A stretch of DNA of 64,000 nt from Levilactobacillus brevis (GTDB lineage Bacteria > Bacillota > Bacilli > Lactobacillales > Lactobacillaceae), in the NCBI GenBank assembly GCA_021383565.1, contig CP079699.1:434001-498000 (forward strand). Direction: 5' to 3'. This document shows positions 1-64,000 of this stretch, in pieces. Within the stretch, counting starts at the first letter, position 1, and each line of letters begins with the position of its first letter. The position numbers and the translations under genes are program-made. The notes below the pieces were generated by a model, which was given only the letters and a program-made list of their open reading frames with translations, made no database searches and was not told the origin of the DNA.

Positions 1-2
1 GC

Positions 3-356
3 TATTACTTGAATGCGGCCAGCAACTACTTAGATGACTTTGAGTGGCACGACGAGGAAAGTTTCCAACGGATGATCTGGGCCCGCTACCGGATTTCTAA
101 GCTTTATTTAGCGTTGGAACAACCTCAATTGGCGGTTGAGAACGTCGAAGCGGCCCTGCGCGCGGTGAAGTATCAGACTTCACTGTACTTAATTGACGTG
201 CTATACGAAGTTAAAGGACAGGCCGAACAAGCCTTGCTCGCGACAGCGGCGGCCAAGCGGAGTCTAGTAATTGCCAGAACGTTAGCGTTGGTGACGCACA
301 ACGTGGCCTTGCAGGAACGTCTGATTCCCCAAATTGGCCCGATGTTAACGGAGTAA
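3..356 (+). CDS. C-terminal part of an unrecognised helical protein (5' truncated)
   Basis: The reading frame is open from the left window edge (first whole codon at position 3) to the TAA at 354-356, so the true start lies outside the window. The visible 117 residues are Ala/Leu/Glu-rich and predicted to be almost entirely helical, with alternating small and large residues (for example LYLALEQPQLAVENVEAALRA) that resemble TPR-type helical pairs. I cannot assign a family. A rho-independent terminator follows directly, so this is the last gene of its transcript. It could be the TPR-like tail of a regulator, but no DNA-binding part is visible. Confidence 0.6.
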   Translation, partial: YYLNAASNYLDDFEWHDEESFQRMIWARYRISKLYLALEQPQLAVENVEAALRAVKYQTSLYLIDVLYEVKGQAEQALLATAAAKRSLVIARTLALVTHNVALQERLIPQIGPMLTE

Positions 357-360
357 AGGA

Positions 361-386
361 AAGCCTGAGGGTGACCTCGGGCTTTT
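361..386 (+). terminator. Rho-independent terminator of the leftmost gene
   Basis: An inverted repeat (AAGCCTGAGG / CCTCGGGCTT) around a GTGA loop runs into TTTT, starting 5 nt after the upstream stop codon. Confidence 0.8.
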
Positions 387-411
387 CGCGTCTTATCGTG
401 AATTGGAGATC

Positions 412-449
412 AAAAAAGTACCGCCACTGGCAATCCAGTAGCGGTACTT
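412..449 (-). terminator. Rho-independent terminator of the usp gene
   Basis: Read on the minus strand, AAGTACCGCTA pairs with TGGCGGTACTT and is followed by a T run (the A run at 412-417). It lies about 20 nt beyond the usp stop codon and faces the plus-strand terminator at 361-386, closing two convergent transcripts. Confidence 0.8.
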
Positions 450-468
450 GGTTTCAAACAGGTCATGG

Positions 469-948
469 TTATCTTTCAGGATGAGTATTCTTAGCGGGCC
501 GGTTATTTTGGTCGGTCCGAACCACCAGAACGTCGCAAACCGCGGTCCGCGTGACGTATTCAGTGACTGAGCCAATCAGTAACCGTTCCACCGCATTAAG
601 TCCGGTGGCCCCGATCATGATCAAGTCAGTATCATTGTCCCGGGGAACGTCGCGGGCAATGATGGTCTTAGGCGCACCGTATTCGATCGCGTAGTCGATG
701 CTCTCTAAGCCATCGGCCTTGGCATCAGCCACGTATTTGTCCAGCGTCTTTTTTGCCGTTTCCGTCACTTGCTCAACCATGCTGGTATCGAAGCTGGAAA
801 TATTTTGGAAAGCCCGCGTATCAACAACGTGAACGAGATGTAAATCAGCATCGTTACGCTTAGCAACAGCGACCGCTTTCTTAAAGGCTAATTCAGCCTC
901 GTATGAACCGTCAACTGGAACTAAAATGTGCTTGTATTGTTGTAACAT
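469..948 (-). CDS. Universal stress protein, UspA family, ATP-binding type
   Basis: A cytoplasmic single-domain Usp of 159 aa. It opens with the family's first beta strand (YKHILVPVDGS) and carries the ATP-binding signature G-2x-G-9x-G-S near the C terminus (GATGLNAVERLLIGS), so it should bind ATP. Usp proteins accumulate under starvation and stress; the exact role here is unknown. I chose the ATG at 948 because GAGGTG lies 6 nt upstream; an in-frame GTG at 957 is possible but overlaps that site. The gene is monocistronic, with its own terminator. Confidence 0.9.
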   Translation of the reverse strand: MLQQYKHILVPVDGSYEAELAFKKAVAVAKRNDADLHLVHVVDTRAFQNISSFDTSMVEQVTETAKKTLDKYVADAKADGLESIDYAIEYGAPKTIIARDVPRDNDTDLIMIGATGLNAVERLLIGSVTEYVTRTAVCDVLVVRTDQNNRPAKNTHPER

Positions 949-1044
949 ATTGTTCACCTCTCATTACTTTATACTCTTATCATACGTTATTTGCCGCCAA
1001 ATAAAAAGCAATATGGTGAAAAAAGGTGGAAAACTTGGAAACGG

Positions 1045-1332
1045 TTACCGCTTTGGAAACCAATGCAAAAGCAACAGTTGAAACGCCATAATGGCAACCA
1101 CCCCAGCAAGTAAAGTGAGCGAAATAAAGATGGTGTTGTTCATGATGGTGGCGACGGCGGCGAGCACACCGATAATCATCAAAATAACGCCACAGATGAT
1201 GAGAACGTGGCTGAGCACGCTGGATTCTTCCGGATGAAAGACCAGGAAGGGCCGTTGGCGATGACTGAAGGCAAACCAGCCGATACCAAAGGAAAGTAGG
1301 GTGTAGCAAATCATGAGAATCGTGATGACCAT
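1045..1332 (-). CDS. Small three-segment membrane protein of unknown function
   Basis: A 95-aa protein with three hydrophobic segments (about residues 3-22, 40-62 and 69-90) separated by a short basic stretch (SHRQRP), so it is an integral membrane protein. I do not recognise a family. An AAGGAGG site 6 nt before the ATG makes the start convincing. An extended -10 (TGCTATTCT) lies on the minus strand about 90 nt upstream. It sits between the usp gene and the putative 6S RNA, all on the minus strand. Confidence 0.75.
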   Translation of the reverse strand: MVITILMICYTLLSFGIGWFAFSHRQRPFLVFHPEESSVLSHVLIICGVILMIIGVLAAVATIMNNTIFISLTLLAGVVAIMAFQLLLLHWFPKR

Positions 1333-1450
1333 GAGGGGCCTCCTTGTAAGTTATCAATTGAATGAATTTGAGTCTGACGACCACGTCACTTCGGCAAGAA
1401 ACTCAGGCAAAGTGGCGTATGCCAATCTATTTAGAATAGCACACTGACGC

Positions 1451-1484
1451 CAAAAGAAAAGGACCATTCAATGGAATGGCCCTC
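1451..1484 (-). terminator. Rho-independent terminator downstream of the 6S RNA candidate
   Basis: On the minus strand GGGCCATTC pairs with GAATGGTCC around CATT, followed by TTTTCTTTT. A second hairpin (TCAAAAGCA-TTCG-TGCTTTGA, 1485-1503) precedes it immediately. Confidence 0.75.
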
Positions 1485-1505
1485 AAAGCACGAATGCTTT
1501 TGATG

Positions 1506-1692
1506 ATCTAAGTGGTGCCGTTAATTGTCTAGTCATGTTGACCCGCGATGACAAATGCAGGGGGGAGAGCGTGGCAGAGTGTCTGACTTCCAAGTGAAAA
1601 GGCATGTCATCTTCTCTGCCCTTAGGCAATCCCGTTTAATAATTACTTGTTCGGCAACTTGTAGTGAGACAACGCGTACACCTTAGAACCAC
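1506..1692 (-). ncRNA. ssrS: Candidate 6S RNA
   Basis: This gene-free stretch is transcribed from a good minus-strand promoter: -35 TTGAAT (1725-1720), 17-nt spacer, extended -10 TGCTACTAT (hexamer 1702-1697). The transcript of about 187 nt folds as one long interrupted hairpin: its ends pair (AAGTGGT at 1694-1688 with ACCACTT at 1516-1510), further in TTGTCT pairs with AGACAA, then comes a large unpaired region on both sides, and a distal stem GGCAGAG/CTCTGCC. This is the 6S RNA layout of closing stem, central bubble and terminal stem. From memory, 6S genes in Firmicutes are often next to rarA, which fits. 6S RNA binds the housekeeping RNA polymerase holoenzyme. I could not run a covariance model. 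Confidence 0.65.
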
Positions 1693-1729
1693 TTGTATAG
1701 TAGCATATTCTCCACGAAAATTCAATTCG

Positions 1730-3004
1730 TTACTTTCGGCTAGCCTGCCGCAATCGCTCGTATTGCGCGGCCAGCTGGCTCTCGAACCGCCCATTTGTTT
1801 TCGGGTGATAATATTGGGCATTGCGAAGAGTGTCTGGAAGATACTGTTGTTTGACCCAGTCGTTAGGAAAATTGTGTGGGTACTGGTAGTCCGTGCCGTG
1901 GCCTAATTTCTTAGCACCGGCGTAGTGGGCGTCTTTCAGATGATCGGGAACGGCGCCATTGTGGCCATTCAGCACGTCGGCTAGGGCGTCGTCCATGGCG
2001 GTGATACCAGAGTTAGACTTCGGTGACAGGCAAAGTTCGATGACTGCGTCGGCCAAGGGAATACGCCCCTCCGGTAACCCCAGTTGCTGAGCGGCAGTGA
2101 CCGCTTGAACCGTGCGGGCCGCCGCGGGTAAATTGGCCATGCCGATGTCTTCATAGGCAATGACCATCAGTCGGCGACAGATTGACGGCAAGTCTCCCGC
2201 CGCGACCAGTTGCGCCAGATAGTGGAGGGCAGCGTCGGTGTCGCTCCCCCGGATGGACTTTTGGAAGGCGGAGATGACGTCGTAATGGGCGTCACCGTTT
2301 TTATCTCCCACGAGAGCACGTCGTTGGAAACAGGCCTCCGCCACCGCCAGGGTAATGTGAATCCGACCATCTTCGGCCGGTGGGGTGGACTGGGCAGCTA
2401 ATTCTAGGCCATTCAGCGCGCTGCGAAGATCGCCGTTGGTGGCGCCGGCCATGAAGTGAAAAGCGTCATCGTCAACATCAAGGGGGAGGTCGCCCAAGCC
2501 CCGTTCCTTGTCAGTCATGGCACGGTGTAATGCCGTCTCGATGTCGGCTAACGACAGCGGGTGCACCTCGAAAATTTGAGTTCGGCTTCGAATGGCCGGA
2601 TTGATATTGATATACGGATTCTCGGTCGTGGCACCGATCAGGATGATCCGGCCACTCTCCAGGTGAGGCAGGAGAAAGTCCTGCTTGGTCTTGTCCAGCC
2701 GGTGAATTTCATCCAGCAGGAGAATGACCGTGCCGCTCATTTTAGCTTCGGCCGCGACAACCTGCAGATCCTTCTTCGAATCGGTGGCAGCGTTGAGCTT
2801 TCGAAAGGCGTACTTGGTTGAACCAGCGATGGCACTGGCGATGCTGGTCTTTCCGGTACCCGGTGGTCCATAGAGAATCATTGAAGATAGTAATTTTGCA
2901 GCGACCATCCGCGCAATAATCTTGCCCGGACCGACCAAGTCTTGTTGGCCAACTACGTCTTCTAAACGTTGCGGTCGCATGCGATAAGCGAGTGGTTGTG
3001 CCAA
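1730..3004 (-). CDS. rarA: Replication-associated recombination protein A (AAA+ ATPase, MgsA/YrvN)
   Basis: 424 aa, full length for RarA. It acts at stalled replication forks as a clamp-loader-like AAA+ ATPase. Walker A GPPGTGKT is at residues 46-53, Walker B LLLDEIHR at about 95-102, and sensor 1 is the GATTENP stretch at about 124-130; the C-terminal half is the helical oligomerisation region. The start is TTG, preceded by AAAGGAG at 9 nt spacing; no better start exists. It lies 18 nt downstream of the yueI-like gene and is probably co-transcribed with it. The 6S candidate promoter begins at its stop codon. Confidence 0.95.
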   Translation of the reverse strand: MAQPLAYRMRPQRLEDVVGQQDLVGPGKIIARMVAAKLLSSMILYGPPGTGKTSIASAIAGSTKYAFRKLNAATDSKKDLQVVAAEAKMSGTVILLLDEIHRLDKTKQDFLLPHLESGRIILIGATTENPYININPAIRSRTQIFEVHPLSLADIETALHRAMTDKERGLGDLPLDVDDDAFHFMAGATNGDLRSALNGLELAAQSTPPAEDGRIHITLAVAEACFQRRALVGDKNGDAHYDVISAFQKSIRGSDTDAALHYLAQLVAAGDLPSICRRLMVIAYEDIGMANLPAAARTVQAVTAAQQLGLPEGRIPLADAVIELCLSPKSNSGITAMDDALADVLNGHNGAVPDHLKDAHYAGAKKLGHGTDYQYPHNFPNDWVKQQYLPDTLRNAQYYHPKTNGRFESQLAAQYERLRQASRK

Positions 3005-3022
3005 AAAATAGAGCTCCTTTCG

Positions 3023-3478
3023 TTATTTACCCAGGAGCTTGTCCAGTAACGTTTTCTTTTGATCTGGTTCGGCCGAGGTGGTCGACGGCTTCGGGTACTT
3101 TTTGGTTAAGTCAACGGGATTTTCATTGATGGCGTGGTCGCTGGCGACGATTAATCCGTAGTCGTCTTCGGCCATGCCGTAGAAAATATCGTTGCGAATC
3201 GTGAATTTTAGATTATGCTGACTGGCGAGCTTCAGGTAGGGGGCCAGGTCAGCTTGGTCGATGTGGCCGTTTAAAATGACTTGGTAGTTGGGATGCGCCG
3301 TGATTTCCGTCACGAAAGCGTCCACGTTGTTGCGGTCGGTGACCTCAGCGATAGTCATGGCTAGCGACACGCGTTCCCGAAAAGTTCCGAGGTAGCGGCG
3401 TTGCTCATCCGGATTGACCTTGGGAACTCCAAAGGTAGAATTTTGTAAATGTTTATCCATTTGACTCTTTTCAGCCAT
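3023..3478 (-). CDS. yueI: YueI-like protein, DUF1694 family
   Basis: 151 aa, soluble, matching the DUF1694/YueI family as I know it (N-terminal GTFRERV stretch, NGHIDQADLAPYLKLA and IRNDIFYGMAEDDYGLIVASD blocks). The molecular function is unknown. The start ATG at 3478 has GAGGG 7 nt upstream. The C terminus is a low-complexity lysine/serine/proline tail. It precedes rarA on the same strand. The 5' end is divergent from the yktB-like gene, so the 76 nt between the two starts must hold both promoters. Confidence 0.8.
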   Translation of the reverse strand: MAEKSQMDKHLQNSTFGVPKVNPDEQRRYLGTFRERVSLAMTIAEVTDRNNVDAFVTEITAHPNYQVILNGHIDQADLAPYLKLASQHNLKFTIRNDIFYGMAEDDYGLIVASDHAINENPVDLTKKYPKPSTTSAEPDQKKTLLDKLLGK

Positions 3479-3554
3479 GTCGAATCCCTCTTTTCAATAT
3501 AGTGCTGTTAGTATAACATGGAATGGAAGCAACTTTCAGGAAGGGGGACCCGTG

Positions 3555-4154
3555 ATGTATCAAGATCAAGATTTTCACGTTTTTGATGATCCGACGTTGC
3601 CGGGACGGCTGGCTAAGATTCGGGCGTACATTGACCCGAAGTTTACGGCCACGGTGGCTGATTTAGCACCGACCTTTGCACGGCTGAGCATGCCCATCTA
3701 CGACCACATTTCACAGCATCGGCGGCGCTCGAAGAATCCGCCGCCGGATACCTGGGTGGCGTTCAGCACGTCCAAGCGGGGGTACAAGATGTTGCCGCAC
3801 ATTGAGATTGGTTTTTGGGATGACCGCTTCTTCATCTGGTTGGCGGTCCTGCAGGAGGCTAAGGAGCGGCAAACACTGCTGAGTAGCTTGAAGGCAGATC
3901 GTGTACTCCAATTGCCAGCGGACTTCGAATGTGGCGGTGACCACACGGATAAAGACTGCGGGGTGCCGTTGACTCGGGAGAATTATCAGGCCTTGATGGC
4001 CACCCAAACGCAGCGACATGCGGAATGGCAGATTGGCCGTAACTTTTTGCGCGGTGACGCGTTCTTTACACTATCGGCGGCGGACCAAGCGAAAGTGATT
4101 CAAGAATACGTGGCGGCATTGTTGCCGATTTATGACCAGCTGATTCGGCTATAG
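3555..4154 (+). CDS. yktB: DUF1054 family protein (YktB-like)
   Basis: 199 aa. The sequence WVAFSTSKRGYKMLPHIEIGFWDDRFFIWLAVLQEAK and the overall length match the DUF1054 family, whose function is unknown. The frame is open further upstream, but the ATG at 3555 is preceded by AGGAAGGGGG at about 7 nt, so the longer form is rejected. Transcribed divergently from yueI-rarA; an AI-2E-family permease follows 46 nt downstream and may be read from the same transcript. Confidence 0.85.
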   Translation: MYQDQDFHVFDDPTLPGRLAKIRAYIDPKFTATVADLAPTFARLSMPIYDHISQHRRRSKNPPPDTWVAFSTSKRGYKMLPHIEIGFWDDRFFIWLAVLQEAKERQTLLSSLKADRVLQLPADFECGGDHTDKDCGVPLTRENYQALMATQTQRHAEWQIGRNFLRGDAFFTLSAADQAKVIQEYVAALLPIYDQLIRL

Positions 4155-4200
4155 TGGAGGATCAGCGGATGAGACGGAGCCGACCACAAGGGGGATTTTT

Positions 4201-5247
4201 GTGATAGACATACTGAAGCGTTGGTGGCAGAACCCGCTGACGATGTATTACTTAGCGTTATTGTTGTTGATTATCCTGGTGTGGCGAGCACACGCCTTTT
4301 TATCTTTGGCGTTGTTCACCATTATTTTCATCTATCTAGGGGATGCCGCCATCATGGGGCTGGAGCATCACCTACATCTGCACCATCTCTGGTCCACGCT
4401 ACTGGTGTACGTGCTGTTTCTGGGTGTGCTGGTCGCGGCCTTTGGGCAGATCATCCCGCCACTGGTATCGGAGGCGTCGAACCTGCCGCACACGCTGGAC
4501 ACCTTGGTGCAGACCTATCCACAGTTGGAGAGCCAACTGACAAAATTAGTGAAGAACCTGACGCAGAACGCCACGGTCATCAGCAATGGCAAGGCCATGC
4601 TGTCGAGCGGGATGGTCAAGCTGTCTCGCTTTAGTTCCGGCGTGGAAACGATTCTGTTGGCGTTTTTCTTTAGTTTTATTTTTAACCTGACCAAGAACCA
4701 GCTCAAGCATTTCGTGCATGCGTTTACCAAGAGCCGGTTTGCCGGGCTGTTTGTGCCCATGGGAACCTTAATCTTAAAGTTCGTCCATATCTTCGGGACG
4801 GTCATCGAAACCCAGTTGATTATCTGTACGATTAACACGATTCTGATGGTGCTGGGACTGTGGCTGCTGAAGATGCCGAGCCTGCTGATCTTAGGGATTA
4901 TGGTCTTCTTCTTGGGCTTAATTCCGGTCGCCGGCGTGTTGATCTCCATGATTCCACTAATGATCATTGCCTTTGTCACGGGCGGGGTGATCCGGGTGAT
5001 TGAGGTAATTGTCCTGGTGGTCCTGATTCACATGTTTGAATCCTACTTCCTACATCCGCGGTTGATGGCCAACGCCACCAATCTGCCGATCTTCGTCACC
5101 TTCATCACATTGATTGTAAGTGAACGGCTCTTCGGGGCGTGGGGGTTAATCGTTGGGGTGCCACTGGTGGCCTTCTTCCTGGACGTGTTCGATGTGCAAC
5201 TGAAGCCCAAGCCGGTGACGTCCGAGACGCCGGTTGATAAATCGTAA
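4201..5247 (+). CDS. AI-2E family transporter / permease (PerM-YtvI type)
   Basis: 348 aa polytopic membrane protein. Hydrophobic segments lie near residues 10-50, 60-85, 145-165 and in a dense C-terminal cluster (about 200-325), with a long periplasmic-type loop between, the usual AI-2E-family topology. The conserved C-terminal pattern (GLIPVAGVLISMIPLMI and GAWGLIVGVPLVAFF) is present. Members export autoinducer-2, ions or small solutes; the substrate here is unknown. The start is GTG, after AAGGGGG. A bidirectional terminator follows the stop codon. Confidence 0.85.
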   Translation: MIDILKRWWQNPLTMYYLALLLLIILVWRAHAFLSLALFTIIFIYLGDAAIMGLEHHLHLHHLWSTLLVYVLFLGVLVAAFGQIIPPLVSEASNLPHTLDTLVQTYPQLESQLTKLVKNLTQNATVISNGKAMLSSGMVKLSRFSSGVETILLAFFFSFIFNLTKNQLKHFVHAFTKSRFAGLFVPMGTLILKFVHIFGTVIETQLIICTINTILMVLGLWLLKMPSLLILGIMVFFLGLIPVAGVLISMIPLMIIAFVTGGVIRVIEVIVLVVLIHMFESYFLHPRLMANATNLPIFVTFITLIVSERLFGAWGLIVGVPLVAFFLDVFDVQLKPKPVTSETPVDKS

Positions 5248-5249
5248 GC

Positions 5250-5292
5250 AAAAAATCACGCTTTCCCTGAATAAGGGAGAACGTGATTTTTA
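5250..5292. terminator. Bidirectional terminator between convergent genes
   Basis: AAAATCACG pairs with CGTGATTTT, with an inner TCCCT/AAGGGA stem; A and T runs on both sides let it serve the permease on the plus strand and the small membrane gene on the minus strand. Confidence 0.85.
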
Positions 5293-5304
5293 AATTACCC
5301 GGTA

Positions 5305-5505
5305 TTAGTGCATGACTAACTTGGCCACTAGAAAGATGACGAGTAGGCCGACGTAATACAGCAGAGTTTTCGTGGTCACTTGGGGCGTCTTGCTGTGGCG
5401 GTCACGGAGCCAGAGGACGAAGACGACCAACAGAGCAATGACGGCCAGTCCGAGTAAGATGTTGAGGACGAGTGATAAACTCATGACGAGATTTAAGACA
5501 GGCAT
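5305..5505 (-). CDS. Small two-segment membrane protein, unknown function
   Basis: 66 aa with two transmembrane helices (about residues 5-30 and 46-65) joined by a basic, polar loop (LRDRHSKTPQVTTKT). I do not recognise a family. The start at 5505 is set by GGAGGC 7 nt upstream; the longer open frame back to 5550 would have no ribosome site. Monocistronic, sharing the bidirectional terminator at 5250-5292. Confidence 0.65.
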   Translation of the reverse strand: MPVLNLVMSLSLVLNILLGLAVIALLVVFVLWLRDRHSKTPQVTTKTLLYYVGLLVIFLVAKLVMH

Positions 5506-5666
5506 ATGAATAGCCTCCAATATGTAAATTTCTGCGACTTTTAGCGCCAATCAACAGGGACGATGAACATCTAGTCTAACTGTATCGGAAACGCGTGATA
5601 GAATCAAGGCACAGGGAGGAGAAACCAGCCACGCCGGACAGTGCGTCTAATTGGCTTACTCTAGTG

Positions 5667-6260
5667 TTAGCTGGATTGCCCCAAGTCGGTCTTGGTCTTG
5701 TTCATGAGCCTATCGTTCATAAAGGTAAACGAAATACTTTTCGTCCCATTCGTGTACGTCAGCACCTGGGAGCTTACGGACGCAGCCTCAGAAACAATTT
5801 CACCGGCGGGCGTGCCGAGTTGCTTCTTGACGGTCTTAAAGTCTGCGCCGGTTTGGATGGATTTGTACTGGGCATCCGTGACCTTTTTGGCCCGAGCCGC
5901 ATCTACGTAACCCTTGCCGACAGCCACGCCGTCAATGAATTGAACGTTAACCGAAGCACCCTTCAATGAGCTGCCAACGTTTGTCCACGAGTACTGGGTG
6001 GCTTTCTTCTTAGCGCCCGAAATTTCGGTGTCAGTTTTCACTGATGGCTTGCCGAACACGTTCTTCACCGATTTTTCGGTTGAACCGTGGCCACCAATCT
6101 TAATGGCGTTGTACTGAGCCAGCGAGACCGTCTTTTGCATGGACTTTTTGCTGGAAGACACGGACTTGTCGGCCGTTGAGTGGCCAGACGATCCGTTAGA
6201 ACATGCGGCGAGGGAGAGACTGGTAAGTAACGTGAAACCAATAATTAAAGCGCGTTTCAT
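5667..6260 (-). CDS. Secreted lipoprotein with two BLIP-like repeats (DUF3862-like)
   Basis: 197 aa. The signal peptide ends in a lipobox, SLAAC with the modified Cys at residue 20, so the protein is anchored in the outer face of the membrane. A Ser/Lys-rich linker follows, then two copies of a module of about 70 residues: each starts with a YNxIK or YKSIQ helix, then G-x-(T/S)-x-x-x-V-K and a GxP turn, and ends in beta strands. This resembles beta-lactamase-inhibitor-protein/SmpA folds found in Gram-positive DUF3862 lipoproteins. The function is unknown. GAGGAGG precedes the ATG, and an extended -10 (TGCTAAAAT) lies about 45 nt upstream. Confidence 0.8.
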   Translation of the reverse strand: MKRALIIGFTLLTSLSLAACSNGSSGHSTADKSVSSSKKSMQKTVSLAQYNAIKIGGHGSTEKSVKNVFGKPSVKTDTEISGAKKKATQYSWTNVGSSLKGASVNVQFIDGVAVGKGYVDAARAKKVTDAQYKSIQTGADFKTVKKQLGTPAGEIVSEAASVSSQVLTYTNGTKSISFTFMNDRLMNKTKTDLGQSS

Positions 6261-6366
6261 GATCGGTTCCTCCTCAAGGGAATCTGTATTTTAGCATGGT
6301 GATGACTAACTTTACTTTATAGAAAAGCCACACCGGAAGCAACCAGGTTCCGGAAAAATGTCAAAG

Positions 6367-6394
6367 AAAAAAGCCTCGCCAGATAGCGAGACTT
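6367..6394 (-). terminator. Rho-independent terminator of rpsD
   Basis: On the minus strand GTCTCGC pairs with GCGAGGC and is followed by TTTTTT, about 25 nt after the rpsD stop codon. Confidence 0.85.
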
Positions 6395-6421
6395 TCTTCC
6401 AAACCGGATAAGACGTTAATC

Positions 6422-7027
6422 TTAACGGTTGTAGTATTCAACGATAAGTGAATCGTCGAGTTCTGCATCTAATTCTTCACGTTGAGGGAAGCGGGTAAGA
6501 GAACCTTCCAGCTTGTCAGCGTCGAATTGGACGTATTGTGGACGACCAACAACGGCTTCAACAGCGCCCTTGATGATAGCCATGTCCTTAGACTTTTCAC
6601 GAACGGAGATAACTTGGCCAACTTCGACTTCGTATGAAGGGATGTCAACACGCTTGCCATCAACCGTGATGTGACCATGGTTAACCAATTGACGAGCTTG
6701 ACGACGAGTCGTTGCCAAACCTAAACGGTAAACCATGTTGTCCAGACGACGTTCGAGTAAGATCATGAAGTTAGTACCATGGGTACCTTCCTTGATCTTG
6801 CCGGCACGCTTGAACAAGTTGTAGAATTGACGTTCAGTCATGCCGTAAGTGAACCGGAGCTTTTGCTTTTCACGCAATTGCGTACCGTATTCAGATAACT
6901 TTTGACGACGACCTTGACCATGATCACCAGGTGCGTAAGGACGACGGTTTAATTCTTTACCAGTGCCGGAAAGGGATACCCCTAAACGACGGGAAATACG
7001 CCAGCTTGGGCCAGTGTAACGAGACAT
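6422..7027 (-). CDS. rpsD: 30S ribosomal protein S4
   Basis: 201 aa, the normal size. S4 is a primary 16S rRNA-binding assembly protein. The N terminus [16 protein letters not shown] and the S4 RNA-binding domain in the middle ([34 protein letters not shown]) are clear. The start is the ATG at 7027 after GGAGGA; the frame extends 5 codons upstream through the ribosome site and those are not coding. It stands alone, as in Bacillus, outside the alpha operon, and has its own promoter and a leader of about 175 nt, which fits the known autoregulation of Firmicutes rpsD by S4. Confidence 0.98.
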
Positions 7028-7203
7028 AGATAGTTCCTCCAATAAAATATTATTTGGAGTAAAATAAGCTGTTTATAAGTTTAGTATTCGTGCAGGTTGC
7101 TTTGCAGGTTTCACCGTGTACAGCCGCAGGTTACTTCCTGAACCAATGTAACGGCAACAATCTGTTGACGAGCTTACCACTTATCGCTGCATTATTTTAC
7201 ACA
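7028..7203 (-). promoter_or_regulatory. Long rpsD 5' leader, possible S4 autoregulatory site
   Basis: About 175 nt lie between the mapped promoter and the rpsD start, with no ORF. The minus-strand leader contains three copies of AACCTGC within about 50 nt and several short inverted repeats, so it is likely structured. In Bacillus, S4 represses its own mRNA through such a leader; the link here is inference. Confidence 0.45.
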
Positions 7204-7209
7204 AACACC

Positions 7210-7239
7210 AGTATAACCAGAAACGCTAGGCTTTGTCAA
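7210..7239 (-). promoter_or_regulatory. rpsD promoter
   Basis: Minus-strand TTGACA (7239-7234), 18-nt spacer, TATACT (7215-7210). The -35 lies inside the last codons of the upstream methionine-sulfoxide reductase gene. Confidence 0.8.
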
Positions 7240-7696
7240 TGTGTTTTAACAAAACGTGGGCGAAATCCTCTAAGACGGTCTGGTCTTCGGTTGTGAAGCG
7301 GCCCTTAATCGGGGAGTCGATATCCATGACGCCCAGCTTGGTGCCGTCACTTAGAGTCAGGGGGACCACGATTTCCGCGTTGCTGGCGGAATCGCAGGCG
7401 ATGTGACCGGCAAAGGCGTGAACGTCGGGAATCAGCTGCGTCGTCTGAGTCTTTAGGCCGGTTCCACAGACGCCGCTCCCATTTTCAATGTGGACACAGG
7501 CCACGTTGCCTTGGAAGGGGCCAAGGATTAAGTCGTCTGTTTTCGGTTGATACATGTAGAAGCCTGCCCAGTTGACATCCGTCAGCGTCTGCTTGAGCAG
7601 GGCGGATGCGTTGGCTAGGTTTGCCACAAGGTTCGTTTCCCCATGTAAGAGGGCGTCAAGTTGTTCGGTAATTAAAGAATTGACACGGTCACTCAT
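7226..7696 (-). CDS. Free methionine-(R)-sulfoxide reductase, GAF-domain type (fRMsr)
   Basis: 156 aa, a single GAF domain. It reduces free L-methionine-(R)-sulfoxide in the cytoplasm with thioredoxin as electron donor. Three cysteines, Cys67, Cys77 and Cys101, have spacings of 10 and 24, the same as the catalytic and recycling cysteines of E. coli fRMsr, within VACVHIENGSGVCGTG and HIACDSASNAEIVVPL. The start ATG at 7696 follows AGGCCTTTTC; no stronger start is near. No terminator separates it from rpsD, so read-through into rpsD is possible; the rpsD promoter is embedded in its 3' end. Confidence 0.93.
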   Translation of the reverse strand: MSDRVNSLITEQLDALLHGETNLVANLANASALLKQTLTDVNWAGFYMYQPKTDDLILGPFQGNVACVHIENGSGVCGTGLKTQTTQLIPDVHAFAGHIACDSASNAEIVVPLTLSDGTKLGVMDIDSPIKGRFTTEDQTVLEDFAHVLLKHIDKA

Positions 7697-7883
7697 GAAA
7701 AGGCCTCCATTATTTATAAATTAATTACTGGATAATCGCCAGAAAGGTGAAGAGAATCCTGAAAACGTAGTGAAGCCAGTACGTCACTTATGCTATAATC
7801 AAGATTAGATTAAATTATAAAGTGAACCGAGTGATTTTACAACTCGTTTAAACGTTGAAATGTGGATGAAGGATGGGGTCAAT

Positions 7884-9617
7884 ATGATTGTGCTAATAGG
7901 AATCGTCATACTTGCGATCGTTGCGTACGTTGGCTTGCTGTTGTACCAACAACGGATTCGCCGGCAAGTCGCGACGCTAACCACAAAGAAAGAAGCGATG
8001 GAAGCCATTCCGTTAAAGGACGAGCTTCGGCTGGTGGGACAGCTCAGTCTGACCGGTCAGTCGCTCGAAGACTATGAGAATCTTCAAGCGGACTTTTCCG
8101 AAATCACCGAGAACCGTTTTACCCGGATCGATGACCAATTGGCCCAGCTCCTTAGTGATTCGCGGGGCGTCAATTTAATTCAACTGCAGCAGAATTTAAA
8201 AAAGGCGACGACGCTAATTGACCAAACGGACGAGCTGATTAAATCCGTTCAAGAGCAGTTGACCCATCTACAAGAAGTCGATAAGCAACATCGTCAAGCG
8301 GTGAAAGACCTGGAGCAGAAGTATCAAGACCTCCGGAAGACGCTACTGGCCAAGAATTTTGCGTTTGGCCCCAGTATTGATGGCTTAGAGGAACAGTTGA
8401 GCCAGTTGGAAGATAATTTTGACACCTTCTCCCAGTTGACTCAGGAAGGGGACCATCAACGGGCGGCCGATGTCTTGGACCAACTGCACGATGACACCGC
8501 CGTGTTGGAAGACTTAATCAAAGCCATTCCACCATTGTACAAGGACTTGACCGTGGTCTTCCCTGATCAGGTTAAGGAATTAAGAAGTGGCTACCAGCAG
8601 CTGTCAGCCGAGAAGTATCAGTTCGGCGATCAGAATCTGCCAGAGTTGATTAGTACGATTGAGGACCATATCAGTACCAACCTCGACACGTTAGGGGACT
8701 TACGCCCGGATGACGCCAAGATTGTCAACGAACGGATTGCTAAGCAGATCGACAACGTTTATGACCTGATGCAAACGGAAATTGACGCTAAGTCGCCGGT
8801 CGAAGCGAACCTAGACGGCGTAGCCAAGTTTATCGCCCACGCCCAGAACCAAAGCCACGCGTTGATGACCGAACTGGACCGGCTCAGTCAAAACTACACG
8901 TTGGACCATCACGAGATCGAAACGGCCCGGGAACTCAACGAACAGTTGCGGGGCATCGATGGCATTTACCAACGGGACGTGCAGGATCTGACCGGTAAGA
9001 CGGCGACGTACTCGCGCGTGCTGGAACACCAAAAGCAACAGCAAAAGGACCTCGAGCAGATCGAGCAACAACAAGCTGATATTTTGAAGAGTGTTGCCGG
9101 CCTCGCCGACGAGGAACGGCAAGCTCGCGATACGTTACAACAGTTCGACTTCAATCTACATAGCTTGCGCCGGCAAGTGGAGAATCTCAACCTGCCTGGC
9201 ATTCCGCAAAATTATTTAGATTACTTCTTTGTTGTCCGGGATGAAGTGGCACAGCTAGCCACCGACATGGATCAACCGCAGATCGATATGGAACGCATCA
9301 CCAAGCAACTGTTGATTATTCAGACGGACTTGGATACGTTGCAGGAGAAGACGGATGACTTGATCGACAGCGCCGAATTGGCTGAACAACTCTTGCAGTA
9401 CGCCAACCGTTATCAAACCAGTCACGAGAACGTGGCCGCTGCTAGCAAGGAAGCCGCCGACTTGTTCGAGAACAAGCACCAATATGCGCAGGCCTTAGAG
9501 ACCATTGCGACGGTGCTCGACGAGGTCGAACCCGGTTCTTACAAGCGTTTAGAAGATGCTTATTATCAAAGTAAGGGCAAGACGAAGCCTAAGCGTGACA
9601 CGGACGATACCAAATAA
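7884..9617 (+). CDS. ezrA: Septation ring formation regulator EzrA
   Basis: 577 aa. A single N-terminal transmembrane helix (residues 1-22, MIVLIGIVILAIVAYVGLLLY) is followed by a long cytoplasmic region of spectrin-like coiled coils rich in Gln, Asp and Leu heptads. EzrA limits FtsZ ring assembly to midcell and links division to peptidoglycan synthesis. The start at 7884 gives the typical EzrA N terminus and has GGATGG 7 nt upstream; the frame reaches 24 nt further back but that part is not preceded by a ribosome site. An extended -10 (TGCTATAAT) lies at about 7794-7802. A terminator follows the stop codon. Confidence 0.95.
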   Translation: MIVLIGIVILAIVAYVGLLLYQQRIRRQVATLTTKKEAMEAIPLKDELRLVGQLSLTGQSLEDYENLQADFSEITENRFTRIDDQLAQLLSDSRGVNLIQLQQNLKKATTLIDQTDELIKSVQEQLTHLQEVDKQHRQAVKDLEQKYQDLRKTLLAKNFAFGPSIDGLEEQLSQLEDNFDTFSQLTQEGDHQRAADVLDQLHDDTAVLEDLIKAIPPLYKDLTVVFPDQVKELRSGYQQLSAEKYQFGDQNLPELISTIEDHISTNLDTLGDLRPDDAKIVNERIAKQIDNVYDLMQTEIDAKSPVEANLDGVAKFIAHAQNQSHALMTELDRLSQNYTLDHHEIETARELNEQLRGIDGIYQRDVQDLTGKTATYSRVLEHQKQQQKDLEQIEQQQADILKSVAGLADEERQARDTLQQFDFNLHSLRRQVENLNLPGIPQNYLDYFFVVRDEVAQLATDMDQPQIDMERITKQLLIIQTDLDTLQEKTDDLIDSAELAEQLLQYANRYQTSHENVAAASKEAADLFENKHQYAQALETIATVLDEVEPGSYKRLEDAYYQSKGKTKPKRDTDDTK

Positions 9618-9625
9618 ACACTTCA

Positions 9626-9665
9626 GTCATGGTAATGGGAGTTCCCGTTGCGATGACTTTTTTCA
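9626..9665 (+). terminator. Probable ezrA terminator
   Basis: AGTCAT...GGGA pairs with TCCC...ATGACT, interrupted by a few mismatches, and is followed by TTTTTT. A second GGGCCT/AGGCCC hairpin lies just downstream (about 9674-9699). Confidence 0.65.
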
Positions 9666-9741
9666 TGTCTAATTCGGGCCTAACCATTGTGGCAGGCCCA
9701 TTAGTTACGGCGAGGTTGACCGCCTTTTCCAAGCAGGGGGC

Positions 9742-9770
9742 TTGTGGGAACGAACGATTGTGTTTATAAT
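9742..9770 (+). promoter_or_regulatory. nifZ-thiI promoter
   Basis: TTGTGG (9742-9747), 17-nt spacer, TATAAT (9765-9770), 55 nt before the nifZ start. Confidence 0.7.
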
Positions 9771-9825
9771 GAGAAAGAATTTCTATCGGAGTCGAACCAA
9801 TAGAAAAGAGATAAGAGGGTTCAGT

Positions 9826-10971
9826 ATGATTTATTTTGATAACAGTGCGACCACCAAGGCAGCGCCCGAAGTGGTCGATACTTATGCCAAAGTCAGTGCG
9901 AATTACTGGGGGAATCCCTCGAGTTTGCATAAATTTGGCGAGCAGGCGTTCAACCTGTTAGAGCAATCCCGGCAACAGATTGCCGATCTGGTCGGAGCCA
10001 AACTGAGTGAGATCCTTTTCACCAGCGGCGGTACCGAGGGCGACAACTGGGCCATTAAGGGAACGGCGATGGCCAAGCGGGAATTTGGCAACCACCTGAT
10101 TACGACCGAAGTGGAACATCCCGCGGTTCACAATTCCATGGAACAGTTGAAGCAAGAAGGCTTCGAGGTCACCTACCTTCCCGTCGATGAACACGGGCGG
10201 GTTTCCGCCGAGGACTTGCGTGCGGCCATCAAGCCGTCCACTATTCTGGTCTCGACGATGGCGGTCAACAATGAAATCGGCGCGGTTCAGCCGCTCGATG
10301 AAATTGCGGCTGTCATGCGTGACTTCCCCCGGATTCACTGGCACATTGATGCCGTGCAGGGGATTGGTAAGGGCTTGGCCGATAAGATCTTCAACGACCG
10401 GGTGGACTTCGTGACCTTCTCCGGCCACAAGTTCCACGCCCCACGTGGTATCGGCTTCATGTACAAACGTCAGGGTCGCAAGATTGCACCGTTAATGGCC
10501 GGTGGCGGTCAGGAACGAAATTTACGTTCCGGGACCGAAAACCTGCCCGCCATTGCAGCCATGGCCAAGGCGTTACGCCTACTTCTGACCGATGAAGCGG
10601 CCAAGGTTAAACACCAACGTGAGATTCGCTTAGCCATCCTGCATCACGTGGAAACTTTTCCGAACGTTACGATTTTCTCCAAGGATTTACCGTACTTCGC
10701 ACCGCACATCCTGTGCTTTGCCATCGCCGGTGTCCGGGGTGAGACCATTGTGCACGCCTTCGAGGAACACGACATCTTCATTTCCACGACCAGCGCTTGC
10801 TCGTCGAAGAAGCATGTTGAATCCAGCACGTTGCAGGCCATGAAGGTCGATGATGGCATTGCCACCAGTGCCGTGCGGATTTCGTTGGATGAACACAACA
10901 CCATGGCGGAAGCCGAGAAGTTCAATCAGGTCTTCGATGAACTGTACACGCAATTTGCTAAATTAAATTAA
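9826..10971 (+). CDS. nifZ: Cysteine desulfurase (NifS/IscS-like, partner of ThiI)
   Basis: 381 aa PLP enzyme that removes sulfur from cysteine and holds it as a persulfide. The PLP lysine is Lys202 in SGHKFHAPRG, the cofactor-stacking His is in EHPAVHN (about 98-102), and the persulfide Cys is Cys325 in STTSACSSKKH. It ends 29 nt before thiI, and this dedicated pair supplies sulfur for tRNA 4-thiouridine in Firmicutes. The start ATG at 9826 gives the family N terminus MIYFDNSATT and has AAGAGGG upstream; 28 extra in-frame codons before it run through the promoter and are rejected. Confidence 0.95.
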   Translation: MIYFDNSATTKAAPEVVDTYAKVSANYWGNPSSLHKFGEQAFNLLEQSRQQIADLVGAKLSEILFTSGGTEGDNWAIKGTAMAKREFGNHLITTEVEHPAVHNSMEQLKQEGFEVTYLPVDEHGRVSAEDLRAAIKPSTILVSTMAVNNEIGAVQPLDEIAAVMRDFPRIHWHIDAVQGIGKGLADKIFNDRVDFVTFSGHKFHAPRGIGFMYKRQGRKIAPLMAGGGQERNLRSGTENLPAIAAMAKALRLLLTDEAAKVKHQREIRLAILHHVETFPNVTIFSKDLPYFAPHILCFAIAGVRGETIVHAFEEHDIFISTTSACSSKKHVESSTLQAMKVDDGIATSAVRISLDEHNTMAEAEKFNQVFDELYTQFAKLN

Positions 10972-11000
10972 AACATTAAGTATACGAAAGGGGTCGCGCA

Positions 11001-12218
11001 ATGGAATACAGCGAAATTATGGTCCGTTACGGCGAGCTGTCGACGAAGGGGAAAAACAAGAAAGACTTCATCAAGCAGCTTGGCCAAAACGTGCGCAAGG
11101 CACTCGGTTCCTTTGACGGTATCGAGGTCAAAGCGCAACATGACCGTTTGCACGTCACCTTAAACGGCGCGGATTCTGACGCCGTTATGCACCGTCTGAA
11201 GGGCGTTTTCGGGATCGAAAACTTCTCGCCTTCGGTCAAGGTTGCTAAGGATATCGATGCAATCAAGGAAACGGCCGTGACTATGGTCAAGGAAGCCTTT
11301 AAACCGGGCATGACCTTCAAGATCAACACGCGTCGGCAAGACAAAGAGTTCAAGTACGATACGTATCAAATGAACGAAATTCTCGGTAGCACGATTCTGG
11401 AAAACGTTCCCGGATTGACCGTTCAAATGAAGCATCCCGACCTGGAGTTACGGGTCGAAGTACGGATGAACGGGGTTTTCCTATCCGGCGAAACCATCCA
11501 AGGGGCCGGCGGATTGCCCGTGGGTACCGGGGGTAAGGCCGTCATGATGCTTTCTGGTGGGATTGACTCGCCAGTTGCGTCGTACTACGCGTTACGCCGA
11601 GGCGTCAAGATTGACATGATTCATTTCTACAGTCCGCCATACACGTCGGAGCAGGCTTTGGCCAAGGCCAAGGAATTGACGGCACGCTTAGCGGGATACT
11701 CGGGTGGCATTCAGTTCATTCAAGTGCCCTTTGCTAAGATTCAGGAAACCATCAAGGAAAAGGTACCTGAAGGCTATCTGATGACGGTGCAACGACGGCT
11801 GATGCTACGGCTGACGGCGGCGATTGCCGAGATGCGTCACGCCAAGGGAATTTTCAACGGCGAGTCGCTGGGCCAAGTGGCTTCGCAGACGCTGGAGAGT
11901 ATGGCGGCCATCAACGATGTGACGTCCATGCCAATCTTGCGGCCGCTGCTGTCCATGGATAAGACTGAGATTATCAAGGTTGCCGAGGACATCGACACCT
12001 ATGACCTGTCCATCTTGCCATATGAAGACTGCTGTACCATCTTCACGCCACCGGCACCCAAGACGCATCCGAGTCTGGAAAAGTCGCGGAAGTACGAAGG
12101 GTACATCGACGTGGAAGGTTTGATGAAGGAAGCCCTAGACGGTATCGTCATTTCTGACATCCGCCCTGGTGATAACTACCTGAACAAAAACGAAGATGTT
12201 TTTGCTGAATTACTGTAA
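11001..12218 (+). CDS. thiI: tRNA 4-thiouridine synthetase ThiI
   Basis: 405 aa. An N-terminal ferredoxin-like plus THUMP region (residues 1-165) binds tRNA; the PP-loop ATP pyrophosphatase motif SGGIDSP is at 185-191. There is no C-terminal rhodanese domain, the short Firmicutes form, so sulfur must come from NifZ encoded just upstream. The enzyme adenylates and thiolates U8 of tRNA. The start ATG has AAAGGGG upstream. Its terminator (12229-12259) separates it from the CRISPR array. Confidence 0.96.
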
Positions 12219-12228
12219 ATAAAGATGA

Positions 12229-12259
12229 GGTCCAGGTGGGATAACTGCCTGGGCTTTTT
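12229..12259 (+). terminator. thiI terminator
   Basis: GTCCAGG pairs with CCTGGGC and is followed by TTTTT. Confidence 0.75.
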
Positions 12260-12374
12260 GGCGTGGCTTATTGATTGAGAATCGAGAGCAGATAGGGTAT
12301 GCTGATGAAGACAAACTAACTAAAACTCGGGTGTTGGCGAAAATGAAATGCCGGTCTGACGGGATTTGTTTAGT
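12260..12374 (+). promoter_or_regulatory. Probable CRISPR leader
   Basis: Non-coding stretch abutting the first perfect repeat. The degenerate repeat is at the other end of the array, so this side should be the leader, where new spacers enter. TTGAGA (12275-12280), 17-nt spacer, TATGCT (12298-12303) could drive array transcription. It is short because thiI ends at 12218. Confidence 0.55.
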
Positions 12375-12890
12375 GTATTCCCCACAGGTGTGGGGGTGAT
12401 CCCTGGGCCGGAGCGACTTTTACTCGAAAAAACGGGTATTCCCCACAGGTGTGGGGGTGATCCCATTTCGGTCGAAATATAGGCTCGCCTGTGAATGTAT
12501 TCCCCACAGGTGTGGGGGTGATCCTGCATGTGTTCGCCGTTTTTCCGCTTGGTGAACGTATTCCCCACAGGTGTGGGGGTGATCCCACTTTATCTGGTCT
12601 CGTATTCAACTGTGAGTCGTATTCCCCACAGGTGTGGGGGTGATCCCAAGAGGACAGCTTCAATGACTTGTTTAATACCGTATTCCCCACAGGTGTGGGG
12701 GTGATCCCATTTGTTCTTAACTGGTTTAGAGAAAGACCTTGTATTCCCCACAGGTGTGGGGGTGATCCCGGGAAAATTCTGACGATTGATCGCGCTGCCA
12801 AGTATTCCCCACAGGTGTGGGGGTGATCCTGTGAGTCTTGTAGTCGCGTTCGGACGATCTACGTATTCCCCACAAGCGTAGGGGCGAAAC
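12375..12890 (+). CRISPR. Type I-E-like CRISPR array, 9 repeats and 8 spacers, no cas genes nearby
   Basis: 28-nt repeats start at 12375, 12436, 12497, 12558, 12619, 12680, 12741, 12802 and 12863, with an exact 61-nt period, so every spacer is 33 nt. The repeat reads GTATTCCCCACAGGTG then TGGGGGTGATCC; CCCCACA and TGTGGGG form the crRNA hairpin, and the form is that of type I-E repeats in lactobacilli. Repeats 1-8 are identical; the ninth differs in the second half (CACAAGCGTAGGGGCGAAAC), the sign of the leader-distal end, so the array runs left to right. thiI and tpx flank it directly and no cas gene occurs in the window. I saw no spacer match elsewhere in the window. Confidence 0.97.
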
Positions 12891-12923
12891 ACCAGAGTTT
12901 TTCACGAATTTATGGCAAAACAC

Positions 12924-12953
12924 TTGTCATTGCCCCCGGAGTTGCGCGATAAT
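12924..12953 (+). promoter_or_regulatory. tpx promoter
   Basis: TTGTCA (12924-12929), 18-nt spacer, GATAAT (12948-12953), starting 33 nt after the last CRISPR repeat. Confidence 0.65.
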
Positions 12954-13004
12954 TGAAGCAACTAATCGGTGAGAACCGATAAACAACTGAAGGGGTTGAT
13001 CTGC

Positions 13005-13514
13005 GTGGAAGTCACACGACTCGGCGATACATTCTCTTTATCTGGTACGTTGCCAGAAGTAGGAGATCAGTTACCAAAGTTTAAGGTATTCGATCAGGAA
13101 AACAAGAAGGTAAAAACGGCCAATTTGATCGGTAAGGTTACCTTGATCAGTGTCGTTCCGGATCTGGATACACCATTATGCACGATTCAAACGCGAAAGT
13201 TCACCCAGCAGGCGGATCATTATCCAGACGCACGTTTTGCGACGATTTCGAACAACTCAATCGCTGAACAAACTGGTTGGTGTGCCGCTCAGGGCGTTGA
13301 GAACATCGATTTGTTGTCAGACGAAGAATTGTCGTTTGGCTACGAGATGGGCTTGTACGTTCCGAACTTAGGTAACTTGGCACGGTCGATTTGGATCATT
13401 GATGACACGGGTAAGATCGTTTATCGGCAAATTGTGACGGAACAGTCCGATGAGCCCAACTACCTGGAAGCCATCGATGCGCTGGAAAAACTCGTCCCAC
13501 GTGTTGACCTTTAG
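13005..13514 (+). CDS. tpx: Thiol peroxidase Tpx (atypical 2-Cys peroxiredoxin)
   Basis: 169 aa. It reduces hydrogen peroxide and alkyl hydroperoxides using thioredoxin. The peroxidatic Cys59 is in the TPLCTIQ motif and the resolving Cys93 in GWCAAQ; the spacing of 34 equals that of E. coli Tpx (61 and 95). The start is GTG at 13005 with AAGGGG 9 nt upstream; an open extension to 12969 lacks a ribosome site. Monocistronic. Its last codons and stop overlap the -35 of the valS T-box promoter. Confidence 0.94.
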   Translation: MEVTRLGDTFSLSGTLPEVGDQLPKFKVFDQENKKVKTANLIGKVTLISVVPDLDTPLCTIQTRKFTQQADHYPDARFATISNNSIAEQTGWCAAQGVENIDLLSDEELSFGYEMGLYVPNLGNLARSIWIIDDTGKIVYRQIVTEQSDEPNYLEAIDALEKLVPRVDL

Positions 13515-13532
13515 CCTAAAGTTGCGTAAACT
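13504..13532 (+). promoter_or_regulatory. valS promoter, overlapping the end of tpx
   Basis: TTGACC (13504-13509) lies in the last tpx codons; after a 17-nt spacer comes TAAACT (13527-13532). Transcription would start near 13539, at the head of the T-box. Confidence 0.7.
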
Positions 13533-13538
13533 GTGAAA

Positions 13539-13772
13539 GTAGCATTGAGCAAGTCAGTAGCGTGGACCCGTCTGTCAGAGAGAACCGGAAGTGCTGGAAA
13601 CCGGTGAGACGCCCGCGTGAACGTAGCTTGTGAGCTGTCGGGCTGAACTGATAGTAAGCCCGAACCGGAGCACTCTCCGTTAACAAAGAAGTTAAGTGGG
13701 GCATGAACGCCCAATTTAGGTGGTACCGCGAAGACTCTTCGTCCTAATTTTTTAGGATGAGGAGTCTTTTTT
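13539..13772 (+). promoter_or_regulatory. T-box riboswitch controlling valS, valine specifier
   Basis: A canonical T-box leader. Stem I has the loop-E motif AGTA on the 5' side (about 13557) and GAAC followed by the specifier GTA (Val, 13623-13625) on the 3' side. The T-box core AGGTGGTACCGCG is at 13718-13730. The terminator GACTCTTCGTCCTAA / TTAGGATGAGGAGTC with TTTTTT lies at 13731-13772 and competes with the antiterminator. Uncharged tRNA-Val binding should allow read-through into valS. Confidence 0.93.
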
Positions 13773-13818
13773 CGTCCCACTTGTTCGCTTCCCCCAGTCA
13801 AGAAAGGAATTGATTTAC

Positions 13819-16485
13819 ATGGCAGATAAGCAATTTGATATGCCGACCAAGTATGATCCGACCGCCGTTGAAGCGGGTCGTTATCAGACTTGGCTCGATG
13901 AAGATGTTTTCAGACCCAGTGGTGACAAGAAGGCCACCCCGTACTCCATCGTTTTACCGCCACCCAATGTTACCGGTAAGTTGCACTTAGGCCATGCCTG
14001 GGATACGACGCTGCAAGACATGATTATTCGGCAGAAACGGATGCAGGGATTCGATACGCTCTGGGTTCCCGGGATGGACCACGCTGGGATCGCCACGCAG
14101 GCCAAGGTAGAAGCCCGGTTGCGTGAACAGGGGATTACCCGTTATGATCTCGGTCGTGAGAAGTTCATCGACAAGGTTTGGGAATGGAAGGACGAATACG
14201 CCGCAACCATTCACAAGCAGTGGGCGAAGATGGGCTTGTCCATGGACTATTCCCGTGAACGGTTCACGCTAGACGATGGGTTATCCGACGCGGTCAAGAA
14301 GGTCTTCGTTTCCCTCTACAAGAAGGGCCTGATCTACCGGGGTGAATACATCATCAACTGGGATCCGCAAGCGCGGACAGCCCTTTCCGATATCGAAGTC
14401 ATTCACAAGGACGACAAGGGGGCCTTCTACCACGTGAAGTACCCATTTGCCAACCCAGAGGATACCTTCAACGGTAAGCACTACATCGAAATTGCGACGA
14501 CGCGTCCCGAAACCATGATGGGGGATACCGCCGTGGCCGTGAACCCCGATGACGACCGGTACAAGGACTTAGTCGGTAAGAAGGTCATCTTGCCACTCGC
14601 CAACCGCGAAATTCCGATCATTGCCGACCAATACGTCGACATCAACTTCGGAACTGGGATGGTTAAGATTACGCCGGCCCATGACCCGAACGACTTCTTA
14701 GTCGGTAACCGGCACAACTTGGAACGGATCAACACCATGAACGAAGACGCTTCGATGAACGATCGTGCGGGCAAGTACGCTGGCATGGACCGGTTCGACG
14801 CACGAAAAGCCATGGTCGCGGACTTAGACGATCAAGGCTTGCTCCTCAAGGTTGACCCAATCGTCCATTCCGTCGGGCATTCCGAACGGACCGGGGTTCA
14901 GGTCGAAGCCCGGCTGTCCACCCAATGGTTCGTCAAGATGAAGCCACTCGCTGAAGCCGCCATTAAGAACCAACAGGGCGACAACGCGGTCGACTTTGTT
15001 CCCGAACGTTTCGAACATACTTTTACGCAATGGATGGAAAACGTCCACGACTGGGTCATTTCACGGCAACTCTGGTGGGGTCACCGGATTCCAGCCTGGT
15101 ACAACAAGAAGACCGGCGAAGTCTACGTTAACGAAGAAGCCCCTAAGGACATCGAAAACTGGAAACAGGATCCGGATGTCTTGGACACCTGGTTCTCCAG
15201 TGCCCTGTGGCCCTTCTCCACGATGGGCTGGCCAAACGAAGACAGTGCCGACTTCAAGCGCTACTTCCCAACCGATACGTTAGTTACGGGTTACGACATC
15301 ATCTTCTTCTGGGTTTCCCGGATGATCTTCCAAAGCCTCGAATTCACCGGCAAGCGGCCGTTTAAACACGTGCTCTTACACGGATTGATTCGGGCCGAAG
15401 ACGGTCGCAAGATGAGTAAGTCTCTGGGCAACGGGATCGATCCGATGGACGTCATCGACAAGTACGGGGCCGACGCGTTGCGGTGGTTCTTGTCCACGGG
15501 TTCAACGGCCGGCCAAGACGTGCGGTTCAGTTACGACAAGATGGACGCGGCCTGGAACTTCATCAACAAGATCTGGAACGCCAGCCGGTTCGTTATCATG
15601 AACCTTAGCGCAACCACCAAGCCAGTGGTTCCCGCCGCTGACAAGTGGGATCTGACCGACAAGTGGATTTTGAGTCGGTTGAACGACACGGTCAAGCATG
15701 TGACGGAAATGTTCGATAAGTTCGAGTTTGGTGAAGCCGGTCGAGCCCTGTACAACTTCATCTGGAACGACTTCTGTGACTGGTATATCGAAATGAGTAA
15801 GGAAGTCTTGACGGGCGATGACGAGGCGGCCAAGGCCACCAAGCAAGACCTGTTGGCTTACGTCTTGGATCAAACCTTACGTTTACTCCAACCTATCATG
15901 CCATTCGTTACCGAGGCCATTTGGCAAGAAATGCCCCATGACGGGCAATCTCTGGTTACGGCGACGTACCCAGTTGACCATCCAGAATTCGACAACGCTG
16001 CGGCAGAGAGCGATATGACCAGTTTGATCGACCTGATCAAGGCCGTGCGGAATATTCGTGCCGAAGCCAACGCGCCAATGTCCACGCCGATTGATTTGCA
16101 AATCAAGACCAGCGATGCGAACTTACAACGGGTCTTTGAGACCAACCGGGACTACATCGACCGGTTCGTTCACCCGAAGGACTTCGAAATCGGCGCCGAT
16201 GTCACCGCCCCTAAGTTGGCTATGACGTCCGTGATTACCGGAGCAGAGGTTTCCGTTCCACTGGCCGAGTTGGTGGACTTAAACGATGAGGCCGCCCGCC
16301 TGGACAAGGAAGTTGCCAAGTACACGGCGGAAGTGCAACGGGCCGTCAAGAAGCTAGGCAACGAACGCTTCGTGGCCAATGCACCGGAAGACGTGGTTAA
16401 CGCCGAACGCGAAAAGCAGACGGATAACCAAAAGAAATTGGAAGCTACGCAACAACGTTTAGCAGACATTAAAGCCCAACTTTAG
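13819..16485 (+). CDS. valS: Valyl-tRNA synthetase
   Basis: 888 aa, class Ia. HIGH-type motif HLGH at about 56-59 within [20 protein letters not shown] at 531-535; the editing (CP1) domain lies between, followed by the anticodon-binding domain and the C-terminal coiled coil (about 815-888) typical of ValRS. The start ATG at 13819 has AAAGGA about 10 nt upstream. Expression is under the T-box just upstream. A terminator follows at 16540. Confidence 0.98.
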
Positions 16486-16539
16486 GCTTGGTGTCCGTTA
16501 GAGGACAATTAAGCCTCGGTTGGCTAACCGAGACACACG

Positions 16540-16573
16540 ATCATCATTCCCGAAACGGGGATGGTGATTTTTT
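16540..16573 (+). terminator. valS terminator
   Basis: ATCATCATTCCCG pairs with CGGGGATGGTGAT around AAA and is followed by a T run. A weaker hairpin CTCGGTT/AACCGAG (16514-16531) precedes it. Confidence 0.85.
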
Positions 16574-16838
16574 TATCCCCCTACTCACTACTAATGTAAA
16601 AACTGGTGCTGTGGTTGCGCACAAACTTAAAGCCTTAACCTTTCTTAAACAATGGGGCCGAGCAATGAGGCCAAGTAAATGGCGTTAAAGCGTCATGTAT
16701 CGCGGTTTTCGGCCCGTCCGTTGGCATGACCAACGACGGTTAAACGGTAATTTGGGGGAGAAGTCGCTGAAACTTTCGCCGTTTTCGAGAAAATCTGCTA
16801 CACTAAGAGGCAGTGACTTATGCGGGAGGTTGTAAATT
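16574..16838. other. Intergenic region with the folC promoter, otherwise unassigned
   Basis: No convincing ORF on either strand. An extended -10 (TGCTACACT, hexamer 16799-16804) near the right end probably serves folC. The rest holds short inverted repeats (for example CGTTGG/CCAACG near 16719-16735), but nothing I can name. Confidence 0.4.
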
Positions 16839-18158
16839 TTGGTAGAAACGTACGCCGAAGCCCTGCAATTCATCCACGGCCGAGACCGGTTTAAGAAGAA
16901 GCCGACACTGGACCGGATGCGGCAGTTCATGCACATCTTGGGTGATCCGCAGGCACAGTTGAAGATGATTCATGTCGCGGGGACCAACGGCAAGGGGTCG
17001 ACCGTCGCTTTTCTCCGGGACTTATTCATGGCCGAGGGACAGACGGTCGGGACATTTACCTCGCCATTCATCACGCGGTTCAATGAGCGCATCAGCACCG
17101 ATGGCCAGCCGATTAGCGATACCGATCTGGTCGCCATGGTTAATCGGATTCAGCCGGTCGTGGCTCAATTGGACCGCGAGCTTGCCGAAGAGGGGCCCAC
17201 GGAATTTGAGATTGATACGGCCCTGATGTTCTGCTACTTCGCCAGCCATCCCGTCGACATCGTGATTGTCGAGGTCGGTCTGGGCGGCTTGTATGATTCG
17301 ACCAACATCATCACCCCAGCCGTATCGGTGATTACGACCATTGGCATGGACCACATGAAGATTCTGGGCGATACCATTCCTAAGATTGCCACGCAAAAGG
17401 CGGGGATCATCAAACCGGCGGTGCCGGTTGTCTGCGGTCGCCTCACGCCCGATGCCTTGGCGGTGATGGATCGAACCGCGGCCGACCAACACACGGATGT
17501 CCGGGCGTTGGGTCGCGACTTTAACGTTCAGAATCAACCCGAACCGGGGTGGGGCGAGCGCTTTGCCTACACCTGGGGCGATCATCGTTGGTGTCACCTA
17601 GAGATTGACCTATTGGGCCAGTATCAGATTGATAATGCGGCGACCGCGCTCACGGCCTTCATCACGTATCATCAGGTCCGACAACTCCCTGTCGACATCG
17701 CCGAGATTCGTGCCGGCTTAAAACACACGGCGTGGCCCGGTCGGTTTGAACGGTTAACAGCCGAACCGATCATCGCCATTGATGGGGCACACAATGAGCC
17801 GGCCATGGTGGAGCTGGCACAATTATTGCGGCAACATTTTGCGCAGCACGACATTTACATTATCCTCGCGGTGTTGGCAGACAAGCAATACGATCAGATG
17901 TTCCGCACGCTCCTCAAGGTCCAAAATGTCCACATCATCGTGACCCAATTTCAGGGGCCGGGTAAACGGGCCGCGGCAACCCCACAGGCCTTGGAAGACG
18001 CAGTGTCCTCGCACAAGCGGATGACCATGGCTGCGGATTGGCCCAGTGCGTTGAAGCAGGCATTGACCAACGTTTCAGCGGACGATCTGGTCTTGTTGAC
18101 GGGCTCTCTGTACTTTATTTCGGAAGTCCGGCAATATTTTAAAGATTCTGACGAATAA
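16839..18158 (+). CDS. folC: Folylpolyglutamate synthase / dihydrofolate synthase
   Basis: 439 aa. It ligates glutamate to dihydropteroate or folate with ATP, a Mur-ligase-like enzyme. The P-loop GTNGKGST is at residues 48-55; the folate and Mg sites are in the TSPFITRFNERI and EVGLGGLYDSTN blocks; the Mur-ligase C-terminal domain follows (DGAHNEPAM at about 311). The start is TTG (after GGGAGG), which gives the family N terminus MVETYAEALQFIH. It ends in GACGAATAA, which is also part of the 40-nt element shared with cinA upstream of radC. Confidence 0.95.
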   Translation: MVETYAEALQFIHGRDRFKKKPTLDRMRQFMHILGDPQAQLKMIHVAGTNGKGSTVAFLRDLFMAEGQTVGTFTSPFITRFNERISTDGQPISDTDLVAMVNRIQPVVAQLDRELAEEGPTEFEIDTALMFCYFASHPVDIVIVEVGLGGLYDSTNIITPAVSVITTIGMDHMKILGDTIPKIATQKAGIIKPAVPVVCGRLTPDALAVMDRTAADQHTDVRALGRDFNVQNQPEPGWGERFAYTWGDHRWCHLEIDLLGQYQIDNAATALTAFITYHQVRQLPVDIAEIRAGLKHTAWPGRFERLTAEPIIAIDGAHNEPAMVELAQLLRQHFAQHDIYIILAVLADKQYDQMFRTLLKVQNVHIIVTQFQGPGKRAAATPQALEDAVSSHKRMTMAADWPSALKQALTNVSADDLVLLTGSLYFISEVRQYFKDSDE

Positions 18159-18183
18159 AGTGCGTTCCTTTGCGGAGTTAGTC
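18144..18183 (+). promoter_or_regulatory. Element upstream of radC, shared with cinA
   Basis: 40 nt that align without gaps to 30529-30568 upstream of cinA, 31 of 40 positions identical, including the last 15 (TTTGCGGAGTTAGTC). It contains ACGAATA (18151-18157), one base short of the streptococcal competence box TACGAATA. The left part overlaps the end of folC. Confidence 0.6.
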
Positions 18184-18202
18184 TGTAAGGGAGCTGAGAA
18201 GA

Positions 18203-18868
18203 ATGCAACGACAACGGGTGACCAGTACCAATGAACGTGAGCTAGTACGCCGAGTAGTCCGGCAGTTGGGATTAGCGCCGACTGCCGAAGTCGACCGCTT
18301 CTTTCGGTATTTTCAATGCGTCGCTAACCTGCGCTATGCCAGCCAACGCCAGTGTCAGCGCTACGTGGGCGGTAACGGTGCGCGGCGAACGTTATTGACG
18401 GCGATCGAGTTGGGACGGTGGGTGCAGCGTGCGCCCCGGCCCATCTACGGTGAGGTCTCGGCTAGTAGCCAGATTGGTGAGAGCCTGATGGACGATCTGC
18501 GGTACGCCCCGCAAGAGCGACTGGAAGTTCTGGCACTGGATGCCAAACACCGGGTGATTGACCGGCAAACGGTGTTCGTGGGCACGTTAGATAGTTGTCC
18601 TGTCCATCCCCGTGAGATCTTTAGGGTAGCGGTTATGACCGGCGCGGCGGCGATTGTGGTGGCACACAACCATCCCAGCGGCCTGGCCGAACCCTCGGAA
18701 AACGATCTGCAGTTCATGCGGCGCCTGGCGCGGTGTGGACAGCTCATGGGAATTCCCGTGCTCGATGGGTTTGTCATCGGCCTACGTACCTACTTTAGTC
18801 TGCGTGAGGCCGGGATTCTCCCACTCAAACAGGGGGCAAATAAGTCAGAAGGTTTAAAATCTGATTAA
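18203..18868 (+). CDS. radC: RadC family protein (JAMM/MPN+ domain)
   Basis: 221 aa. The C-terminal JAMM metalloprotease-like fold carries the full metal motif HxHx7SxxD as His155, His157, Ser165 and Asp168 (HNHPSGLAEPSENDL). The N-terminal 80 residues hold a weak helix-hairpin-helix-like region and lack the usual RadC opening, so it is divergent there. The true function of RadC is unresolved; despite its name a direct repair role is doubtful, and in streptococci it is a late competence gene. AGGGAGCTGAG precedes the ATG. It lies between folC and mreB, a common Firmicutes order. Confidence 0.93.
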   Translation: MQRQRVTSTNERELVRRVVRQLGLAPTAEVDRFFRYFQCVANLRYASQRQCQRYVGGNGARRTLLTAIELGRWVQRAPRPIYGEVSASSQIGESLMDDLRYAPQERLEVLALDAKHRVIDRQTVFVGTLDSCPVHPREIFRVAVMTGAAAIVVAHNHPSGLAEPSENDLQFMRRLARCGQLMGIPVLDGFVIGLRTYFSLREAGILPLKQGANKSEGLKSD

Positions 18869-18946
18869 AATCGGTTTTACCTATTTCTTTCTCGTTAAAA
18901 GTTCGGTATTCTTGACATTGACGACGTGTTCTCACGTAGATAGGTA

Positions 18947-18955
18947 TGTTATAAT
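18947..18955 (+). promoter_or_regulatory. mreB extended -10 promoter
   Basis: TGTTATAAT with the TG two bases before TATAAT. The nearby TTGACA (18912) is too far upstream to be its -35, so this is an extended -10 promoter about 65 nt before the mreB start. Confidence 0.65.
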
Positions 18956-19020
18956 ACGTCTATCAATGAATAAGACAAAAAACTATAAATATTTTGTTGA
19001 CCATGAAGGGATGAAACACA

Positions 19021-20025
19021 GTGTTCGGATTAGGAACGAAAAATATTGGAATCGATCTTGGTACCGCCAATACAATTGTGTACGTTGACGGTAAAGGAAT
19101 CGTTCTACGCGAACCTTCTGTTGTTGCCAAGAACACAAAGTCTGGGGAAATTGTGTCCGTTGGTGAAGACGCGCGCGCAATGATTGGCCGGACGCCGGCA
19201 AGTATCGTTGCCATTCGGCCCATGAAAGACGGGGTTATCGCGGATTACGATACGACCGTTGCGATGATGAAATACTTCATCGAAAAGACGGTAGGTAAGT
19301 CCAGCGGTAAGCCTTACGTGATGGTTTGTGTGCCAAGCGGTGTAACGGAAGTTGAAAAGCGGGCGGTTATTGACGCGACCCGCGTTGCTGGTGCTCGTGA
19401 CGCTTACGTCATTGAAGAACCATTTGCTGCAGCCATTGGTGCTGGTTTGCCCGTCATGGACCCAACCGGTAGCATGGTCGTCGACATGGGTGGTGGAACG
19501 ACCGATGTGGCAACGATCTCTCTTGGGGGTATCGTTTCCAGTCGTTCTATCCGGGTTGCTGGTGATAAGTTGGATGACGCGATTGCGACGTATGTGCGGT
19601 CGAACTTCAACCTGTTGATCGGTGAACGGACCGCTGAAAAGCTGAAGATGGACATTGGCTCCGCTTCGGTCGAAGACGCCGACAAGATTGAGGGCGCCAC
19701 GATTCGAGGCCGTGATTTGGTTTCTGGCTTACCTAAGGCAGTGGAAGTCTCCGCTGTTGACGTGGCCAAGGCCATCCAAGAACCCGTCCAAGACGTGATT
19801 ACGGCAATTAAAGAAACCTTAGAAGAAACGTCACCAGAAATCGCCGCTGACGTGATTGATCACGGCATCGTGTTGACTGGTGGGGGTGCTTTACTGAAGA
19901 ACCTATCGGAAGTCATTGCCGATGCAACCAAAGTCCCAGTTTCCATCGCCAACGATCCTCTGGATTGTGTGGCAGCTGGTACCGGTGAATCATTAAAGAG
20001 TATCGATGTCATGAAGAAAAAATAG
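19021..20025 (+). CDS. mreB: Rod shape-determining protein MreB (bacterial actin)
   Basis: 334 aa actin-fold ATPase forming membrane-bound filaments that guide lateral wall synthesis. The phosphate-1 motif IDLGTANT is at residues 11-18, phosphate-2 [13 protein letters not shown] at about 156-168, and the adenosine loop [11 protein letters not shown] near 281-291. The start is GTG after AAGGGATG; amphipathic N terminus FGLGTKN. A hairpin follows the stop but mreC begins only 84 nt on, so partial read-through into mreCD-minCD is likely. Confidence 0.97.
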
Positions 20026-20030
20026 GGACT

Positions 20031-20060
20031 AGCGGGAAGGCAGCTTCCCGCTTCTTTATT
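20031..20060 (+). terminator. Hairpin between mreB and mreC (attenuating terminator)
   Basis: AGCGGGAAG pairs with CTTCCCGCT around GCA, followed by TCTTTATT. The T run is imperfect, so it may only reduce transcription of mreC onward. Confidence 0.65.
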
Positions 20061-20109
20061 GTGACGCCAGTGACGAACCGGTGACTGGCGAACAAGATGG
20101 AGGTCAAAC

Positions 20110-20961
20110 ATGCAGAAATTTTCTTTCAATCGGCGACTCGTGATCATTATTGTCTGCTTGATTGTTAGCTTTGCTTTGATGACGGTGTCCGTAGCTATTC
20201 GTAACAAGAAGTCCACGCCACCGCTGATTCAGCAATTCGGTAATGATATTGTAGGACTCGCTGATCGCGTTGTTGCCTTGCCCGCCAATGGGTTACGCGG
20301 CTCGGTCAGTTCGATCTCAGAATTGTTGAATACGTATCAAGAAAACCAACAGCTGAAAAAGCAGGTGAGTGAACTCGCCCAGACCAAGGTCCGTGACCAA
20401 ACGCTGGCTAAGGAAAATAAACAACTCAAACAAGAGATTAAGTTGAACGGGTCATTGACGGACTACACGGCGATCACCGCCGCAGTGATTACGCGGACGC
20501 CTTCTTCTTGGCAGAACCAAGTGGTGATCAACAAGGGATCGTCGGCTGGCGTGGTTAAGAACATGCCGGTAATGTCTGGTTCTGGTCTCGTTGGGCGGGT
20601 CTCCGAAGTCAATAAGACGAATTCTAAAGTCGAATTGATCACGGATAACAATGATTCCGCCAACCGATTCGCTGTCTCTATCACCACGAAGTCCGGCAAA
20701 ACGGTCAACGGGGTGCTGAGCGGATACAAGTCCGATACGGGCCAAATCACCATGAATAATTTGACGACCAAGTCGAAGATTAGTAAGGGCGACAAGGTTG
20801 TGACTAGCGGACTGGGTGGCGTGACGCCGAAGGGCTTGTATGTCGGTACCGTAGCCAAGTCCGTCGGTGACGACTATGGCTTGTCGACGAAGTTATACAT
20901 CACGCCGGCAACGGATTTAAGCGACCTGAACATTGTGACGGTTGCGGTTACGAAACAATAA
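20110..20961 (+). CDS. mreC: Rod shape-determining protein MreC
   Basis: 283 aa. A single transmembrane helix (about residues 9-28) leads to an outer-face region with a coiled coil (about 70-112, QENQQLKKQVSELAQ) and the two-barrel MreC domain (TAAVITRTPSSWQNQVVINKGSSAGV onward). It links MreB to wall synthases. GATGGAGG precedes the ATG. Followed 12 nt later by mreD. Confidence 0.95.
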   Translation: MQKFSFNRRLVIIIVCLIVSFALMTVSVAIRNKKSTPPLIQQFGNDIVGLADRVVALPANGLRGSVSSISELLNTYQENQQLKKQVSELAQTKVRDQTLAKENKQLKQEIKLNGSLTDYTAITAAVITRTPSSWQNQVVINKGSSAGVVKNMPVMSGSGLVGRVSEVNKTNSKVELITDNNDSANRFAVSITTKSGKTVNGVLSGYKSDTGQITMNNLTTKSKISKGDKVVTSGLGGVTPKGLYVGTVAKSVGDDYGLSTKLYITPATDLSDLNIVTVAVTKQ

Positions 20962-20973
20962 GGGGGCTAAGGC

Positions 20974-21495
20974 GTGTATCGATTATCAAAAATGCGTTTT
21001 GGTTTCCCAATCGGCCTGTTTCTGATGCTCTTTATAGATGGCAGCATCAGTCAAGTCTTCAGTGCCCATCTGTTTAACACGCCGTCCGTCATGATCAGTC
21101 ACTTAGTGGTGCTCTGGTTGGTATGTGGCGTGCTATTCGAAGAGAACATGCCGATGCCACTGGTGAAGTGGGCCATAGCGGCGGGGCTCGTCTTTGATCT
21201 CTATTACACGGGGATCTTTGGGGTTTATATCTTCGTCTTTCCGCTGGTGGTCTACGTCACCCGAGTAATGGTTAAATACATCAGTCCCAACTTTTTGAGT
21301 GGACTGTTAATCTACTTTATTGATATCACCATTGTAGAAGCGCTGAGCTTTGTGGCTAGCCGGGTCGTCCACATGACGGCCATGTCTGGTAGCGCGTTTC
21401 TGGTAAATACATTGGCTCCAACCTTGGCTTTGAATCTCGCCATGTTTGTGGTCTTATATTTTCCGATTCGCGGGGTGTATAATTGGTTAAAATAG
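20974..21495 (+). CDS. mreD: Rod shape-determining protein MreD
   Basis: 173 aa, very hydrophobic, with about five transmembrane segments and the size and position of MreD. The start is GTG with AAGGGGGC upstream. It ends 18 nt before minC, whose ribosome site begins right at the mreD stop codon, so the two are translated from one mRNA. Confidence 0.92.
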   Translation: MYRLSKMRFGFPIGLFLMLFIDGSISQVFSAHLFNTPSVMISHLVVLWLVCGVLFEENMPMPLVKWAIAAGLVFDLYYTGIFGVYIFVFPLVVYVTRVMVKYISPNFLSGLLIYFIDITIVEALSFVASRVVHMTAMSGSAFLVNTLAPTLALNLAMFVVLYFPIRGVYNWLK

Positions 21496-21513
21496 GTGAA
21501 GGGAACGAACGCT

Positions 21514-22185
21514 ATGCAAGCTGCCGTATTACGGGGAACGCAAAACGGCTATGATTTGGTGCTCAAACAATCGGCGAGCATGGACCAAATCCTAGCTGAC
21601 TTGAGAGCATTATTGGAAAATTTAAATGTAGATCCACAGGCCATGGAGACGGCGAAAGTGTCGCTGGATGTCCTGACCGAGGATCGAATTTTAACGGCCG
21701 ATGAAAAATCACAGATCGAACAACTGGTAGGCAACTACCCGCGTTTTGAAATCCATAAAATTGCGGCCAACGTCATGACCATTGCGGACGCCATTCAGCT
21801 TCGTGAACGCGAGAACGTTCATCTACTGAGTAAGGTCATTCGTAACGGGCAAGACGTGACCATGCAAGGGGATGTCCTATTTTTGGGAACCATTCACGAG
21901 GGTGGCAAGCTCTGCACCACCGGGAATATTTTCTCAATGGGCGACGTGAACGGCATCTTGCAGGCGGGGTATCCCGACGATGAATCCAAACTGATTATGG
22001 GGAATCTTGCGACCGCGCAACAGGTCAGAATTGCCGAACAGTTTGACATTATCGAATCCGACCAACTGGCCGATTCTAGCCAAACCATTGCTTACGTAAA
22101 CGACCTCCACGTGTTGTCGTATGGTAAGCGTAGCGCATTAAAGAAGATCAACCCGAAGTTGTATAACCGGATTGGAGGAATTTAG
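21514..22185 (+). CDS. minC: Septum site-determining protein MinC
   Basis: 223 aa FtsZ polymerisation inhibitor. The N-terminal domain (residues 1-95) is divergent as usual; the C-terminal beta-helix domain is clear (LSKVIRNGQDVTMQGDVLFLG, then GGKLCTTGNIFSMGDVNGILQAG). The start ATG at 21514 has GAAGGGAACG upstream; the open frame to 21496 is the ribosome site itself. minD starts 2 nt after its stop codon. Confidence 0.95.
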   Translation: MQAAVLRGTQNGYDLVLKQSASMDQILADLRALLENLNVDPQAMETAKVSLDVLTEDRILTADEKSQIEQLVGNYPRFEIHKIAANVMTIADAIQLRERENVHLLSKVIRNGQDVTMQGDVLFLGTIHEGGKLCTTGNIFSMGDVNGILQAGYPDDESKLIMGNLATAQQVRIAEQFDIIESDQLADSSQTIAYVNDLHVLSYGKRSALKKINPKLYNRIGGI

Positions 22186-22186
22186 A

Positions 22187-22993
22187 ATGGGAAAAGCAAT
22201 TGTGATCACCTCTGGTAAAGGTGGTGTGGGTAAGACCACGACCAGTGCCAACATTGGGACGGCGTTAGCCTTGATGGGCAAACGGGTGTGCTTGATGGAT
22301 TTGGATATTGGACTGCGGAACTTGGACGTTGTTCTGGGATTGGACAACCGAATCATCTACGATATCGTGGACGTGGCGAGCGGCCGGGCAAAGTTGCCCC
22401 AGGCACTGGTCAAGGACAAGCGCTTCGATGATAAGCTGTACCTGTTACCCGCAGCACAGAACACGGACAAGACGGCCTTACAACCCGATCAGGTCAAAGC
22501 GATCGTGGATGAGTTGAAGCCGGAATACGACTACGTGCTGATTGATTGCCCAGCTGGTATCGAGCAAGGCTTCATGAACGCCGTTGCCGGGGCGGATGCC
22601 GCCATTGTGGTGACGACACCAGAAATTTCGGCTGTCCGGGATGCCGATCGGGTCGTTGGCCTGTTGGAACAACACCCCTTGACGGAAGCGCCTCGCCTGC
22701 TGATTAACCGGATTCGTCGGAACATGATGCAGGACGGTTCCATGATGGATATCGATGAGATTACCCACCATCTGGGGATTGAACTGTTAGGGATTATCGT
22801 TGACGATGATGCCGTCATTTCAACCTCTAATCAAGGGGAACCCATCGTGATGGATGCCGATAATGCGGCTTCTCAAGGCTATCGGAACGTCGCCCGGCGG
22901 CTTGAAGGCGAGACGGTGCCACTGATGAAGCTGGAAGATCAAGAGCCAGATGGTTTTTGGCACAAGGTCAGCAGCTGGTTCCATCGCGGCTAG
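22187..22993 (+). CDS. minD: Septum site-determining protein MinD
   Basis: 268 aa deviant-Walker ATPase: KGGVGKT at residues 11-17 with the signature Lys11. It places MinC at the membrane through a C-terminal amphipathic helix, seen here as DGFWHKVSSWFHR. GGAGGAA lies 6 nt before the ATG at 22187; a longer frame from 22172 overlaps that site. No MinE gene is near, as expected for lactobacilli, which may use DivIVA instead. Confidence 0.96.
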   Translation: MGKAIVITSGKGGVGKTTTSANIGTALALMGKRVCLMDLDIGLRNLDVVLGLDNRIIYDIVDVASGRAKLPQALVKDKRFDDKLYLLPAAQNTDKTALQPDQVKAIVDELKPEYDYVLIDCPAGIEQGFMNAVAGADAAIVVTTPEISAVRDADRVVGLLEQHPLTEAPRLLINRIRRNMMQDGSMMDIDEITHHLGIELLGIIVDDDAVISTSNQGEPIVMDADNAASQGYRNVARRLEGETVPLMKLEDQEPDGFWHKVSSWFHRG

Positions 22994-23012
22994 TCTAGTC
23001 GTCCTGACCGGT

Positions 23013-23039
23013 CGCCTTGCCGTTCGCGAAATCTAGGCT
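23013..23039. repeat. 27-nt intergenic motif, copy 1
   Basis: Starts CGCCTTGCCG and ends ATCTAGGCT. 25 of 27 bases match 38596-38622 between mutS and mutL. It lies just after minD. Confidence 0.6.
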
Positions 23040-23110
23040 GGAACGCTGGGAAAGGCCGGCAGTTTTGCCGACCGATCAAGTGAAATTTCAGAAAAATTTG
23101 GCAATAAGCC

Positions 23111-23139
23111 TTGACGTTTGTGAAAATTAAAAGTAGTAT
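23111..23139 (+). promoter_or_regulatory. Promoter of the T-box-controlled transporter operon
   Basis: TTGACG (23111-23116), 17-nt spacer, TAGTAT (23134-23139). Transcription should start near 23146. Confidence 0.75.
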
Positions 23140-23145
23140 GTTGTC

Positions 23146-23410
23146 AATGAAACGAAAAACGTCGAACAGAAGAGTAGGTTGTGCAAGTTCCGACAGAAAG
23201 CCCGGTTGATGGAAACGGGTGGTCTTGTGCGTCCGAAACACATCTGTGAGTTGGTCGTCTGAATCTAGTAGGATGATCCGGGATAGCCCGTTATAGCTGG
23301 AGTTGCTTGCAACTCACCGAGGTTGAGTCAGCGATGGCTTGGCAAACTAGAGGTGGAACCACGATGTGATCGTCCTCTTAGACCCTAACTGGGTCTAAGA
23401 GGACGTTTTT
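23146..23410 (+). promoter_or_regulatory. T-box riboswitch, histidine specifier, for an amino-acid ABC transporter
   Basis: Full T-box leader: loop-E motif AGTA at about 23173 on the 5' side of stem I, GAAA followed by the specifier CAC (23239-23241) on the 3' side, T-box core AGGTGGAACCACG (23351-23363), and a perfect 15-bp terminator (CGTCCTCTTAGACCC / GGGTCTAAGAGGACG) with TTTTT at 23371-23410. Aligning this loop with the valS leader puts CAC exactly where valS has its GTA valine codon, so the leader most likely senses uncharged tRNA-His. Confidence 0.85.
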
Positions 23411-23414
23411 ATTT

Positions 23415-23527
23415 TCATGGGGTGCAAGGAACTCCGTAAGTCGGTGTGGCGTGAGCCCATCGAATACATGAGGTGGCACCGCGTGATTACGCCCTCTTGA
23501 GAGAAATCTCAGGAGGGCGTTTTTTTA
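23415..23527 (+). promoter_or_regulatory. Second T-box antiterminator/terminator module without stem I
   Basis: Directly behind the first terminator come a short ATGGG/CCCAT hairpin, a second T-box core AGGTGGCACCGCG (23471-23483), and a second terminator (ACGCCCTCTTGAGA / TCTCAGGAGGGCGT, then T7, 23490-23527). Only about 60 nt lie between the first terminator and this core, too little for a stem I, so it has no specifier of its own. Confidence 0.85.
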
Positions 23528-23550
23528 GCTGAAGAAGGAGGAGAATTGTT

Positions 23551-24192
23551 ATGCACTATGTTAGTCAGATTTTACCATCACTGATTTCCGGGACTGGAAT
23601 GACGTTATCCATATTCTTTTGGACCCTAATCATTTCCGTTCCGCTGGGAATCTTAGTGGGACTGGGCATGATTACCCGATTCAAACCGTTGACCTGGTTG
23701 ATTAACATCTACGTTTGGTTGATGCGAGGAACCCCACTGCTTTTGCAATTAATTTTCGTTTTTTATGGGTTACCCATCATCGGCATTGTCTTCAACCGGT
23801 ATGATGCCGCGCTCTTCGCCTTCATCCTGAACTACACGGCGTACTTCGCGGAAATCTTCCGTGGGGGTCTGCAAGCCATTCCCGTGGGCCAATATGAAAG
23901 TGCGCGGGTGCTACGGCTGACCAAGTGGCAGACGCTTCGTAAGATTGTGATTCCCCAAGTTGTCAAGATTGTGTTGCCATCCATTGGTAATGAAGTCATC
24001 AACTTGGTTAAGGATTCCTCGTTGGTCTACGTCATCGGCTTAGGTGACCTGCTACGGGCAGGGAACGTCGCGATGGCTAGAGACGTGACGTTAGTGCCAA
24101 TGTTGTTGGTCGGCGTGATTTACTTACTGTTGACGGCCGTTTGCACGTTGGTCCTGAAGCGGTTGGAAAAGCACTACAGTTACTGGCGCTAG
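23551..24192 (+). CDS. Amino-acid ABC transporter permease (His/Glu/Gln/Arg type)
   Basis: 213 aa inner-membrane permease of the polar amino-acid uptake family. About five transmembrane helices; the ATPase-contacting EAA loop is at ESARVLRLTKWQTLRKIVIPQVVKIVLPSIGNEV (residues about 115-148). AAGGAGGAG precedes the ATG. First gene of a three-gene uptake operon behind the tandem T-box; the specifier suggests histidine as the substrate, which the protein sequence alone cannot show. Confidence 0.92.
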   Translation: MHYVSQILPSLISGTGMTLSIFFWTLIISVPLGILVGLGMITRFKPLTWLINIYVWLMRGTPLLLQLIFVFYGLPIIGIVFNRYDAALFAFILNYTAYFAEIFRGGLQAIPVGQYESARVLRLTKWQTLRKIVIPQVVKIVLPSIGNEVINLVKDSSLVYVIGLGDLLRAGNVAMARDVTLVPMLLVGVIYLLLTAVCTLVLKRLEKHYSYWR

Positions 24193-24210
24193 AGAAAGGA
24201 TGGTTGACAC

Positions 24211-24846
24211 ATGTTAGAACTTAAAGGAATTACGAAAAAATTTGATGGTAAAACCATCTTGGACGGCGTTAATTTAACGGTTAATGACGGGCAAATCTTA
24301 ACCATCGTGGGGCCTTCCGGGGCCGGTAAAACTACCTTATTGCGGTGCATCAGTGGCTTGGAAATGGTTGACAGTGGTAAATTCTTGTTGGATGGGCAGG
24401 ACTTTGACCCCGCCACCAACCGGGATAACGATGCCGTAATCGGCGTTGTCTTCCAAGACTTCCAGTTATTCCCGAACCTCACCGTTTTACAAAATGTGGT
24501 GTTGGCGCCGACAATGGTCTTGAAGAAACCGAAGGCGGATGCCGAAAAAGAAGCCCGCACGCTACTCGAACGGTTGAACTTAGGCGGCAAGGCCGACCTG
24601 TTCCCTTACGAACTTTCCGGAGGTCAGAAACAACGGGTCGCCATCGTCCGGGCGCTGGCCATGCACCCGAAGTTACTGTGCTACGACGAACCCACTTCGG
24701 CCTTGGACCCCGACCTACGTAAAGAAGTGGAAGAGATTATTTTAAAGCTTAAGCGCGAGGGCATGACCCAAATCGTGGTTACCCACGACATGCCATTCGC
24801 CGAGTCAATTGCCGATCAGATGTTACGGGTTGAACCAAAAGAGTAG
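24211..24846 (+). CDS. Amino-acid ABC transporter ATP-binding protein
   Basis: 211 aa. Walker A GPSGAGKT at 34-41, Q-loop FQDFQLF at 81-87, signature LSGGQ at 135-139, Walker B LLCYDE at 155-160, H-loop VTHD near 190. A complete polar amino-acid ABC ATPase (HisP/GlnQ type), though somewhat shorter than the usual 240 residues because the C terminus stops soon after the H-loop region. It lies 18 nt after the permease gene and 14 nt before the binding protein. Confidence 0.95.
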   Translation: MLELKGITKKFDGKTILDGVNLTVNDGQILTIVGPSGAGKTTLLRCISGLEMVDSGKFLLDGQDFDPATNRDNDAVIGVVFQDFQLFPNLTVLQNVVLAPTMVLKKPKADAEKEARTLLERLNLGGKADLFPYELSGGQKQRVAIVRALAMHPKLLCYDEPTSALDPDLRKEVEEIILKLKREGMTQIVVTHDMPFAESIADQMLRVEPKE

Positions 24847-24860
24847 GGAGGCGCCACGTC

Positions 24861-25715
24861 ATGAAATTTAAAAAATTACGATTGGTTGCGCTGGCGCTGC
24901 TCGTGGTCGGGTTGACGGTCACCTTGGTTGGCTGTGGCACGAACGTCACGCAACGAGCGAACACGCAGGATACGTGGTCCACAATTCAGCAAAAAAAGAA
25001 GGTGGTCGTTGGTCTAGATGATAGCTTCGTCCCCATGGGCTTTCGCGAAAAGAGTGGGAAGCTAGTCGGTTACGACATCGACCTGGCTCGCGCCGTCTTC
25101 AAGCAATATGGCATCAAGGTGGACTTTCAGACCATCGACTGGGGGATGAACGTGACGGAGCTTCACAACGGCACGATTGATCTCATCTGGAACGGCTTCT
25201 CCATCACGCCACAACGGTCCAAGCAGGTGGCTTTCTCGGATACCTACCTGAATAACGATCAGGTGCTGGTTACCCTGAAGAAGAATCATATTACCTCGTA
25301 CAAGGATATGACGGGGAAGGTATTGGGGGCCCAGACCGGGTCTTCTGGAGCCAACGATATTGAGACGTATCCTAAGCTACTCAAGGATCGCATCAAGAAT
25401 CACGAGGCCGTGACCTACGACTCCTTCACCAACGCCTTCATTGACCTGAATGTGGGGCGCATCAAGGGGCTACTGATCGACAGTACCTACGCTAACTACT
25501 ACATCAAACACCAGACCCACCCCGGAGACTATCGGGTAACGGTTGGCAGCTTCCCCAAGGAAAAATTCGCCGTGGGGATGCGCAAGGGTGATGTGACCAT
25601 GCGACGAAAGATTAACGCCGGGTTGAAGAAACTCGCCGCCGATGGTCAGTTACAGAAAATTAATGAGAAATGGTTCGGTAGCAACGTGGATACGCCGTTA
25701 CTGAAGTCAAAATAA
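24861..25715 (+). CDS. Amino-acid ABC transporter substrate-binding lipoprotein
   Basis: 284 aa. The signal peptide ends in the lipobox LVGC with Cys25, so the protein is tethered outside the membrane. The mature part is a family 3 solute-binding fold: KKVVVGLDDSFVPMGFREKSGKLVGYDIDLARAV, then the WNGFSITPQRSKQVAFSDTYL block. This family binds polar amino acids; histidine is inferred from the T-box. GGGAGGCG precedes the ATG. A terminator closes the operon. Confidence 0.94.
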   Translation: MKFKKLRLVALALLVVGLTVTLVGCGTNVTQRANTQDTWSTIQQKKKVVVGLDDSFVPMGFREKSGKLVGYDIDLARAVFKQYGIKVDFQTIDWGMNVTELHNGTIDLIWNGFSITPQRSKQVAFSDTYLNNDQVLVTLKKNHITSYKDMTGKVLGAQTGSSGANDIETYPKLLKDRIKNHEAVTYDSFTNAFIDLNVGRIKGLLIDSTYANYYIKHQTHPGDYRVTVGSFPKEKFAVGMRKGDVTMRRKINAGLKKLAADGQLQKINEKWFGSNVDTPLLKSK

Positions 25716-25722
25716 CTGATGA

Positions 25723-25750
25723 AGCTCGTGGCTACGGTCGCGAGTTTTTT
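25723..25750 (+). terminator. Terminator of the amino-acid transporter operon
   Basis: GCTCG pairs with CGAGT, with an inner stem, followed by TTTTTT. Confidence 0.7.
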
Positions 25751-25784
25751 GGTGCCGTGAATTGCGGTAGCGGTTAATAAGAGA

Positions 25785-25965
25785 CTGGCCGTGGGTTATC
25801 TGTGGCAGACCGATTCCAATCGTTCGTTGGCAAAAAAATAGTGGCGACTTGAAAACGTCGATTTGTGGCGGTTCCAAGCGAGGGAAAAGGCCGCTTCTCC
25901 GTCCTGCCCGCTGCGATTCAACTCTTCTTTGGTGAATGGCAGGGAGGCCAATTTGCGCAACGCGG
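25785..25965. repeat. Dispersed intergenic element, copy A
   Basis: This gene-free stretch aligns with 38748-38915 between mutS and mutL. Best-conserved are TGGCGACTTG, GCGGTTCCAAGCGAG and CCGCTTCT (25842-25898) and a second block around GGCCAATTTGCGCAACGC (25947-25964). It lies between the transporter terminator and the M16 gene ymfF. No credible ORF on either strand. The rest of the 25716-26103 gap holds the ymfF promoter region. Confidence 0.6.
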
Positions 25966-26103
25966 TGGTGTCCGTTCCAATCGTTTAATCTTAGAATGCT
26001 CGGTTGATCACCCACATTTCTCCGCGGTCGTCGCTTGTATTTAGGGCGCGGTTCCTTTAGAATTAAACACCGATTAGTATTTTGCTAGAGGAGGCAATTG
26101 CGC

Positions 26104-27384
26104 GTGCACTTTCGCATAAAAGACGGGGTAACCTTGGACTTGTTGCCCACAAAACAATTTAAAACCATTGGGATCAAGGTGGATTTCGTGGCGCCACTTC
26201 AGGCCACGGCAATCACTGCCCGTGCGCTATTGGCTCAGGTCCTAGAGACCAGTACGGCGGCCTATCCAACGCAGACGGCGCTGGCACGTGAACTCTCACG
26301 CCTGTACGGGGCCAGCTTCGGCATTAGCGTCCTGAAGTTGGGTACCAAACACGTGATTCGACTGACGTGCTCGCTCGTGGATGAGCAGTACCTCGACAAT
26401 TTCGGGGCACAGCAACCCTTGTTTGAGCAAGGGATGGCGTTACTAAAGGAAGTTTTATTTGCGCCCTTATTGCCAAATGGCAATTTCGACCCGGCGACCT
26501 TTACCCAACAACGGCAGAACCTGCTGACGGCCATTAAGTCGTTGGACGATGACAAACAATATTTGGCCAACCGGCGGCTCCAGGAGCTACTCTTCACGGG
26601 CCAGCCCACGCAGGCGATGAGTGCGTTGGGTGATGTTCACGTCCTCAATGGGTTGTCGGCGACCGATGTTCTGGGAACTTACCATGACATGTTGGCCAAT
26701 GATGCTGTGCACGTTGCGGTGGTCGGCGATGTGGATGAAGATCGTGCTCAGGCGGCGATGGCCGATTGGCCGTTGGCGGACCGGACGATTACCGACACAA
26801 CGCCGTATTATCGGTGGCCATTGCGCGATCACGTTCAGGTTGGCGATGACGAAGCACCCGTGGTCCAGGCTAAATTGAATTTGGCCTACCAGTTTCCGAT
26901 TTACCGCGATGACGATGACTTCATGGCGGCAGTGGTCTTTAACGCGGCCTTTGGCGGCACGCCACTTTCCTTACTGTTCACCAACGTACGGGAAAAGGCC
27001 AGTTTGGCTTACTATGCCAGCAGCGGCTACAATCCATTTACCGGGACGTTGAGCGTGCAGACGGGGATTCAAGCGGAGAATCAACAACGCGTCGAGGACA
27101 TCATTGCCGAACAGTTGGCGGCGGTCCAGCGCGGTGAGTTGTCCGAACAGCTCTTGGCGGAAGTTAAAGCGAGCCTGCTGAATGCCCGTCTGGCAGCCTT
27201 GGATAGTCCGCAACGACGGTTGACTGGCTTGTTGAATACACAATTAACGCATTTACACGAGCCCTTGGCGGCTTGGCAAGAAAAGTTAGCGGCAATCACC
27301 GTTGCTGACGTCACCCGCGTGGCGCAACGGGTCACGCTACAAGCAACGTATTGTTTACATGGAGGTGTGCAGGGTGCTGAGTAA
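26104..27384 (+). CDS. ymfF: M16 family peptidase-like protein without the zinc motif (YmfF-like)
   Basis: 426 aa pitrilysin/insulinase-like fold. The HxxEH zinc motif is missing: at its place stands LLAQVLETST. The C-terminal half keeps the conserved arginine-tyrosine region of M16 partners (NVREKASLAYYASSGYNPFTG). It therefore looks like the non-catalytic partner of YmfH, whose gene overlaps its 3' end, as with the two subunits of mitochondrial processing peptidase. The start is probably GTG at 26104 (GAGGAGG 9 nt upstream); a TTG at 26098 is too close to that site. The cluster ymfF-ymfH-rodZ-pgsA-cinA-recA is conserved in Firmicutes. Confidence 0.9.
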   Translation: MHFRIKDGVTLDLLPTKQFKTIGIKVDFVAPLQATAITARALLAQVLETSTAAYPTQTALARELSRLYGASFGISVLKLGTKHVIRLTCSLVDEQYLDNFGAQQPLFEQGMALLKEVLFAPLLPNGNFDPATFTQQRQNLLTAIKSLDDDKQYLANRRLQELLFTGQPTQAMSALGDVHVLNGLSATDVLGTYHDMLANDAVHVAVVGDVDEDRAQAAMADWPLADRTITDTTPYYRWPLRDHVQVGDDEAPVVQAKLNLAYQFPIYRDDDDFMAAVVFNAAFGGTPLSLLFTNVREKASLAYYASSGYNPFTGTLSVQTGIQAENQQRVEDIIAEQLAAVQRGELSEQLLAEVKASLLNARLAALDSPQRRLTGLLNTQLTHLHEPLAAWQEKLAAITVADVTRVAQRVTLQATYCLHGGVQGAE

Positions 27385-28663
27385 GAAGAAATACGACCGG
27401 TTAGGCGAAACGGTTTACCAGGCCACACTGACCAATGGCCTGAAGGTACTCATGGTGCCCAAGGCCGGTTTTCACAAGACCTTCGCCATCATGACCACCA
27501 ACTACGGGGCCATGGACAATGAGTTTGTTCCCCGTGGTCAACACACGGCCGTGCGCTTTCCGGATGGAATTGCGCATTTCCTCGAACACAAGCTGTTTGA
27601 GAAGAAAGACCACGACGCCTTTGACCTGTTCGGCAAGTATGGCGCGAGTGCGAATGCCTTTACCGGGTTTACGCAGACCAGTTACTTGTTTGCGACGACT
27701 AGTCATTTGAAGGAAAACCTGGAGATTCTCTTGGATTTCGTTCAGGACCCATACTTCACGGCGGCGACGGTCAATAAAGAAAAGGGCATCATCGGCCAGG
27801 AAATTCAGATGTACGACGATGATCCGGGGTGGCAGAGCTACTTTGGCATGATTGGCCATCTGTATCCTAAGGAACCGCTACACATTGATATTGCCGGGAC
27901 GGTGGACTCCATCGACCGGATTACGGCGGATGACCTGTACGCGGCATACAACACCTTCTATCATCCCAGCAACATGAACCTCGTGGTGGTGGGGCAGTTG
28001 GATCCAGAGGAAACATTACGCTGGATTACGGCCAATCAGGACAGCAAGACATTTGCACCGAATGAACCGATTACCCGGGTGCCGTCCCCGCAGGCCCAAC
28101 CCGATGATATTGTGGCTGAGACCACACGTCAGCTTACGGTTTCGCGGCCCAAGGTCAGCATTGGCCTACGGGGCTTTGATACGGTCTCAGCTGGTCGGGC
28201 TGGCTTGCGGTACAGTGTCGCCGTATCGTTGATGTTTGACCTGTTGTTTAACGACACCAGCGATAACTATCTGCGGTTGTACGATGCTAACGTGATTGAC
28301 GATAGCTTTGGATATGATTTCCAAGTTCAACGTGGGGCACACTTTGCCCAGTTAGCCGGGGACACCGATCACCCTGAACAATTTGCGCAGGAGCTGTCGG
28401 CCATCTTGGCGGATGCGCGGGCCCAACTGGCAGCAGCCAAGCCTCAGTTTGAGCTCGTGAAACGTGAAGCGGTCGGCCGGATTGTGGGCGCCATCAACTC
28501 GGTAGAGGGCATCGCCAACCAATATGACGGCCCATTGTTTGATGAGGCGACTATTTTCGATGAATTAACTATTTTGGAGCAATTAAGTTTCGACGAGTTA
28601 CTGACTGCTGCGCGGGACTTTTTGGCCCAAAGTCGGCAAACGGTCTACACGATTTTGCCCTAA
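27374..28663 (+). CDS. ymfH: M16 family zinc peptidase (YmfH-like)
   Basis: 429 aa. The inverted zinc motif HFLEH is at residues 68-72, with the downstream glutamate in KEKGIIGQEIQMYDDD, so this subunit should be catalytic. The start is GTG at 27374, overlapping the ymfF stop by 11 nt, with GGAGG 8 nt upstream inside ymfF; this implies coupled translation. The physiological substrate is not known to me. Confidence 0.93.
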   Translation: MLSKKKYDRLGETVYQATLTNGLKVLMVPKAGFHKTFAIMTTNYGAMDNEFVPRGQHTAVRFPDGIAHFLEHKLFEKKDHDAFDLFGKYGASANAFTGFTQTSYLFATTSHLKENLEILLDFVQDPYFTAATVNKEKGIIGQEIQMYDDDPGWQSYFGMIGHLYPKEPLHIDIAGTVDSIDRITADDLYAAYNTFYHPSNMNLVVVGQLDPEETLRWITANQDSKTFAPNEPITRVPSPQAQPDDIVAETTRQLTVSRPKVSIGLRGFDTVSAGRAGLRYSVAVSLMFDLLFNDTSDNYLRLYDANVIDDSFGYDFQVQRGAHFAQLAGDTDHPEQFAQELSAILADARAQLAAAKPQFELVKREAVGRIVGAINSVEGIANQYDGPLFDEATIFDELTILEQLSFDELLTAARDFLAQSRQTVYTILP

Positions 28664-28775
28664 ATGGAGATTAAGAAACCGTTAAATCATGAATTCTGGG
28701 GCCTGTCGCTGAAAATGACGGGGTGCCTATGCTATACTGCTAGTAGAGAAATTTTGAACAGGTGGAGAATTAAAA

Positions 28776-29708
28776 ATGAGTGAAAACAAAATAACATTGG
28801 GGAAAACACTGCGCGATGCCCGGATTGCTAAGGGCTTCACGTTGGACGACCTGCAACAGACGACCAAGATTCAGAAGCGTTACCTCATTGCGATTGAGGA
28901 TCAAAACTTTGATGAATTGCCGGGCGACTTTTACGTCCGGGCCTTTATTAAGCAGTACGCCGACATGGTTGATCTGGATGGAGCAGAACTGTTAAAACAA
29001 TTTGACAGCGCCTTGCCAAGCACCCAGACGCAGGAGTACGTGGATAAGGTCAACGAGAACAATCCGGAAACGCGTTCGCAACAGCGGAAGGTCGATGACC
29101 GCTACGTTAAGTTGCGGCGGACGATTCCCGTGATTGGTATTGTCATTGTTGTGCTGGCCGTGCTGATCGGTATCTGGGTAGCGGCTTCCCGCAATGGGAG
29201 TAACACCAAGCAGGATAACGTGGACAGCAGTTCGGTGAGCGTATCCGGTAGCTCGAACAAGTCGTCTAGCAGTTCATCCAAGTCAAGTAGCACGTCATCG
29301 AAGTCTTCTTCCAAGAAGAAGACGGCCAGCTTCAAACAACTGAGCACGACGACTTCTGGTTCAACTTGGGAAATGAAGAATGCGTCGTCTAAGCCAAAGG
29401 TTGCCCTGTCTGCGAACAGCAGTGCCTGGGTGGCTGTTACGGTTAACGGTGCGACGAGTTGGCAGGGAACCTTGTCTTCATCCACGTCCCACACGATGAC
29501 CATTCCAAGTTCGGCAACGAGCGTCACCTTTAAGTTCGGTAATGCACCGGAGACGAAGGTTAAGGTTGACGGCAAGACGTTTGACTTCACTTCTGCGACG
29601 GCCACGAGTGCCGCCTCAAGTAGCAGTACCTCTGACACCACGACGACTACGAGTTCAAGCACCACGACAACGAGTCAGGTTCAGACGGTCACGTTGGAAT
29701 TTAAATAA
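28776..29708 (+). CDS. rodZ: RodZ-like cell-shape protein (HTH plus DUF4115)
   Basis: 310 aa. A cytoplasmic Xre-type helix-turn-helix (residues 8-72) that in RodZ binds MreB rather than DNA; a transmembrane helix (about 117-136); a Ser-rich outer linker (151-182); and a beta-rich DUF4115 domain (about 190-262), then a Thr/Ser-rich tail. It anchors MreB filaments to the wall machinery. An extended -10 (TGCTATACT) lies about 50 nt upstream and AGGTGGAG precedes the ATG. A terminator follows, but pgsA is close behind. Confidence 0.93.
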   Translation: MSENKITLGKTLRDARIAKGFTLDDLQQTTKIQKRYLIAIEDQNFDELPGDFYVRAFIKQYADMVDLDGAELLKQFDSALPSTQTQEYVDKVNENNPETRSQQRKVDDRYVKLRRTIPVIGIVIVVLAVLIGIWVAASRNGSNTKQDNVDSSSVSVSGSSNKSSSSSSKSSSTSSKSSSKKKTASFKQLSTTTSGSTWEMKNASSKPKVALSANSSAWVAVTVNGATSWQGTLSSSTSHTMTIPSSATSVTFKFGNAPETKVKVDGKTFDFTSATATSAASSSSTSDTTTTTSSSTTTTSQVQTVTLEFK

Positions 29709-29712
29709 CGTA

Positions 29713-29749
29713 GAAGCGGGTCGGTCCGTGGCGACCGGCGCGCTTTTTT
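29713..29749 (+). terminator. Terminator after rodZ
   Basis: AGCG-GTCGGTC pairs with GACCG-CGCGCT around GTGGC, followed by TTTTTT. Confidence 0.7.
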
Positions 29750-29779
29750 CGTGAGGTATGTTTTAAGGAGGAAAAGTTC

Positions 29780-30367
29780 GTGAATGTTCCAAATCGCTTA
29801 ACCATTGTTCGAATTATCTTGATTCCGATTTTCTTATTACTGCTCGTCGTTCCCTTGAATTGGGGGAACGTGGTGTGGCTAGGAACCACGATTCCCGTCA
29901 CTCAGGTGATTGGCGCAATCGTCTTCGCGGCGGCGTCGATTACCGACTTCTTGGACGGGCAGATTGCGCGGCGGCAACACCTCGTGACCAACTTCGGTAA
30001 ATTTGCCGATCCGTTGGCCGATAAGATGATTGTCATGACGGCCTTCATCTTGTTGGTTGACATGGGGGCCGTGCCCGCCTGGGGGGTAGCCATCATCGTT
30101 TGCCGGGAGTTGGCTGTGACCGGACTCCGGTTGATTGTCGTTGAGACCGGGGGCCGCGTATTGGCCGCTGCTTGGCCCGGTAAGATTAAAACGACCACGC
30201 AAATGGTTGGGATTATTCTCTTACTCTTAAATAACATTGGTTTTGGGACGATTCACGTGCCAATGGCCCTGATCTTCTTCTACATTTGCCTGTTCTTCAC
30301 GATCTACTCGGGAATCGATTACTTCGTTCAAAATCGGCAAGTCTTTGCGGATTCTTCCGCCGAATAG
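29780..30367 (+). CDS. pgsA: CDP-diacylglycerol-glycerol-3-phosphate 3-phosphatidyltransferase
   Basis: 195 aa membrane enzyme that makes phosphatidylglycerol phosphate. The CDP-alcohol phosphotransferase motif D-x2-DG-x2-AR-x8-G-x3-D-x3-D is complete: Asp56, Asp59, Gly60, Ala63, Arg64, Gly73, Asp77 and Asp81. About five transmembrane helices. The start is GTG after AAGGAGG. A strong hairpin follows the stop. Confidence 0.96.
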   Translation: MNVPNRLTIVRIILIPIFLLLLVVPLNWGNVVWLGTTIPVTQVIGAIVFAAASITDFLDGQIARRQHLVTNFGKFADPLADKMIVMTAFILLVDMGAVPAWGVAIIVCRELAVTGLRLIVVETGGRVLAAAWPGKIKTTTQMVGIILLLLNNIGFGTIHVPMALIFFYICLFFTIYSGIDYFVQNRQVFADSSAE

Positions 30368-30374
30368 TGTGATT

Positions 30375-30408
30375 GATAACCCCCGTTCCTTTGGTGACGG
30401 GGGTTATC
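30375..30408 (+). terminator. Hairpin after pgsA
   Basis: GATAACCCCCG pairs perfectly with CGGGGGTTATC. The T run behind it is poor (GTGTCCTCT), so it may be a weak terminator or an mRNA-stabilising hairpin. Confidence 0.55.
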
Positions 30409-30528
30409 GTGTCCTCTGTGCGCGAAAACACAATCGAATGGCCAGCGTTGTGAGGCGTTCGGTGGTATGCTGGAGATTGTAACTGACGATTGAACGGTAA
30501 ACCATGCCGTAATTTTTGAAAAAATAAC

Positions 30529-30568
30529 GATTTTAACAAATAAATCGCGGCTTTTTGCGGAGTTAGTC
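30529..30568 (+). promoter_or_regulatory. Element upstream of cinA, shared with radC
   Basis: Ungapped match to 18144-18183 (31 of 40 identical; last 15 identical). The competence-box-like part reads ACAAATA (30536-30542) and sits 11 nt before TTTGCGG, the same spacing as at radC. The cinA start codon is 23 nt downstream. Confidence 0.6.
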
Positions 30569-30591
30569 AAGGAGCCTTCAGGAGGGGTAAC

Positions 30592-31842
30592 ATGCAAGCA
30601 GAAATTATTGCGGTCGGAACGGAAATCTTGCTGGGACAGGTGGTCGATACGAATTCGGCCTACATTGCCCAGGGGCTCGCGGATGCGGGGATTGAAGTGT
30701 ACTATCACTCGCTGGTCGGCGATAACGCCGATCGGCTGACAGCGGTGGTGAATCAGGCCCGTTCGCGGAGTGACTTGGTGGTTATCAGCGGGGGCCTCGG
30801 ACCCACTAAGGACGATCTGACGAAGCAAACGGTCGCACAACTGCTGGGCGTCAAACTGGTTGAGGATCAACCGGCCATGGCAAAGATTCAACAGCACTTT
30901 GCGACGACGGGGCAGAAATTAACGCCTAATAACCGATTGCAGGCACTTTACCTCGCTGGCAGTGAACGGCTCCAGAATACAACTGGGATGGCTGTAGGGT
31001 CCTTTTATCGCGATCCACATGGGGCAGACTTGATGCTACTGCCCGGGCCACCCAGCGAATTGGAACCCATGTTTGAAAACGAAGCGTTGCCCCGGCTCAA
31101 GGCGGCCTACCGGCGACAAGAATTCTTGGTCTCTCGGGTGTTGCGCTTCTTTGGTATCGGGGAAGCGGAGCTGGTGACCCAGTTGGCCGACCTGATTGAT
31201 CAGCAGACCAATCCGACCATTGCGCCCTATGCCAAGGTTAACGAGGTAACGTTGCGGTTGACGGCGACGGCCCAGTCGACGGCGGCCGGCAACCAGCTAC
31301 TCGATCAGATGACGGCGACGATTCAAGACCGGGTAGGGGATTACCTTTACGGTTTTGGCGACGACAATAGTTTGGCCCAAGTGGTGGTCAAGACGCTGAT
31401 TGACCGGCAGTTGACGATTACGGCGGCTGAGAGTCTGACGGCCGGTAAGTTTCAAAGTACGCTGGGAGATGTTCCCGGCGTCTCGGCGGTCTTTCCCGGC
31501 GGCTTTGTGACTTATGCTAGCACGGCCAAGCACGACTTGTTGGGGGTCCCCCAGAACGTGATCGCCACGGACGGCGTGGTGAGTGCGGCCACGGCCAAAG
31601 AAATGGCGGAGCGGTCGCGACAGAAATTGGCCACGGATTTTGCGGTCAGCTTCACGGGGGTCGCTGGTCCCGATGCGTTGGAGGGTCAACCTGCAGGTAC
31701 CGTCTGGTTAGGCTTAGCGCAACGTGGTCAGACACCACAAGCCAAGTTGCTTCATCTGACAGGTAACCGGGCCAAGGTTAGAGAACGGGCGGTTATGCAG
31801 GCGTTGGACTGGCTCCGGCGTGTGTTAGCGGCACAAAAATAA
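30592..31842 (+). CDS. cinA: Competence/damage-inducible protein CinA
   Basis: 416 aa with both domains: N-terminal molybdopterin-binding-like COG1058 domain (residues 1-170, GTEILLGQVVDTNSAYIAQGL and SGGLGPTKDDLT), and the C-terminal PncC-like nicotinamide-mononucleotide deamidase domain (about 255-416, TAAESLTAGKFQSTLGDVPGVS). In streptococci CinA is a late competence protein that brings RecA to the membrane. CAGGAGGGG precedes the ATG. recA lies 91 nt downstream. Confidence 0.95.
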   Translation: MQAEIIAVGTEILLGQVVDTNSAYIAQGLADAGIEVYYHSLVGDNADRLTAVVNQARSRSDLVVISGGLGPTKDDLTKQTVAQLLGVKLVEDQPAMAKIQQHFATTGQKLTPNNRLQALYLAGSERLQNTTGMAVGSFYRDPHGADLMLLPGPPSELEPMFENEALPRLKAAYRRQEFLVSRVLRFFGIGEAELVTQLADLIDQQTNPTIAPYAKVNEVTLRLTATAQSTAAGNQLLDQMTATIQDRVGDYLYGFGDDNSLAQVVVKTLIDRQLTITAAESLTAGKFQSTLGDVPGVSAVFPGGFVTYASTAKHDLLGVPQNVIATDGVVSAATAKEMAERSRQKLATDFAVSFTGVAGPDALEGQPAGTVWLGLAQRGQTPQAKLLHLTGNRAKVRERAVMQALDWLRRVLAAQK

Positions 31843-31847
31843 AAGGG

Positions 31848-31859
31848 GAACTTTTGTTC
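31848..31859 (+). promoter_or_regulatory. GAAC-TTTT-GTTC palindrome upstream of recA
   Basis: The half-sites and the 4-nt gap match the Gram-positive LexA/DinR operator, but the TTTT centre does not fit its preferred RNRY. With the flanking bases it is also a small hairpin followed by CTCTTTTT, so it may instead be the cinA terminator. Confidence 0.4.
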
Positions 31860-31868
31860 TCTTTTTGC

Positions 31869-31897
31869 TTGCTTTTTGACGAATAAATCGGTATAGT
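31869..31897 (+). promoter_or_regulatory. recA promoter
   Basis: TTGCTT (31869-31874), 17-nt spacer, TATAGT (31892-31897). The spacer contains ACGAATAAATCG, close to the competence-like part of the cinA element (ACAAATAAATCG). Confidence 0.55.
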
Positions 31898-31933
31898 GTT
31901 ATTTGAAATGTAACGCACCTAAGGAGGATTTGG

Positions 31934-33049
31934 ATGGCTGACGAACGACAAGCGGCGCTAGATAAAGCGCTGAAGAAAATTGAAAAAGACTTTGGTAAGG
32001 GTTCCATCATGCGGTTAGGTGACAACACCAATATGCAGGTGGAGACCGTGCCCTCTGGCTCGTTGGCCCTTGATGTGGCTTTAGGGGTCGGTGGCTATCC
32101 CCGTGGACGAATCGTCGAAATTTATGGTCCTGAATCTTCAGGGAAGACCACGGTTGCCCTGCACGCGGTGGCTGAAGTCCAGAAGCGTGGCGGTACAGCA
32201 GCCTATATTGATGCTGAAAACGCCCTGGACCCCGCCTATGCTACGGCATTAGGGGTCGACATTGACAGCCTGTTACTGTCGCAACCAGATACGGGTGAAC
32301 AGGGACTGGAAATTGCCGATGCATTGATCTCTAGTGGTGCCGTTGACATTGTGGTCGTCGATTCCGTGGCGGCCTTGGTGCCACGTGCCGAAATCGAAGG
32401 CGAAATGGGTGACGCCCACGTGGGGTTACAAGCTCGGATGATGTCACAAGCACTGCGGAAATTGTCTGGGTCGATTAATAAGACCAAGACCATTGCTCTG
32501 TTTATTAACCAAATTCGGGAAAAAGTTGGGGTTATGTTTGGGAACCCCGAGACGACGCCTGGTGGTCGGGCCCTGAAGTTCTATGCCACGGTGCGACTAG
32601 AAGTTCGCCGGGCAGAACAGATCAAGGACGGTACCGACGTGATTGGGAACCGGACGCGGATCAAAGTCGTGAAGAACAAGGTGGCTTCACCCTTTAAGCG
32701 GGCCGAAGTTGACATCATGTACGGTCAAGGAATTTCCCAGACCGGGGAACTCTTGGACATGGCGGTCGAAAAGGATATCGTAGACAAGAGCGGTTCCTGG
32801 TACTCTTACGGCGAAGACCGAATTGGTCAAGGTCGCGAGAATGCCAAGCAGTATTTGGCTGATCATCCGGACATGATGGCTGAAGTCAATACTCGCGTGC
32901 GGACGGCTTATGGCGTCAACGTGGATGGCGATGATGCCCCGGCACCTAAGAAGGCCGATGCTAAGGATGACACCAAGACCAAAAAAGAGGGCAAGAAGCC
33001 CGCAACGCAACAAAGTGAATTAATTCCGAACAAGCCGCAAGGCAAGTAG
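31934..33049 (+). CDS. recA: Recombinase RecA
   Basis: 371 aa. Walker A GPESSGKT at 65-72; Walker [12 protein letters not shown] and [14 protein letters not shown]; loop 2 region around [21 protein letters not shown]. The C-terminal tail (about 330-371) is Lys/Asp-rich low complexity. It drives strand exchange and LexA cleavage, the trigger of the SOS genes at dinB and ruvAB in this window. AAGGAGG precedes the ATG. A strong terminator follows. Confidence 0.99.
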
Positions 33050-33055
33050 GAACGA

Positions 33056-33085
33056 GGCTTGAAGTCGCTGACTTCAAGCCTTTTT
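33056..33085 (+). terminator. recA terminator
   Basis: GGCTTGAAGTC pairs perfectly with GACTTCAAGCC around GCT, then TTTTT. Confidence 0.9.
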
Positions 33086-33192
33086 CGATTCACCTCAGAG
33101 CAGTACGAGTTGAGGAACGGTCGCGAACGACCAGATTACTGACGATCGGTTCCACCTGGGATGAATTTGCCGGCAGTTTCCGTGGAGTTTAG

Positions 33193-33221
33193 TTGACAGC
33201 GTTGATGGCAACCATTAAAAT
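33193..33221 (+). promoter_or_regulatory. rny promoter
   Basis: TTGACA (33193-33198), 17-nt spacer, TAAAAT (33216-33221), leaving a 5' leader of about 75 nt. Confidence 0.75.
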
Positions 33222-33303
33222 TGAAGTTGCGTCAGTTATCATATCAACATCTTGAAAAGTCTGATTTTAAATTAGTCATTTTTGATGATGCGGAGGTGGA
33301 ATC

Positions 33304-34863
33304 ATGAGTGTTCCAATTATAATCCTCGCAATCATCGCTATCGTTGTTGGTGTCGTGGGCGGTTATTATTATCGTAAATCGGTCTACGAACGCAAGCTAG
33401 ATGCTGCCAAGTTCACCGCGCAAGGTGTCTTGGCCGAAGCCAAAAAACAAGCTGAGACTGCTACCAAAGAGGCGCTATTAGAGGCCAAAGAGGACAGCCA
33501 CAAGTATCGGGCGGAAGTCGAACAAGAGCTGAAAGAACGACGTGCCGAAGTTCAGAAGCAAGAGGACCGCTTGATTCAACGAGAAGAAACGCTTGACCGG
33601 AAAGACAATGCTCTGGAAAAACGGGAAAATTCGTTGAATCGCCGAGACAAGAAGCTTAGTGGTGAAGAACAGAATTTAGCCAAAAAGCAACAACAAGCAG
33701 ACTCACTGATTGAAAAACGGCAGGATGCAGTGGAAGCTGTAGCCGCCTTATCCCAGGACGATGCACGGGACCTGATTATTTCAGAAGCCAAATCGGCTCT
33801 AGCAGGTGAACGGGCAAAAATGATCAAGGAAAGCGAAGAGTCAGCGCGCAAGACGGCCGAGGCTAACGCTAAGGACCTGATTGTGTCAGCGATTCAGCGC
33901 AGTGCTGCCGACATGGTGACCGAAACCACAATTTCTGTGGTCACGTTGCCGAACGACGACATGAAAGGGCGAATCATCGGTCGTGAAGGCCGGAATATTC
34001 GCACGCTGGAAACGTTGACCGGGATTGATTTAATTATCGATGATACCCCGGAAGCTGTCGTTTTGAGTGGCTTCGACCCATTACGGCGAGAAGTGGCTAA
34101 GATTGCCTTAGAGAAGTTGATCCAAGACGGCCGAATTCATCCGGCGCGGATCGAGGAAATGGTGGCCAAAGCCAAGAAAGAACTGGACGAACACGTCCGG
34201 GAGCTTGGCGAGCAAACGACCTTTGACCTCGGGATTCATTCGATGCATCCCGAATTGGTTAAGCTGGTTGGCCGCTTGAATTTCCGTATTTCTCATGGGC
34301 AAAATGCTTTAGCCCACTCAATTGAGGTTGCCAAGATCACTGGGGTCTTAGCCGCTGAACTCGGTGAGGATGTTACGTTAGCAAAACGTGCAGGATTATT
34401 ACATGATATTGGCCGCGCCGCGGAACATGAGGACGATAGCTCTTACATTACGACTGGGATGGAACTTGCGAAGAAGTATCGTGAGAGTTCAGTCGTTGTT
34501 AACGCTATTGCCGCTCAAGCGGATGAAACGGCGCCGCAGTCTGTGATTGCGGAACTGGTCGGGACCGCTGATTTGATTTCAGCCACTCGGCCGGGCGCAC
34601 GCTCTGATTCTCTTGAAAGTTACATCCACCGCTTAGATAAGTTAGAAACGATTGCCAACGCCTTTGACGGGGTTGACCACAGTTTCGCCATCCAAGCTGG
34701 ACGTGAAGTGAGAGTCATCGTGCGGCCAGAGAAGATTTCCGATACGGATGCCGTTGTCTTGGCACGAGACATTAAGAAGCAGATTGAGGGCGACTTGGAT
34801 TATCCAGGTCACGTCAAAGTTTCCGTCATCCGGGAAGTCCGGTCAGTTGAATATGCGAAATAA
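33304..34863 (+). CDS. rny: Ribonuclease Y
   Basis: 519 aa. N-terminal membrane anchor (residues 2-21), long Glu/Lys/Arg-rich coiled coil (about 30-200), KH RNA-binding domain (about 210-270, [25 protein letters not shown]), and HD nuclease domain with His367-Asp368 in [12 protein letters not shown]. It starts decay of many mRNAs at the membrane. CGGAGGTGG precedes the ATG. ymdB follows, as in Bacillus, but with its own terminator and promoter signals between. Confidence 0.97.
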
Positions 34864-34870
34864 GTCAGAG

Positions 34871-34900
34871 AAGCTAGGCCAAGTTGGTCCTAGCTTTTTT
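34871..34900 (+). terminator. rny terminator
   Basis: AAGCTAGG pairs with CCTAGCTT, followed by TTTT. Confidence 0.85.
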
Positions 34901-35045
34901 ACGTCATTTCGGCCTAATCCATGGTAAAATAGACCGTATGTAAATTTAGGACCGATTGTGCTGGAATTGCGCGCAATCAGTAAAAAATAATCGGCAACTG
35001 CCGGTCAATGAGGGCCCATGTGGGGTCACAGATAGGGGAACGAAG

Positions 35046-35840
35046 ATGCGTATTCTTTTTGTTGGTGACGTGGTTGGAAATATTGGTGTCGACATGATTC
35101 ACGAGTATCTACCGCAACTCAAGCGCGACTTGAAACCACAGGTCACCATCGTCAACGGGGAAAATTCGACGCCCGTTGGACGGGGCATTAGCCAAAATAT
35201 CTACAAACAACTCCTGAAGGATGGCGCGGACGTGGTTACCATGGGAAATCATACCTGGGACAACGCCGAGCTCTATGATTTCATCGGGAGTGCCAACCGC
35301 CTCGTCCGTCCGGCCAACTTTCCCGGCGATACACCAGGTCAGGGCTGGACGAAGGTGAAGGTCAACCAGCAGGTCTTGGCCGTGGTCAACTTGCAAGGCC
35401 GGGTCTTCATGAATCCAATGGACGATCCCTTTGCGTTGATGCAGGACCTACTGCCGGAACTCGATACTGACTTTGTCTTCGTGGACTTCCACGCCGAGAC
35501 GACCAGCGAGAAGCGGGCCTTTGCTATGCGTTACGACGGCCAATTATCCGCGGTCGTTGGGACCCACACCCACGTTCAGACCAGCGATGCCCAGGTGCTC
35601 AAGCACGGGACGGCCTTTCTGACTGAAGCCGGGATGACCGGGCCCGCCGACAGTGTGTTGGGGATGCAGGCCGATAGTGTGATTGAACGTTTCGAGAATC
35701 AACGGCCCACCCGTTATACCGTTCAGGAGAAGGGGGCTGGCTTGCTTTCTGGTTGTGTGATCGACCTCAACGATAAGACCGGGCATGCCTCACGCATTCA
35801 CCCCATCTTAATCAGCCCGCAACACCCGTATCAAAGTTAA
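35046..35840 (+). CDS. ymdB: YmdB family metallophosphoesterase (2',3'-cNMP phosphodiesterase)
   Basis: 264 aa. Dinuclear metal ligands of the family are visible: Asp8 in FVGDVVGN, Glu in VNGENS (about 39), Asn/His in MGNHTWDN (about 67-73), and His residues in DFHAETTSEK and GTHTHVQTSD. In Bacillus it cleaves 2',3'-cyclic nucleotides and affects motility and biofilm states. The start ATG at 35046 (MRILFVGDVVG) follows AGGGGAACG; an open extension of 30 codons is rejected. An extended -10 (TGGTAAAAT) lies about 110 nt upstream. Confidence 0.93.
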   Translation: MRILFVGDVVGNIGVDMIHEYLPQLKRDLKPQVTIVNGENSTPVGRGISQNIYKQLLKDGADVVTMGNHTWDNAELYDFIGSANRLVRPANFPGDTPGQGWTKVKVNQQVLAVVNLQGRVFMNPMDDPFALMQDLLPELDTDFVFVDFHAETTSEKRAFAMRYDGQLSAVVGTHTHVQTSDAQVLKHGTAFLTEAGMTGPADSVLGMQADSVIERFENQRPTRYTVQEKGAGLLSGCVIDLNDKTGHASRIHPILISPQHPYQS

Positions 35841-35874
35841 TTTTTTTGTGAAGTGAAAGGATGAACCAATTTCC

Positions 35875-38562
35875 ATGACGAAGACGACGCCCATGATGGC
35901 CCAATATCAAAAAATTAAAGATCAGTACCCGGATGCCTTCCTGTTCTATCGGCTCGGGGACTTCTATGAAATGTTCAACGAGGACGCCGTCAAGGGTTCC
36001 CAGTTGCTGGAACTCACGTTGACCACGCGGAGTCATAGCGCCAAGAATCCTATTCCCATGTGCGGGGTGCCCCACAAGGCGGTCCAAAACTATATCGACA
36101 TTTTGGTCGATCAGGGCTACAAGGTCGCCATTTGTGAACAGATGGAGGACCCCAAGCTGGCGAAGGGGATGGTCAAGCGCGAAGTCATTCAACTGGTGAC
36201 GCCCGGGACCCAGACGGATACCGGGGCGGCCGGTGCCAAACGCAACAACTACTTAACGGCACTCACCATGACCGATGCCACCCACTACGGTTTGGCCTAC
36301 ACCGATTTATCCACGGGTGAGTTAAAGGCCGCCGAATTGGCTACGGTGGATACGGTGGTCAATGAACTCATGAGCCTGCAGACCAAAGAAGTCGTGGTGG
36401 ATGCCACGATTGATGCTGACCTACAGGCCCGGTGTAAGCAGTTGGGCATGCTAATTTCGTCACAGCCAGATATTCAGGCCAGTTCCGAACTGAGTTACGT
36501 GGAACAGGACCTGACCAGCGACCTGTTGAAGCAGGCGGTGGGCGTGTTGGTTACCTACGTGACGGTGACCCAGAAGCGCAGTCTGGCCCATTTACAACGC
36601 GCCGTGGCTTACCAACCAACGGCCTTCTTGAAGATGGATCACGCGTCCCAGTCGAACTTGGAAATCACGCAAAACTTACGGACTAAGAAAAAATCCGGTA
36701 CGCTACTCTGGCTATTGGACGAGACCAAGACGGCCATGGGGGGGCGGCTACTGAAGCAGTGGTTGGATCGGCCCCTGATTGACCGGGCGCAGATTGAAGC
36801 GCGTCAGGCCAAAGTCGGTGTCTTGCTCGACCATTACTTCGAACGGAGTAACCTGCAGGCCGAACTGGTCAAGGTGTATGACCTGGAGCGGTTGGCCGGT
36901 CGCGTGGCGTTCGGTAGCGTCAACGGGCGGGACCTGATTCAGCTACAGACCTCGTTGGAACAGGTGCCCCAGATTGCCCACACGATTGAAGATCTCGGCG
37001 AAAAGGTGTTTGACGCCACGCTACGGAACCTCGATCCCGTTGAGGACGTTGCGACGGCCATTCGCGATGCCATCGTCCCCGAACCGCCATTGTCAGTGAC
37101 GGACGGTGGGGTCATTCGTGATGGCTACAGCGATCAGCTCGATGAATACCGCGATGCCATGCGCAACGGTAAGCAGTGGTTGGCCGAGATGGAGGCCCAC
37201 GAGCGTGAGGTTACCGGTATCAATAACCTGAAGATTGGCTATAACCACGTCTTTGGCTATTACATTGAGGTAACCAAGGTGAACCTCGACAAGTTGCCGG
37301 CCGATCGGTACGAGCGCAAGCAGACGCTGGCCAACGCCGAACGTTTCTCCATGCCGGAACTAAAGGAAAAGGAACGGTTGATTCTGGAGGCGGAGGAGAA
37401 GTCCACGGCCCTCGAATACAAGCTGTTCGTGGATCTGCGTGAACAGGTCAAGACGGCCATCACGCGGCTCCAGAAGTTGGCGGCCATCATTGCCAGCTTG
37501 GACGTGCTACAGAGCTTTGCCGTGGTCAGTGAGGACTATCATTTCGTCAAGCCCACGTTGATTGCAGGTCACGATTTAGAGATTAAACAGGGCCGCCACC
37601 CGGTCGTCGAGAAAGTCTTGGGCCGCCAAACCTACGTGCCCAACGACGTGTCCATGGATGAGCAGACCAACATTCTGCTCATCACTGGGCCCAACATGTC
37701 CGGGAAGAGTACCTACATGCGCCAACTGGCCTTGACCGTCATCATGGCGCAGATGGGGTGTTTCGTTCCCGCTGAATCGGCACAGATGCCGGTCTTTGAC
37801 CAGATCTTTACGCGAATTGGTGCGGCTGATGACCTGATTTCCGGCCAGAGTACGTTCATGGTCGAGATGCAGGAGGCCAACCGGGCATTGAGCCATGCGA
37901 CGGCCAATAGCCTCATTCTCTTCGATGAGATTGGACGGGGAACGGCCACTTACGATGGGATGGCGTTGGCGCAGGCGATTATCGAATTCGTTCACGATAA
38001 GGTTCACGCTAAGACGCTGTTCTCCACCCACTATCACGAGTTGACGGCCCTGGAGAATTCTCTCAAGGCCTTACGCAACGTGCACGTGGGCGCTGTGGAG
38101 CAGGATGGCGACCTGGTCTTCTTGCATCAGATGCAACCTGGTCCGGCCGACAAGTCCTACGGGATTCACGTGGCGAAATTAGCCGGGATGCCGACGCCGT
38201 TGCTCAAGCGGGCCGAGGTCATCTTGACGGACTTGGAAGACGAGGCGGCGGCCAAACCCGCCGTCGCGGTACCGAGCCAAACCGATGCGACCGCCACGCA
38301 ACCAGCGGCCGTTACGGAACCTGTTGGTGAACCGGCGCCCGCTGCAGAGGCGGCACCGAAGACGGCGACGCCAACGCCGGAAGAACCTGCTACGGTCGAT
38401 GAGGTGGCGGATCAACAGCTTTCCCTATTCAGCGATGAACCAGAGTTGAATCCCGCCCAAGCCAAGGTCATTGACCAGCTCAGTCACCTGAATCTCATGG
38501 GGATGACGCCCATGGACGTGATGAGCCAGGTCTACAAGTGGCAACAGAAACTGTCGAAATAA
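35875..38562 (+). CDS. mutS: DNA mismatch repair protein MutS
   Basis: 895 aa. Mismatch-reading Phe-x-Glu motif in [11 protein letters not shown] (about 25-35), core and clamp domains, then the ABC-type ATPase with Walker [11 protein letters not shown] at 604-613 and the signature STFMVEMQE. After the ATPase comes a Pro/Ala/Thr-rich linker of about 60 residues and QLSLF at 848-852, which matches the beta-clamp-binding motif of Bacillus MutS, then the C-terminal helices ([18 protein letters not shown]). AAAGGATG precedes the ATG. mutL lies 396 nt downstream, beyond an intergenic repeat. Confidence 0.98.
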
Positions 38563-38595
38563 CCGACAATGATTGTTCGGTTGTGGTGAGTTGTC

Positions 38596-38915
38596 CGCCT
38601 TGCCGCTCGCGGAATCTAGGCTACATGAGAGACAACCACTTAGGATTGCGGCCGTTTCGACGGTATTGTCGTTGAAGGTTTTTTGAAGCGATCGTCGTTG
38701 GCAATTCAACTATGTAACCGTTAGTGAAGCAAGATATCAGCTCAGCCGTGGGATTTTCTAAGTGCTCTACTTAGAAAATGGCGACTTGGAAATGCTGGTT
38801 TTTGCGGTTCCAAGCGAGTCTCGAGACCGCTTCTTGGCTCGGGGCGTCCTTCCCACCGCGATCCGGCTCATATCTTGCGAACGGCTAGGTGGCCAGCTTG
38901 CTACAACGCTGTCAG
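38596..38915. repeat. Dispersed intergenic element, copy B (between mutS and mutL)
   Basis: The left end (38596-38622) matches 23013-23039 after minD at 25 of 27 bases. The right part (38748-38915) aligns with 25785-25965 upstream of ymfF, best around TGGCGACTTG, CGGTTCCAAGCGAG and CCGCTTCT (38779-38835) and GGCCAGCTTGCTACAACGC (38891-38909). This is the longest copy and contains both pieces. No ORF here looks real, and no mutL promoter is obvious. Confidence 0.6.
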
Positions 38916-38958
38916 AAAATCGTTGAGAAAATGAGTCACAAGAAAGGAAGGGCCGTAC

Positions 38959-40971
38959 ATGCCTAAAATTCATGAATTGGCGTCGGTGTTGGCCGACCAG
39001 ATTGCTGCGGGTGAAGTGGTAGAACGGCCCGCATCCGTGGTCAAGGAGCTCGTCGAAAACGCCGTCGATGCTCATAGTAAACAAATTGATATCACCGTCG
39101 AAGAGGCTGGCTTGCAACGGATCACTGTGGTTGACGACGGTGATGGCATTGCCGATGAAGATACCGAGATGGCCTTCAAACGACACGCCACCAGTAAAAT
39201 TACCGATCGTAAGGACCTCTTTCGGATTAAGTCCCTGGGGTTCCGGGGCGAAGCGTTGCCGAGCATTGCGTCCGTCGCGGATGTGACGCTGACCACCTCT
39301 ACCGGGGGCGTGGGCACCTTGATTCACAACGTTGGCGGCATCATTAAGGAACACACTGCCGCCGCGGCACGCAAGGGGACGACGGTCACGGTCAAGGACT
39401 TATTTGGCAATGTCCCGGCCCGATTGAAATACCTGAAGTCGCCAGCAACCGAGCTTGCACGAATCACAGATATCGTGAACCGACTGGCGCTGAGCTATCC
39501 CGATGTCGCCTTTTCACTGGTGCACAACGGCCGAGAGCTCACGCGTACGGCCGGTCGGGGCGATCTCCAGCAGGTGATTGCCGGGATCTACGGCGTGCAG
39601 AGCGCCCGGAAGATGGTGGCCATCAACGGCGCCAATCCGGACTTCAAGGTGACCGGTTACGTGAGCCTACCGGAACTGACGCGGGCCAGCCGGCAGTATA
39701 TTTCACTGCTATTAAACGGTCGGTACATCCACAACTTCCAGCTGAGTAAGGCGTTGATCGCCGGCTACGGTTCGAAGCTAATGGTGGGGCGGTATCCGCT
39801 GGCCGTCTTGGACATCCACATGGATCCACTTCTGGTCGATGTGAACGTGCACCCCACGAAGCAGGAGGTCCGCATCAGCCAGGAACCCGAGCTGACGCAG
39901 CTGATTCAGGAGACGGTCTTTAAACGCCTGTCGACGGAAAATTTGATTCCGGATGTATTCAACGAATTGCCGAAGCAAAAGACGCCGGAACCGGCGACCG
40001 ATCAGCTGACGATGGCGTTAAACGATGCCTCCACGAAGTATCAAATGTCCACCCCATCGACGCCAACGGCAGCTACTCAACCGGTTGCCGTACCGCAGCC
40101 CAAGGCCCCCGTAGCTGGCCCTCAACCGCTACAGACGCCGGAAGAAGTACCGGTGGAACCCGTGGTGGTTCATCAGCGAACGGACTTTAAGTTGCCAGCG
40201 GTTCAGGCGTTTGATGCGAAGTACCAAACGGAACAGCCGGCGGCGCCACTCGGTGGGGCCACCGAATCGGCGGCAGATCAGCCAATTCAGGCAGCGACTA
40301 TGTCGACCACTGCACAACCGCAGGCAACTCAGTTGACCCAAGCCCAGCCGCAACAGCGATTCCCCGAGTTACGGTACCTGGGGCAGGTGCACGGGACTTA
40401 TCTGTTGGCCGAGGCCGATGATGGCTTGTATTTAATCGACCAACACGCCGCCCAGGAACGGGTCAACTACGAGTTCTACCGCCAGGCCATCGGCGAGGTG
40501 AGTGACGACGAGCAGAAGTTGTTGGTGCCAATCGTCCTGGATTACCCGACGACCGACGTCTTGGAACTCAGCAATCACATTGATACGCTGGGAAGCGTCG
40601 GCGTTCATCTGGAAACCTTTGGACCGAACAGCTTCATCGTGCACGAACACCCGACGTGGTTCAAGGCCGGTCAGGAGACCGATACCATCAAGGAAATGGT
40701 GGATTGGGTCTTAAAGGACGGCAAGATTTCGGTGGCCGCCTTCCGGGAGAAGACCGCCATCATGATGAGTTGTAAACGGGCCATTAAGGCCAACCACCAT
40801 CTGGACGATCAACAGGCCCGGGCCTTGCTCAAGAAGCTGGCCACGGCGGAGAATCCCTTTAACTGCCCACACGGCCGCCCAGTCTTGGTTCATCTGACGG
40901 ATCAGGACCTGGAGAAGTTGTTCAAACGCATTCAGGACCCGCATCACAGCGGGGATGATTGGGGCGAATAG
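38959..40971 (+). CDS. mutL: DNA mismatch repair protein MutL
   Basis: 670 aa. GHKL ATPase at the N terminus ([43 protein letters not shown]), residues 1-330. A Pro/Gln/Thr/Val-rich linker covers about 345-465. The C-terminal domain has the endonuclease metal motif [12 protein letters not shown] at 494-505, so this MutL should nick DNA itself, as expected for an organism without MutH. AAAGGAAGG precedes the ATG. Confidence 0.97.
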
Positions 40972-41019
40972 TCTAGGACCAATCAGTCACACGATTTCAC
41001 TGCAGATCCGTGGCGAGTA

Positions 41020-41050
41020 TGGTACAATTTAAAAAGCAAACATACGTTTT
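41020..41050 (+). promoter_or_regulatory. ruvA promoter with LexA-type box
   Basis: Extended -10 TGGTACAAT (41020-41028). Just behind it CAAACATACGTTTT (41037-41050) fits the Gram-positive SOS box CGAAC-RNRY-GTTYC, with mismatches at the second and last positions. It would cover the transcription start and block ruvAB until DNA damage. Confidence 0.6.
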
Positions 41051-41072
41051 CTTAAAGGAGAGTAAACCGGTC

Positions 41073-41684
41073 ATGTATGAATACCTTCATGGCGTCATCG
41101 CCGCGGTCTATCCCGACCATGTGGTACTTGACGTCAACGGGGTGGGGTATCTGGTCAACACGGCCAATCCCTACCGTTATCAAGTGGCACCCGATGGACA
41201 GGCGGTCACCATCTACGTCTACCAAGCCGTCAGCGACACGGCCCAGACCCTCTATGGGTTTCAGGACTTTGCAGAAAAACAATTATTTTTAAAACTGATT
41301 AACGTTAACGGCATTGGGCCGAAGAGTGCGTTGGCTATTTTGGCCAACCCCGACCATCAGGGCCTCATGCAGGCCATTCGTACCAATGACGTCAGCTTCT
41401 TGACCAAGTTTCCCGGCGTGGGGAAGAAGACGGCCGGTCAGATTGTCTTGGACCTTCAGGGCAAGCTGGACGACCTCGAACCCGCCGATGATGGCGCCCT
41501 CTTTACGCCCGAAGTTGCCACGACAGGCGGCGATAATCCGCAGCTAGACGATGCGATTGCCGCGCTGACGGCCCTGGGTTATCGTGAGACGGCGGTCAAG
41601 AAGGTTACGCCAAAGCTCAAGCAATTTGCCGGGGAGTCGACCAACGATTACCTCAGCGAGGGACTGCGGTTATTGACCAAATAG
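41073..41684 (+). CDS. ruvA: Holliday junction helicase subunit RuvA
   Basis: 203 aa. OB-fold domain (MYEYLHGVIAAVYPDHVVLDVNGVGY), two helix-hairpin-helix motifs (NVNGIGPKSALAILAN and KFPGVGKKTAGQIVLDL), and a C-terminal three-helix domain that contacts RuvB. The start is the ATG at 41073 with AAAGGAGAG upstream; the frame extends to 41010 but that part covers the promoter. First gene of ruvA-ruvB-queA-tgt-yajC. Confidence 0.97.
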   Translation: MYEYLHGVIAAVYPDHVVLDVNGVGYLVNTANPYRYQVAPDGQAVTIYVYQAVSDTAQTLYGFQDFAEKQLFLKLINVNGIGPKSALAILANPDHQGLMQAIRTNDVSFLTKFPGVGKKTAGQIVLDLQGKLDDLEPADDGALFTPEVATTGGDNPQLDDAIAALTALGYRETAVKKVTPKLKQFAGESTNDYLSEGLRLLTK

Positions 41685-41723
41685 GGCGAACCACACCCTG
41701 TGATGACTACGAAAGGAGGCTGA

Positions 41724-42749
41724 ATGATGGCTGAAAACGATCGTCTCGTTTCTCCAGAACCGGAGAATGATAACGAAGATTCCATTGAAAAATCATTACG
41801 GCCGCAAACGCTGGCGGAGTACATCGGGCAGGACCCGATTAAACACGAACTCAGCGTCTATATCCAAGCGGCTAAGCAACGCGAAGAATCCTTGGATCAC
41901 GTGTTGCTCTACGGACCACCGGGTTTGGGGAAGACGACGCTGGCCATGGTGATTGCCAACGAAATGGCCGTCCACATTCGGACCACCAGCGGCCCGGCCA
42001 TTGAAAAACCGGGCGATCTGGTGGCGTTACTCAACGAGCTACAGCCCGGTGATATCCTATTTATTGATGAAATTCACCGGTTGCCTAAGATTGTGGAGGA
42101 AATGCTGTACTCCGCCATGGAAGACTTTTACATCGACATCGTGGTTGGACAAGGGCCCACCGCCCATCCCGTGCATTTCCCATTGCCACCATTCACGCTG
42201 ATCGGTGCCACCACGCGAGCCGGCTTGTTGTCGGCCCCGTTGCGGGATCGGTTCGGGATCGTCGAGCACATGGCGTATTACCAAACGGCCGATCTGCAAG
42301 AGATTGTGGAACGGTCCGCCGATATCTTTAATACCACGATTGCCACGGAGGGCGCCCATGAGGTGGCCTTACGTTCGCGAGGGACGCCGCGGATTGCTAA
42401 CCGTTTGCTCAAACGAATTCGGGACTTCGCGGAGGTCTCACCAGACCATTCAACCATTGACCGGGCCATCGTGGATCATGCGTTGACGCTGTTACGGGTG
42501 GATTCGGCGGGATTAGATCCGACCGATATCAAGTTACTCCGCACCATGATTGACTTTTATGACGGCGGTCCGGTCGGCTTGAACACGCTGGCCGCCAACA
42601 TCGGTGAGGAGACCGAGACGGTTGCGGCGATGTACGAACCGTATTTGTTACAACGTGGTTATTTGAAACGAACGGCGCGCGGGCGGGTCGTGACCCCCGC
42701 GGGATACGCCCACTTGGGCTTGCCACTGCCACATCAGGATAATGCGTAA
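41724..42749 (+). CDS. ruvB: Holliday junction branch-migration ATPase RuvB
   Basis: 341 aa AAA+ motor. Walker A GPPGLGKT, Walker [10 protein letters not shown], arginine-finger region and C-terminal winged helix ([16 protein letters not shown]). Two ATGs in a row (41724 and 41727) follow AAAGGAGG; the second has the better spacing, so the protein may be one residue shorter. Works with RuvA to migrate Holliday junctions. Confidence 0.97.
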
Positions 42750-42764
42750 AGGAGCTGAATCACC

Positions 42765-43799
42765 ATGGGATACACCTTAGATGATTTTGATTACGATTTA
42801 CCGCACGAACTCATTGCTCAGACGCCGATTAAACAACGAGACACCTCACGTTTGCTGGTCCTGGACCACACGGCGCATACGCTGGAAGACAAGCATTTCT
42901 ACGATATCGTGGATGAACTTCACGCCGGGGATGCCGTGGTCATGAATGATTCGCGGGTCATGCCGGCGCGGCTCTACGGGATTCGCGAGGAGACTGGTGG
43001 CCACGTAGAGGTGTTGTTACTGCACAACGTCGAAGGTGATGTGTGGGAGACGCTGATGAAGCCGGCTAAGCGGCTACACGTCGGCACCGTCGTCAGTTTT
43101 GGCGATGGTCAACTTACGGCGACCATCACCGAAGAACGCGATGAAGGCATTCGCTTGATTGAATTTCACTACACGGGCATCTTTATGGAAATTCTGGAGC
43201 GGTTGGGTGAGATGCCGCTGCCGCCCTATATCAAGGCGAAACTCGACGACCCCGACCGGTATCAGACGGTCTACGCCAAAGAGAATGGGTCGGCCGCGGC
43301 CCCCACGGCGGGGTTGCACTGGACGCAGGCGCTTTTGGATAAGGTCGCCGCGAAGGGGGTCAAGCTGGTGTACGTCACGCTTCACGTGGGGCTGGGAACG
43401 TTCCGCCCCGTGGAAGAGGCCAACATCGAAGACCACAAGATGCACAGTGAATTCTACCGGTTGGACGCCGCGGCCGCACAGACCTTAAATGACGTGCGGG
43501 CTCACGGTGGCCGAATCATCGCGACCGGAACCACGTCGATTCGGACGCTGGAAACGATCGGCAGTAAATTTCACGGTGAGATCAAGCCCGATTCCGGTTG
43601 GACCGACATCTTCATCAAGCCGGGCTACCAGTGGCAAGTGGTCGACGCCTTTATCACCAATTTTCACCTGCCCAAGTCGACGTTGGTCATGTTGGTGGCG
43701 GCCTTTACCGGTCGTGACCAGATTCTGAACGCCTATCAGCACGCCATTCAGGAGCGCTACCGCTTCTTTAGCTTTGGCGATGCCATGTTTATCAAGTAA
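42765..43799 (+). CDS. queA: S-adenosylmethionine:tRNA ribosyltransferase-isomerase QueA
   Basis: 344 aa. It adds the epoxycyclopentane unit from SAM to preQ1 in tRNA, making epoxyqueuosine. Family blocks: [26 protein letters not shown] at the N terminus, [13 protein letters not shown] (about 170-182) and [20 protein letters not shown]. It starts 15 nt after ruvB and ends 14 nt before tgt, the previous step of the same pathway. Confidence 0.97.
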
Positions 43800-43810
43800 A
43801 CGGAGGATGA

Positions 43811-44956
<1,146 letters not shown>

Positions 44957-45027
44957 AAATAATTGGACGGAATCCCTTGGTTCTGGTAGAGTAGTTCAGT
45001 AGAGACGATACGAAGGAGTGAACGAAC

Positions 45028-45477
45028 GTGTTTGGAAATTTAGTAATTGCAGCCGGCGGGGCGGGTCAGTACTCGACGATCTTTATCTTAGTGATCTTCT
45101 TAGCCCTGATGTACTTCTTGATGTTGCGGCCACAACAAAAGCAACAAAAGAAGCACCGTGATATGATGAGTGAGTTAAAGAAGGGTGACCACGTGGTAAC
45201 GATTGGTCGCTTACACGGTGTCATTGATGAAATCAATCAAACCGATAAGACGGTCACTTTAGACTGTGACGGGATCTACTTGGTCTTTGATCTGCGGGCG
45301 ATTTCTTCAGTAACGGCGCAAGCACCAGCTGCTGTCACGGCACCAGCCGCCGCAGCAACGAGTGAAGCCACTAGCGAAGCCCAACCTGCTGAAAGTGCCG
45401 CTGATGATTCAGCTGACACGGCCAACAGTGCTGCCGCTGATAGCGATAGCGCTGCTAAGGATGACGCAGCCAAATAA
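45028..45477 (+). CDS. yajC: Preprotein translocase-associated protein YajC
   Basis: 149 aa. A single transmembrane helix (about residues 13-32) and the cytoplasmic YajC domain (RPQQKQQKKHRDMMSELKKGDHVVTIG). The last 55 residues are an Ala/Ser/Asp-rich tail that the family does not need and that varies between lactobacilli. The start is GTG after GAAGGAGTG. It closes the ruvAB-queA-tgt-yajC run and has a terminator. Confidence 0.93.
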   Translation: MFGNLVIAAGGAGQYSTIFILVIFLALMYFLMLRPQQKQQKKHRDMMSELKKGDHVVTIGRLHGVIDEINQTDKTVTLDCDGIYLVFDLRAISSVTAQAPAAVTAPAAAATSEATSEAQPAESAADDSADTANSAAADSDSAAKDDAAK

Positions 45478-45522
45478 GGATTAACGTGACTCACTGGCAA
45501 CGGGGTTGTCGGCGAGTTAGAG

Positions 45523-45552
45523 GACTGACTCACTTGGGGTCGGTCTTTTTTT
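45523..45552 (+). terminator. yajC terminator
   Basis: GACTGAC pairs with GTCGGTC, followed by a T7 run. Confidence 0.8.
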
Positions 45553-45569
45553 GTCTCAGGTAGATTTGG

Positions 45570-45598
45570 TTGAGAACAAACGTCTGTTCGATTATAAT
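45570..45598 (+). promoter_or_regulatory. dinB promoter with LexA box in its spacer
   Basis: TTGAGA (45570-45575), 17-nt spacer, TATAAT (45593-45598). The spacer holds CAAACGTCTGTTCG (45577-45590); its reverse strand, CGAACAGACGTTTG, matches the SOS consensus CGAAC-RNRY-GTTYC at all but the last base. LexA there would directly cover the promoter. Confidence 0.8.
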
Positions 45599-45660
45599 TT
45601 AAATAGATGGAGACAGAAAGTTTTCGTAAGACAAGATGTGGTTAGACGGGAGGTGGTCCG

Positions 45661-46776
45661 ATGCAACCGGCAGCGAAATTCACACAACGTAAGATTATTC
45701 ATGTCGATATGGATGCCTTCTATGCGTCCATCGAGGAGCGTGACCATCCGGAATTCAAGGGCCACCCCCTGATCGTGGCACAGGACCCCCGGAAGACGGG
45801 CGGTCGGGGTGTCGTGACCACGGCCAACTACATTGCCCGTCAGACCGGTGTGCACTCGGCGATGAATGCTAACGAGGCGCTGAAACTCTGTCCCAACGCG
45901 ATCTTTAAGACGCCCGACTTTCCCCGTTATCGACAGGTATCCGATCAGATCCACGCGATTTTTCACGAATACACCGACAAGATTGAGACAGTTGCCTTTG
46001 ATGAAGCCTACCTGGATGTCACGGAGAATAAACATCATCTTCATTCGGCGGTGCAGGTGGCTCACGCCATTCAAGCGGAGATTTTTGACCAGACACATCT
46101 GACCTGTTCCACGGGCATTTCCTACAGTAAGTTTCTCGCCAAGGAGGCCTCGGACTTTCGCAAGCCGGTGGGCGTCTGTGTGATTCTTCCGGAGGACGCG
46201 CATGACTTTTTGATGGCGTTGCCTATCGAACGGTTCCGTGGGGTGGGTAAGAAGACGGTGCCCAAGATGCACGAACTAGGGATTTTAAACGGTGCCGACC
46301 TGTATCAACGGAGCCAGTTAGCCTTGATTCATGACTTTGGAAAGTTCGGCTACGTCCTCTACCAGCGGGTGCGGGGCATCGACGAACGGCCGGTGGAATA
46401 TCAACGCGAGCGCAAGTCAATTGGTAAGGAGCGCACGTATGGGCCACCGCTGACCACGACCGGTGAGGTGGAGAGTCAACTGCAACGGCTGGCCGAGATG
46501 GTCGCCGAAACGGTACGGCGGAAGCAACGTCACGGCAAGACGCTGGTGCTCAAGCTACGGGATAGTCACTTTAACACGATTACCAAACGGGTCACGCAGG
46601 CCGACTTCATCGCCAACGACGCCACGACCTACTATGAAATGGCGTTGGATATTTATCACAGTGTGGCCCGCGACGATGAGCAGGTCCGCCTGCTGGGGAT
46701 TACGCTGACGGGCTTGGCACCGCAAACATTCGAGGAGCTGAAGTTGCCGCTCTTTGATGGCGATCGGCCCCGCTGA
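45661..46776 (+). CDS. dinB: DNA polymerase IV (Y family)
   Basis: 371 aa translesion polymerase. Catalytic carboxylates: Asp16 in [10 protein letters not shown], and Asp114-Glu115 in FDEAYLDV. Full palm, fingers, thumb ([15 protein letters not shown]) and little-finger domains. It ends in [13 protein letters not shown], and [11 protein letters not shown] contains a plausible clamp-binding peptide (LPLF). The start ATG at 45661 follows GGGAGGTGG. Controlled by the LexA box just upstream. Confidence 0.97.
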
Positions 46777-46875
46777 AAGACTTCCTTTGAAATTACCCCG
46801 TAAAACTTGTATACTGAAACGCGGTATCAACGCAATTGCGCTGGAAAATCGGAAAGAAAATGGGTGAGCACCACG

Positions 46876-47841
46876 ATGATTATCGAAAATGAAATCTTAG
46901 CAGAAATTAAAAAATATCAAACAATTATTATTCACCGCCATCAGCGGCCAGATCCCGACTGTATCGGGGCTCAGTTGGCATTACGGGCCATCTTACGGAC
47001 CAGCTTCCCGGACAAGACCGTTTACGCGGTCGGCAAGCATTACCCGGGTTTTGACTGGATGGGACAAGCCGATCAAGACGTTACCGACGACGCCTACAAG
47101 GACGCCTTAGTTATCGTTGTCGATACGGCTAACCAGCCGCGGGTCGATGACGAGCGCTGGACAACGGGGAAGGCCGTCGTCAAGATCGACCACCATCCCA
47201 ATGAGGATGCCTTTGGTGACCTGCAATGGGTCTTGGATCAGGCGTCCAGTACGTCAGAGATGTTGTACGATTGGTTCGCCGCTAACGAGGCCGAGCTGAC
47301 CATGCCCGCCGATGCGGCCCGGTTGCTGTATGCTGGGATTGTCGGCGATACAGGCCGATTCATGTACCCGGCGACGTCGGCCAACACCATGGCCGTGGCC
47401 GGTAAATTAATGGCCTATGACTTCTCAGCCAGTGCCGTCAATCAGGCCGAGGACGAGGTGTCTCCAGCCGTGGCCAAGTTGTCCGCCTACGTTTACCAGA
47501 ACTTGGAGATCTTACCGAGTGGGGCGGCCTACCTTAAGTTGAGTGACGAGGTCGTCGAACCCTTTGGCTTAGGTGAAGGGGATTCGACGTCCGCCATTGT
47601 TCCACTACCCGGAAAGATTACGTCCGTTGTGGCGTGGGCCATCTTTGTGGAGTCCAAAGACCATACGTACCGCATTCGCTTGCGGTCGAAGGGGCCGTCG
47701 ATTAACGGTTTAGCCAAGAATCATGGTGGCGGCGGTCACGCCCTTGCCAGTGGCGCCGGGGCTAAGGATCAGGCCGAGATTGATCAAGTCGTCCACGAAC
47801 TCGATGAGTTGGTGGCGCAATATAAAGGAGAAAATGAATGA
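46876..47841 (+). CDS. nrnA: DHH-family oligoribonuclease / pAp phosphatase NrnA
   Basis: 321 aa. DHH motifs: RHQRPDPDCIG (residues 21-31), VDTAN (82-86), DHHPN (105-109); the DHHA1 domain ends with the substrate motif NHGGGGHALASGA. NrnA degrades nano-RNAs of 2-5 nt and dephosphorylates pAp. I take the ATG at 46876; an in-frame GTG at 46864 is an alternative. Its stop codon overlaps the start of the helicase gene (ATGA), so the two are translationally coupled. Confidence 0.92.
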   Translation: MIIENEILAEIKKYQTIIIHRHQRPDPDCIGAQLALRAILRTSFPDKTVYAVGKHYPGFDWMGQADQDVTDDAYKDALVIVVDTANQPRVDDERWTTGKAVVKIDHHPNEDAFGDLQWVLDQASSTSEMLYDWFAANEAELTMPADAARLLYAGIVGDTGRFMYPATSANTMAVAGKLMAYDFSASAVNQAEDEVSPAVAKLSAYVYQNLEILPSGAAYLKLSDEVVEPFGLGEGDSTSAIVPLPGKITSVVAWAIFVESKDHTYRIRLRSKGPSINGLAKNHGGGGHALASGAGAKDQAEIDQVVHELDELVAQYKGENE

Positions 47842-49196
47842 CCGAAAACTTTAAAGGATTCAACCTACAGCCGTATTTACTGACGGCGTTACAAAAGATT
47901 GGGTTCACCAAGCCTACCGCTGTGCAGGCAAAATTAATTCCGACCATTGCGGCCGGTAAGGATGTCGTGGGTCAATCCCAAACGGGGAGTGGTAAGACGC
48001 ATACCTTTTTACTGCCGATCTTCAATCAGCTGACGTCCGAAAATCAGGTGCAAGCCGTGATTACGACGCCTAGCCGGGAGTTGGCCTACCAGATTCACAC
48101 GGCCGCTGAACAGCTGGCCGCCGAAGCGCCATTTGAGATTCGGATTGGAAACTACGTCGGCGGGACCGATAAGCAGCGGCAAGTCAACAAGCTACGGCAC
48201 TACCAGCCACAACTGGTCATTGGGACCCCGGGCCGGGTGCTGGATCTGATTCAGTCGCAGGCCTTAGACGTGCACACCACCCGGCAGTTTGTCGTGGATG
48301 AAGCGGATATGACCCTGGACCTAGGCTTCTTGGACCAAGTCGACAAGATTGCCGGTCGGATGCCGAAGAATCTCCAGATGATGGTGTTCTCCGCGACGAT
48401 TCCACAACGACTCGATCCGTTCTTACGGAAGTACATGAACCACCCCGTCATTGAGGAAATTCCAACGACAACGGTGATCTCGCCAACCATCGATAACTGG
48501 TTGATTTCCACCAAGGGGCAGAACCGCAATCAACTGATTTTACAGCTGATTACGATGGGAGAACCTTATCTGGTGCTGATCTTCGCCAACACCAAGACGC
48601 GGGTCGAACAGATTAACGACTTCTTAAAGGCCCAAGGGTTAAAGGTCGCCATGATTCACGGGGGTATCAAACCGCGTGAACGGAAGCGGGTCATGCGTGA
48701 AGTGAAGAACCTGCAGTATCAATTCGTGGTGGCAACTGATTTGGCCGCCCGGGGAATTGATATCGAAGGGGTTTCCCACGTGATTAACGATGACATTCCA
48801 GAAGACCTGGATTTCTTCGTGCACCGGGTTGGCCGGACGGGGCGTCAGGGGATGCCAGGAACGGCGATTACCCTGTACTCACCGGACGAAGAAGCCAAGA
48901 TTTCCGAGATCGAAGCCATGGGCATCAAGTTCCAGCCTAAGCGCATCAGTAACGGCGAGATTGTTGATTCCTACGATCGGAACCGCCGGACCAAGCGGAA
49001 TAAGAGTACGGAAAAGCTTGATCCTTCACTGATCGGTTACGTGATGAAGAAGAAAAAGAAGATCAAGCCCGGCTATAAGCACCAAATTAAGCAAGAAATT
49101 CACCGGCGTAAGGATCAAGAAAAGCGGGTGGCTGCCCGTCAAAGCGCGCGCAACGAGCGGAAACGGCGGAAACGCGAGTCAGATCGTTACCAATAA
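47838..49196 (+). CDS. cshB: DEAD-box RNA helicase (CshB-like)
   Basis: 452 aa. Q motif (GFTKPTAVQAKLIP), Walker A SQTGSGKT, motif II DEAD (VVDEADM), motif III SAT, motif V ATDLAARGID and motif VI HRVGRTGRQG are all present. The C-terminal tail (about 370-452) is very basic (KKKKKIKPGYK, RNERKRRKRESD), suited to RNA binding, as in Bacillus CshB/YqfR. Coupled to nrnA, which suggests RNA turnover as the common theme. Confidence 0.93.
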   Translation: MTENFKGFNLQPYLLTALQKIGFTKPTAVQAKLIPTIAAGKDVVGQSQTGSGKTHTFLLPIFNQLTSENQVQAVITTPSRELAYQIHTAAEQLAAEAPFEIRIGNYVGGTDKQRQVNKLRHYQPQLVIGTPGRVLDLIQSQALDVHTTRQFVVDEADMTLDLGFLDQVDKIAGRMPKNLQMMVFSATIPQRLDPFLRKYMNHPVIEEIPTTTVISPTIDNWLISTKGQNRNQLILQLITMGEPYLVLIFANTKTRVEQINDFLKAQGLKVAMIHGGIKPRERKRVMREVKNLQYQFVVATDLAARGIDIEGVSHVINDDIPEDLDFFVHRVGRTGRQGMPGTAITLYSPDEEAKISEIEAMGIKFQPKRISNGEIVDSYDRNRRTKRNKSTEKLDPSLIGYVMKKKKKIKPGYKHQIKQEIHRRKDQEKRVAARQSARNERKRRKRESDRYQ

Positions 49197-49280
49197 ACCG
49201 CAAGTTCTGGGCGATAGCACAGGGATCTTCAGGGACCGGCTGGCTATTTGTTTAGATTTTCAGTTAATTGGGAACCCTGA

Positions 49281-49309
49281 TTGACAAGGCGGCAGTCGCC
49301 ACCTATAAT
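49281..49309 (+). promoter_or_regulatory. alaS promoter
   Basis: Consensus -35 TTGACA (49281-49286) and -10 TATAAT (49304-49309) with a 17-nt spacer. Confidence 0.9.
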
Positions 49310-49315
49310 TTCTAG

Positions 49316-49528
49316 TGGACAATTAAATAATCTGTTTGAGGATATACCCTGACTTGGCGATTTTCAGAAACGTTTTGGTTGCTGTGAAAAACGATTCGCC
49401 GACTCAGTGGTGCTCCCTCAGTGTCATCGCGACTCAGCGTTATGAGTTTAAGAGGTAAACGATTAAAACATCGTTGCAAGTAAAGTGGTACCGCGCTTCG
49501 GCGTCTTTACGGGCAACGGTGTTTTTTA
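49316..49528 (+). promoter_or_regulatory. T-box riboswitch controlling alaS, alanine specifier
   Basis: Stem I base pairs TTGAGG (49336-49341) with CCTCA (49416-49420); the upper stem pairs TTGGCGA with TCGCCGA. The specifier GCT (Ala, 49412-49414) lies in the loop between. The T-box core AAAGTGGTACCGCG is at 49482-49495. The terminator (CATCGTTGC / GCAACGGTG with an inner GTAAAG/CTTTAC stem, then T6) encloses the core. The loop-E bases differ from those of the valS and transporter leaders. Confidence 0.88.
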
Positions 49529-49550
49529 TACTTTTTTGGAGGTATTAGAG

Positions 49551-52190
49551 ATGAAAGAGCTAAGTAGTAGTCAGATTCGCCAGATGTATCTGGACTTCTT
49601 CAAGTCCAAGGGTCACACCATCGAACCCAGTGCATCACTGGTTCCCAAGGATGACCCATCGTTACTGTGGATCAACTCTGGGGTGGCCACAATGAAGAAA
49701 TATTTCTCTGGCCAAGTAGTGCCGGAGAATCCCCGGTTGACCAGTTCACAGAAGAGTATTCGGACTAACGATATTGAAAACGTAGGGAAGACGGCCCGGC
49801 ACCACACGTTATTTGAAATGCTGGGGAACTTCTCCGTGGGCGATTACTTCAAGAAAGAAGCCATCACCTGGGCTTGGGAACTCCTGACGTCACCCGACTG
49901 GTTCGGCTGGGATCCCGATAAGCTCTACATGACGGTCTACCCTAAGGATACCGACGCTAAGAAGGACTGGGAAGCCGCTGGTGTCGCCCCCGACCACATT
50001 ATTGCCGTGGAAGACAACTTCTGGGATATCGGTGAAGGCCCCTCTGGTCCCGACTCCGAAATCTTCTATGACCGGGGCGAATCCTTCAACAACTTAGCGG
50101 ATGACGATCCCGAAAACTACCCGGGGGGGGAAAACGAACGCTATCTGGAAGTCTGGAACATTGTGTTCTCCCAATTCAACCATGAACCAGATGGCACCTA
50201 CAAGCCATTACCCCGGAAGAACATTGATACGGGGATGGGTCTGGAACGGGTCGTATCCATCTTCCAAAATGCCAAGACCAACTTTGAAACCGACTTATTC
50301 TTACCAATCATCGAAAAGACCGCTGAACTGAGTGACGGCAAGAAGTACGGCGCCAACCACGAAGACGATGTGTCCTTTAAGGTGATTGCCGACCACGCGC
50401 GGGCGATTACGTTTGCCATCGGTGACGGCGCTCTGCCTGGTAACGAAGGCCGAGGGTACGTTATCCGGCGGCTCATCCGGCGGGCCATCGTCAACGGCCA
50501 GAAGCTGGGCATCAACGGGGCCTTCCTGGACCAATTAGTCCCAGTCGTGGGTAAGATTATGCAATCCTACTACCCAGACGTGCTCAAGCAAAGCGACTAC
50601 ATCGCTAAGGTCGTCCGTTCCGAAGAAGACCGGTTTGGTGAAACGCTGGACGGTGGGTTGAACCTCCTGAACAGCTTGATCGCCGACCTGAAGAAGCAGG
50701 GTGGTCGTCAGATTGCCGGGGCCGATGCCTTCAAGCTCTATGATACGTATGGTTTCCCGGTTGAACTGACCGAGGAATACGCTGACGATCAAGGCATTAC
50801 GGTCGATGAAGAAGGTTTCAAAGCCGAAATGCAGAAACAAAAGGATCGCGCCCGCAATGCCCGGGGCAAGCAAAAAGCCATGGGCTTACAACATGATCTG
50901 TTGATTAACGTGAAGACGCCGAGCCAATACGTGGGTTACACGCAGCTCGAGACGCAGAGTAAGCTGACCGAATTGGTCGTCGATGACCAATTAGCCGATG
51001 AAGCTGTGGATGGAACGGTCGAGGCCATGTTTGACACCACGCCATTCTACGCTGAGATGGGGGGCCAAGTCGCCGATAAGGGTGATATCTACGACCTCGA
51101 CGGCAATGTAGTGGCGCACGTGGCCGATGTGCAACACGCGCCAAACGGGCAGAACCTACACACATTGACGGTGGTTGCGCCATTGAAGAAGGGCACGACC
51201 TACAGTTTAAAGGTTGACCGGAAGTTCCACAGCAAGGTGGAGAAAAACCATACCGCTACCCACTTGTTGGATAAGGCGTTACGTGAAGTCTTTGGCGAAC
51301 ACACCCAACAGGCCGGTTCACTGGTTGAGGGTGACTACCTGCGCTTTGACTTTACCCACTTTGGGCAAGTCGATCCCGCTGATTTAGCCAAGGCCGAAGC
51401 CATCGTTAACGAGAAGATCTTCGCTGAACTCCCCGTCACGACGGTGGAAACGGATATCGAATCCGCCAAGAAGATGGGCGCCATTGCGTTATTCAGTGAG
51501 AAGTACGGCAAGGTCGTCCGCGTCGTCAGTGCCGGTGATTTCGTCACGGAATTCTGTGGCGGAAATCACGTCAAGAACACCAATGAAATTGGGTTGTTCA
51601 AGATTACCTCGGAATCCGGGGTTGGCGCCGGGGTTCGGCGGATTGAAGCCGTAACGTCCGCAGCCGCTTACCGGTACCTGCAAGGCCGCAGTGAAATCTT
51701 GGACGCCGTAGCTGGCGATTTAAAGGTCACTCAGGACGCCGAAGTTGAACAAAAGGTGACGAGCCTGCAAGCTCAGGTTAAGAGCTTAGAACAGAAACAA
51801 GCAGCCTTAGAAGGCAAACTTGCCAGCCAGGAAGCCAGTGCGGTCTTTGACCAGGTCACTGAAGCCGGCAATTACAAGCTGATCAGCGGGACGGTTCAAG
51901 TCTCCAAGATGGATCAACTGCGGGCTCTAGCTGATACTTGGCGGGACCAAGCGCTTTCCGATGTGCTGGTCTTGGGTGCCGAGGTGAACGGTAAGGCCAA
52001 CCTGATTGTGGCGGTCAGCGCTGACAAGCAGAAGCAAGTCAAGGCTGGTGACCTCATCAAGGCCATCGCGCCAAAGATTAACGGTGGCGGCGGCGGCCGG
52101 CCAAACTTGGCCCAAGCCGGTGGGAAGAACCCAGCGGCATTGCCTGACGCTATGACCGCAGCCGTGGATTGGTTGAAGGCCCAAGACTAG
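49551..52190 (+). CDS. alaS: Alanyl-tRNA synthetase
   Basis: 879 aa class II synthetase. Catalytic domain at the N terminus (SSSQIRQMYLDFFKSKGH, then INSGVATMKKYF), editing domain with the metal motif HTATHLL (about 568) and CGGNH (about 667), and the C-terminal oligomerisation/glycine-rich DHHA1 region (NGGGGGRPNLAQAGG near 850). The start ATG at 49551 follows GGAGG; the open frame into the T-box is not coding. Confidence 0.98.
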   Translation: MKELSSSQIRQMYLDFFKSKGHTIEPSASLVPKDDPSLLWINSGVATMKKYFSGQVVPENPRLTSSQKSIRTNDIENVGKTARHHTLFEMLGNFSVGDYFKKEAITWAWELLTSPDWFGWDPDKLYMTVYPKDTDAKKDWEAAGVAPDHIIAVEDNFWDIGEGPSGPDSEIFYDRGESFNNLADDDPENYPGGENERYLEVWNIVFSQFNHEPDGTYKPLPRKNIDTGMGLERVVSIFQNAKTNFETDLFLPIIEKTAELSDGKKYGANHEDDVSFKVIADHARAITFAIGDGALPGNEGRGYVIRRLIRRAIVNGQKLGINGAFLDQLVPVVGKIMQSYYPDVLKQSDYIAKVVRSEEDRFGETLDGGLNLLNSLIADLKKQGGRQIAGADAFKLYDTYGFPVELTEEYADDQGITVDEEGFKAEMQKQKDRARNARGKQKAMGLQHDLLINVKTPSQYVGYTQLETQSKLTELVVDDQLADEAVDGTVEAMFDTTPFYAEMGGQVADKGDIYDLDGNVVAHVADVQHAPNGQNLHTLTVVAPLKKGTTYSLKVDRKFHSKVEKNHTATHLLDKALREVFGEHTQQAGSLVEGDYLRFDFTHFGQVDPADLAKAEAIVNEKIFAELPVTTVETDIESAKKMGAIALFSEKYGKVVRVVSAGDFVTEFCGGNHVKNTNEIGLFKITSESGVGAGVRRIEAVTSAAAYRYLQGRSEILDAVAGDLKVTQDAEVEQKVTSLQAQVKSLEQKQAALEGKLASQEASAVFDQVTEAGNYKLISGTVQVSKMDQLRALADTWRDQALSDVLVLGAEVNGKANLIVAVSADKQKQVKAGDLIKAIAPKINGGGGGRPNLAQAGGKNPAALPDAMTAAVDWLKAQD

Positions 52191-52384
52191 TCTGTCGAGC
52201 AGCCAGGCAAATTAGCTTATGTCAATAATTAAACGTGTATAATAAAGAGGGAGCAGTCCGGTAGGGGCGGCTCCCTTGGTCATGCCAGTATTACGAATAG
52301 ATTACATTAGGTATCGGTCGTTGTAGTTTGGCAAATTATCGAGTAAAATTGAGGCTAAGTGAGGAAGCGCGGGGGTGTTTTATA
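52191..52384 (+). promoter_or_regulatory. Region between alaS and ireB with the ireB promoter
   Basis: A -10 TATAAT is at 52238-52243 with only a weak -35. The leader holds a GGGAGC/GCTCCC hairpin (52249-52275), without a T run, and one exact TACGAATA (52292-52299), the streptococcal competence box, which could be chance. No ORF. Confidence 0.5.
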
Positions 52385-52657
52385 GTGAGTTCATTAGACA
52401 AAACGATGTATTTCGACTTTGACGCTAACCAGCCAAAGGACGTCCATGATACACTGGTAACGGTTTATCAAGCACTAGAAGAAAAGGGTTATAACCCAAT
52501 TAATCAGATTGTCGGCTACCTACTATCAGGCGATCCTGCCTACATTCCGCGAATCAATGATGCGCGGAATCTGATTCGCAAGCATGAGCGCGACGAGATC
52601 ATTGAAGAATTGGTACGCGTTTACTTGAACCAGAATGGACCGGTGAAGCCTTCATGA
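52385..52657 (+). CDS. ireB: IreB-family regulatory phosphoprotein (UPF0297, formerly DUF965)
   Basis: 90 aa. The family opening [11 protein letters not shown] and the block [37 protein letters not shown] are clear. In Enterococcus faecalis IreB is phosphorylated on N-terminal threonines by the kinase IreK and affects cephalosporin resistance; here Thr7 is present and position 4 is Leu. The start is GTG at 52385; the longer open frame from 52328 is not typical. Its stop overlaps the ruvX start (ATGA). Confidence 0.92.
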
Positions 52658-53091
52658 AATTAATGGGGTTAGATGTTGGTTCACGTACGGTAGGGATTGC
52701 CATTAGCGATGCGCTGGGCTGGACGGCTCAGGGGGTCGAAATCATTCCTATTGACGAGGAGTCCGAGGTTTTTGGGTTGGATCGTGTGGCCGAACTGGTC
52801 AGTGAACACGAGGTCGGCGGCTTTGTGGTCGGCTTACCTAAGAATATGAACAATTCGTTAGGCCCACGGGCCGCGGCTTCTAAACGGTACGGCGAGATGT
52901 TGACGGAACGGTTCCATTTACCCGTTGACTTCGAAGACGAGCGGTTGACAACCGTAGAGGCAGAGCGTATGTTAGTGGAACAGGCTGATACGTCACGCCG
53001 CAAACGGAAAAAAGTAATTGATAAATTAGCAGCCGGGTTAATTCTGCAGAACTATTTAGATCGGCAGGGTAAATTAACCCGAGAAAAGTGA
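52654..53091 (+). CDS. ruvX: RuvX / YqgF family RNase H-like nuclease
   Basis: 145 aa. RNase H-fold motifs: [17 protein letters not shown] (catalytic Asp), [13 protein letters not shown], and [13 protein letters not shown] with the acidic residues. Members are linked to 16S rRNA 5' maturation or Holliday junction cleavage. Translationally coupled to ireB by a 4-nt overlap; yrzB follows 8 nt later, the standard Firmicutes triplet. Confidence 0.94.
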
Positions 53092-53099
53092 GGTTTCCC

Positions 53100-53411
53100 A
53101 TGAACGACGACCAAGAACAAATCACATTAGTTGATGAAAATGGCAACGAAGAGTTATACGATGTCTTATTTACCTTTGAATCTGACGATTTTGGTAAGTC
53201 ATACATTTTGATTTACCCAGCCGGCAAGAGCGAGGACGAAGAAGTTGATATCCAAGCCTACGCTTTACCAGCTGACGATGATCCAGCTAACCCATCTGGT
53301 GGCGATTTACAATTGATCGAATCCGATGAAGAATGGGATATGGTTGAATCCGTATTAAACACCTTCTTAGCAGATGGGACGATCGATCCTAACGCTGGTA
53401 AGCAAGGTTAG
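53100..53411 (+). CDS. yrzB: DUF1292 family protein (YrzB-like)
   Basis: 103 aa, very acidic. The pattern [20 protein letters not shown] and [17 protein letters not shown] is that of DUF1292. The function is unknown. The ATG at 53100 follows GTGAGG, which overlaps the ruvX stop codon. A terminator follows. Confidence 0.9.
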
Positions 53412-53426
53412 TCATTGAGAAGATGA

Positions 53427-53453
53427 AAGGGCGGAGGACTTCCGCTCTTTTTT
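53427..53453 (+). terminator. Terminator of ireB-ruvX-yrzB
   Basis: GGGCGGA pairs with TCCGCTC around GGACT, followed by TTTTTT. Confidence 0.85.
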
Positions 53454-53613
53454 GTTTACAGCAGAATTGCCCCACTGTGGGACGTAAAAGGTGCAACGTG
53501 ATGGGAAAGCATGGTAAAATAAAGTATTGTGCATTGTGGCCATTTTAATGAATGCGCTTGGCGTGGGTAGCCCGCCATGCGCGACCGCAATGCAAGAGCA
53601 GGGGGAATGAGAA

Positions 53614-53880
53614 ATGACGGAACAGACACATCGCTTCAAGGCCGTTATCGCTGGCAAAACCTATACGATCGTAGGCCAGACCTCCGATGAACACATGCGT
53701 GCGGTCACGGAAGTGCTCAATCAACAATTTACGCAGTTAAAGCAATTGTCACCCGACTTATCGAAGGAAGATGCCGCCATTCTGATGGCCTTTAACGCGA
53801 TCTCCGATCAGTTGAAACTGGCCGCGGCTAACGATGCCGTACAGTCCACGACGACAGACACGCCGGAAACGGGGGAATAG
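53614..53880 (+). CDS. zapA: Cell division protein ZapA
   Basis: 88 aa. Short ZapA of Gram-positive type: N-terminal beta strands (HRFKAVIAGKTYTIVGQTSDEHMRAVTEVLNQQ) and a C-terminal helix. It bundles FtsZ filaments. An extended -10 (TGGTAAAAT, hexamer 53515-53520) lies about 95 nt upstream; AGGGGGAATG precedes the ATG. First gene of zapA-cvpA-mutS2. Confidence 0.93.
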   Translation: MTEQTHRFKAVIAGKTYTIVGQTSDEHMRAVTEVLNQQFTQLKQLSPDLSKEDAAILMAFNAISDQLKLAAANDAVQSTTTDTPETGE

Positions 53881-53881
53881 T

Positions 53882-54412
53882 TTGCTGTTAAGTTTAATTA
53901 TTCTGATTATCCTGATCTTTGGGTTTCGGCGGGGCTATCGCCGGGGACTAGTGCTCCAGGTGCTCAACACGATTGGTTATATTGTGGTGTGGGTCGCGGC
54001 GCGTTTTCTGGCCAAGCCGTTGGCGACCGGAATTGGTCAGTTCATCGGCAATTTGTCGCTGAACAGCTCGGCCAGTGCGGTGACGGCCGCCCAGAGTAGC
54101 AGTTTTTTTCTCAATGGACTGGCATTCTCGGCCATCTTAACAGTGGGCTTCTTCATCGTTCACCGAATCGCATACGGCGTGAACAAAGTGACCTGGTTAC
54201 CCGTGATTCACCAGGTCAACTCGCTGGCCGGGGGGCTGATCAACCTGGTCATTCGTTACGTCGTGATTTTTTTAATCTTAAATTTAATGATCCTGTTGCC
54301 CGTCAAAGGCTTTCAGGACAGCTATCAAGCATCACCAGTGGCCCAGTGGATCGTGAAGCAAACGCCGGTCCTATCGAAACAGGTCTATCACTGGTGGCTA
54401 ACCGAACATTAA
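53882..54412 (+). CDS. cvpA: CvpA family membrane protein
   Basis: 176 aa, four hydrophobic segments (about 1-14, 22-42, 75-100, 120-145). The GFRRGYRRGLVLQVLNTIGYIV motif is typical of the CvpA family, named after colicin V production; the biological role is unclear. The start is TTG at 53882, 1 nt after the zapA stop, with GGGGG upstream; a longer open frame inside zapA is rejected. Confidence 0.88.
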   Translation: MLLSLIILIILIFGFRRGYRRGLVLQVLNTIGYIVVWVAARFLAKPLATGIGQFIGNLSLNSSASAVTAAQSSSFFLNGLAFSAILTVGFFIVHRIAYGVNKVTWLPVIHQVNSLAGGLINLVIRYVVIFLILNLMILLPVKGFQDSYQASPVAQWIVKQTPVLSKQVYHWWLTEH

Positions 54413-54442
54413 TTCTGACGACTCGTTAGAGAGGAGCGTCCT

Positions 54443-56806
54443 ATGAATCAGAAAACTTTAAAAATTATGGAATATGACCGCATTAAGCAAGCCTTACGCG
54501 GTTATTTAGTCTCGGCGGCGGGACAGCACGAACTGAATCAGCTGCAGCCGACTGCCGACGTCAAGCAACTCCAGATTTGGCTCGATGAAACCAAGGATGG
54601 CGCGGATATTTACCGCTTAGAAAATGGAATTCCGTTGCCTAAATTGGACGATATCCGGCCGCATTTACACCGGCTCGCCATGGAGGCGGCGCTGAACGGG
54701 CTAGAATTGGCCCAAATTAGTCGGGTCTTATGGACGACTGGCTCCGTGGTCAAGTTCTTCCGCGACCTGGCAGATAAGGAAATTGACTTGCGTCGGTTGG
54801 ATCGGGTGGTCAAGGAACTGGTGACCTTGCCCGACGTGACGCGGCGGCTACGGACCTCGCTGGAGGGCGACGGCCACATTACTGATGAGGCTTCACCAGC
54901 CTTGCGGCAGATTCGCCAACACATCACCCAGACTGAGGCAGCCATTCGTAGTGCTATGGACCAGTACACGCGGGGGAAAGACGCCAAATACCTTAGCGAA
55001 ACGATCGTGACGATTCGAGACGACCGCTACGTGATCCCGGTACGGGCCGAGTACAAGCAACGCTTCGGCGGTATTGTCCATGACCAGAGTGCCAGTGGGC
55101 AGACGCTGTTCATCGAACCACAGGCCGTGGTGGGCTTAAACAACCGTTTACGGCAAAATCAGATTGACGAGCGTCACGAGGAACAGCGTATCTTGGCCGA
55201 ACTGACGGTGTTACTGGAACCCTATCAGGATGAAATCTTGCGTAACGCCGAACTCTTGGGCCACTTTGACTTCGTGAATGCCAAGGCACGCTACGCGCAT
55301 CAGATTAAGGCCAGCGAACCGAAGCTGTCGCTGGACAATCAGGTAAACCTGCGGCAAGCACGGCACCCGTTGATTGACCAGCAGAAGGTGGTCGCTAACG
55401 ACATCACCATTGGTCGCGATTACAAGGCCATCATCGTCACCGGGCCGAACACCGGTGGGAAGACGATTACCCTAAAGACGTTGGCTCTGGTCCAACTCAT
55501 GGGGCAATCTGGACTATTTATTCCCGCCAACGAGAACAGCGTGATTGGCGTCTTTGATGATATTTTTGCCGACATCGGTGATGAACAGTCCATCGAGCAG
55601 AGTCTGAGTACCTTCTCGGGGCACATGGAAAATATCGTGGCGATTCTGAAACAGGCCGACGATCGCAGCTTGATCGTGGTCGATGAACTGGGCGCTGGGA
55701 CCGACCCGCAAGAAGGGGCCGCCCTGGCGATCGCCATTCTGGATGAGATTGGGACGCTGGGCAGCTACGTCATGGCGTCCACCCACTATCCGGAACTGAA
55801 GGCGTACGGCTACAACCGGCCGGACACCATCAATGCCAGCATGGAATTTAACGGCGAGACCCTACAGCCGACGTATCACCTGTTGATTGGGATTCCGGGA
55901 CGGAGTAACGCCTTGGACATTGCCTCACGGTTGGGGATGCCCTCGCAGGTGATCGATGCCGCCCGGGGTCTGACCGATCAGGATAGCCAGGACTTAAATG
56001 CCATGATTAGTGACCTGACGGAGCAGAAGCGCCATGCCGATCGCGACGCTGCGGAATTGCAGACGCAGTTGAAGGATGCCAATGAGCTGCACGATCAGTT
56101 ACAGAAGCAATTTGAACAGTACCAGAAACAAAAGGATCAGCTGATGGCCGATGCCAAGCGTGACGCCAATCGTCTGGTCGATGAGTCGCGTAAACGGGCC
56201 AACCAGATCATTTCAGATCTGCGTAAGAAGCAGCTGGCGGCCGGGCACAGCGTGGTCAAGGAAGACGAGCTGATCGCCGCGCAGGGGGCCTTAAACGCCC
56301 TGCAACAGGACAATAAGCTGAAGAAGAACCGGGTGCTACGACGTGAGAAGACCAAGCACGACTTCCATAAGGGAGATAGTGTGCTGGTCAAGTCTTACGG
56401 TCAGACCGGGGTCTTGATGCAGCAGTTGGATGATGCCCACTGGGAAGTGCAGTTGGGAATCTTGAAGATGAAGATTGCCAATAACGACTTGGAAAAGGCC
56501 AAGGATCCGGCGAAGAGCAAGAAGCAGCCACGGGCATCGATTCGGCGGTCCGGGTCGAGCGGCATGTCGCCAACCTTGGATCTGCGGGGACACCGCTACG
56601 AAGAGGCCATGGCCGAAGTGGATCGCTACATCGATTCCGCGCTGTTGGCCGGCTACCCGTCTGTGACGATTATTCACGGAAAGGGAACCGGGGCGCTGCG
56701 TAAAGGAGTCACCAACTACCTGAAACGGAACAATCGGATCAAGAGTTTTGGTTTCTCACCCGCCAATGCCGGGGGCGATGGGTCGACGGTTGTCCGGTTT
56801 AAGTAA
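54443..56806 (+). CDS. mutS2: MutS2 (anti-recombination / ribosome-rescue ATPase)
   Basis: 787 aa. MutS core without the mismatch-recognition domain; Walker A TGPNTGGKTITLK (about 331-343), Walker B VVDELGAG; a long coiled coil (about 515-610); KOW-like segment (KGDSVLVKSYGQTGVL); C-terminal Smr nuclease domain with LDLRG and HGKGTGALR. It suppresses homologous recombination or splits collided ribosomes in Bacillus. GAGAGGAGC precedes the ATG. Confidence 0.96.
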   Translation: MNQKTLKIMEYDRIKQALRGYLVSAAGQHELNQLQPTADVKQLQIWLDETKDGADIYRLENGIPLPKLDDIRPHLHRLAMEAALNGLELAQISRVLWTTGSVVKFFRDLADKEIDLRRLDRVVKELVTLPDVTRRLRTSLEGDGHITDEASPALRQIRQHITQTEAAIRSAMDQYTRGKDAKYLSETIVTIRDDRYVIPVRAEYKQRFGGIVHDQSASGQTLFIEPQAVVGLNNRLRQNQIDERHEEQRILAELTVLLEPYQDEILRNAELLGHFDFVNAKARYAHQIKASEPKLSLDNQVNLRQARHPLIDQQKVVANDITIGRDYKAIIVTGPNTGGKTITLKTLALVQLMGQSGLFIPANENSVIGVFDDIFADIGDEQSIEQSLSTFSGHMENIVAILKQADDRSLIVVDELGAGTDPQEGAALAIAILDEIGTLGSYVMASTHYPELKAYGYNRPDTINASMEFNGETLQPTYHLLIGIPGRSNALDIASRLGMPSQVIDAARGLTDQDSQDLNAMISDLTEQKRHADRDAAELQTQLKDANELHDQLQKQFEQYQKQKDQLMADAKRDANRLVDESRKRANQIISDLRKKQLAAGHSVVKEDELIAAQGALNALQQDNKLKKNRVLRREKTKHDFHKGDSVLVKSYGQTGVLMQQLDDAHWEVQLGILKMKIANNDLEKAKDPAKSKKQPRASIRRSGSSGMSPTLDLRGHRYEEAMAEVDRYIDSALLAGYPSVTIIHGKGTGALRKGVTNYLKRNNRIKSFGFSPANAGGDGSTVVRFK

Positions 56807-56834
56807 ACCGGTAATTAGATTGTAAGCAATTTAG

Positions 56835-56862
56835 TTGTGATTTCAAAAAAGTCTGGTAGACT
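56835..56862 (+). promoter_or_regulatory. trxA promoter
   Basis: TTGTGA (56835-56840), 16-nt spacer, extended -10 TGGTAGACT (hexamer 56857-56862). Confidence 0.65.
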
Positions 56863-56926
56863 AAATAGTGAAGCAACAAGCATGCTGCTGGTAGTTAAAT
56901 TACGACTTTGATAGGGAGGCAATACA

Positions 56927-57241
56927 ATGGTTACGGAAACAACGGACAAAACCTTTGAACAAGATACTGCTAAGGGCGTTACCCTGACTGACTTTTGGGC
57001 AACGTGGTGTGGGCCTTGTCGGATGCAATCACCAGTGGTTGAACAATTGGCTGAGGAAATGGACAGCGTTACCTTTAACAAGATGGACGTTGACGCCAAT
57101 CCCAACACGCCCCAATCCTTCGGCATCATGAGCATTCCTACCTTGCTGGTTAAGAAGGACGGCCAAGTGGTCGACTCCATCGTGGGTTACCACTCCAAGG
57201 ATCAATTGAAGAAGATTTTAGACCAATACGTTGAGGCTTAA
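56927..57241 (+). CDS. trxA: Thioredoxin
   Basis: 104 aa. Active site WCGPC at 27-31 and the cis-proline Pro71 in SIPTLL. It is the likely reductant for Tpx and for the fRMsr encoded in this window. AGGGAGG precedes the ATG. Confidence 0.98.
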   Translation: MVTETTDKTFEQDTAKGVTLTDFWATWCGPCRMQSPVVEQLAEEMDSVTFNKMDVDANPNTPQSFGIMSIPTLLVKKDGQVVDSIVGYHSKDQLKKILDQYVEA

Positions 57242-57334
57242 CTCGAATTTAAATCATTTCGGGTTGGTTTGGTGGACGACTAGTGTTCACTAATCCTAAG
57301 TTAATTGGTTTTGTATTGGCAAGATATCACGAGA

Positions 57335-57365
57335 GACACGTTGCAAAGTTGTAACGTGTTTTTTG
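57335..57365 (+). terminator. Probable trxA terminator
   Basis: ACACGTT pairs with AACGTGT, with an inner CAA/TTG stem, followed by TTTTTT. It lies about 95 nt after trxA. Confidence 0.75.
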
Positions 57366-57663
57366 TTTACGATGAATATGTAATACGGCATAAAATTCTT
57401 GACGCTAGTACTTAGATTTATCGCCACGACCACGACCATTTGAAAAATAAATTTATGAATGCAGTTACTGTAAGCGCTGTGATATAGGCATATTTATAAA
57501 TACGTAAAGGTTGTGTAGACATCGTGTACAGGGTTGGTGTAGTTGCCCAAATCGAATGAAAGTTCAGGTAAACTTTGCAATGTGCTATTTTACTTTTCTG
57601 AAAACAGATCGTCAAAATGGCTAATGATTAATTGCAAAGAATCTGGAAAGGAATTTGAGATTG
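57366..57663. other. AT-rich intergenic stretch before the large surface-protein gene
   Basis: No ORF I trust on either strand and no clear promoter pair. Base composition is visibly more AT-rich than the backbone and continues so through the next gene, placing the probable left boundary of an acquired segment here. Confidence 0.45.
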
Positions 57664-60600
57664 ATGACTACCCGAAGAAGACAATTACGAGCGACACTCG
57701 CAACGGCGCTGGTACTGATGCCATTATTAACGCCTGTGGCGCATGCGCAAACTAGTATGACCCATCAGGTTCTAGCCAGCCAATTAGCCGCGAAAGCTAA
57801 GACGGGGGCTAAAGAAACTAAAGCTGTGAATGTGGCCCAGAGTACCATTGAGCATACTGAAAATCAGCTGGCTTCAGGAATCGATGAAAAGAAAGTGACT
57901 TACAAAAATACCATTGGCGATCGAACGGTGATGAACACCGTTTCGGTTGACTTGAAGAATAAGACAACGGGATTGTATGCTGGAACACTGGACGATGAGA
58001 AAGGCTTTGGCCTGCAAACGGTTCGCGATGAAGCAAATGCTGCGATTAAGCATGGCCATCAAGTTGTTGCCGGACTCAATGCGGATTTCTTTAACATGGG
58101 AAGTGGCGAGCCATCTGGAAATGTGGTGAAAGATGGTGTCGAAATTCATGCAGCAAAGGCCGATAGTGGTGAAGCCTTCTTTGGAGTTAAGAAGAATGGC
58201 GACCCAATAATTGGTGATCAGGGGCAGTATGATGCAGTGAAGGGCGATTTGAGCCAAGCACTAGGTGGTTTAGGTATCCTCGTGAAGCAAGGTGTTGTTC
58301 AAACGGATATTCATCAATATGGTGATGATTTTGCTGCGCGTAGTGCTGTGGGAATCCGTAAAGATGGCACAGTTTTCTTTGTCACCGTTGATGGCAAACA
58401 GTCACCTTACTCGAATGGGATGACCACGGCAGAACTAGCAGAAACGATGAAAGATCAGGGAGCCGTTGATGCACTGAATCTTGATGGTGGTGGTTCAACA
58501 ACCTATCTCTCGCGAACGCCCGGTGATGAGGGACTGAGCTTAAAAAATAAGCCCTCTGATGGTAAGGAACGTAAGGTGTCTAATAGTTGGTTAATTACAA
58601 CGACTGAGAAATCTGACCATAGCTTTGATCGGGCACAAGTATCGCCTAAGGATAGTGTGTATACACCAAAATCAACGATCAATTTTAGTGCTAAAGGTGT
58701 CGATAAAGCTGGCTACAACGCAGAATTGCCCGCTAATGTCAGTTGGTCGTTAGAAGATAATCAACTGGGTGAGATTGATGCTAAGACTGGAACCTTTAAG
58801 TCGAACGGTAAGAGCGGCGATGTGACGGCTAAGCTGATCCACGAGGGTAAAGTGGTGGGGAAGGCAATGGTGACGATTGCAATGCCAGATTCGCTTACCT
58901 TTTTAAATAAAAAGATAAGTTTAAAGACGAGCTCGGTTTCCTCGTTAGGAATGACGGCCCGGTATAAGGGTCGCGATGTTACACTGAAAGAACACGATAT
59001 TGAGTGGAAAGTACCTGCAGAATTGGGGACGGTTGATGCTCAAGGGCAGCTACATACAGCTAGCAAGCATGCCAAGGGGACGATTACAGCAACCATTGCC
59101 GGTACGAATACTTCGGAATCCATAGATGTTGAAATTGGCCAGTTACCGGTTGTACTGTATGATTTTGAAAAAGGATTGGATGATTGGAAAGTTAGTGATT
59201 CTGGTCGGGGAGAGCAAAATAGCCTAGGCCTCGCAAGTCCAGAGAATGGCCAAGTTCGTTTTGGGGACCATGCCATGGAAGTTAAATTTGATTTTACAAC
59301 TGGTCAAAAGGGAACAACTCTAGGTGCTTATGCAGGGCCAGAGACTAAAAAGGAAATTCCGGGGGCTCCAACTGCTATTGGAATGTGGGTCTATGCAACG
59401 CCAGAGTCTCAAGGTTATTGGTTGAGAAGCCAGATTTATGATGGCAAAGGGACGCCTAAACCGCTTAATTTTACAGATCAAAAGACGGGAATTGACTGGA
59501 CCGGTTGGAAGTATGTGGAGGCACAAATTCCGAAAGATTATCAAGGACCATATGCAACTTTTCCTAAACAGGTTGTTCGAGTGATGGCATTGAAATCGGG
59601 ACAAGAAGGTGGTTCGCCACAAACTAAAGGAAGTATTTTTGTCGATAATATTCGCGCAGTTTATGGGGCCAACGTCGATGACCTGAAGAGTCCTATTGTT
59701 GATAGCATTTCTGTTGATGGGAAAACACTCACGAATAATGCACCGACAATTACCACCAAAGTTCACGACGATCAAAGTGATCCAAACATGTCTGGTATTG
59801 ATTGGGAAAGAAACAAGATTTATGTTGATGGTCAGGATCTGACGAATGACAGTAGCAAGTATACCTTCGATCCGGATGGTACCTTTACGTTAAAGGGTTA
59901 TCAATACGCTAACGGAACTCATCATGTGAAGGTGGTCGTTTATGATAAGTTCGGCAATCGAACGGATAAGGAGGCCTACTTTGATATTCAGGCAAATAAC
60001 CAGACGGGAATTCGTTTGGAGCTTCAAAATAAGTCAGTAAAGCTGGGAAGTACGGCCGAATTTAATTTGGTCGCTGAGAAATTAACTAATATCAAATCGG
60101 GTGAGTTCACGATTAATATTGGTAAAGGCTTCCCAGTTAAGAAGGTTGATTTTGCCAAGGATTCTAAGGACAATACCTATGATTATGATAAAAACACTGG
60201 CATCTTAAAGCTACACATTAAGGACAATGGTGGAGTAAGTACGAAGGCCGCGGCAAACGTGCTGGCCCATGTTGTCGTGGATGTTCCCAATGGAACTGAA
60301 GCGGACGCCAAACTTAATTTGCAATTAACCCGAGGGACGGCTGAATTTGCGAATGTCGAGAACGCTGATATGCTCAGTTCATTTGCGTCTAAGCCTATGA
60401 ACATCAAGGTTGAAGCCGATTATCGAGTGAAGTTGGGGCAGATGATCGTTACGAAGCCGGGTGAGTTAACGGTGACGGATGATCAGAATAAGCCAGTCAG
60501 TGACGCGGTCATTACGATGAAAAGGGGGACCAGTGAGACAGTTGAAGTGGGTAAGACTGATTCCCAAGGACATCTTCAGAGTGACAAATTAACGGCCGCT

Positions 60601-62655
60601 TCCGGGAAATTTATACTGTTTGTCAAGAAAGGGACTAGCAGTAACTTCCCGACGCATGCACAGGCCTTTGATGCCGCCAAATCTGATACACCATCAAACT
60701 TGTTAGCGGGATCAACGCAAGACCCGATGACGCAAAAGACGATTACTTGGTTTACAAATCCAATTGCGGGTAAACAAGCAGCGATTATGCAGGTGGCACC
60801 GACTAAAGACTACAAGGATAAGAAAGATGCGGCTTTCACGGATTATAAGGGTGAACAGAAAACTTTCACCTATGTTAGTGATAGCAAGGCCATTCGTGTT
60901 AATAGTGTGACGGCCAAGGGCTTGAAGCCGGGCACTGAATATACTTATCGTGTTGGAAACGGCGAGAAGTGGTCAGAAACCCGACAATTCAAGACGTTGA
61001 CGGATAGTAAAAATCTGACGTTTAATATCTTTGGCGATACGCAAGTCGGTAAAACGTCAGAGCTAGATGACTTTAACAAGATTATTGAGCGGTTGGAAAC
61101 ACAGGAGCATCGGCCTGACTTTGCTCTACATGTTGGTGATTTCAATGACGATCAAGCTGTCTTTAACGAAGCCGATATCACCTCACAGATGTTTGATAAT
61201 CATCCAATTTACGACTCTTTAGATATGATTCACGTTCTAGGAAATCATGAATACATGGGGGATGATGGTAGCAAGGCAACGGCAATGTTAGGAACACCCA
61301 GCCATAATGGCGCACCGGTTAACCGGAAGGGAACTTTCTCGGTGGACTATGGTAATATGCACATTGCTTCGCTGGGATGGACTAACAATGCTGATGAAAT
61401 GAAGCAGGAATTGGATTGGTTACGTAAGGATATGCGCTCTTCTAATAAGACTTGGAAGATTGTTGCAACTCATCAACCGCCTTATAACAAAAACCCTGCC
61501 GATTCAGAGTCAACGATGTTCCACAAGATGTTGCCACCAGTTTGTGATGAGTTAGGTATCGATGTCGTCTTCAGTGGACATGATCACTCTTATGGTCGAA
61601 CACGTAAACTCTTTAATTACAAGGAGAGCCAAACTAAGGGAACAACCTACTTGGCTGCAGGACACACGGGTGATAAGACCTATGATATTTTGCCTAATGA
61701 ACCCGATGCTTGGAAGTACCTACAAAAGGATAAGCATCAAAAGGTTTACTTGACGGCAGAAGTTCACGATAAGCAGATGAAGATTATTACGCGAGATCCA
61801 GACGGTAAAGAGATTGACTCCGTTGAATTAACCGCGAATAAGTATGATCAAGCTGGGCCTAGTGGAAATTACGGTCAAGGTGGAAGCACTGGAGTCACTC
61901 AGCCTGATGCTAACACTGGAAGTCAAACTGAAGACAACCATTCAACCAGCTCAAGTGAGAACAAACCAACGACACCAGCAAAGCCGCATAAGCAATCACT
62001 TCCGGCGATGGTTACTGCTGTGAAAGGAATGGTTCTCTACCGTAAGCCAGATTTCTCCAAGTCTAACCAGATTCTGGGTTATCGTCATCAACCACAGATG
62101 CACCAGCCACAGTTCAAAGTTTTAGGAACGGCTAAGTCTAAGGCGGGTCGTCTGCGTTATCATGTTCGAGATGTGAATAAGAAGTCTAAGAGTTATGGTA
62201 AAACTGGTTATATCACAGCTAATGCTAAGTATGTTCAACCAGCCGAATACAGTAAGGCTGCTAAGACGATTACTGTAATCAATACGCACGGGTTGAGTGC
62301 TTACGGCAATGGTAAGCTAACCGGTAAGGCCAAGCACCATTATCGTCAAGGGCAGGTTCTCAAGGTGAAACGAATCGTTCACCAAAATGGTCATTACAGC
62401 TTCCAGCTGACTAATAAGCAGTATGTGTCAGCCAATAAGCAAAGTGTTCAAACAGGGAAACACATGGTTCCTAAGCGGGTTACGGTAAAGCATGGTATCA
62501 ACCTTTATCGTGACGTTAACTTCAAACATAAACGTCACCATATCGCCGCGAAAACTGTGCTTAAAATTGAGGGTTGGGATTATTCAAATAATGGTATTCG
62601 CCACTATAAGGTTTCCGGAGGATACATTACGGCCAGCCGCACGTTTGTGAAGTAG
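57664..62655 (+). CDS. Giant secreted protein: phosphodiester glycosidase plus metallophosphatase with wall-binding repeats
   Basis: About 1663 aa. Order seen: Sec signal peptide (cut after AHA, about residue 28); phosphodiester-glycosidase (NAGPA-like) domain, about 65-320, with NADFFN (139-144) and NLDGGGS (272-278); Ig-like segments; a jelly-roll carbohydrate-binding-like region from YDFEKGLDDWK (about 500-680); a cohesin-like region (about 780-920); a small SpaA/CNA-B-like domain; a purple-acid-phosphatase-like FN3 domain; a calcineurin-type phosphoesterase with GDTQ (1124), HVGDFNDD, GNHE (1193), THQPP and GHDH (1305); and three basic, Tyr-rich C-terminal repeats like S-layer/DUF5776 wall-binding modules. 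There is no LPxTG, so attachment is probably non-covalent. It likely hydrolyses sugar-phosphodiesters outside the cell and then the phosphate; the substrate is unknown. The start may instead be TTG at 57661. AT-richer than its neighbours. Confidence 0.85.
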   Translation: MTTRRRQLRATLATALVLMPLLTPVAHAQTSMTHQVLASQLAAKAKTGAKETKAVNVAQSTIEHTENQLASGIDEKKVTYKNTIGDRTVMNTVSVDLKNKTTGLYAGTLDDEKGFGLQTVRDEANAAIKHGHQVVAGLNADFFNMGSGEPSGNVVKDGVEIHAAKADSGEAFFGVKKNGDPIIGDQGQYDAVKGDLSQALGGLGILVKQGVVQTDIHQYGDDFAARSAVGIRKDGTVFFVTVDGKQSPYSNGMTTAELAETMKDQGAVDALNLDGGGSTTYLSRTPGDEGLSLKNKPSDGKERKVSNSWLITTTEKSDHSFDRAQVSPKDSVYTPKSTINFSAKGVDKAGYNAELPANVSWSLEDNQLGEIDAKTGTFKSNGKSGDVTAKLIHEGKVVGKAMVTIAMPDSLTFLNKKISLKTSSVSSLGMTARYKGRDVTLKEHDIEWKVPAELGTVDAQGQLHTASKHAKGTITATIAGTNTSESIDVEIGQLPVVLYDFEKGLDDWKVSDSGRGEQNSLGLASPENGQVRFGDHAMEVKFDFTTGQKGTTLGAYAGPETKKEIPGAPTAIGMWVYATPESQGYWLRSQIYDGKGTPKPLNFTDQKTGIDWTGWKYVEAQIPKDYQGPYATFPKQVVRVMALKSGQEGGSPQTKGSIFVDNIRAVYGANVDDLKSPIVDSISVDGKTLTNNAPTITTKVHDDQSDPNMSGIDWERNKIYVDGQDLTNDSSKYTFDPDGTFTLKGYQYANGTHHVKVVVYDKFGNRTDKEAYFDIQANNQTGIRLELQNKSVKLGSTAEFNLVAEKLTNIKSGEFTINIGKGFPVKKVDFAKDSKDNTYDYDKNTGILKLHIKDNGGVSTKAAANVLAHVVVDVPNGTEADAKLNLQLTRGTAEFANVENADMLSSFASKPMNIKVEADYRVKLGQMIVTKPGELTVTDDQNKPVSDAVITMKRGTSETVEVGKTDSQGHLQSDKLTAASGKFILFVKKGTSSNFPTHAQAFDAAKSDTPSNLLAGSTQDPMTQKTITWFTNPIAGKQAAIMQVAPTKDYKDKKDAAFTDYKGEQKTFTYVSDSKAIRVNSVTAKGLKPGTEYTYRVGNGEKWSETRQFKTLTDSKNLTFNIFGDTQVGKTSELDDFNKIIERLETQEHRPDFALHVGDFNDDQAVFNEADITSQMFDNHPIYDSLDMIHVLGNHEYMGDDGSKATAMLGTPSHNGAPVNRKGTFSVDYGNMHIASLGWTNNADEMKQELDWLRKDMRSSNKTWKIVATHQPPYNKNPADSESTMFHKMLPPVCDELGIDVVFSGHDHSYGRTRKLFNYKESQTKGTTYLAAGHTGDKTYDILPNEPDAWKYLQKDKHQKVYLTAEVHDKQMKIITRDPDGKEIDSVELTANKYDQAGPSGNYGQGGSTGVTQPDANTGSQTEDNHSTSSSENKPTTPAKPHKQSLPAMVTAVKGMVLYRKPDFSKSNQILGYRHQPQMHQPQFKVLGTAKSKAGRLRYHVRDVNKKSKSYGKTGYITANAKYVQPAEYSKAAKTITVINTHGLSAYGNGKLTGKAKHHYRQGQVLKVKRIVHQNGHYSFQLTNKQYVSANKQSVQTGKHMVPKRVTVKHGINLYRDVNFKHKRHHIAAKTVLKIEGWDYSNNGIRHYKVSGGYITASRTFVK

Positions 62656-62677
62656 ATCAGTTAGAATAGATTGCTGA

Positions 62678-62706
62678 AGAGTCATTACATTAGTAGTGAC
62701 TCTTTT
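62678..62706 (+). terminator. Terminator of the surface-protein gene
   Basis: AGAGTCATTAC pairs with GTAGTGACTCT, followed by TTTT. Confidence 0.85.
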
Positions 62707-62740
62707 GGCATTGCTGGGTAGTGGGTCCTCAATTCTACCT

Positions 62741-62779
62741 AAAAACGACTGCTACGGAAAATCCGCGGCAGTCGTTTTG
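62741..62779. terminator. Bidirectional terminator before yslB
   Basis: AAAACGACTGC pairs with GCAGTCGTTTT, with an inner CGG/CCG stem. A and T runs on both sides; on the minus strand it ends the yslB transcript. Confidence 0.85.
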
Positions 62780-62844
62780 TCTAACTGAGTTATTAAATTA
62801 AGCTGTCATACGTCGGCCAACCACGCCTAGTTCGCGGTCGAGAC

Positions 62845-63363
62845 CTATTTGGCAGAATCAGTGGGCGTTTCAGCTGGCTTGACCAGGTCAAGGGGCTGAG
62901 GAGCATCGTATTCGGGGATGATGTCGTCGGGGTCCGTATAGACAGCAAAGGTAACGGCACGATCCTTGAGCTTCCGGCTGGTATCCACCAACTCCGCTTC
63001 GGTAACGACACCGAGTTGCTGGGCCATCATTTCGGCGAGAAAGCCGGCTTCCAAGGTGAAATCGGTTGGGCCTTCGACCTTGAGCCGCAGACGCACGGGA
63101 TCACCGCTAAGCTGCCACTGAGTCATCTGGGCCGTCTGCTTCTCCAGTGTCAGCGTCCCAAAGCCAACCTGGTTGAAGAAGATCGCGGCATCGGTGGGGT
63201 TACCAATGGGGAAGCGCCGGGCGAGCGACTTGCCGGCCCAATAGCCAATGTCTCCCTTGTCCTCACCGAGTAATTCTGGAATGAGGGCGTCACGAAGGAT
63301 CATTTGGGGCAGATACGGGGCCCCCGCAGCATCGTTCATGACGGTCTGGTATAAGTTTTTCAA
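62845..63363 (-). CDS. yslB: DUF2507 family protein (YslB-like)
   Basis: 172 aa, soluble. The sequence LPQMILRDALIPELLGEDKGDIGYWAGKSLARRFP is the opening block of DUF2507, a V4R-like fold; the function is unknown. AAAGGAGCC precedes the ATG. Two TATAAT hexamers lie upstream on the minus strand (63408-63403 and 63392-63387). From memory this gene usually sits close to mutS2-trxA in lactobacilli, so the surface-protein gene may be inserted between them; here its strand is opposite to trxA. Confidence 0.82.
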   Translation of the reverse strand: MKNLYQTVMNDAAGAPYLPQMILRDALIPELLGEDKGDIGYWAGKSLARRFPIGNPTDAAIFFNQVGFGTLTLEKQTAQMTQWQLSGDPVRLRLKVEGPTDFTLEAGFLAEMMAQQLGVVTEAELVDTSRKLKDRAVTFAVYTDPDDIIPEYDAPQPLDLVKPAETPTDSAK

Positions 63364-63417
63364 AATAGTTGGCTCCTTTATCCGAATTATAGTCTCTTTT
63401 TATTATACGACGAATTG

Positions 63418-64000
63418 TCAAGTCAAGCGCAACTTTATTCCAAAGAAAATTTCTGATGGACTCTTCCAGCCTAAGACCTTACGTGGTCGGTTATTTAATG
63501 TTTCAATGAACTGACAGATATCTTGGTCAGTGAGTTGATCTAAAGCAGTTCCTTTTGGGAAATACTCACGAATAAGACCATTTGTATTCTCGTTAGTTCC
63601 CCGTTGCTGTGGTGCGTGTGGATCTGGAAAATAGACCGGAATACCTAGCTCTTGACTAATTTCACGATATCTTGCGAATTCAGTCCCACGATCCGGCGTA
63701 AGCGTACGAACTCGTTTGGGCGTCACAGTATGCAATAAGTCAATCATAGCTTGTGTAACGTTCTTGGCGTTTACTTTGGAAACTCGTTGAGATAGTAAGT
63801 AACGTGATTTACGGTCCACCAACGTAACTAAAGCTGAACGTCCAGTCTTACCTCGAACGGTGTCACCTTCCCAATGGCCAAACCAGCTCCGGTTATCACA
63901 CGACACTGGCCGCTCATGGACTGAAGGAACATCATTAAACCGCCCCCGTCGTTCATTGATTGTTCCTTTGACCTTGCGAGTTTTGCCACGATGGCGGAGT
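63418..64000 (-). mobile_element. IS30-family transposase, 5' end cut by the window
   Basis: The frame is open from the TGA at 63418-63420 to the window edge, giving the C-terminal 193 residues. The DDE catalytic domain is seen as GHWEGDTV (first Asp), LTPDRGTEFA (second Asp) and NENTNGLIREYFPKG (Glu), with NNRPRKVLGWKSPSEIF, the usual IS30 ending. Upstream residues (RRGRFNDVPSVHERP) continue the same frame. The N-terminal helix-turn-helix part and the other IS end are outside the window. The inner IS end should lie at about 63405-63440, but I could not verify its inverted repeat. Confidence 0.93.

Follow-up and report, generated by a model that had tools for sequence, protein, structure and literature searches.

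The two-part element upstream of radC and cinA is most likely a late-competence promoter of Levilactobacillus, read by a SigH of the ComX/SigH family, with AMRAAWWWW as its -35 part, (A/G)CGGAGTTA as its -10 part and transcription starting about 13 nt past the C of the box. Late-competence promoters of the SigH/ComX kind are known; the box itself and the additional regulon members appear to be new. A literature search, mostly of titles and abstract openings, returned neither a lactobacillar com box nor a paper describing the CGTA-type boxes of other Lactobacillaceae reported below. A single well-defined, genus-wide promoter makes the competence regulon readable from sequence, which bears on whether and how lactobacilli transform naturally. 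The promoter could serve as a reporter in the search for inducing conditions and points to new candidate competence genes, and its recurrence throughout the genus suggests that the competence system is kept in use.

A repeated element before radC, cinA and other competence operons

Within the 64-kb window (the whole stretch of DNA that was analysed), positions 18144-18183 and 30529-30568 agree at 31 of 40 bases without a gap, and the 15-mer TTTGCGGAGTTAGTC that ends both stretches is identical at 18169 (before radC) and 30554 (before cinA). Our recount confirmed both of these statements of the original prediction, but RACRAATAAA and the 15-mer are separated by 9 nt and not by the 11 nt given there. 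About two exact 15-mer pairs are expected by chance in 64 kb, which makes the 15-mer alone unremarkable, against about 0.012 same-strand 40-mer pairs with at least 31 of 40 matches as judged by composition, and it is therefore the full 40 nt that count. Even with three mismatches allowed, the strict bipartite pattern was found in the 2.68-Mb genome at the radC and cinA places only; with a gap of 10 nt in place of 9 nt, the genome contained no match. One mismatch in the 15-mer alone adds the comFA place. A functionless likeness of two local sequences, due to chance or common descent, would fit the mere two occurrences of the strict pattern and the expected number of exact 15-mer pairs, but it is at odds with the low expectation for 31 of 40 matches and, strongly, with the recurrence of the element in further species and ahead of further competence genes, which makes it negligibly probable.

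Before radC (18203..18868, + strand; PF04002, E 5e-38), the -35-like part ACGAATAAA occupies 18151..18159 (+), corresponding to columns 11-19 of the alignment A1 described below, gapless in 22 sites, and overlaps the preceding ORF (16839-18158) at its end, stop codon included. Downstream come a 12-nt spacer (18160..18171, +), constant in length in A1, and the putative -10 or com box GCGGAGTTA (18172..18180, +), which lies inside the 15-mer (18169-18183) and is the most conserved part of A1. Upstream of cinA (30592..31842, +; PF02464, PF00994, PF18146), alignment A1 places the -35-like part ACAAATAAA at 30536..30544 (+) and the 12-nt spacer at 30545..30556 (+), and A1 and the profile derived from it place the putative box GCGGAGTTA at 30557..30565 (+), inside the 15-mer (30554-30568); this is the best profile match of the genome (E 7e-9). 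We infer that RNA polymerase carrying SigH would bind AMRAAWWWW as the -35 part, contact (A/G)CGGAGTTA as the -10 part (com box) 12 nt further on and begin transcription about 13 nt past the box C. The pneumococcal ComX motif is described with a start 13 nt downstream of the C in MCGAATA (PMC6560143); by analogy, the predicted starts are about 18186 (+) for radC and about 30571 (+) for cinA, and the resulting leaders would measure about 17-21 nt and include the ribosome-binding site.

Allowing one mismatch or none, we counted 64 occurrences of the pattern TTTRCGGAGTTAGTC in the 35 genus genomes, spread over 25 of them; the reversed pattern gave 30. Thirty-one 15-mer loci were inspected (3 in the own genome, 28 in others), of which 22 are located upstream of radC (n = 7), coiA (n = 5), cinA (n = 3), a gene for a protein of about 160 aa (n = 3), comFA (n = 2), comEA (n = 1) and a RelA-like gene (n = 1), and eight are unrelated places; L017, before a secreted-protein gene, was kept out of the alignment because its upstream part differs. 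The 22 sites align without gaps (A1) and gave the sequence-only profile R1. They consist of an upstream part AMRAAWWWW, of which ACGAATA is only one form in A1 and among the genus sites, a fixed spacer of 12 nt and the nearly invariant downstream core (A/G)CGGAGTTA. When scored with its own gene class left out each time, the upstream part exceeds the 99th percentile of random sequence in all 22 training sites and in none of the eight unrelated 15-mer sites, an excess that may partly be A-richness, as the random control was mostly coding DNA. In the window, R1 gives cinA 42.5 and radC 33.9, and no other place more than 8.8. With the radC sites left out of training, radC keeps the second-highest score of the window (23.9, next 10.2); with the cinA sites left out, cinA keeps the highest (39.6).

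Across the whole 2.68-Mb genome, R1 yielded 13 matches, ten of them with E < 0.05 (150 of 858 first-look candidates scored). These ten precede cinA, comFA, radC, coiA, comC, comGA, rpsF-ssb, dprA, comEA and a gene for a secreted protein of 351 aa (L076); nine of the ten are thus at competence operons, and comC, comGA, ssb and dprA were recovered although they are absent from all training sites. The proposal that the element marks a competence regulon is borne out by this distribution, and occurrence at radC and cinA only holds for the strict pattern (up to three mismatches) but not for the profile with its ten places. Unrelated places account for just the other three matches (E 0.33, 0.54 and 1.07). 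The rpsF site lies 158 nt upstream of the gene, which is followed by ssb and rpsR. At the comFA place, a helicase gene precedes a phosphoribosyltransferase-like gene (Pfam match below cut-off), a pair that we take to be comFA-comFC. ComGA of the own genome is 83% identical to ComGA of an unclassified Lactobacillus and 79% identical to that of L. hammesii, relatives that put the genome within Levilactobacillus or beside it.

The original prediction had also included recA (named by eye; ORF 31934-33049). The motif GACGAATAAATCG is indeed present upstream, at 31878, but without the downstream box; the stretch GACGAATAAA (31878..31887, +) resembles the -35-like part only and is not a site. With a score of -20.3 on R1 (rank 2330 of 127,908 in the window) and no R1 match in its upstream region in the whole-genome search, recA was rejected as a direct regulon member. 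It starts 91 nt after cinA, with a weak A+T-rich terminator-like hairpin in between. Because the pneumococcal ComX site before cinA affects the entire cinA-recA operon (PMC6560143, Fig. 6 legend), recA could by analogy be induced indirectly from the cinA promoter. Overproduction of SigH in L. sakei raised recA 2.7-fold (PMC3364868).

Position of the box before comGA and radC across genera

We compared regions upstream of comGA among 16 Levilactobacillus loci and 56 outgroup loci (54 streptococci, one Atopostipes and one Allofustis). In 53 of the 56 outgroup loci, the distance from the beginning of CGAAT to comGA is 23-41 nt (median 25). For the C of the Levilactobacillus box, this distance is 25-39 nt in 10 of 16 loci, namely those with a plausible automatic start, the start of the other six being implausible or failed. 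About 25 nt before comGA, TTTRCGGAGTTA occupies the place of the streptococcal TACGAATA. Other Lactobacillaceae genera have CGTATTTA, CGTAATTA and similar sequences in the same region; these boxes share the gene-relative position and a common ACG-A--TTA frame with the Levilactobacillus box, but read CGTA where the latter reads CGGA. For other genera, we used the 30 top-ranking loci among 59 (comGA) and among 51 (radC) genomes with a match, minus own-genus loci and one truncated locus, and a match was accepted anywhere in the 110 or 140 nt upstream stretch. Under these rules CGTA-N1-2-T precedes comGA in 19 of 26 stretches (shuffles: mean 2.5, maximum 7) and radC in 24 of 27 (mean 4.7, maximum 10), with exact CGTATTTA or CGTAATTA in only 6 of the 27 radC stretches (shuffle mean 0.3). 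CGAATA is near background in the same stretches (comGA 1/26, mean 0.9; radC 3/27, mean 1.4), and it was found in none of the 16 Levilactobacillus loci within 110 nt before comGA. A further form, CGTAGTTA, is present in one metagenome-assembled relative as well as in L. parabrevis and L. fuyuanensis and is possibly an intermediate between the CGTA-type and the Levilactobacillus boxes. CGAATA, CGTATTTA, CGTAGTTA and CGGAGTTA make up a natural series for studying co-change of sigma factor and promoter.

The working core of the element is therefore very probably its downstream 15-mer half and not ACGAATA. The best reading is a Levilactobacillus-specific -10 part ACGGAGTTA, with ACGAATA 12 nt upstream in the -35 position. 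This reverses the original prediction on two points: ACGAATA had been taken as the counterpart of the streptococcal box, a place that before comGA is held by the 15-mer, and the downstream part had been taken as foreign to that box. As the 15-mer stands at the place of the streptococcal box and CGTATTTA-like boxes stand there in other genera, the downstream part would be the box itself, diverged. The earlier layout, with ACRAATAAA as the -10 com box, a start within the 9-nt gap and the 15-mer as a conserved 5'-leader element of competence mRNAs (acting as RNA or DNA), draws on the resemblance of ACGAATA to TACGAATA and on the location of the 15-mer directly upstream of the ribosome-binding site, and would place the starts at about 18164 (radC) and 30549 (cinA) instead of about 18186 and 30571. 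It is nonetheless unlikely, given that the upstream part is A-rich and variable and the 15-mer core nearly invariant, that CGAATA is missing before comGA in the 16 genus loci and near background elsewhere, and that the streptococcal distance to the gene is kept by the 15-mer and not by ACGAATA.

The reading of the 15-mer core as the -10 part brings the element close to the com/CIN box TACGAATA of streptococcal ComX (SigX), which is described for targets of the same kind, i.e., comG, comE, comF, coiA, radC, dprA and cinA (PMC6560143, PMC5167698), at the same distance from comGA and likewise with one main conserved core. It differs from these descriptions in the core (ACGGAGTTA versus MCGAATA), in having an A-rich -35-like part at a fixed distance where the pneumococcal motif has a T-rich stretch, and in the recA upstream region, which lacks the element here.

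SigH as the candidate reader

Two proteins with sigma region 2 (PF04542) are encoded in the own genome. The SigH-like factor passes the Pfam cut-off (33 bits, cut-off 24) and scores 29.9 bits against the NCBIfam SigH model TIGR02859 (cut-off 294.8) and 43.3 bits against NF006147 (cut-off 212), below both cut-offs. Its gene is part of the order SpoU methylase-yacP-sigH-rpmG-secE-nusG, in which the neighbours (SpoU methylase, YacP, L33, SecE and NusG) all exceed their Pfam cut-offs, and the same locus is described for sigH of B. subtilis and L. sakei (PMC3364868). A sigH match was found in all 35 genus genomes. The aligned SigH stretch contains stops in 14 of the 35; in the 12 of these that were checked (all except G001 and G033), the stops are confined to aligned residues 1-28, ahead of the conserved region. 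SigH similarity correlates with the number of sites (rho 0.50 for 35 genomes, 0.45 without the incomplete G007), but both values ignore kinship and were given no weight.

SigH is a well-motivated candidate reader of the element, since sigH is found in its usual locus and SigH overproduction in L. sakei strongly induces the com operons and dprA (PMC3364868), so that a SigH-family factor from the same locus acts there on targets that carry the element here. The two systems differ at ssb, which is hardly induced in L. sakei (PMC3364868) and belongs here to an rpsF-ssb operon with the element. The main text of the L. sakei paper mentions no motif, consensus or box; com genes were turned on there by SigH overproduction without detectable transformation (PMC3364868).

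SigH promoters of Bacillus and Listeria follow RMAGGRWWW-N11-12-RRMGAAW (PMC4754846) and share with our element the two-part layout, the spacing class (12 nt) and, in Listeria, competence targets. The Levilactobacillus -35 part lacks the AGG of this consensus, however, and the -10 part reads GGAGTTA where the consensus has GAAW. By hand count, agreement with the consensus (PMC4754846) is about 5/9 for the -35 part and 4/7 for the -10 part at a 12-nt spacer, and 7/9 for the -35 part if a 13-nt spacer is allowed. As the spacing agrees and the letters do so only partly, the element is not a canonical SigH promoter. The reverse assignment, with the 15-mer as a SigH -35 part and GAAT downstream of it, was discarded because the distances misfit (by eye).

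The link between SigH and the site is indirect, and a transcription factor or another sigma factor might bind the same two-part site, SigH being incidental. In keeping with such a reader, a simple scan found no sigma-70-type promoter within the site or in the neighbourhood of radC and cinA. Given only two region-2 proteins in the own genome, this reader could only be an activator, or else a sigma factor missed by PF04542. The position of the element matches that of the streptococcal ComX box, which is read by a SigH-family factor, SigH controls the com operons in L. sakei (PMC3364868), and the non-palindromic two-part layout with its 12-nt spacer suits a sigma factor, all of which render a reader other than SigH very improbable.

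Recurrence in the genus and candidate additional regulon members

Scanning the genus with R1 (E ≤ 5, 150 candidates scored per genome) gave 1 to 21 matches in each of the 35 genomes, four genomes having one weak match each. Among the best 30 loci, BLASTP linked 28 to a reference gene; of the other two, one belongs to an MqsA-like operon (L052) and one is without assignment (L063). All 13 loci L089-L101 from three genomes were assigned, and a further 40 listed places in five genomes all fall into recurrent gene classes. Known competence genes make up 24 of the 40 (comFA 5, radC 4, comGA 4, comC 3, comEA 3, rpsF-ssb 3, cinA 1, coiA 1); the other 16 comprise a small protein with Fic (n = 4), an MqsA-like class (n = 4), sites antisense to a protease gene (n = 4), secreted proteins (n = 2) and a family of about 149-160 aa (n = 2).

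In the Fic class (L194, L200, L213 and L224 in G013, G006, G005 and G002, respectively), the putative promoter precedes a protein of 76-96 aa without a Pfam match, downstream of which L200 and L213 have a Fic-domain protein (in L213, PF02661 exceeds its cut-off); the small protein presumably resembles the VbhA-type Fic inhibitor. In the MqsA-like class (L201, L204, L208, L052 and L192), a 115-aa protein without a family match is followed by one that matches the MqsA antitoxin family (TIGR03830) weakly and below cut-off; in L192 the second gene alone was seen and not the 115-aa protein. Strong sites at L186, L196, L203 and L211 are oriented antisense and point into the 3' end of a gene for a matrixin-like protease (at L196, with a PF00413 match above cut-off). 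Two loci of this class were examined, L186 and L203 being placed in it by resemblance, and these sites possibly drive a competence-linked antisense or small RNA. Members of the 149-160 aa family follow the promoter at L012, L016, L018, L205 and L217 and gave no match to Pfam (L012, L205) or NCBIfam (L205). Secreted proteins with the promoter or the 15-mer were seen at L076 (own genome), L099, L017, L190 and L223, the L099 protein ending in an LPXTG-like anchor (below cut-off), and RelA/SpoT-like proteins of about 200 aa follow the promoter at L037, L096 and L101 (PF04607 just below cut-off for L037).

Tentatively, and with somewhat less than even confidence, we propose that the SigH box drifted from CGTATTTA-like forms through CGTAGTTA to CGGAGTTA and that the regulon was widened by the Fic protein with its small partner, the MqsA-like, RelA/SpoT-like and LPXTG/secreted proteins, the 149-160 aa family and the antisense promoter. 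If so, entry into competence would also trigger a growth-control programme.

Outside the genus, the R1 search under stricter filters (41 candidates scored per genome) gave one weak match in each of eight other-genus genomes (E 5e-4 to 0.008), none of them before a reference-recognised competence gene; two genus members in the same sample had no R1 match under those filters. Two of the eight weak matches (L081, L087, in two genomes of another genus) precede a gene that resembles ribosomal protein S10, named by eye, and are probably unrelated to competence.

Elsewhere in the window, positions 12374-12900 contain a CRISPR-like array of nine copies of GTATTCCCCACAGGTGTGGGGGTGATCC at 61-nt spacing, the last copy being degenerate; the repeat resembles those of type I-E.
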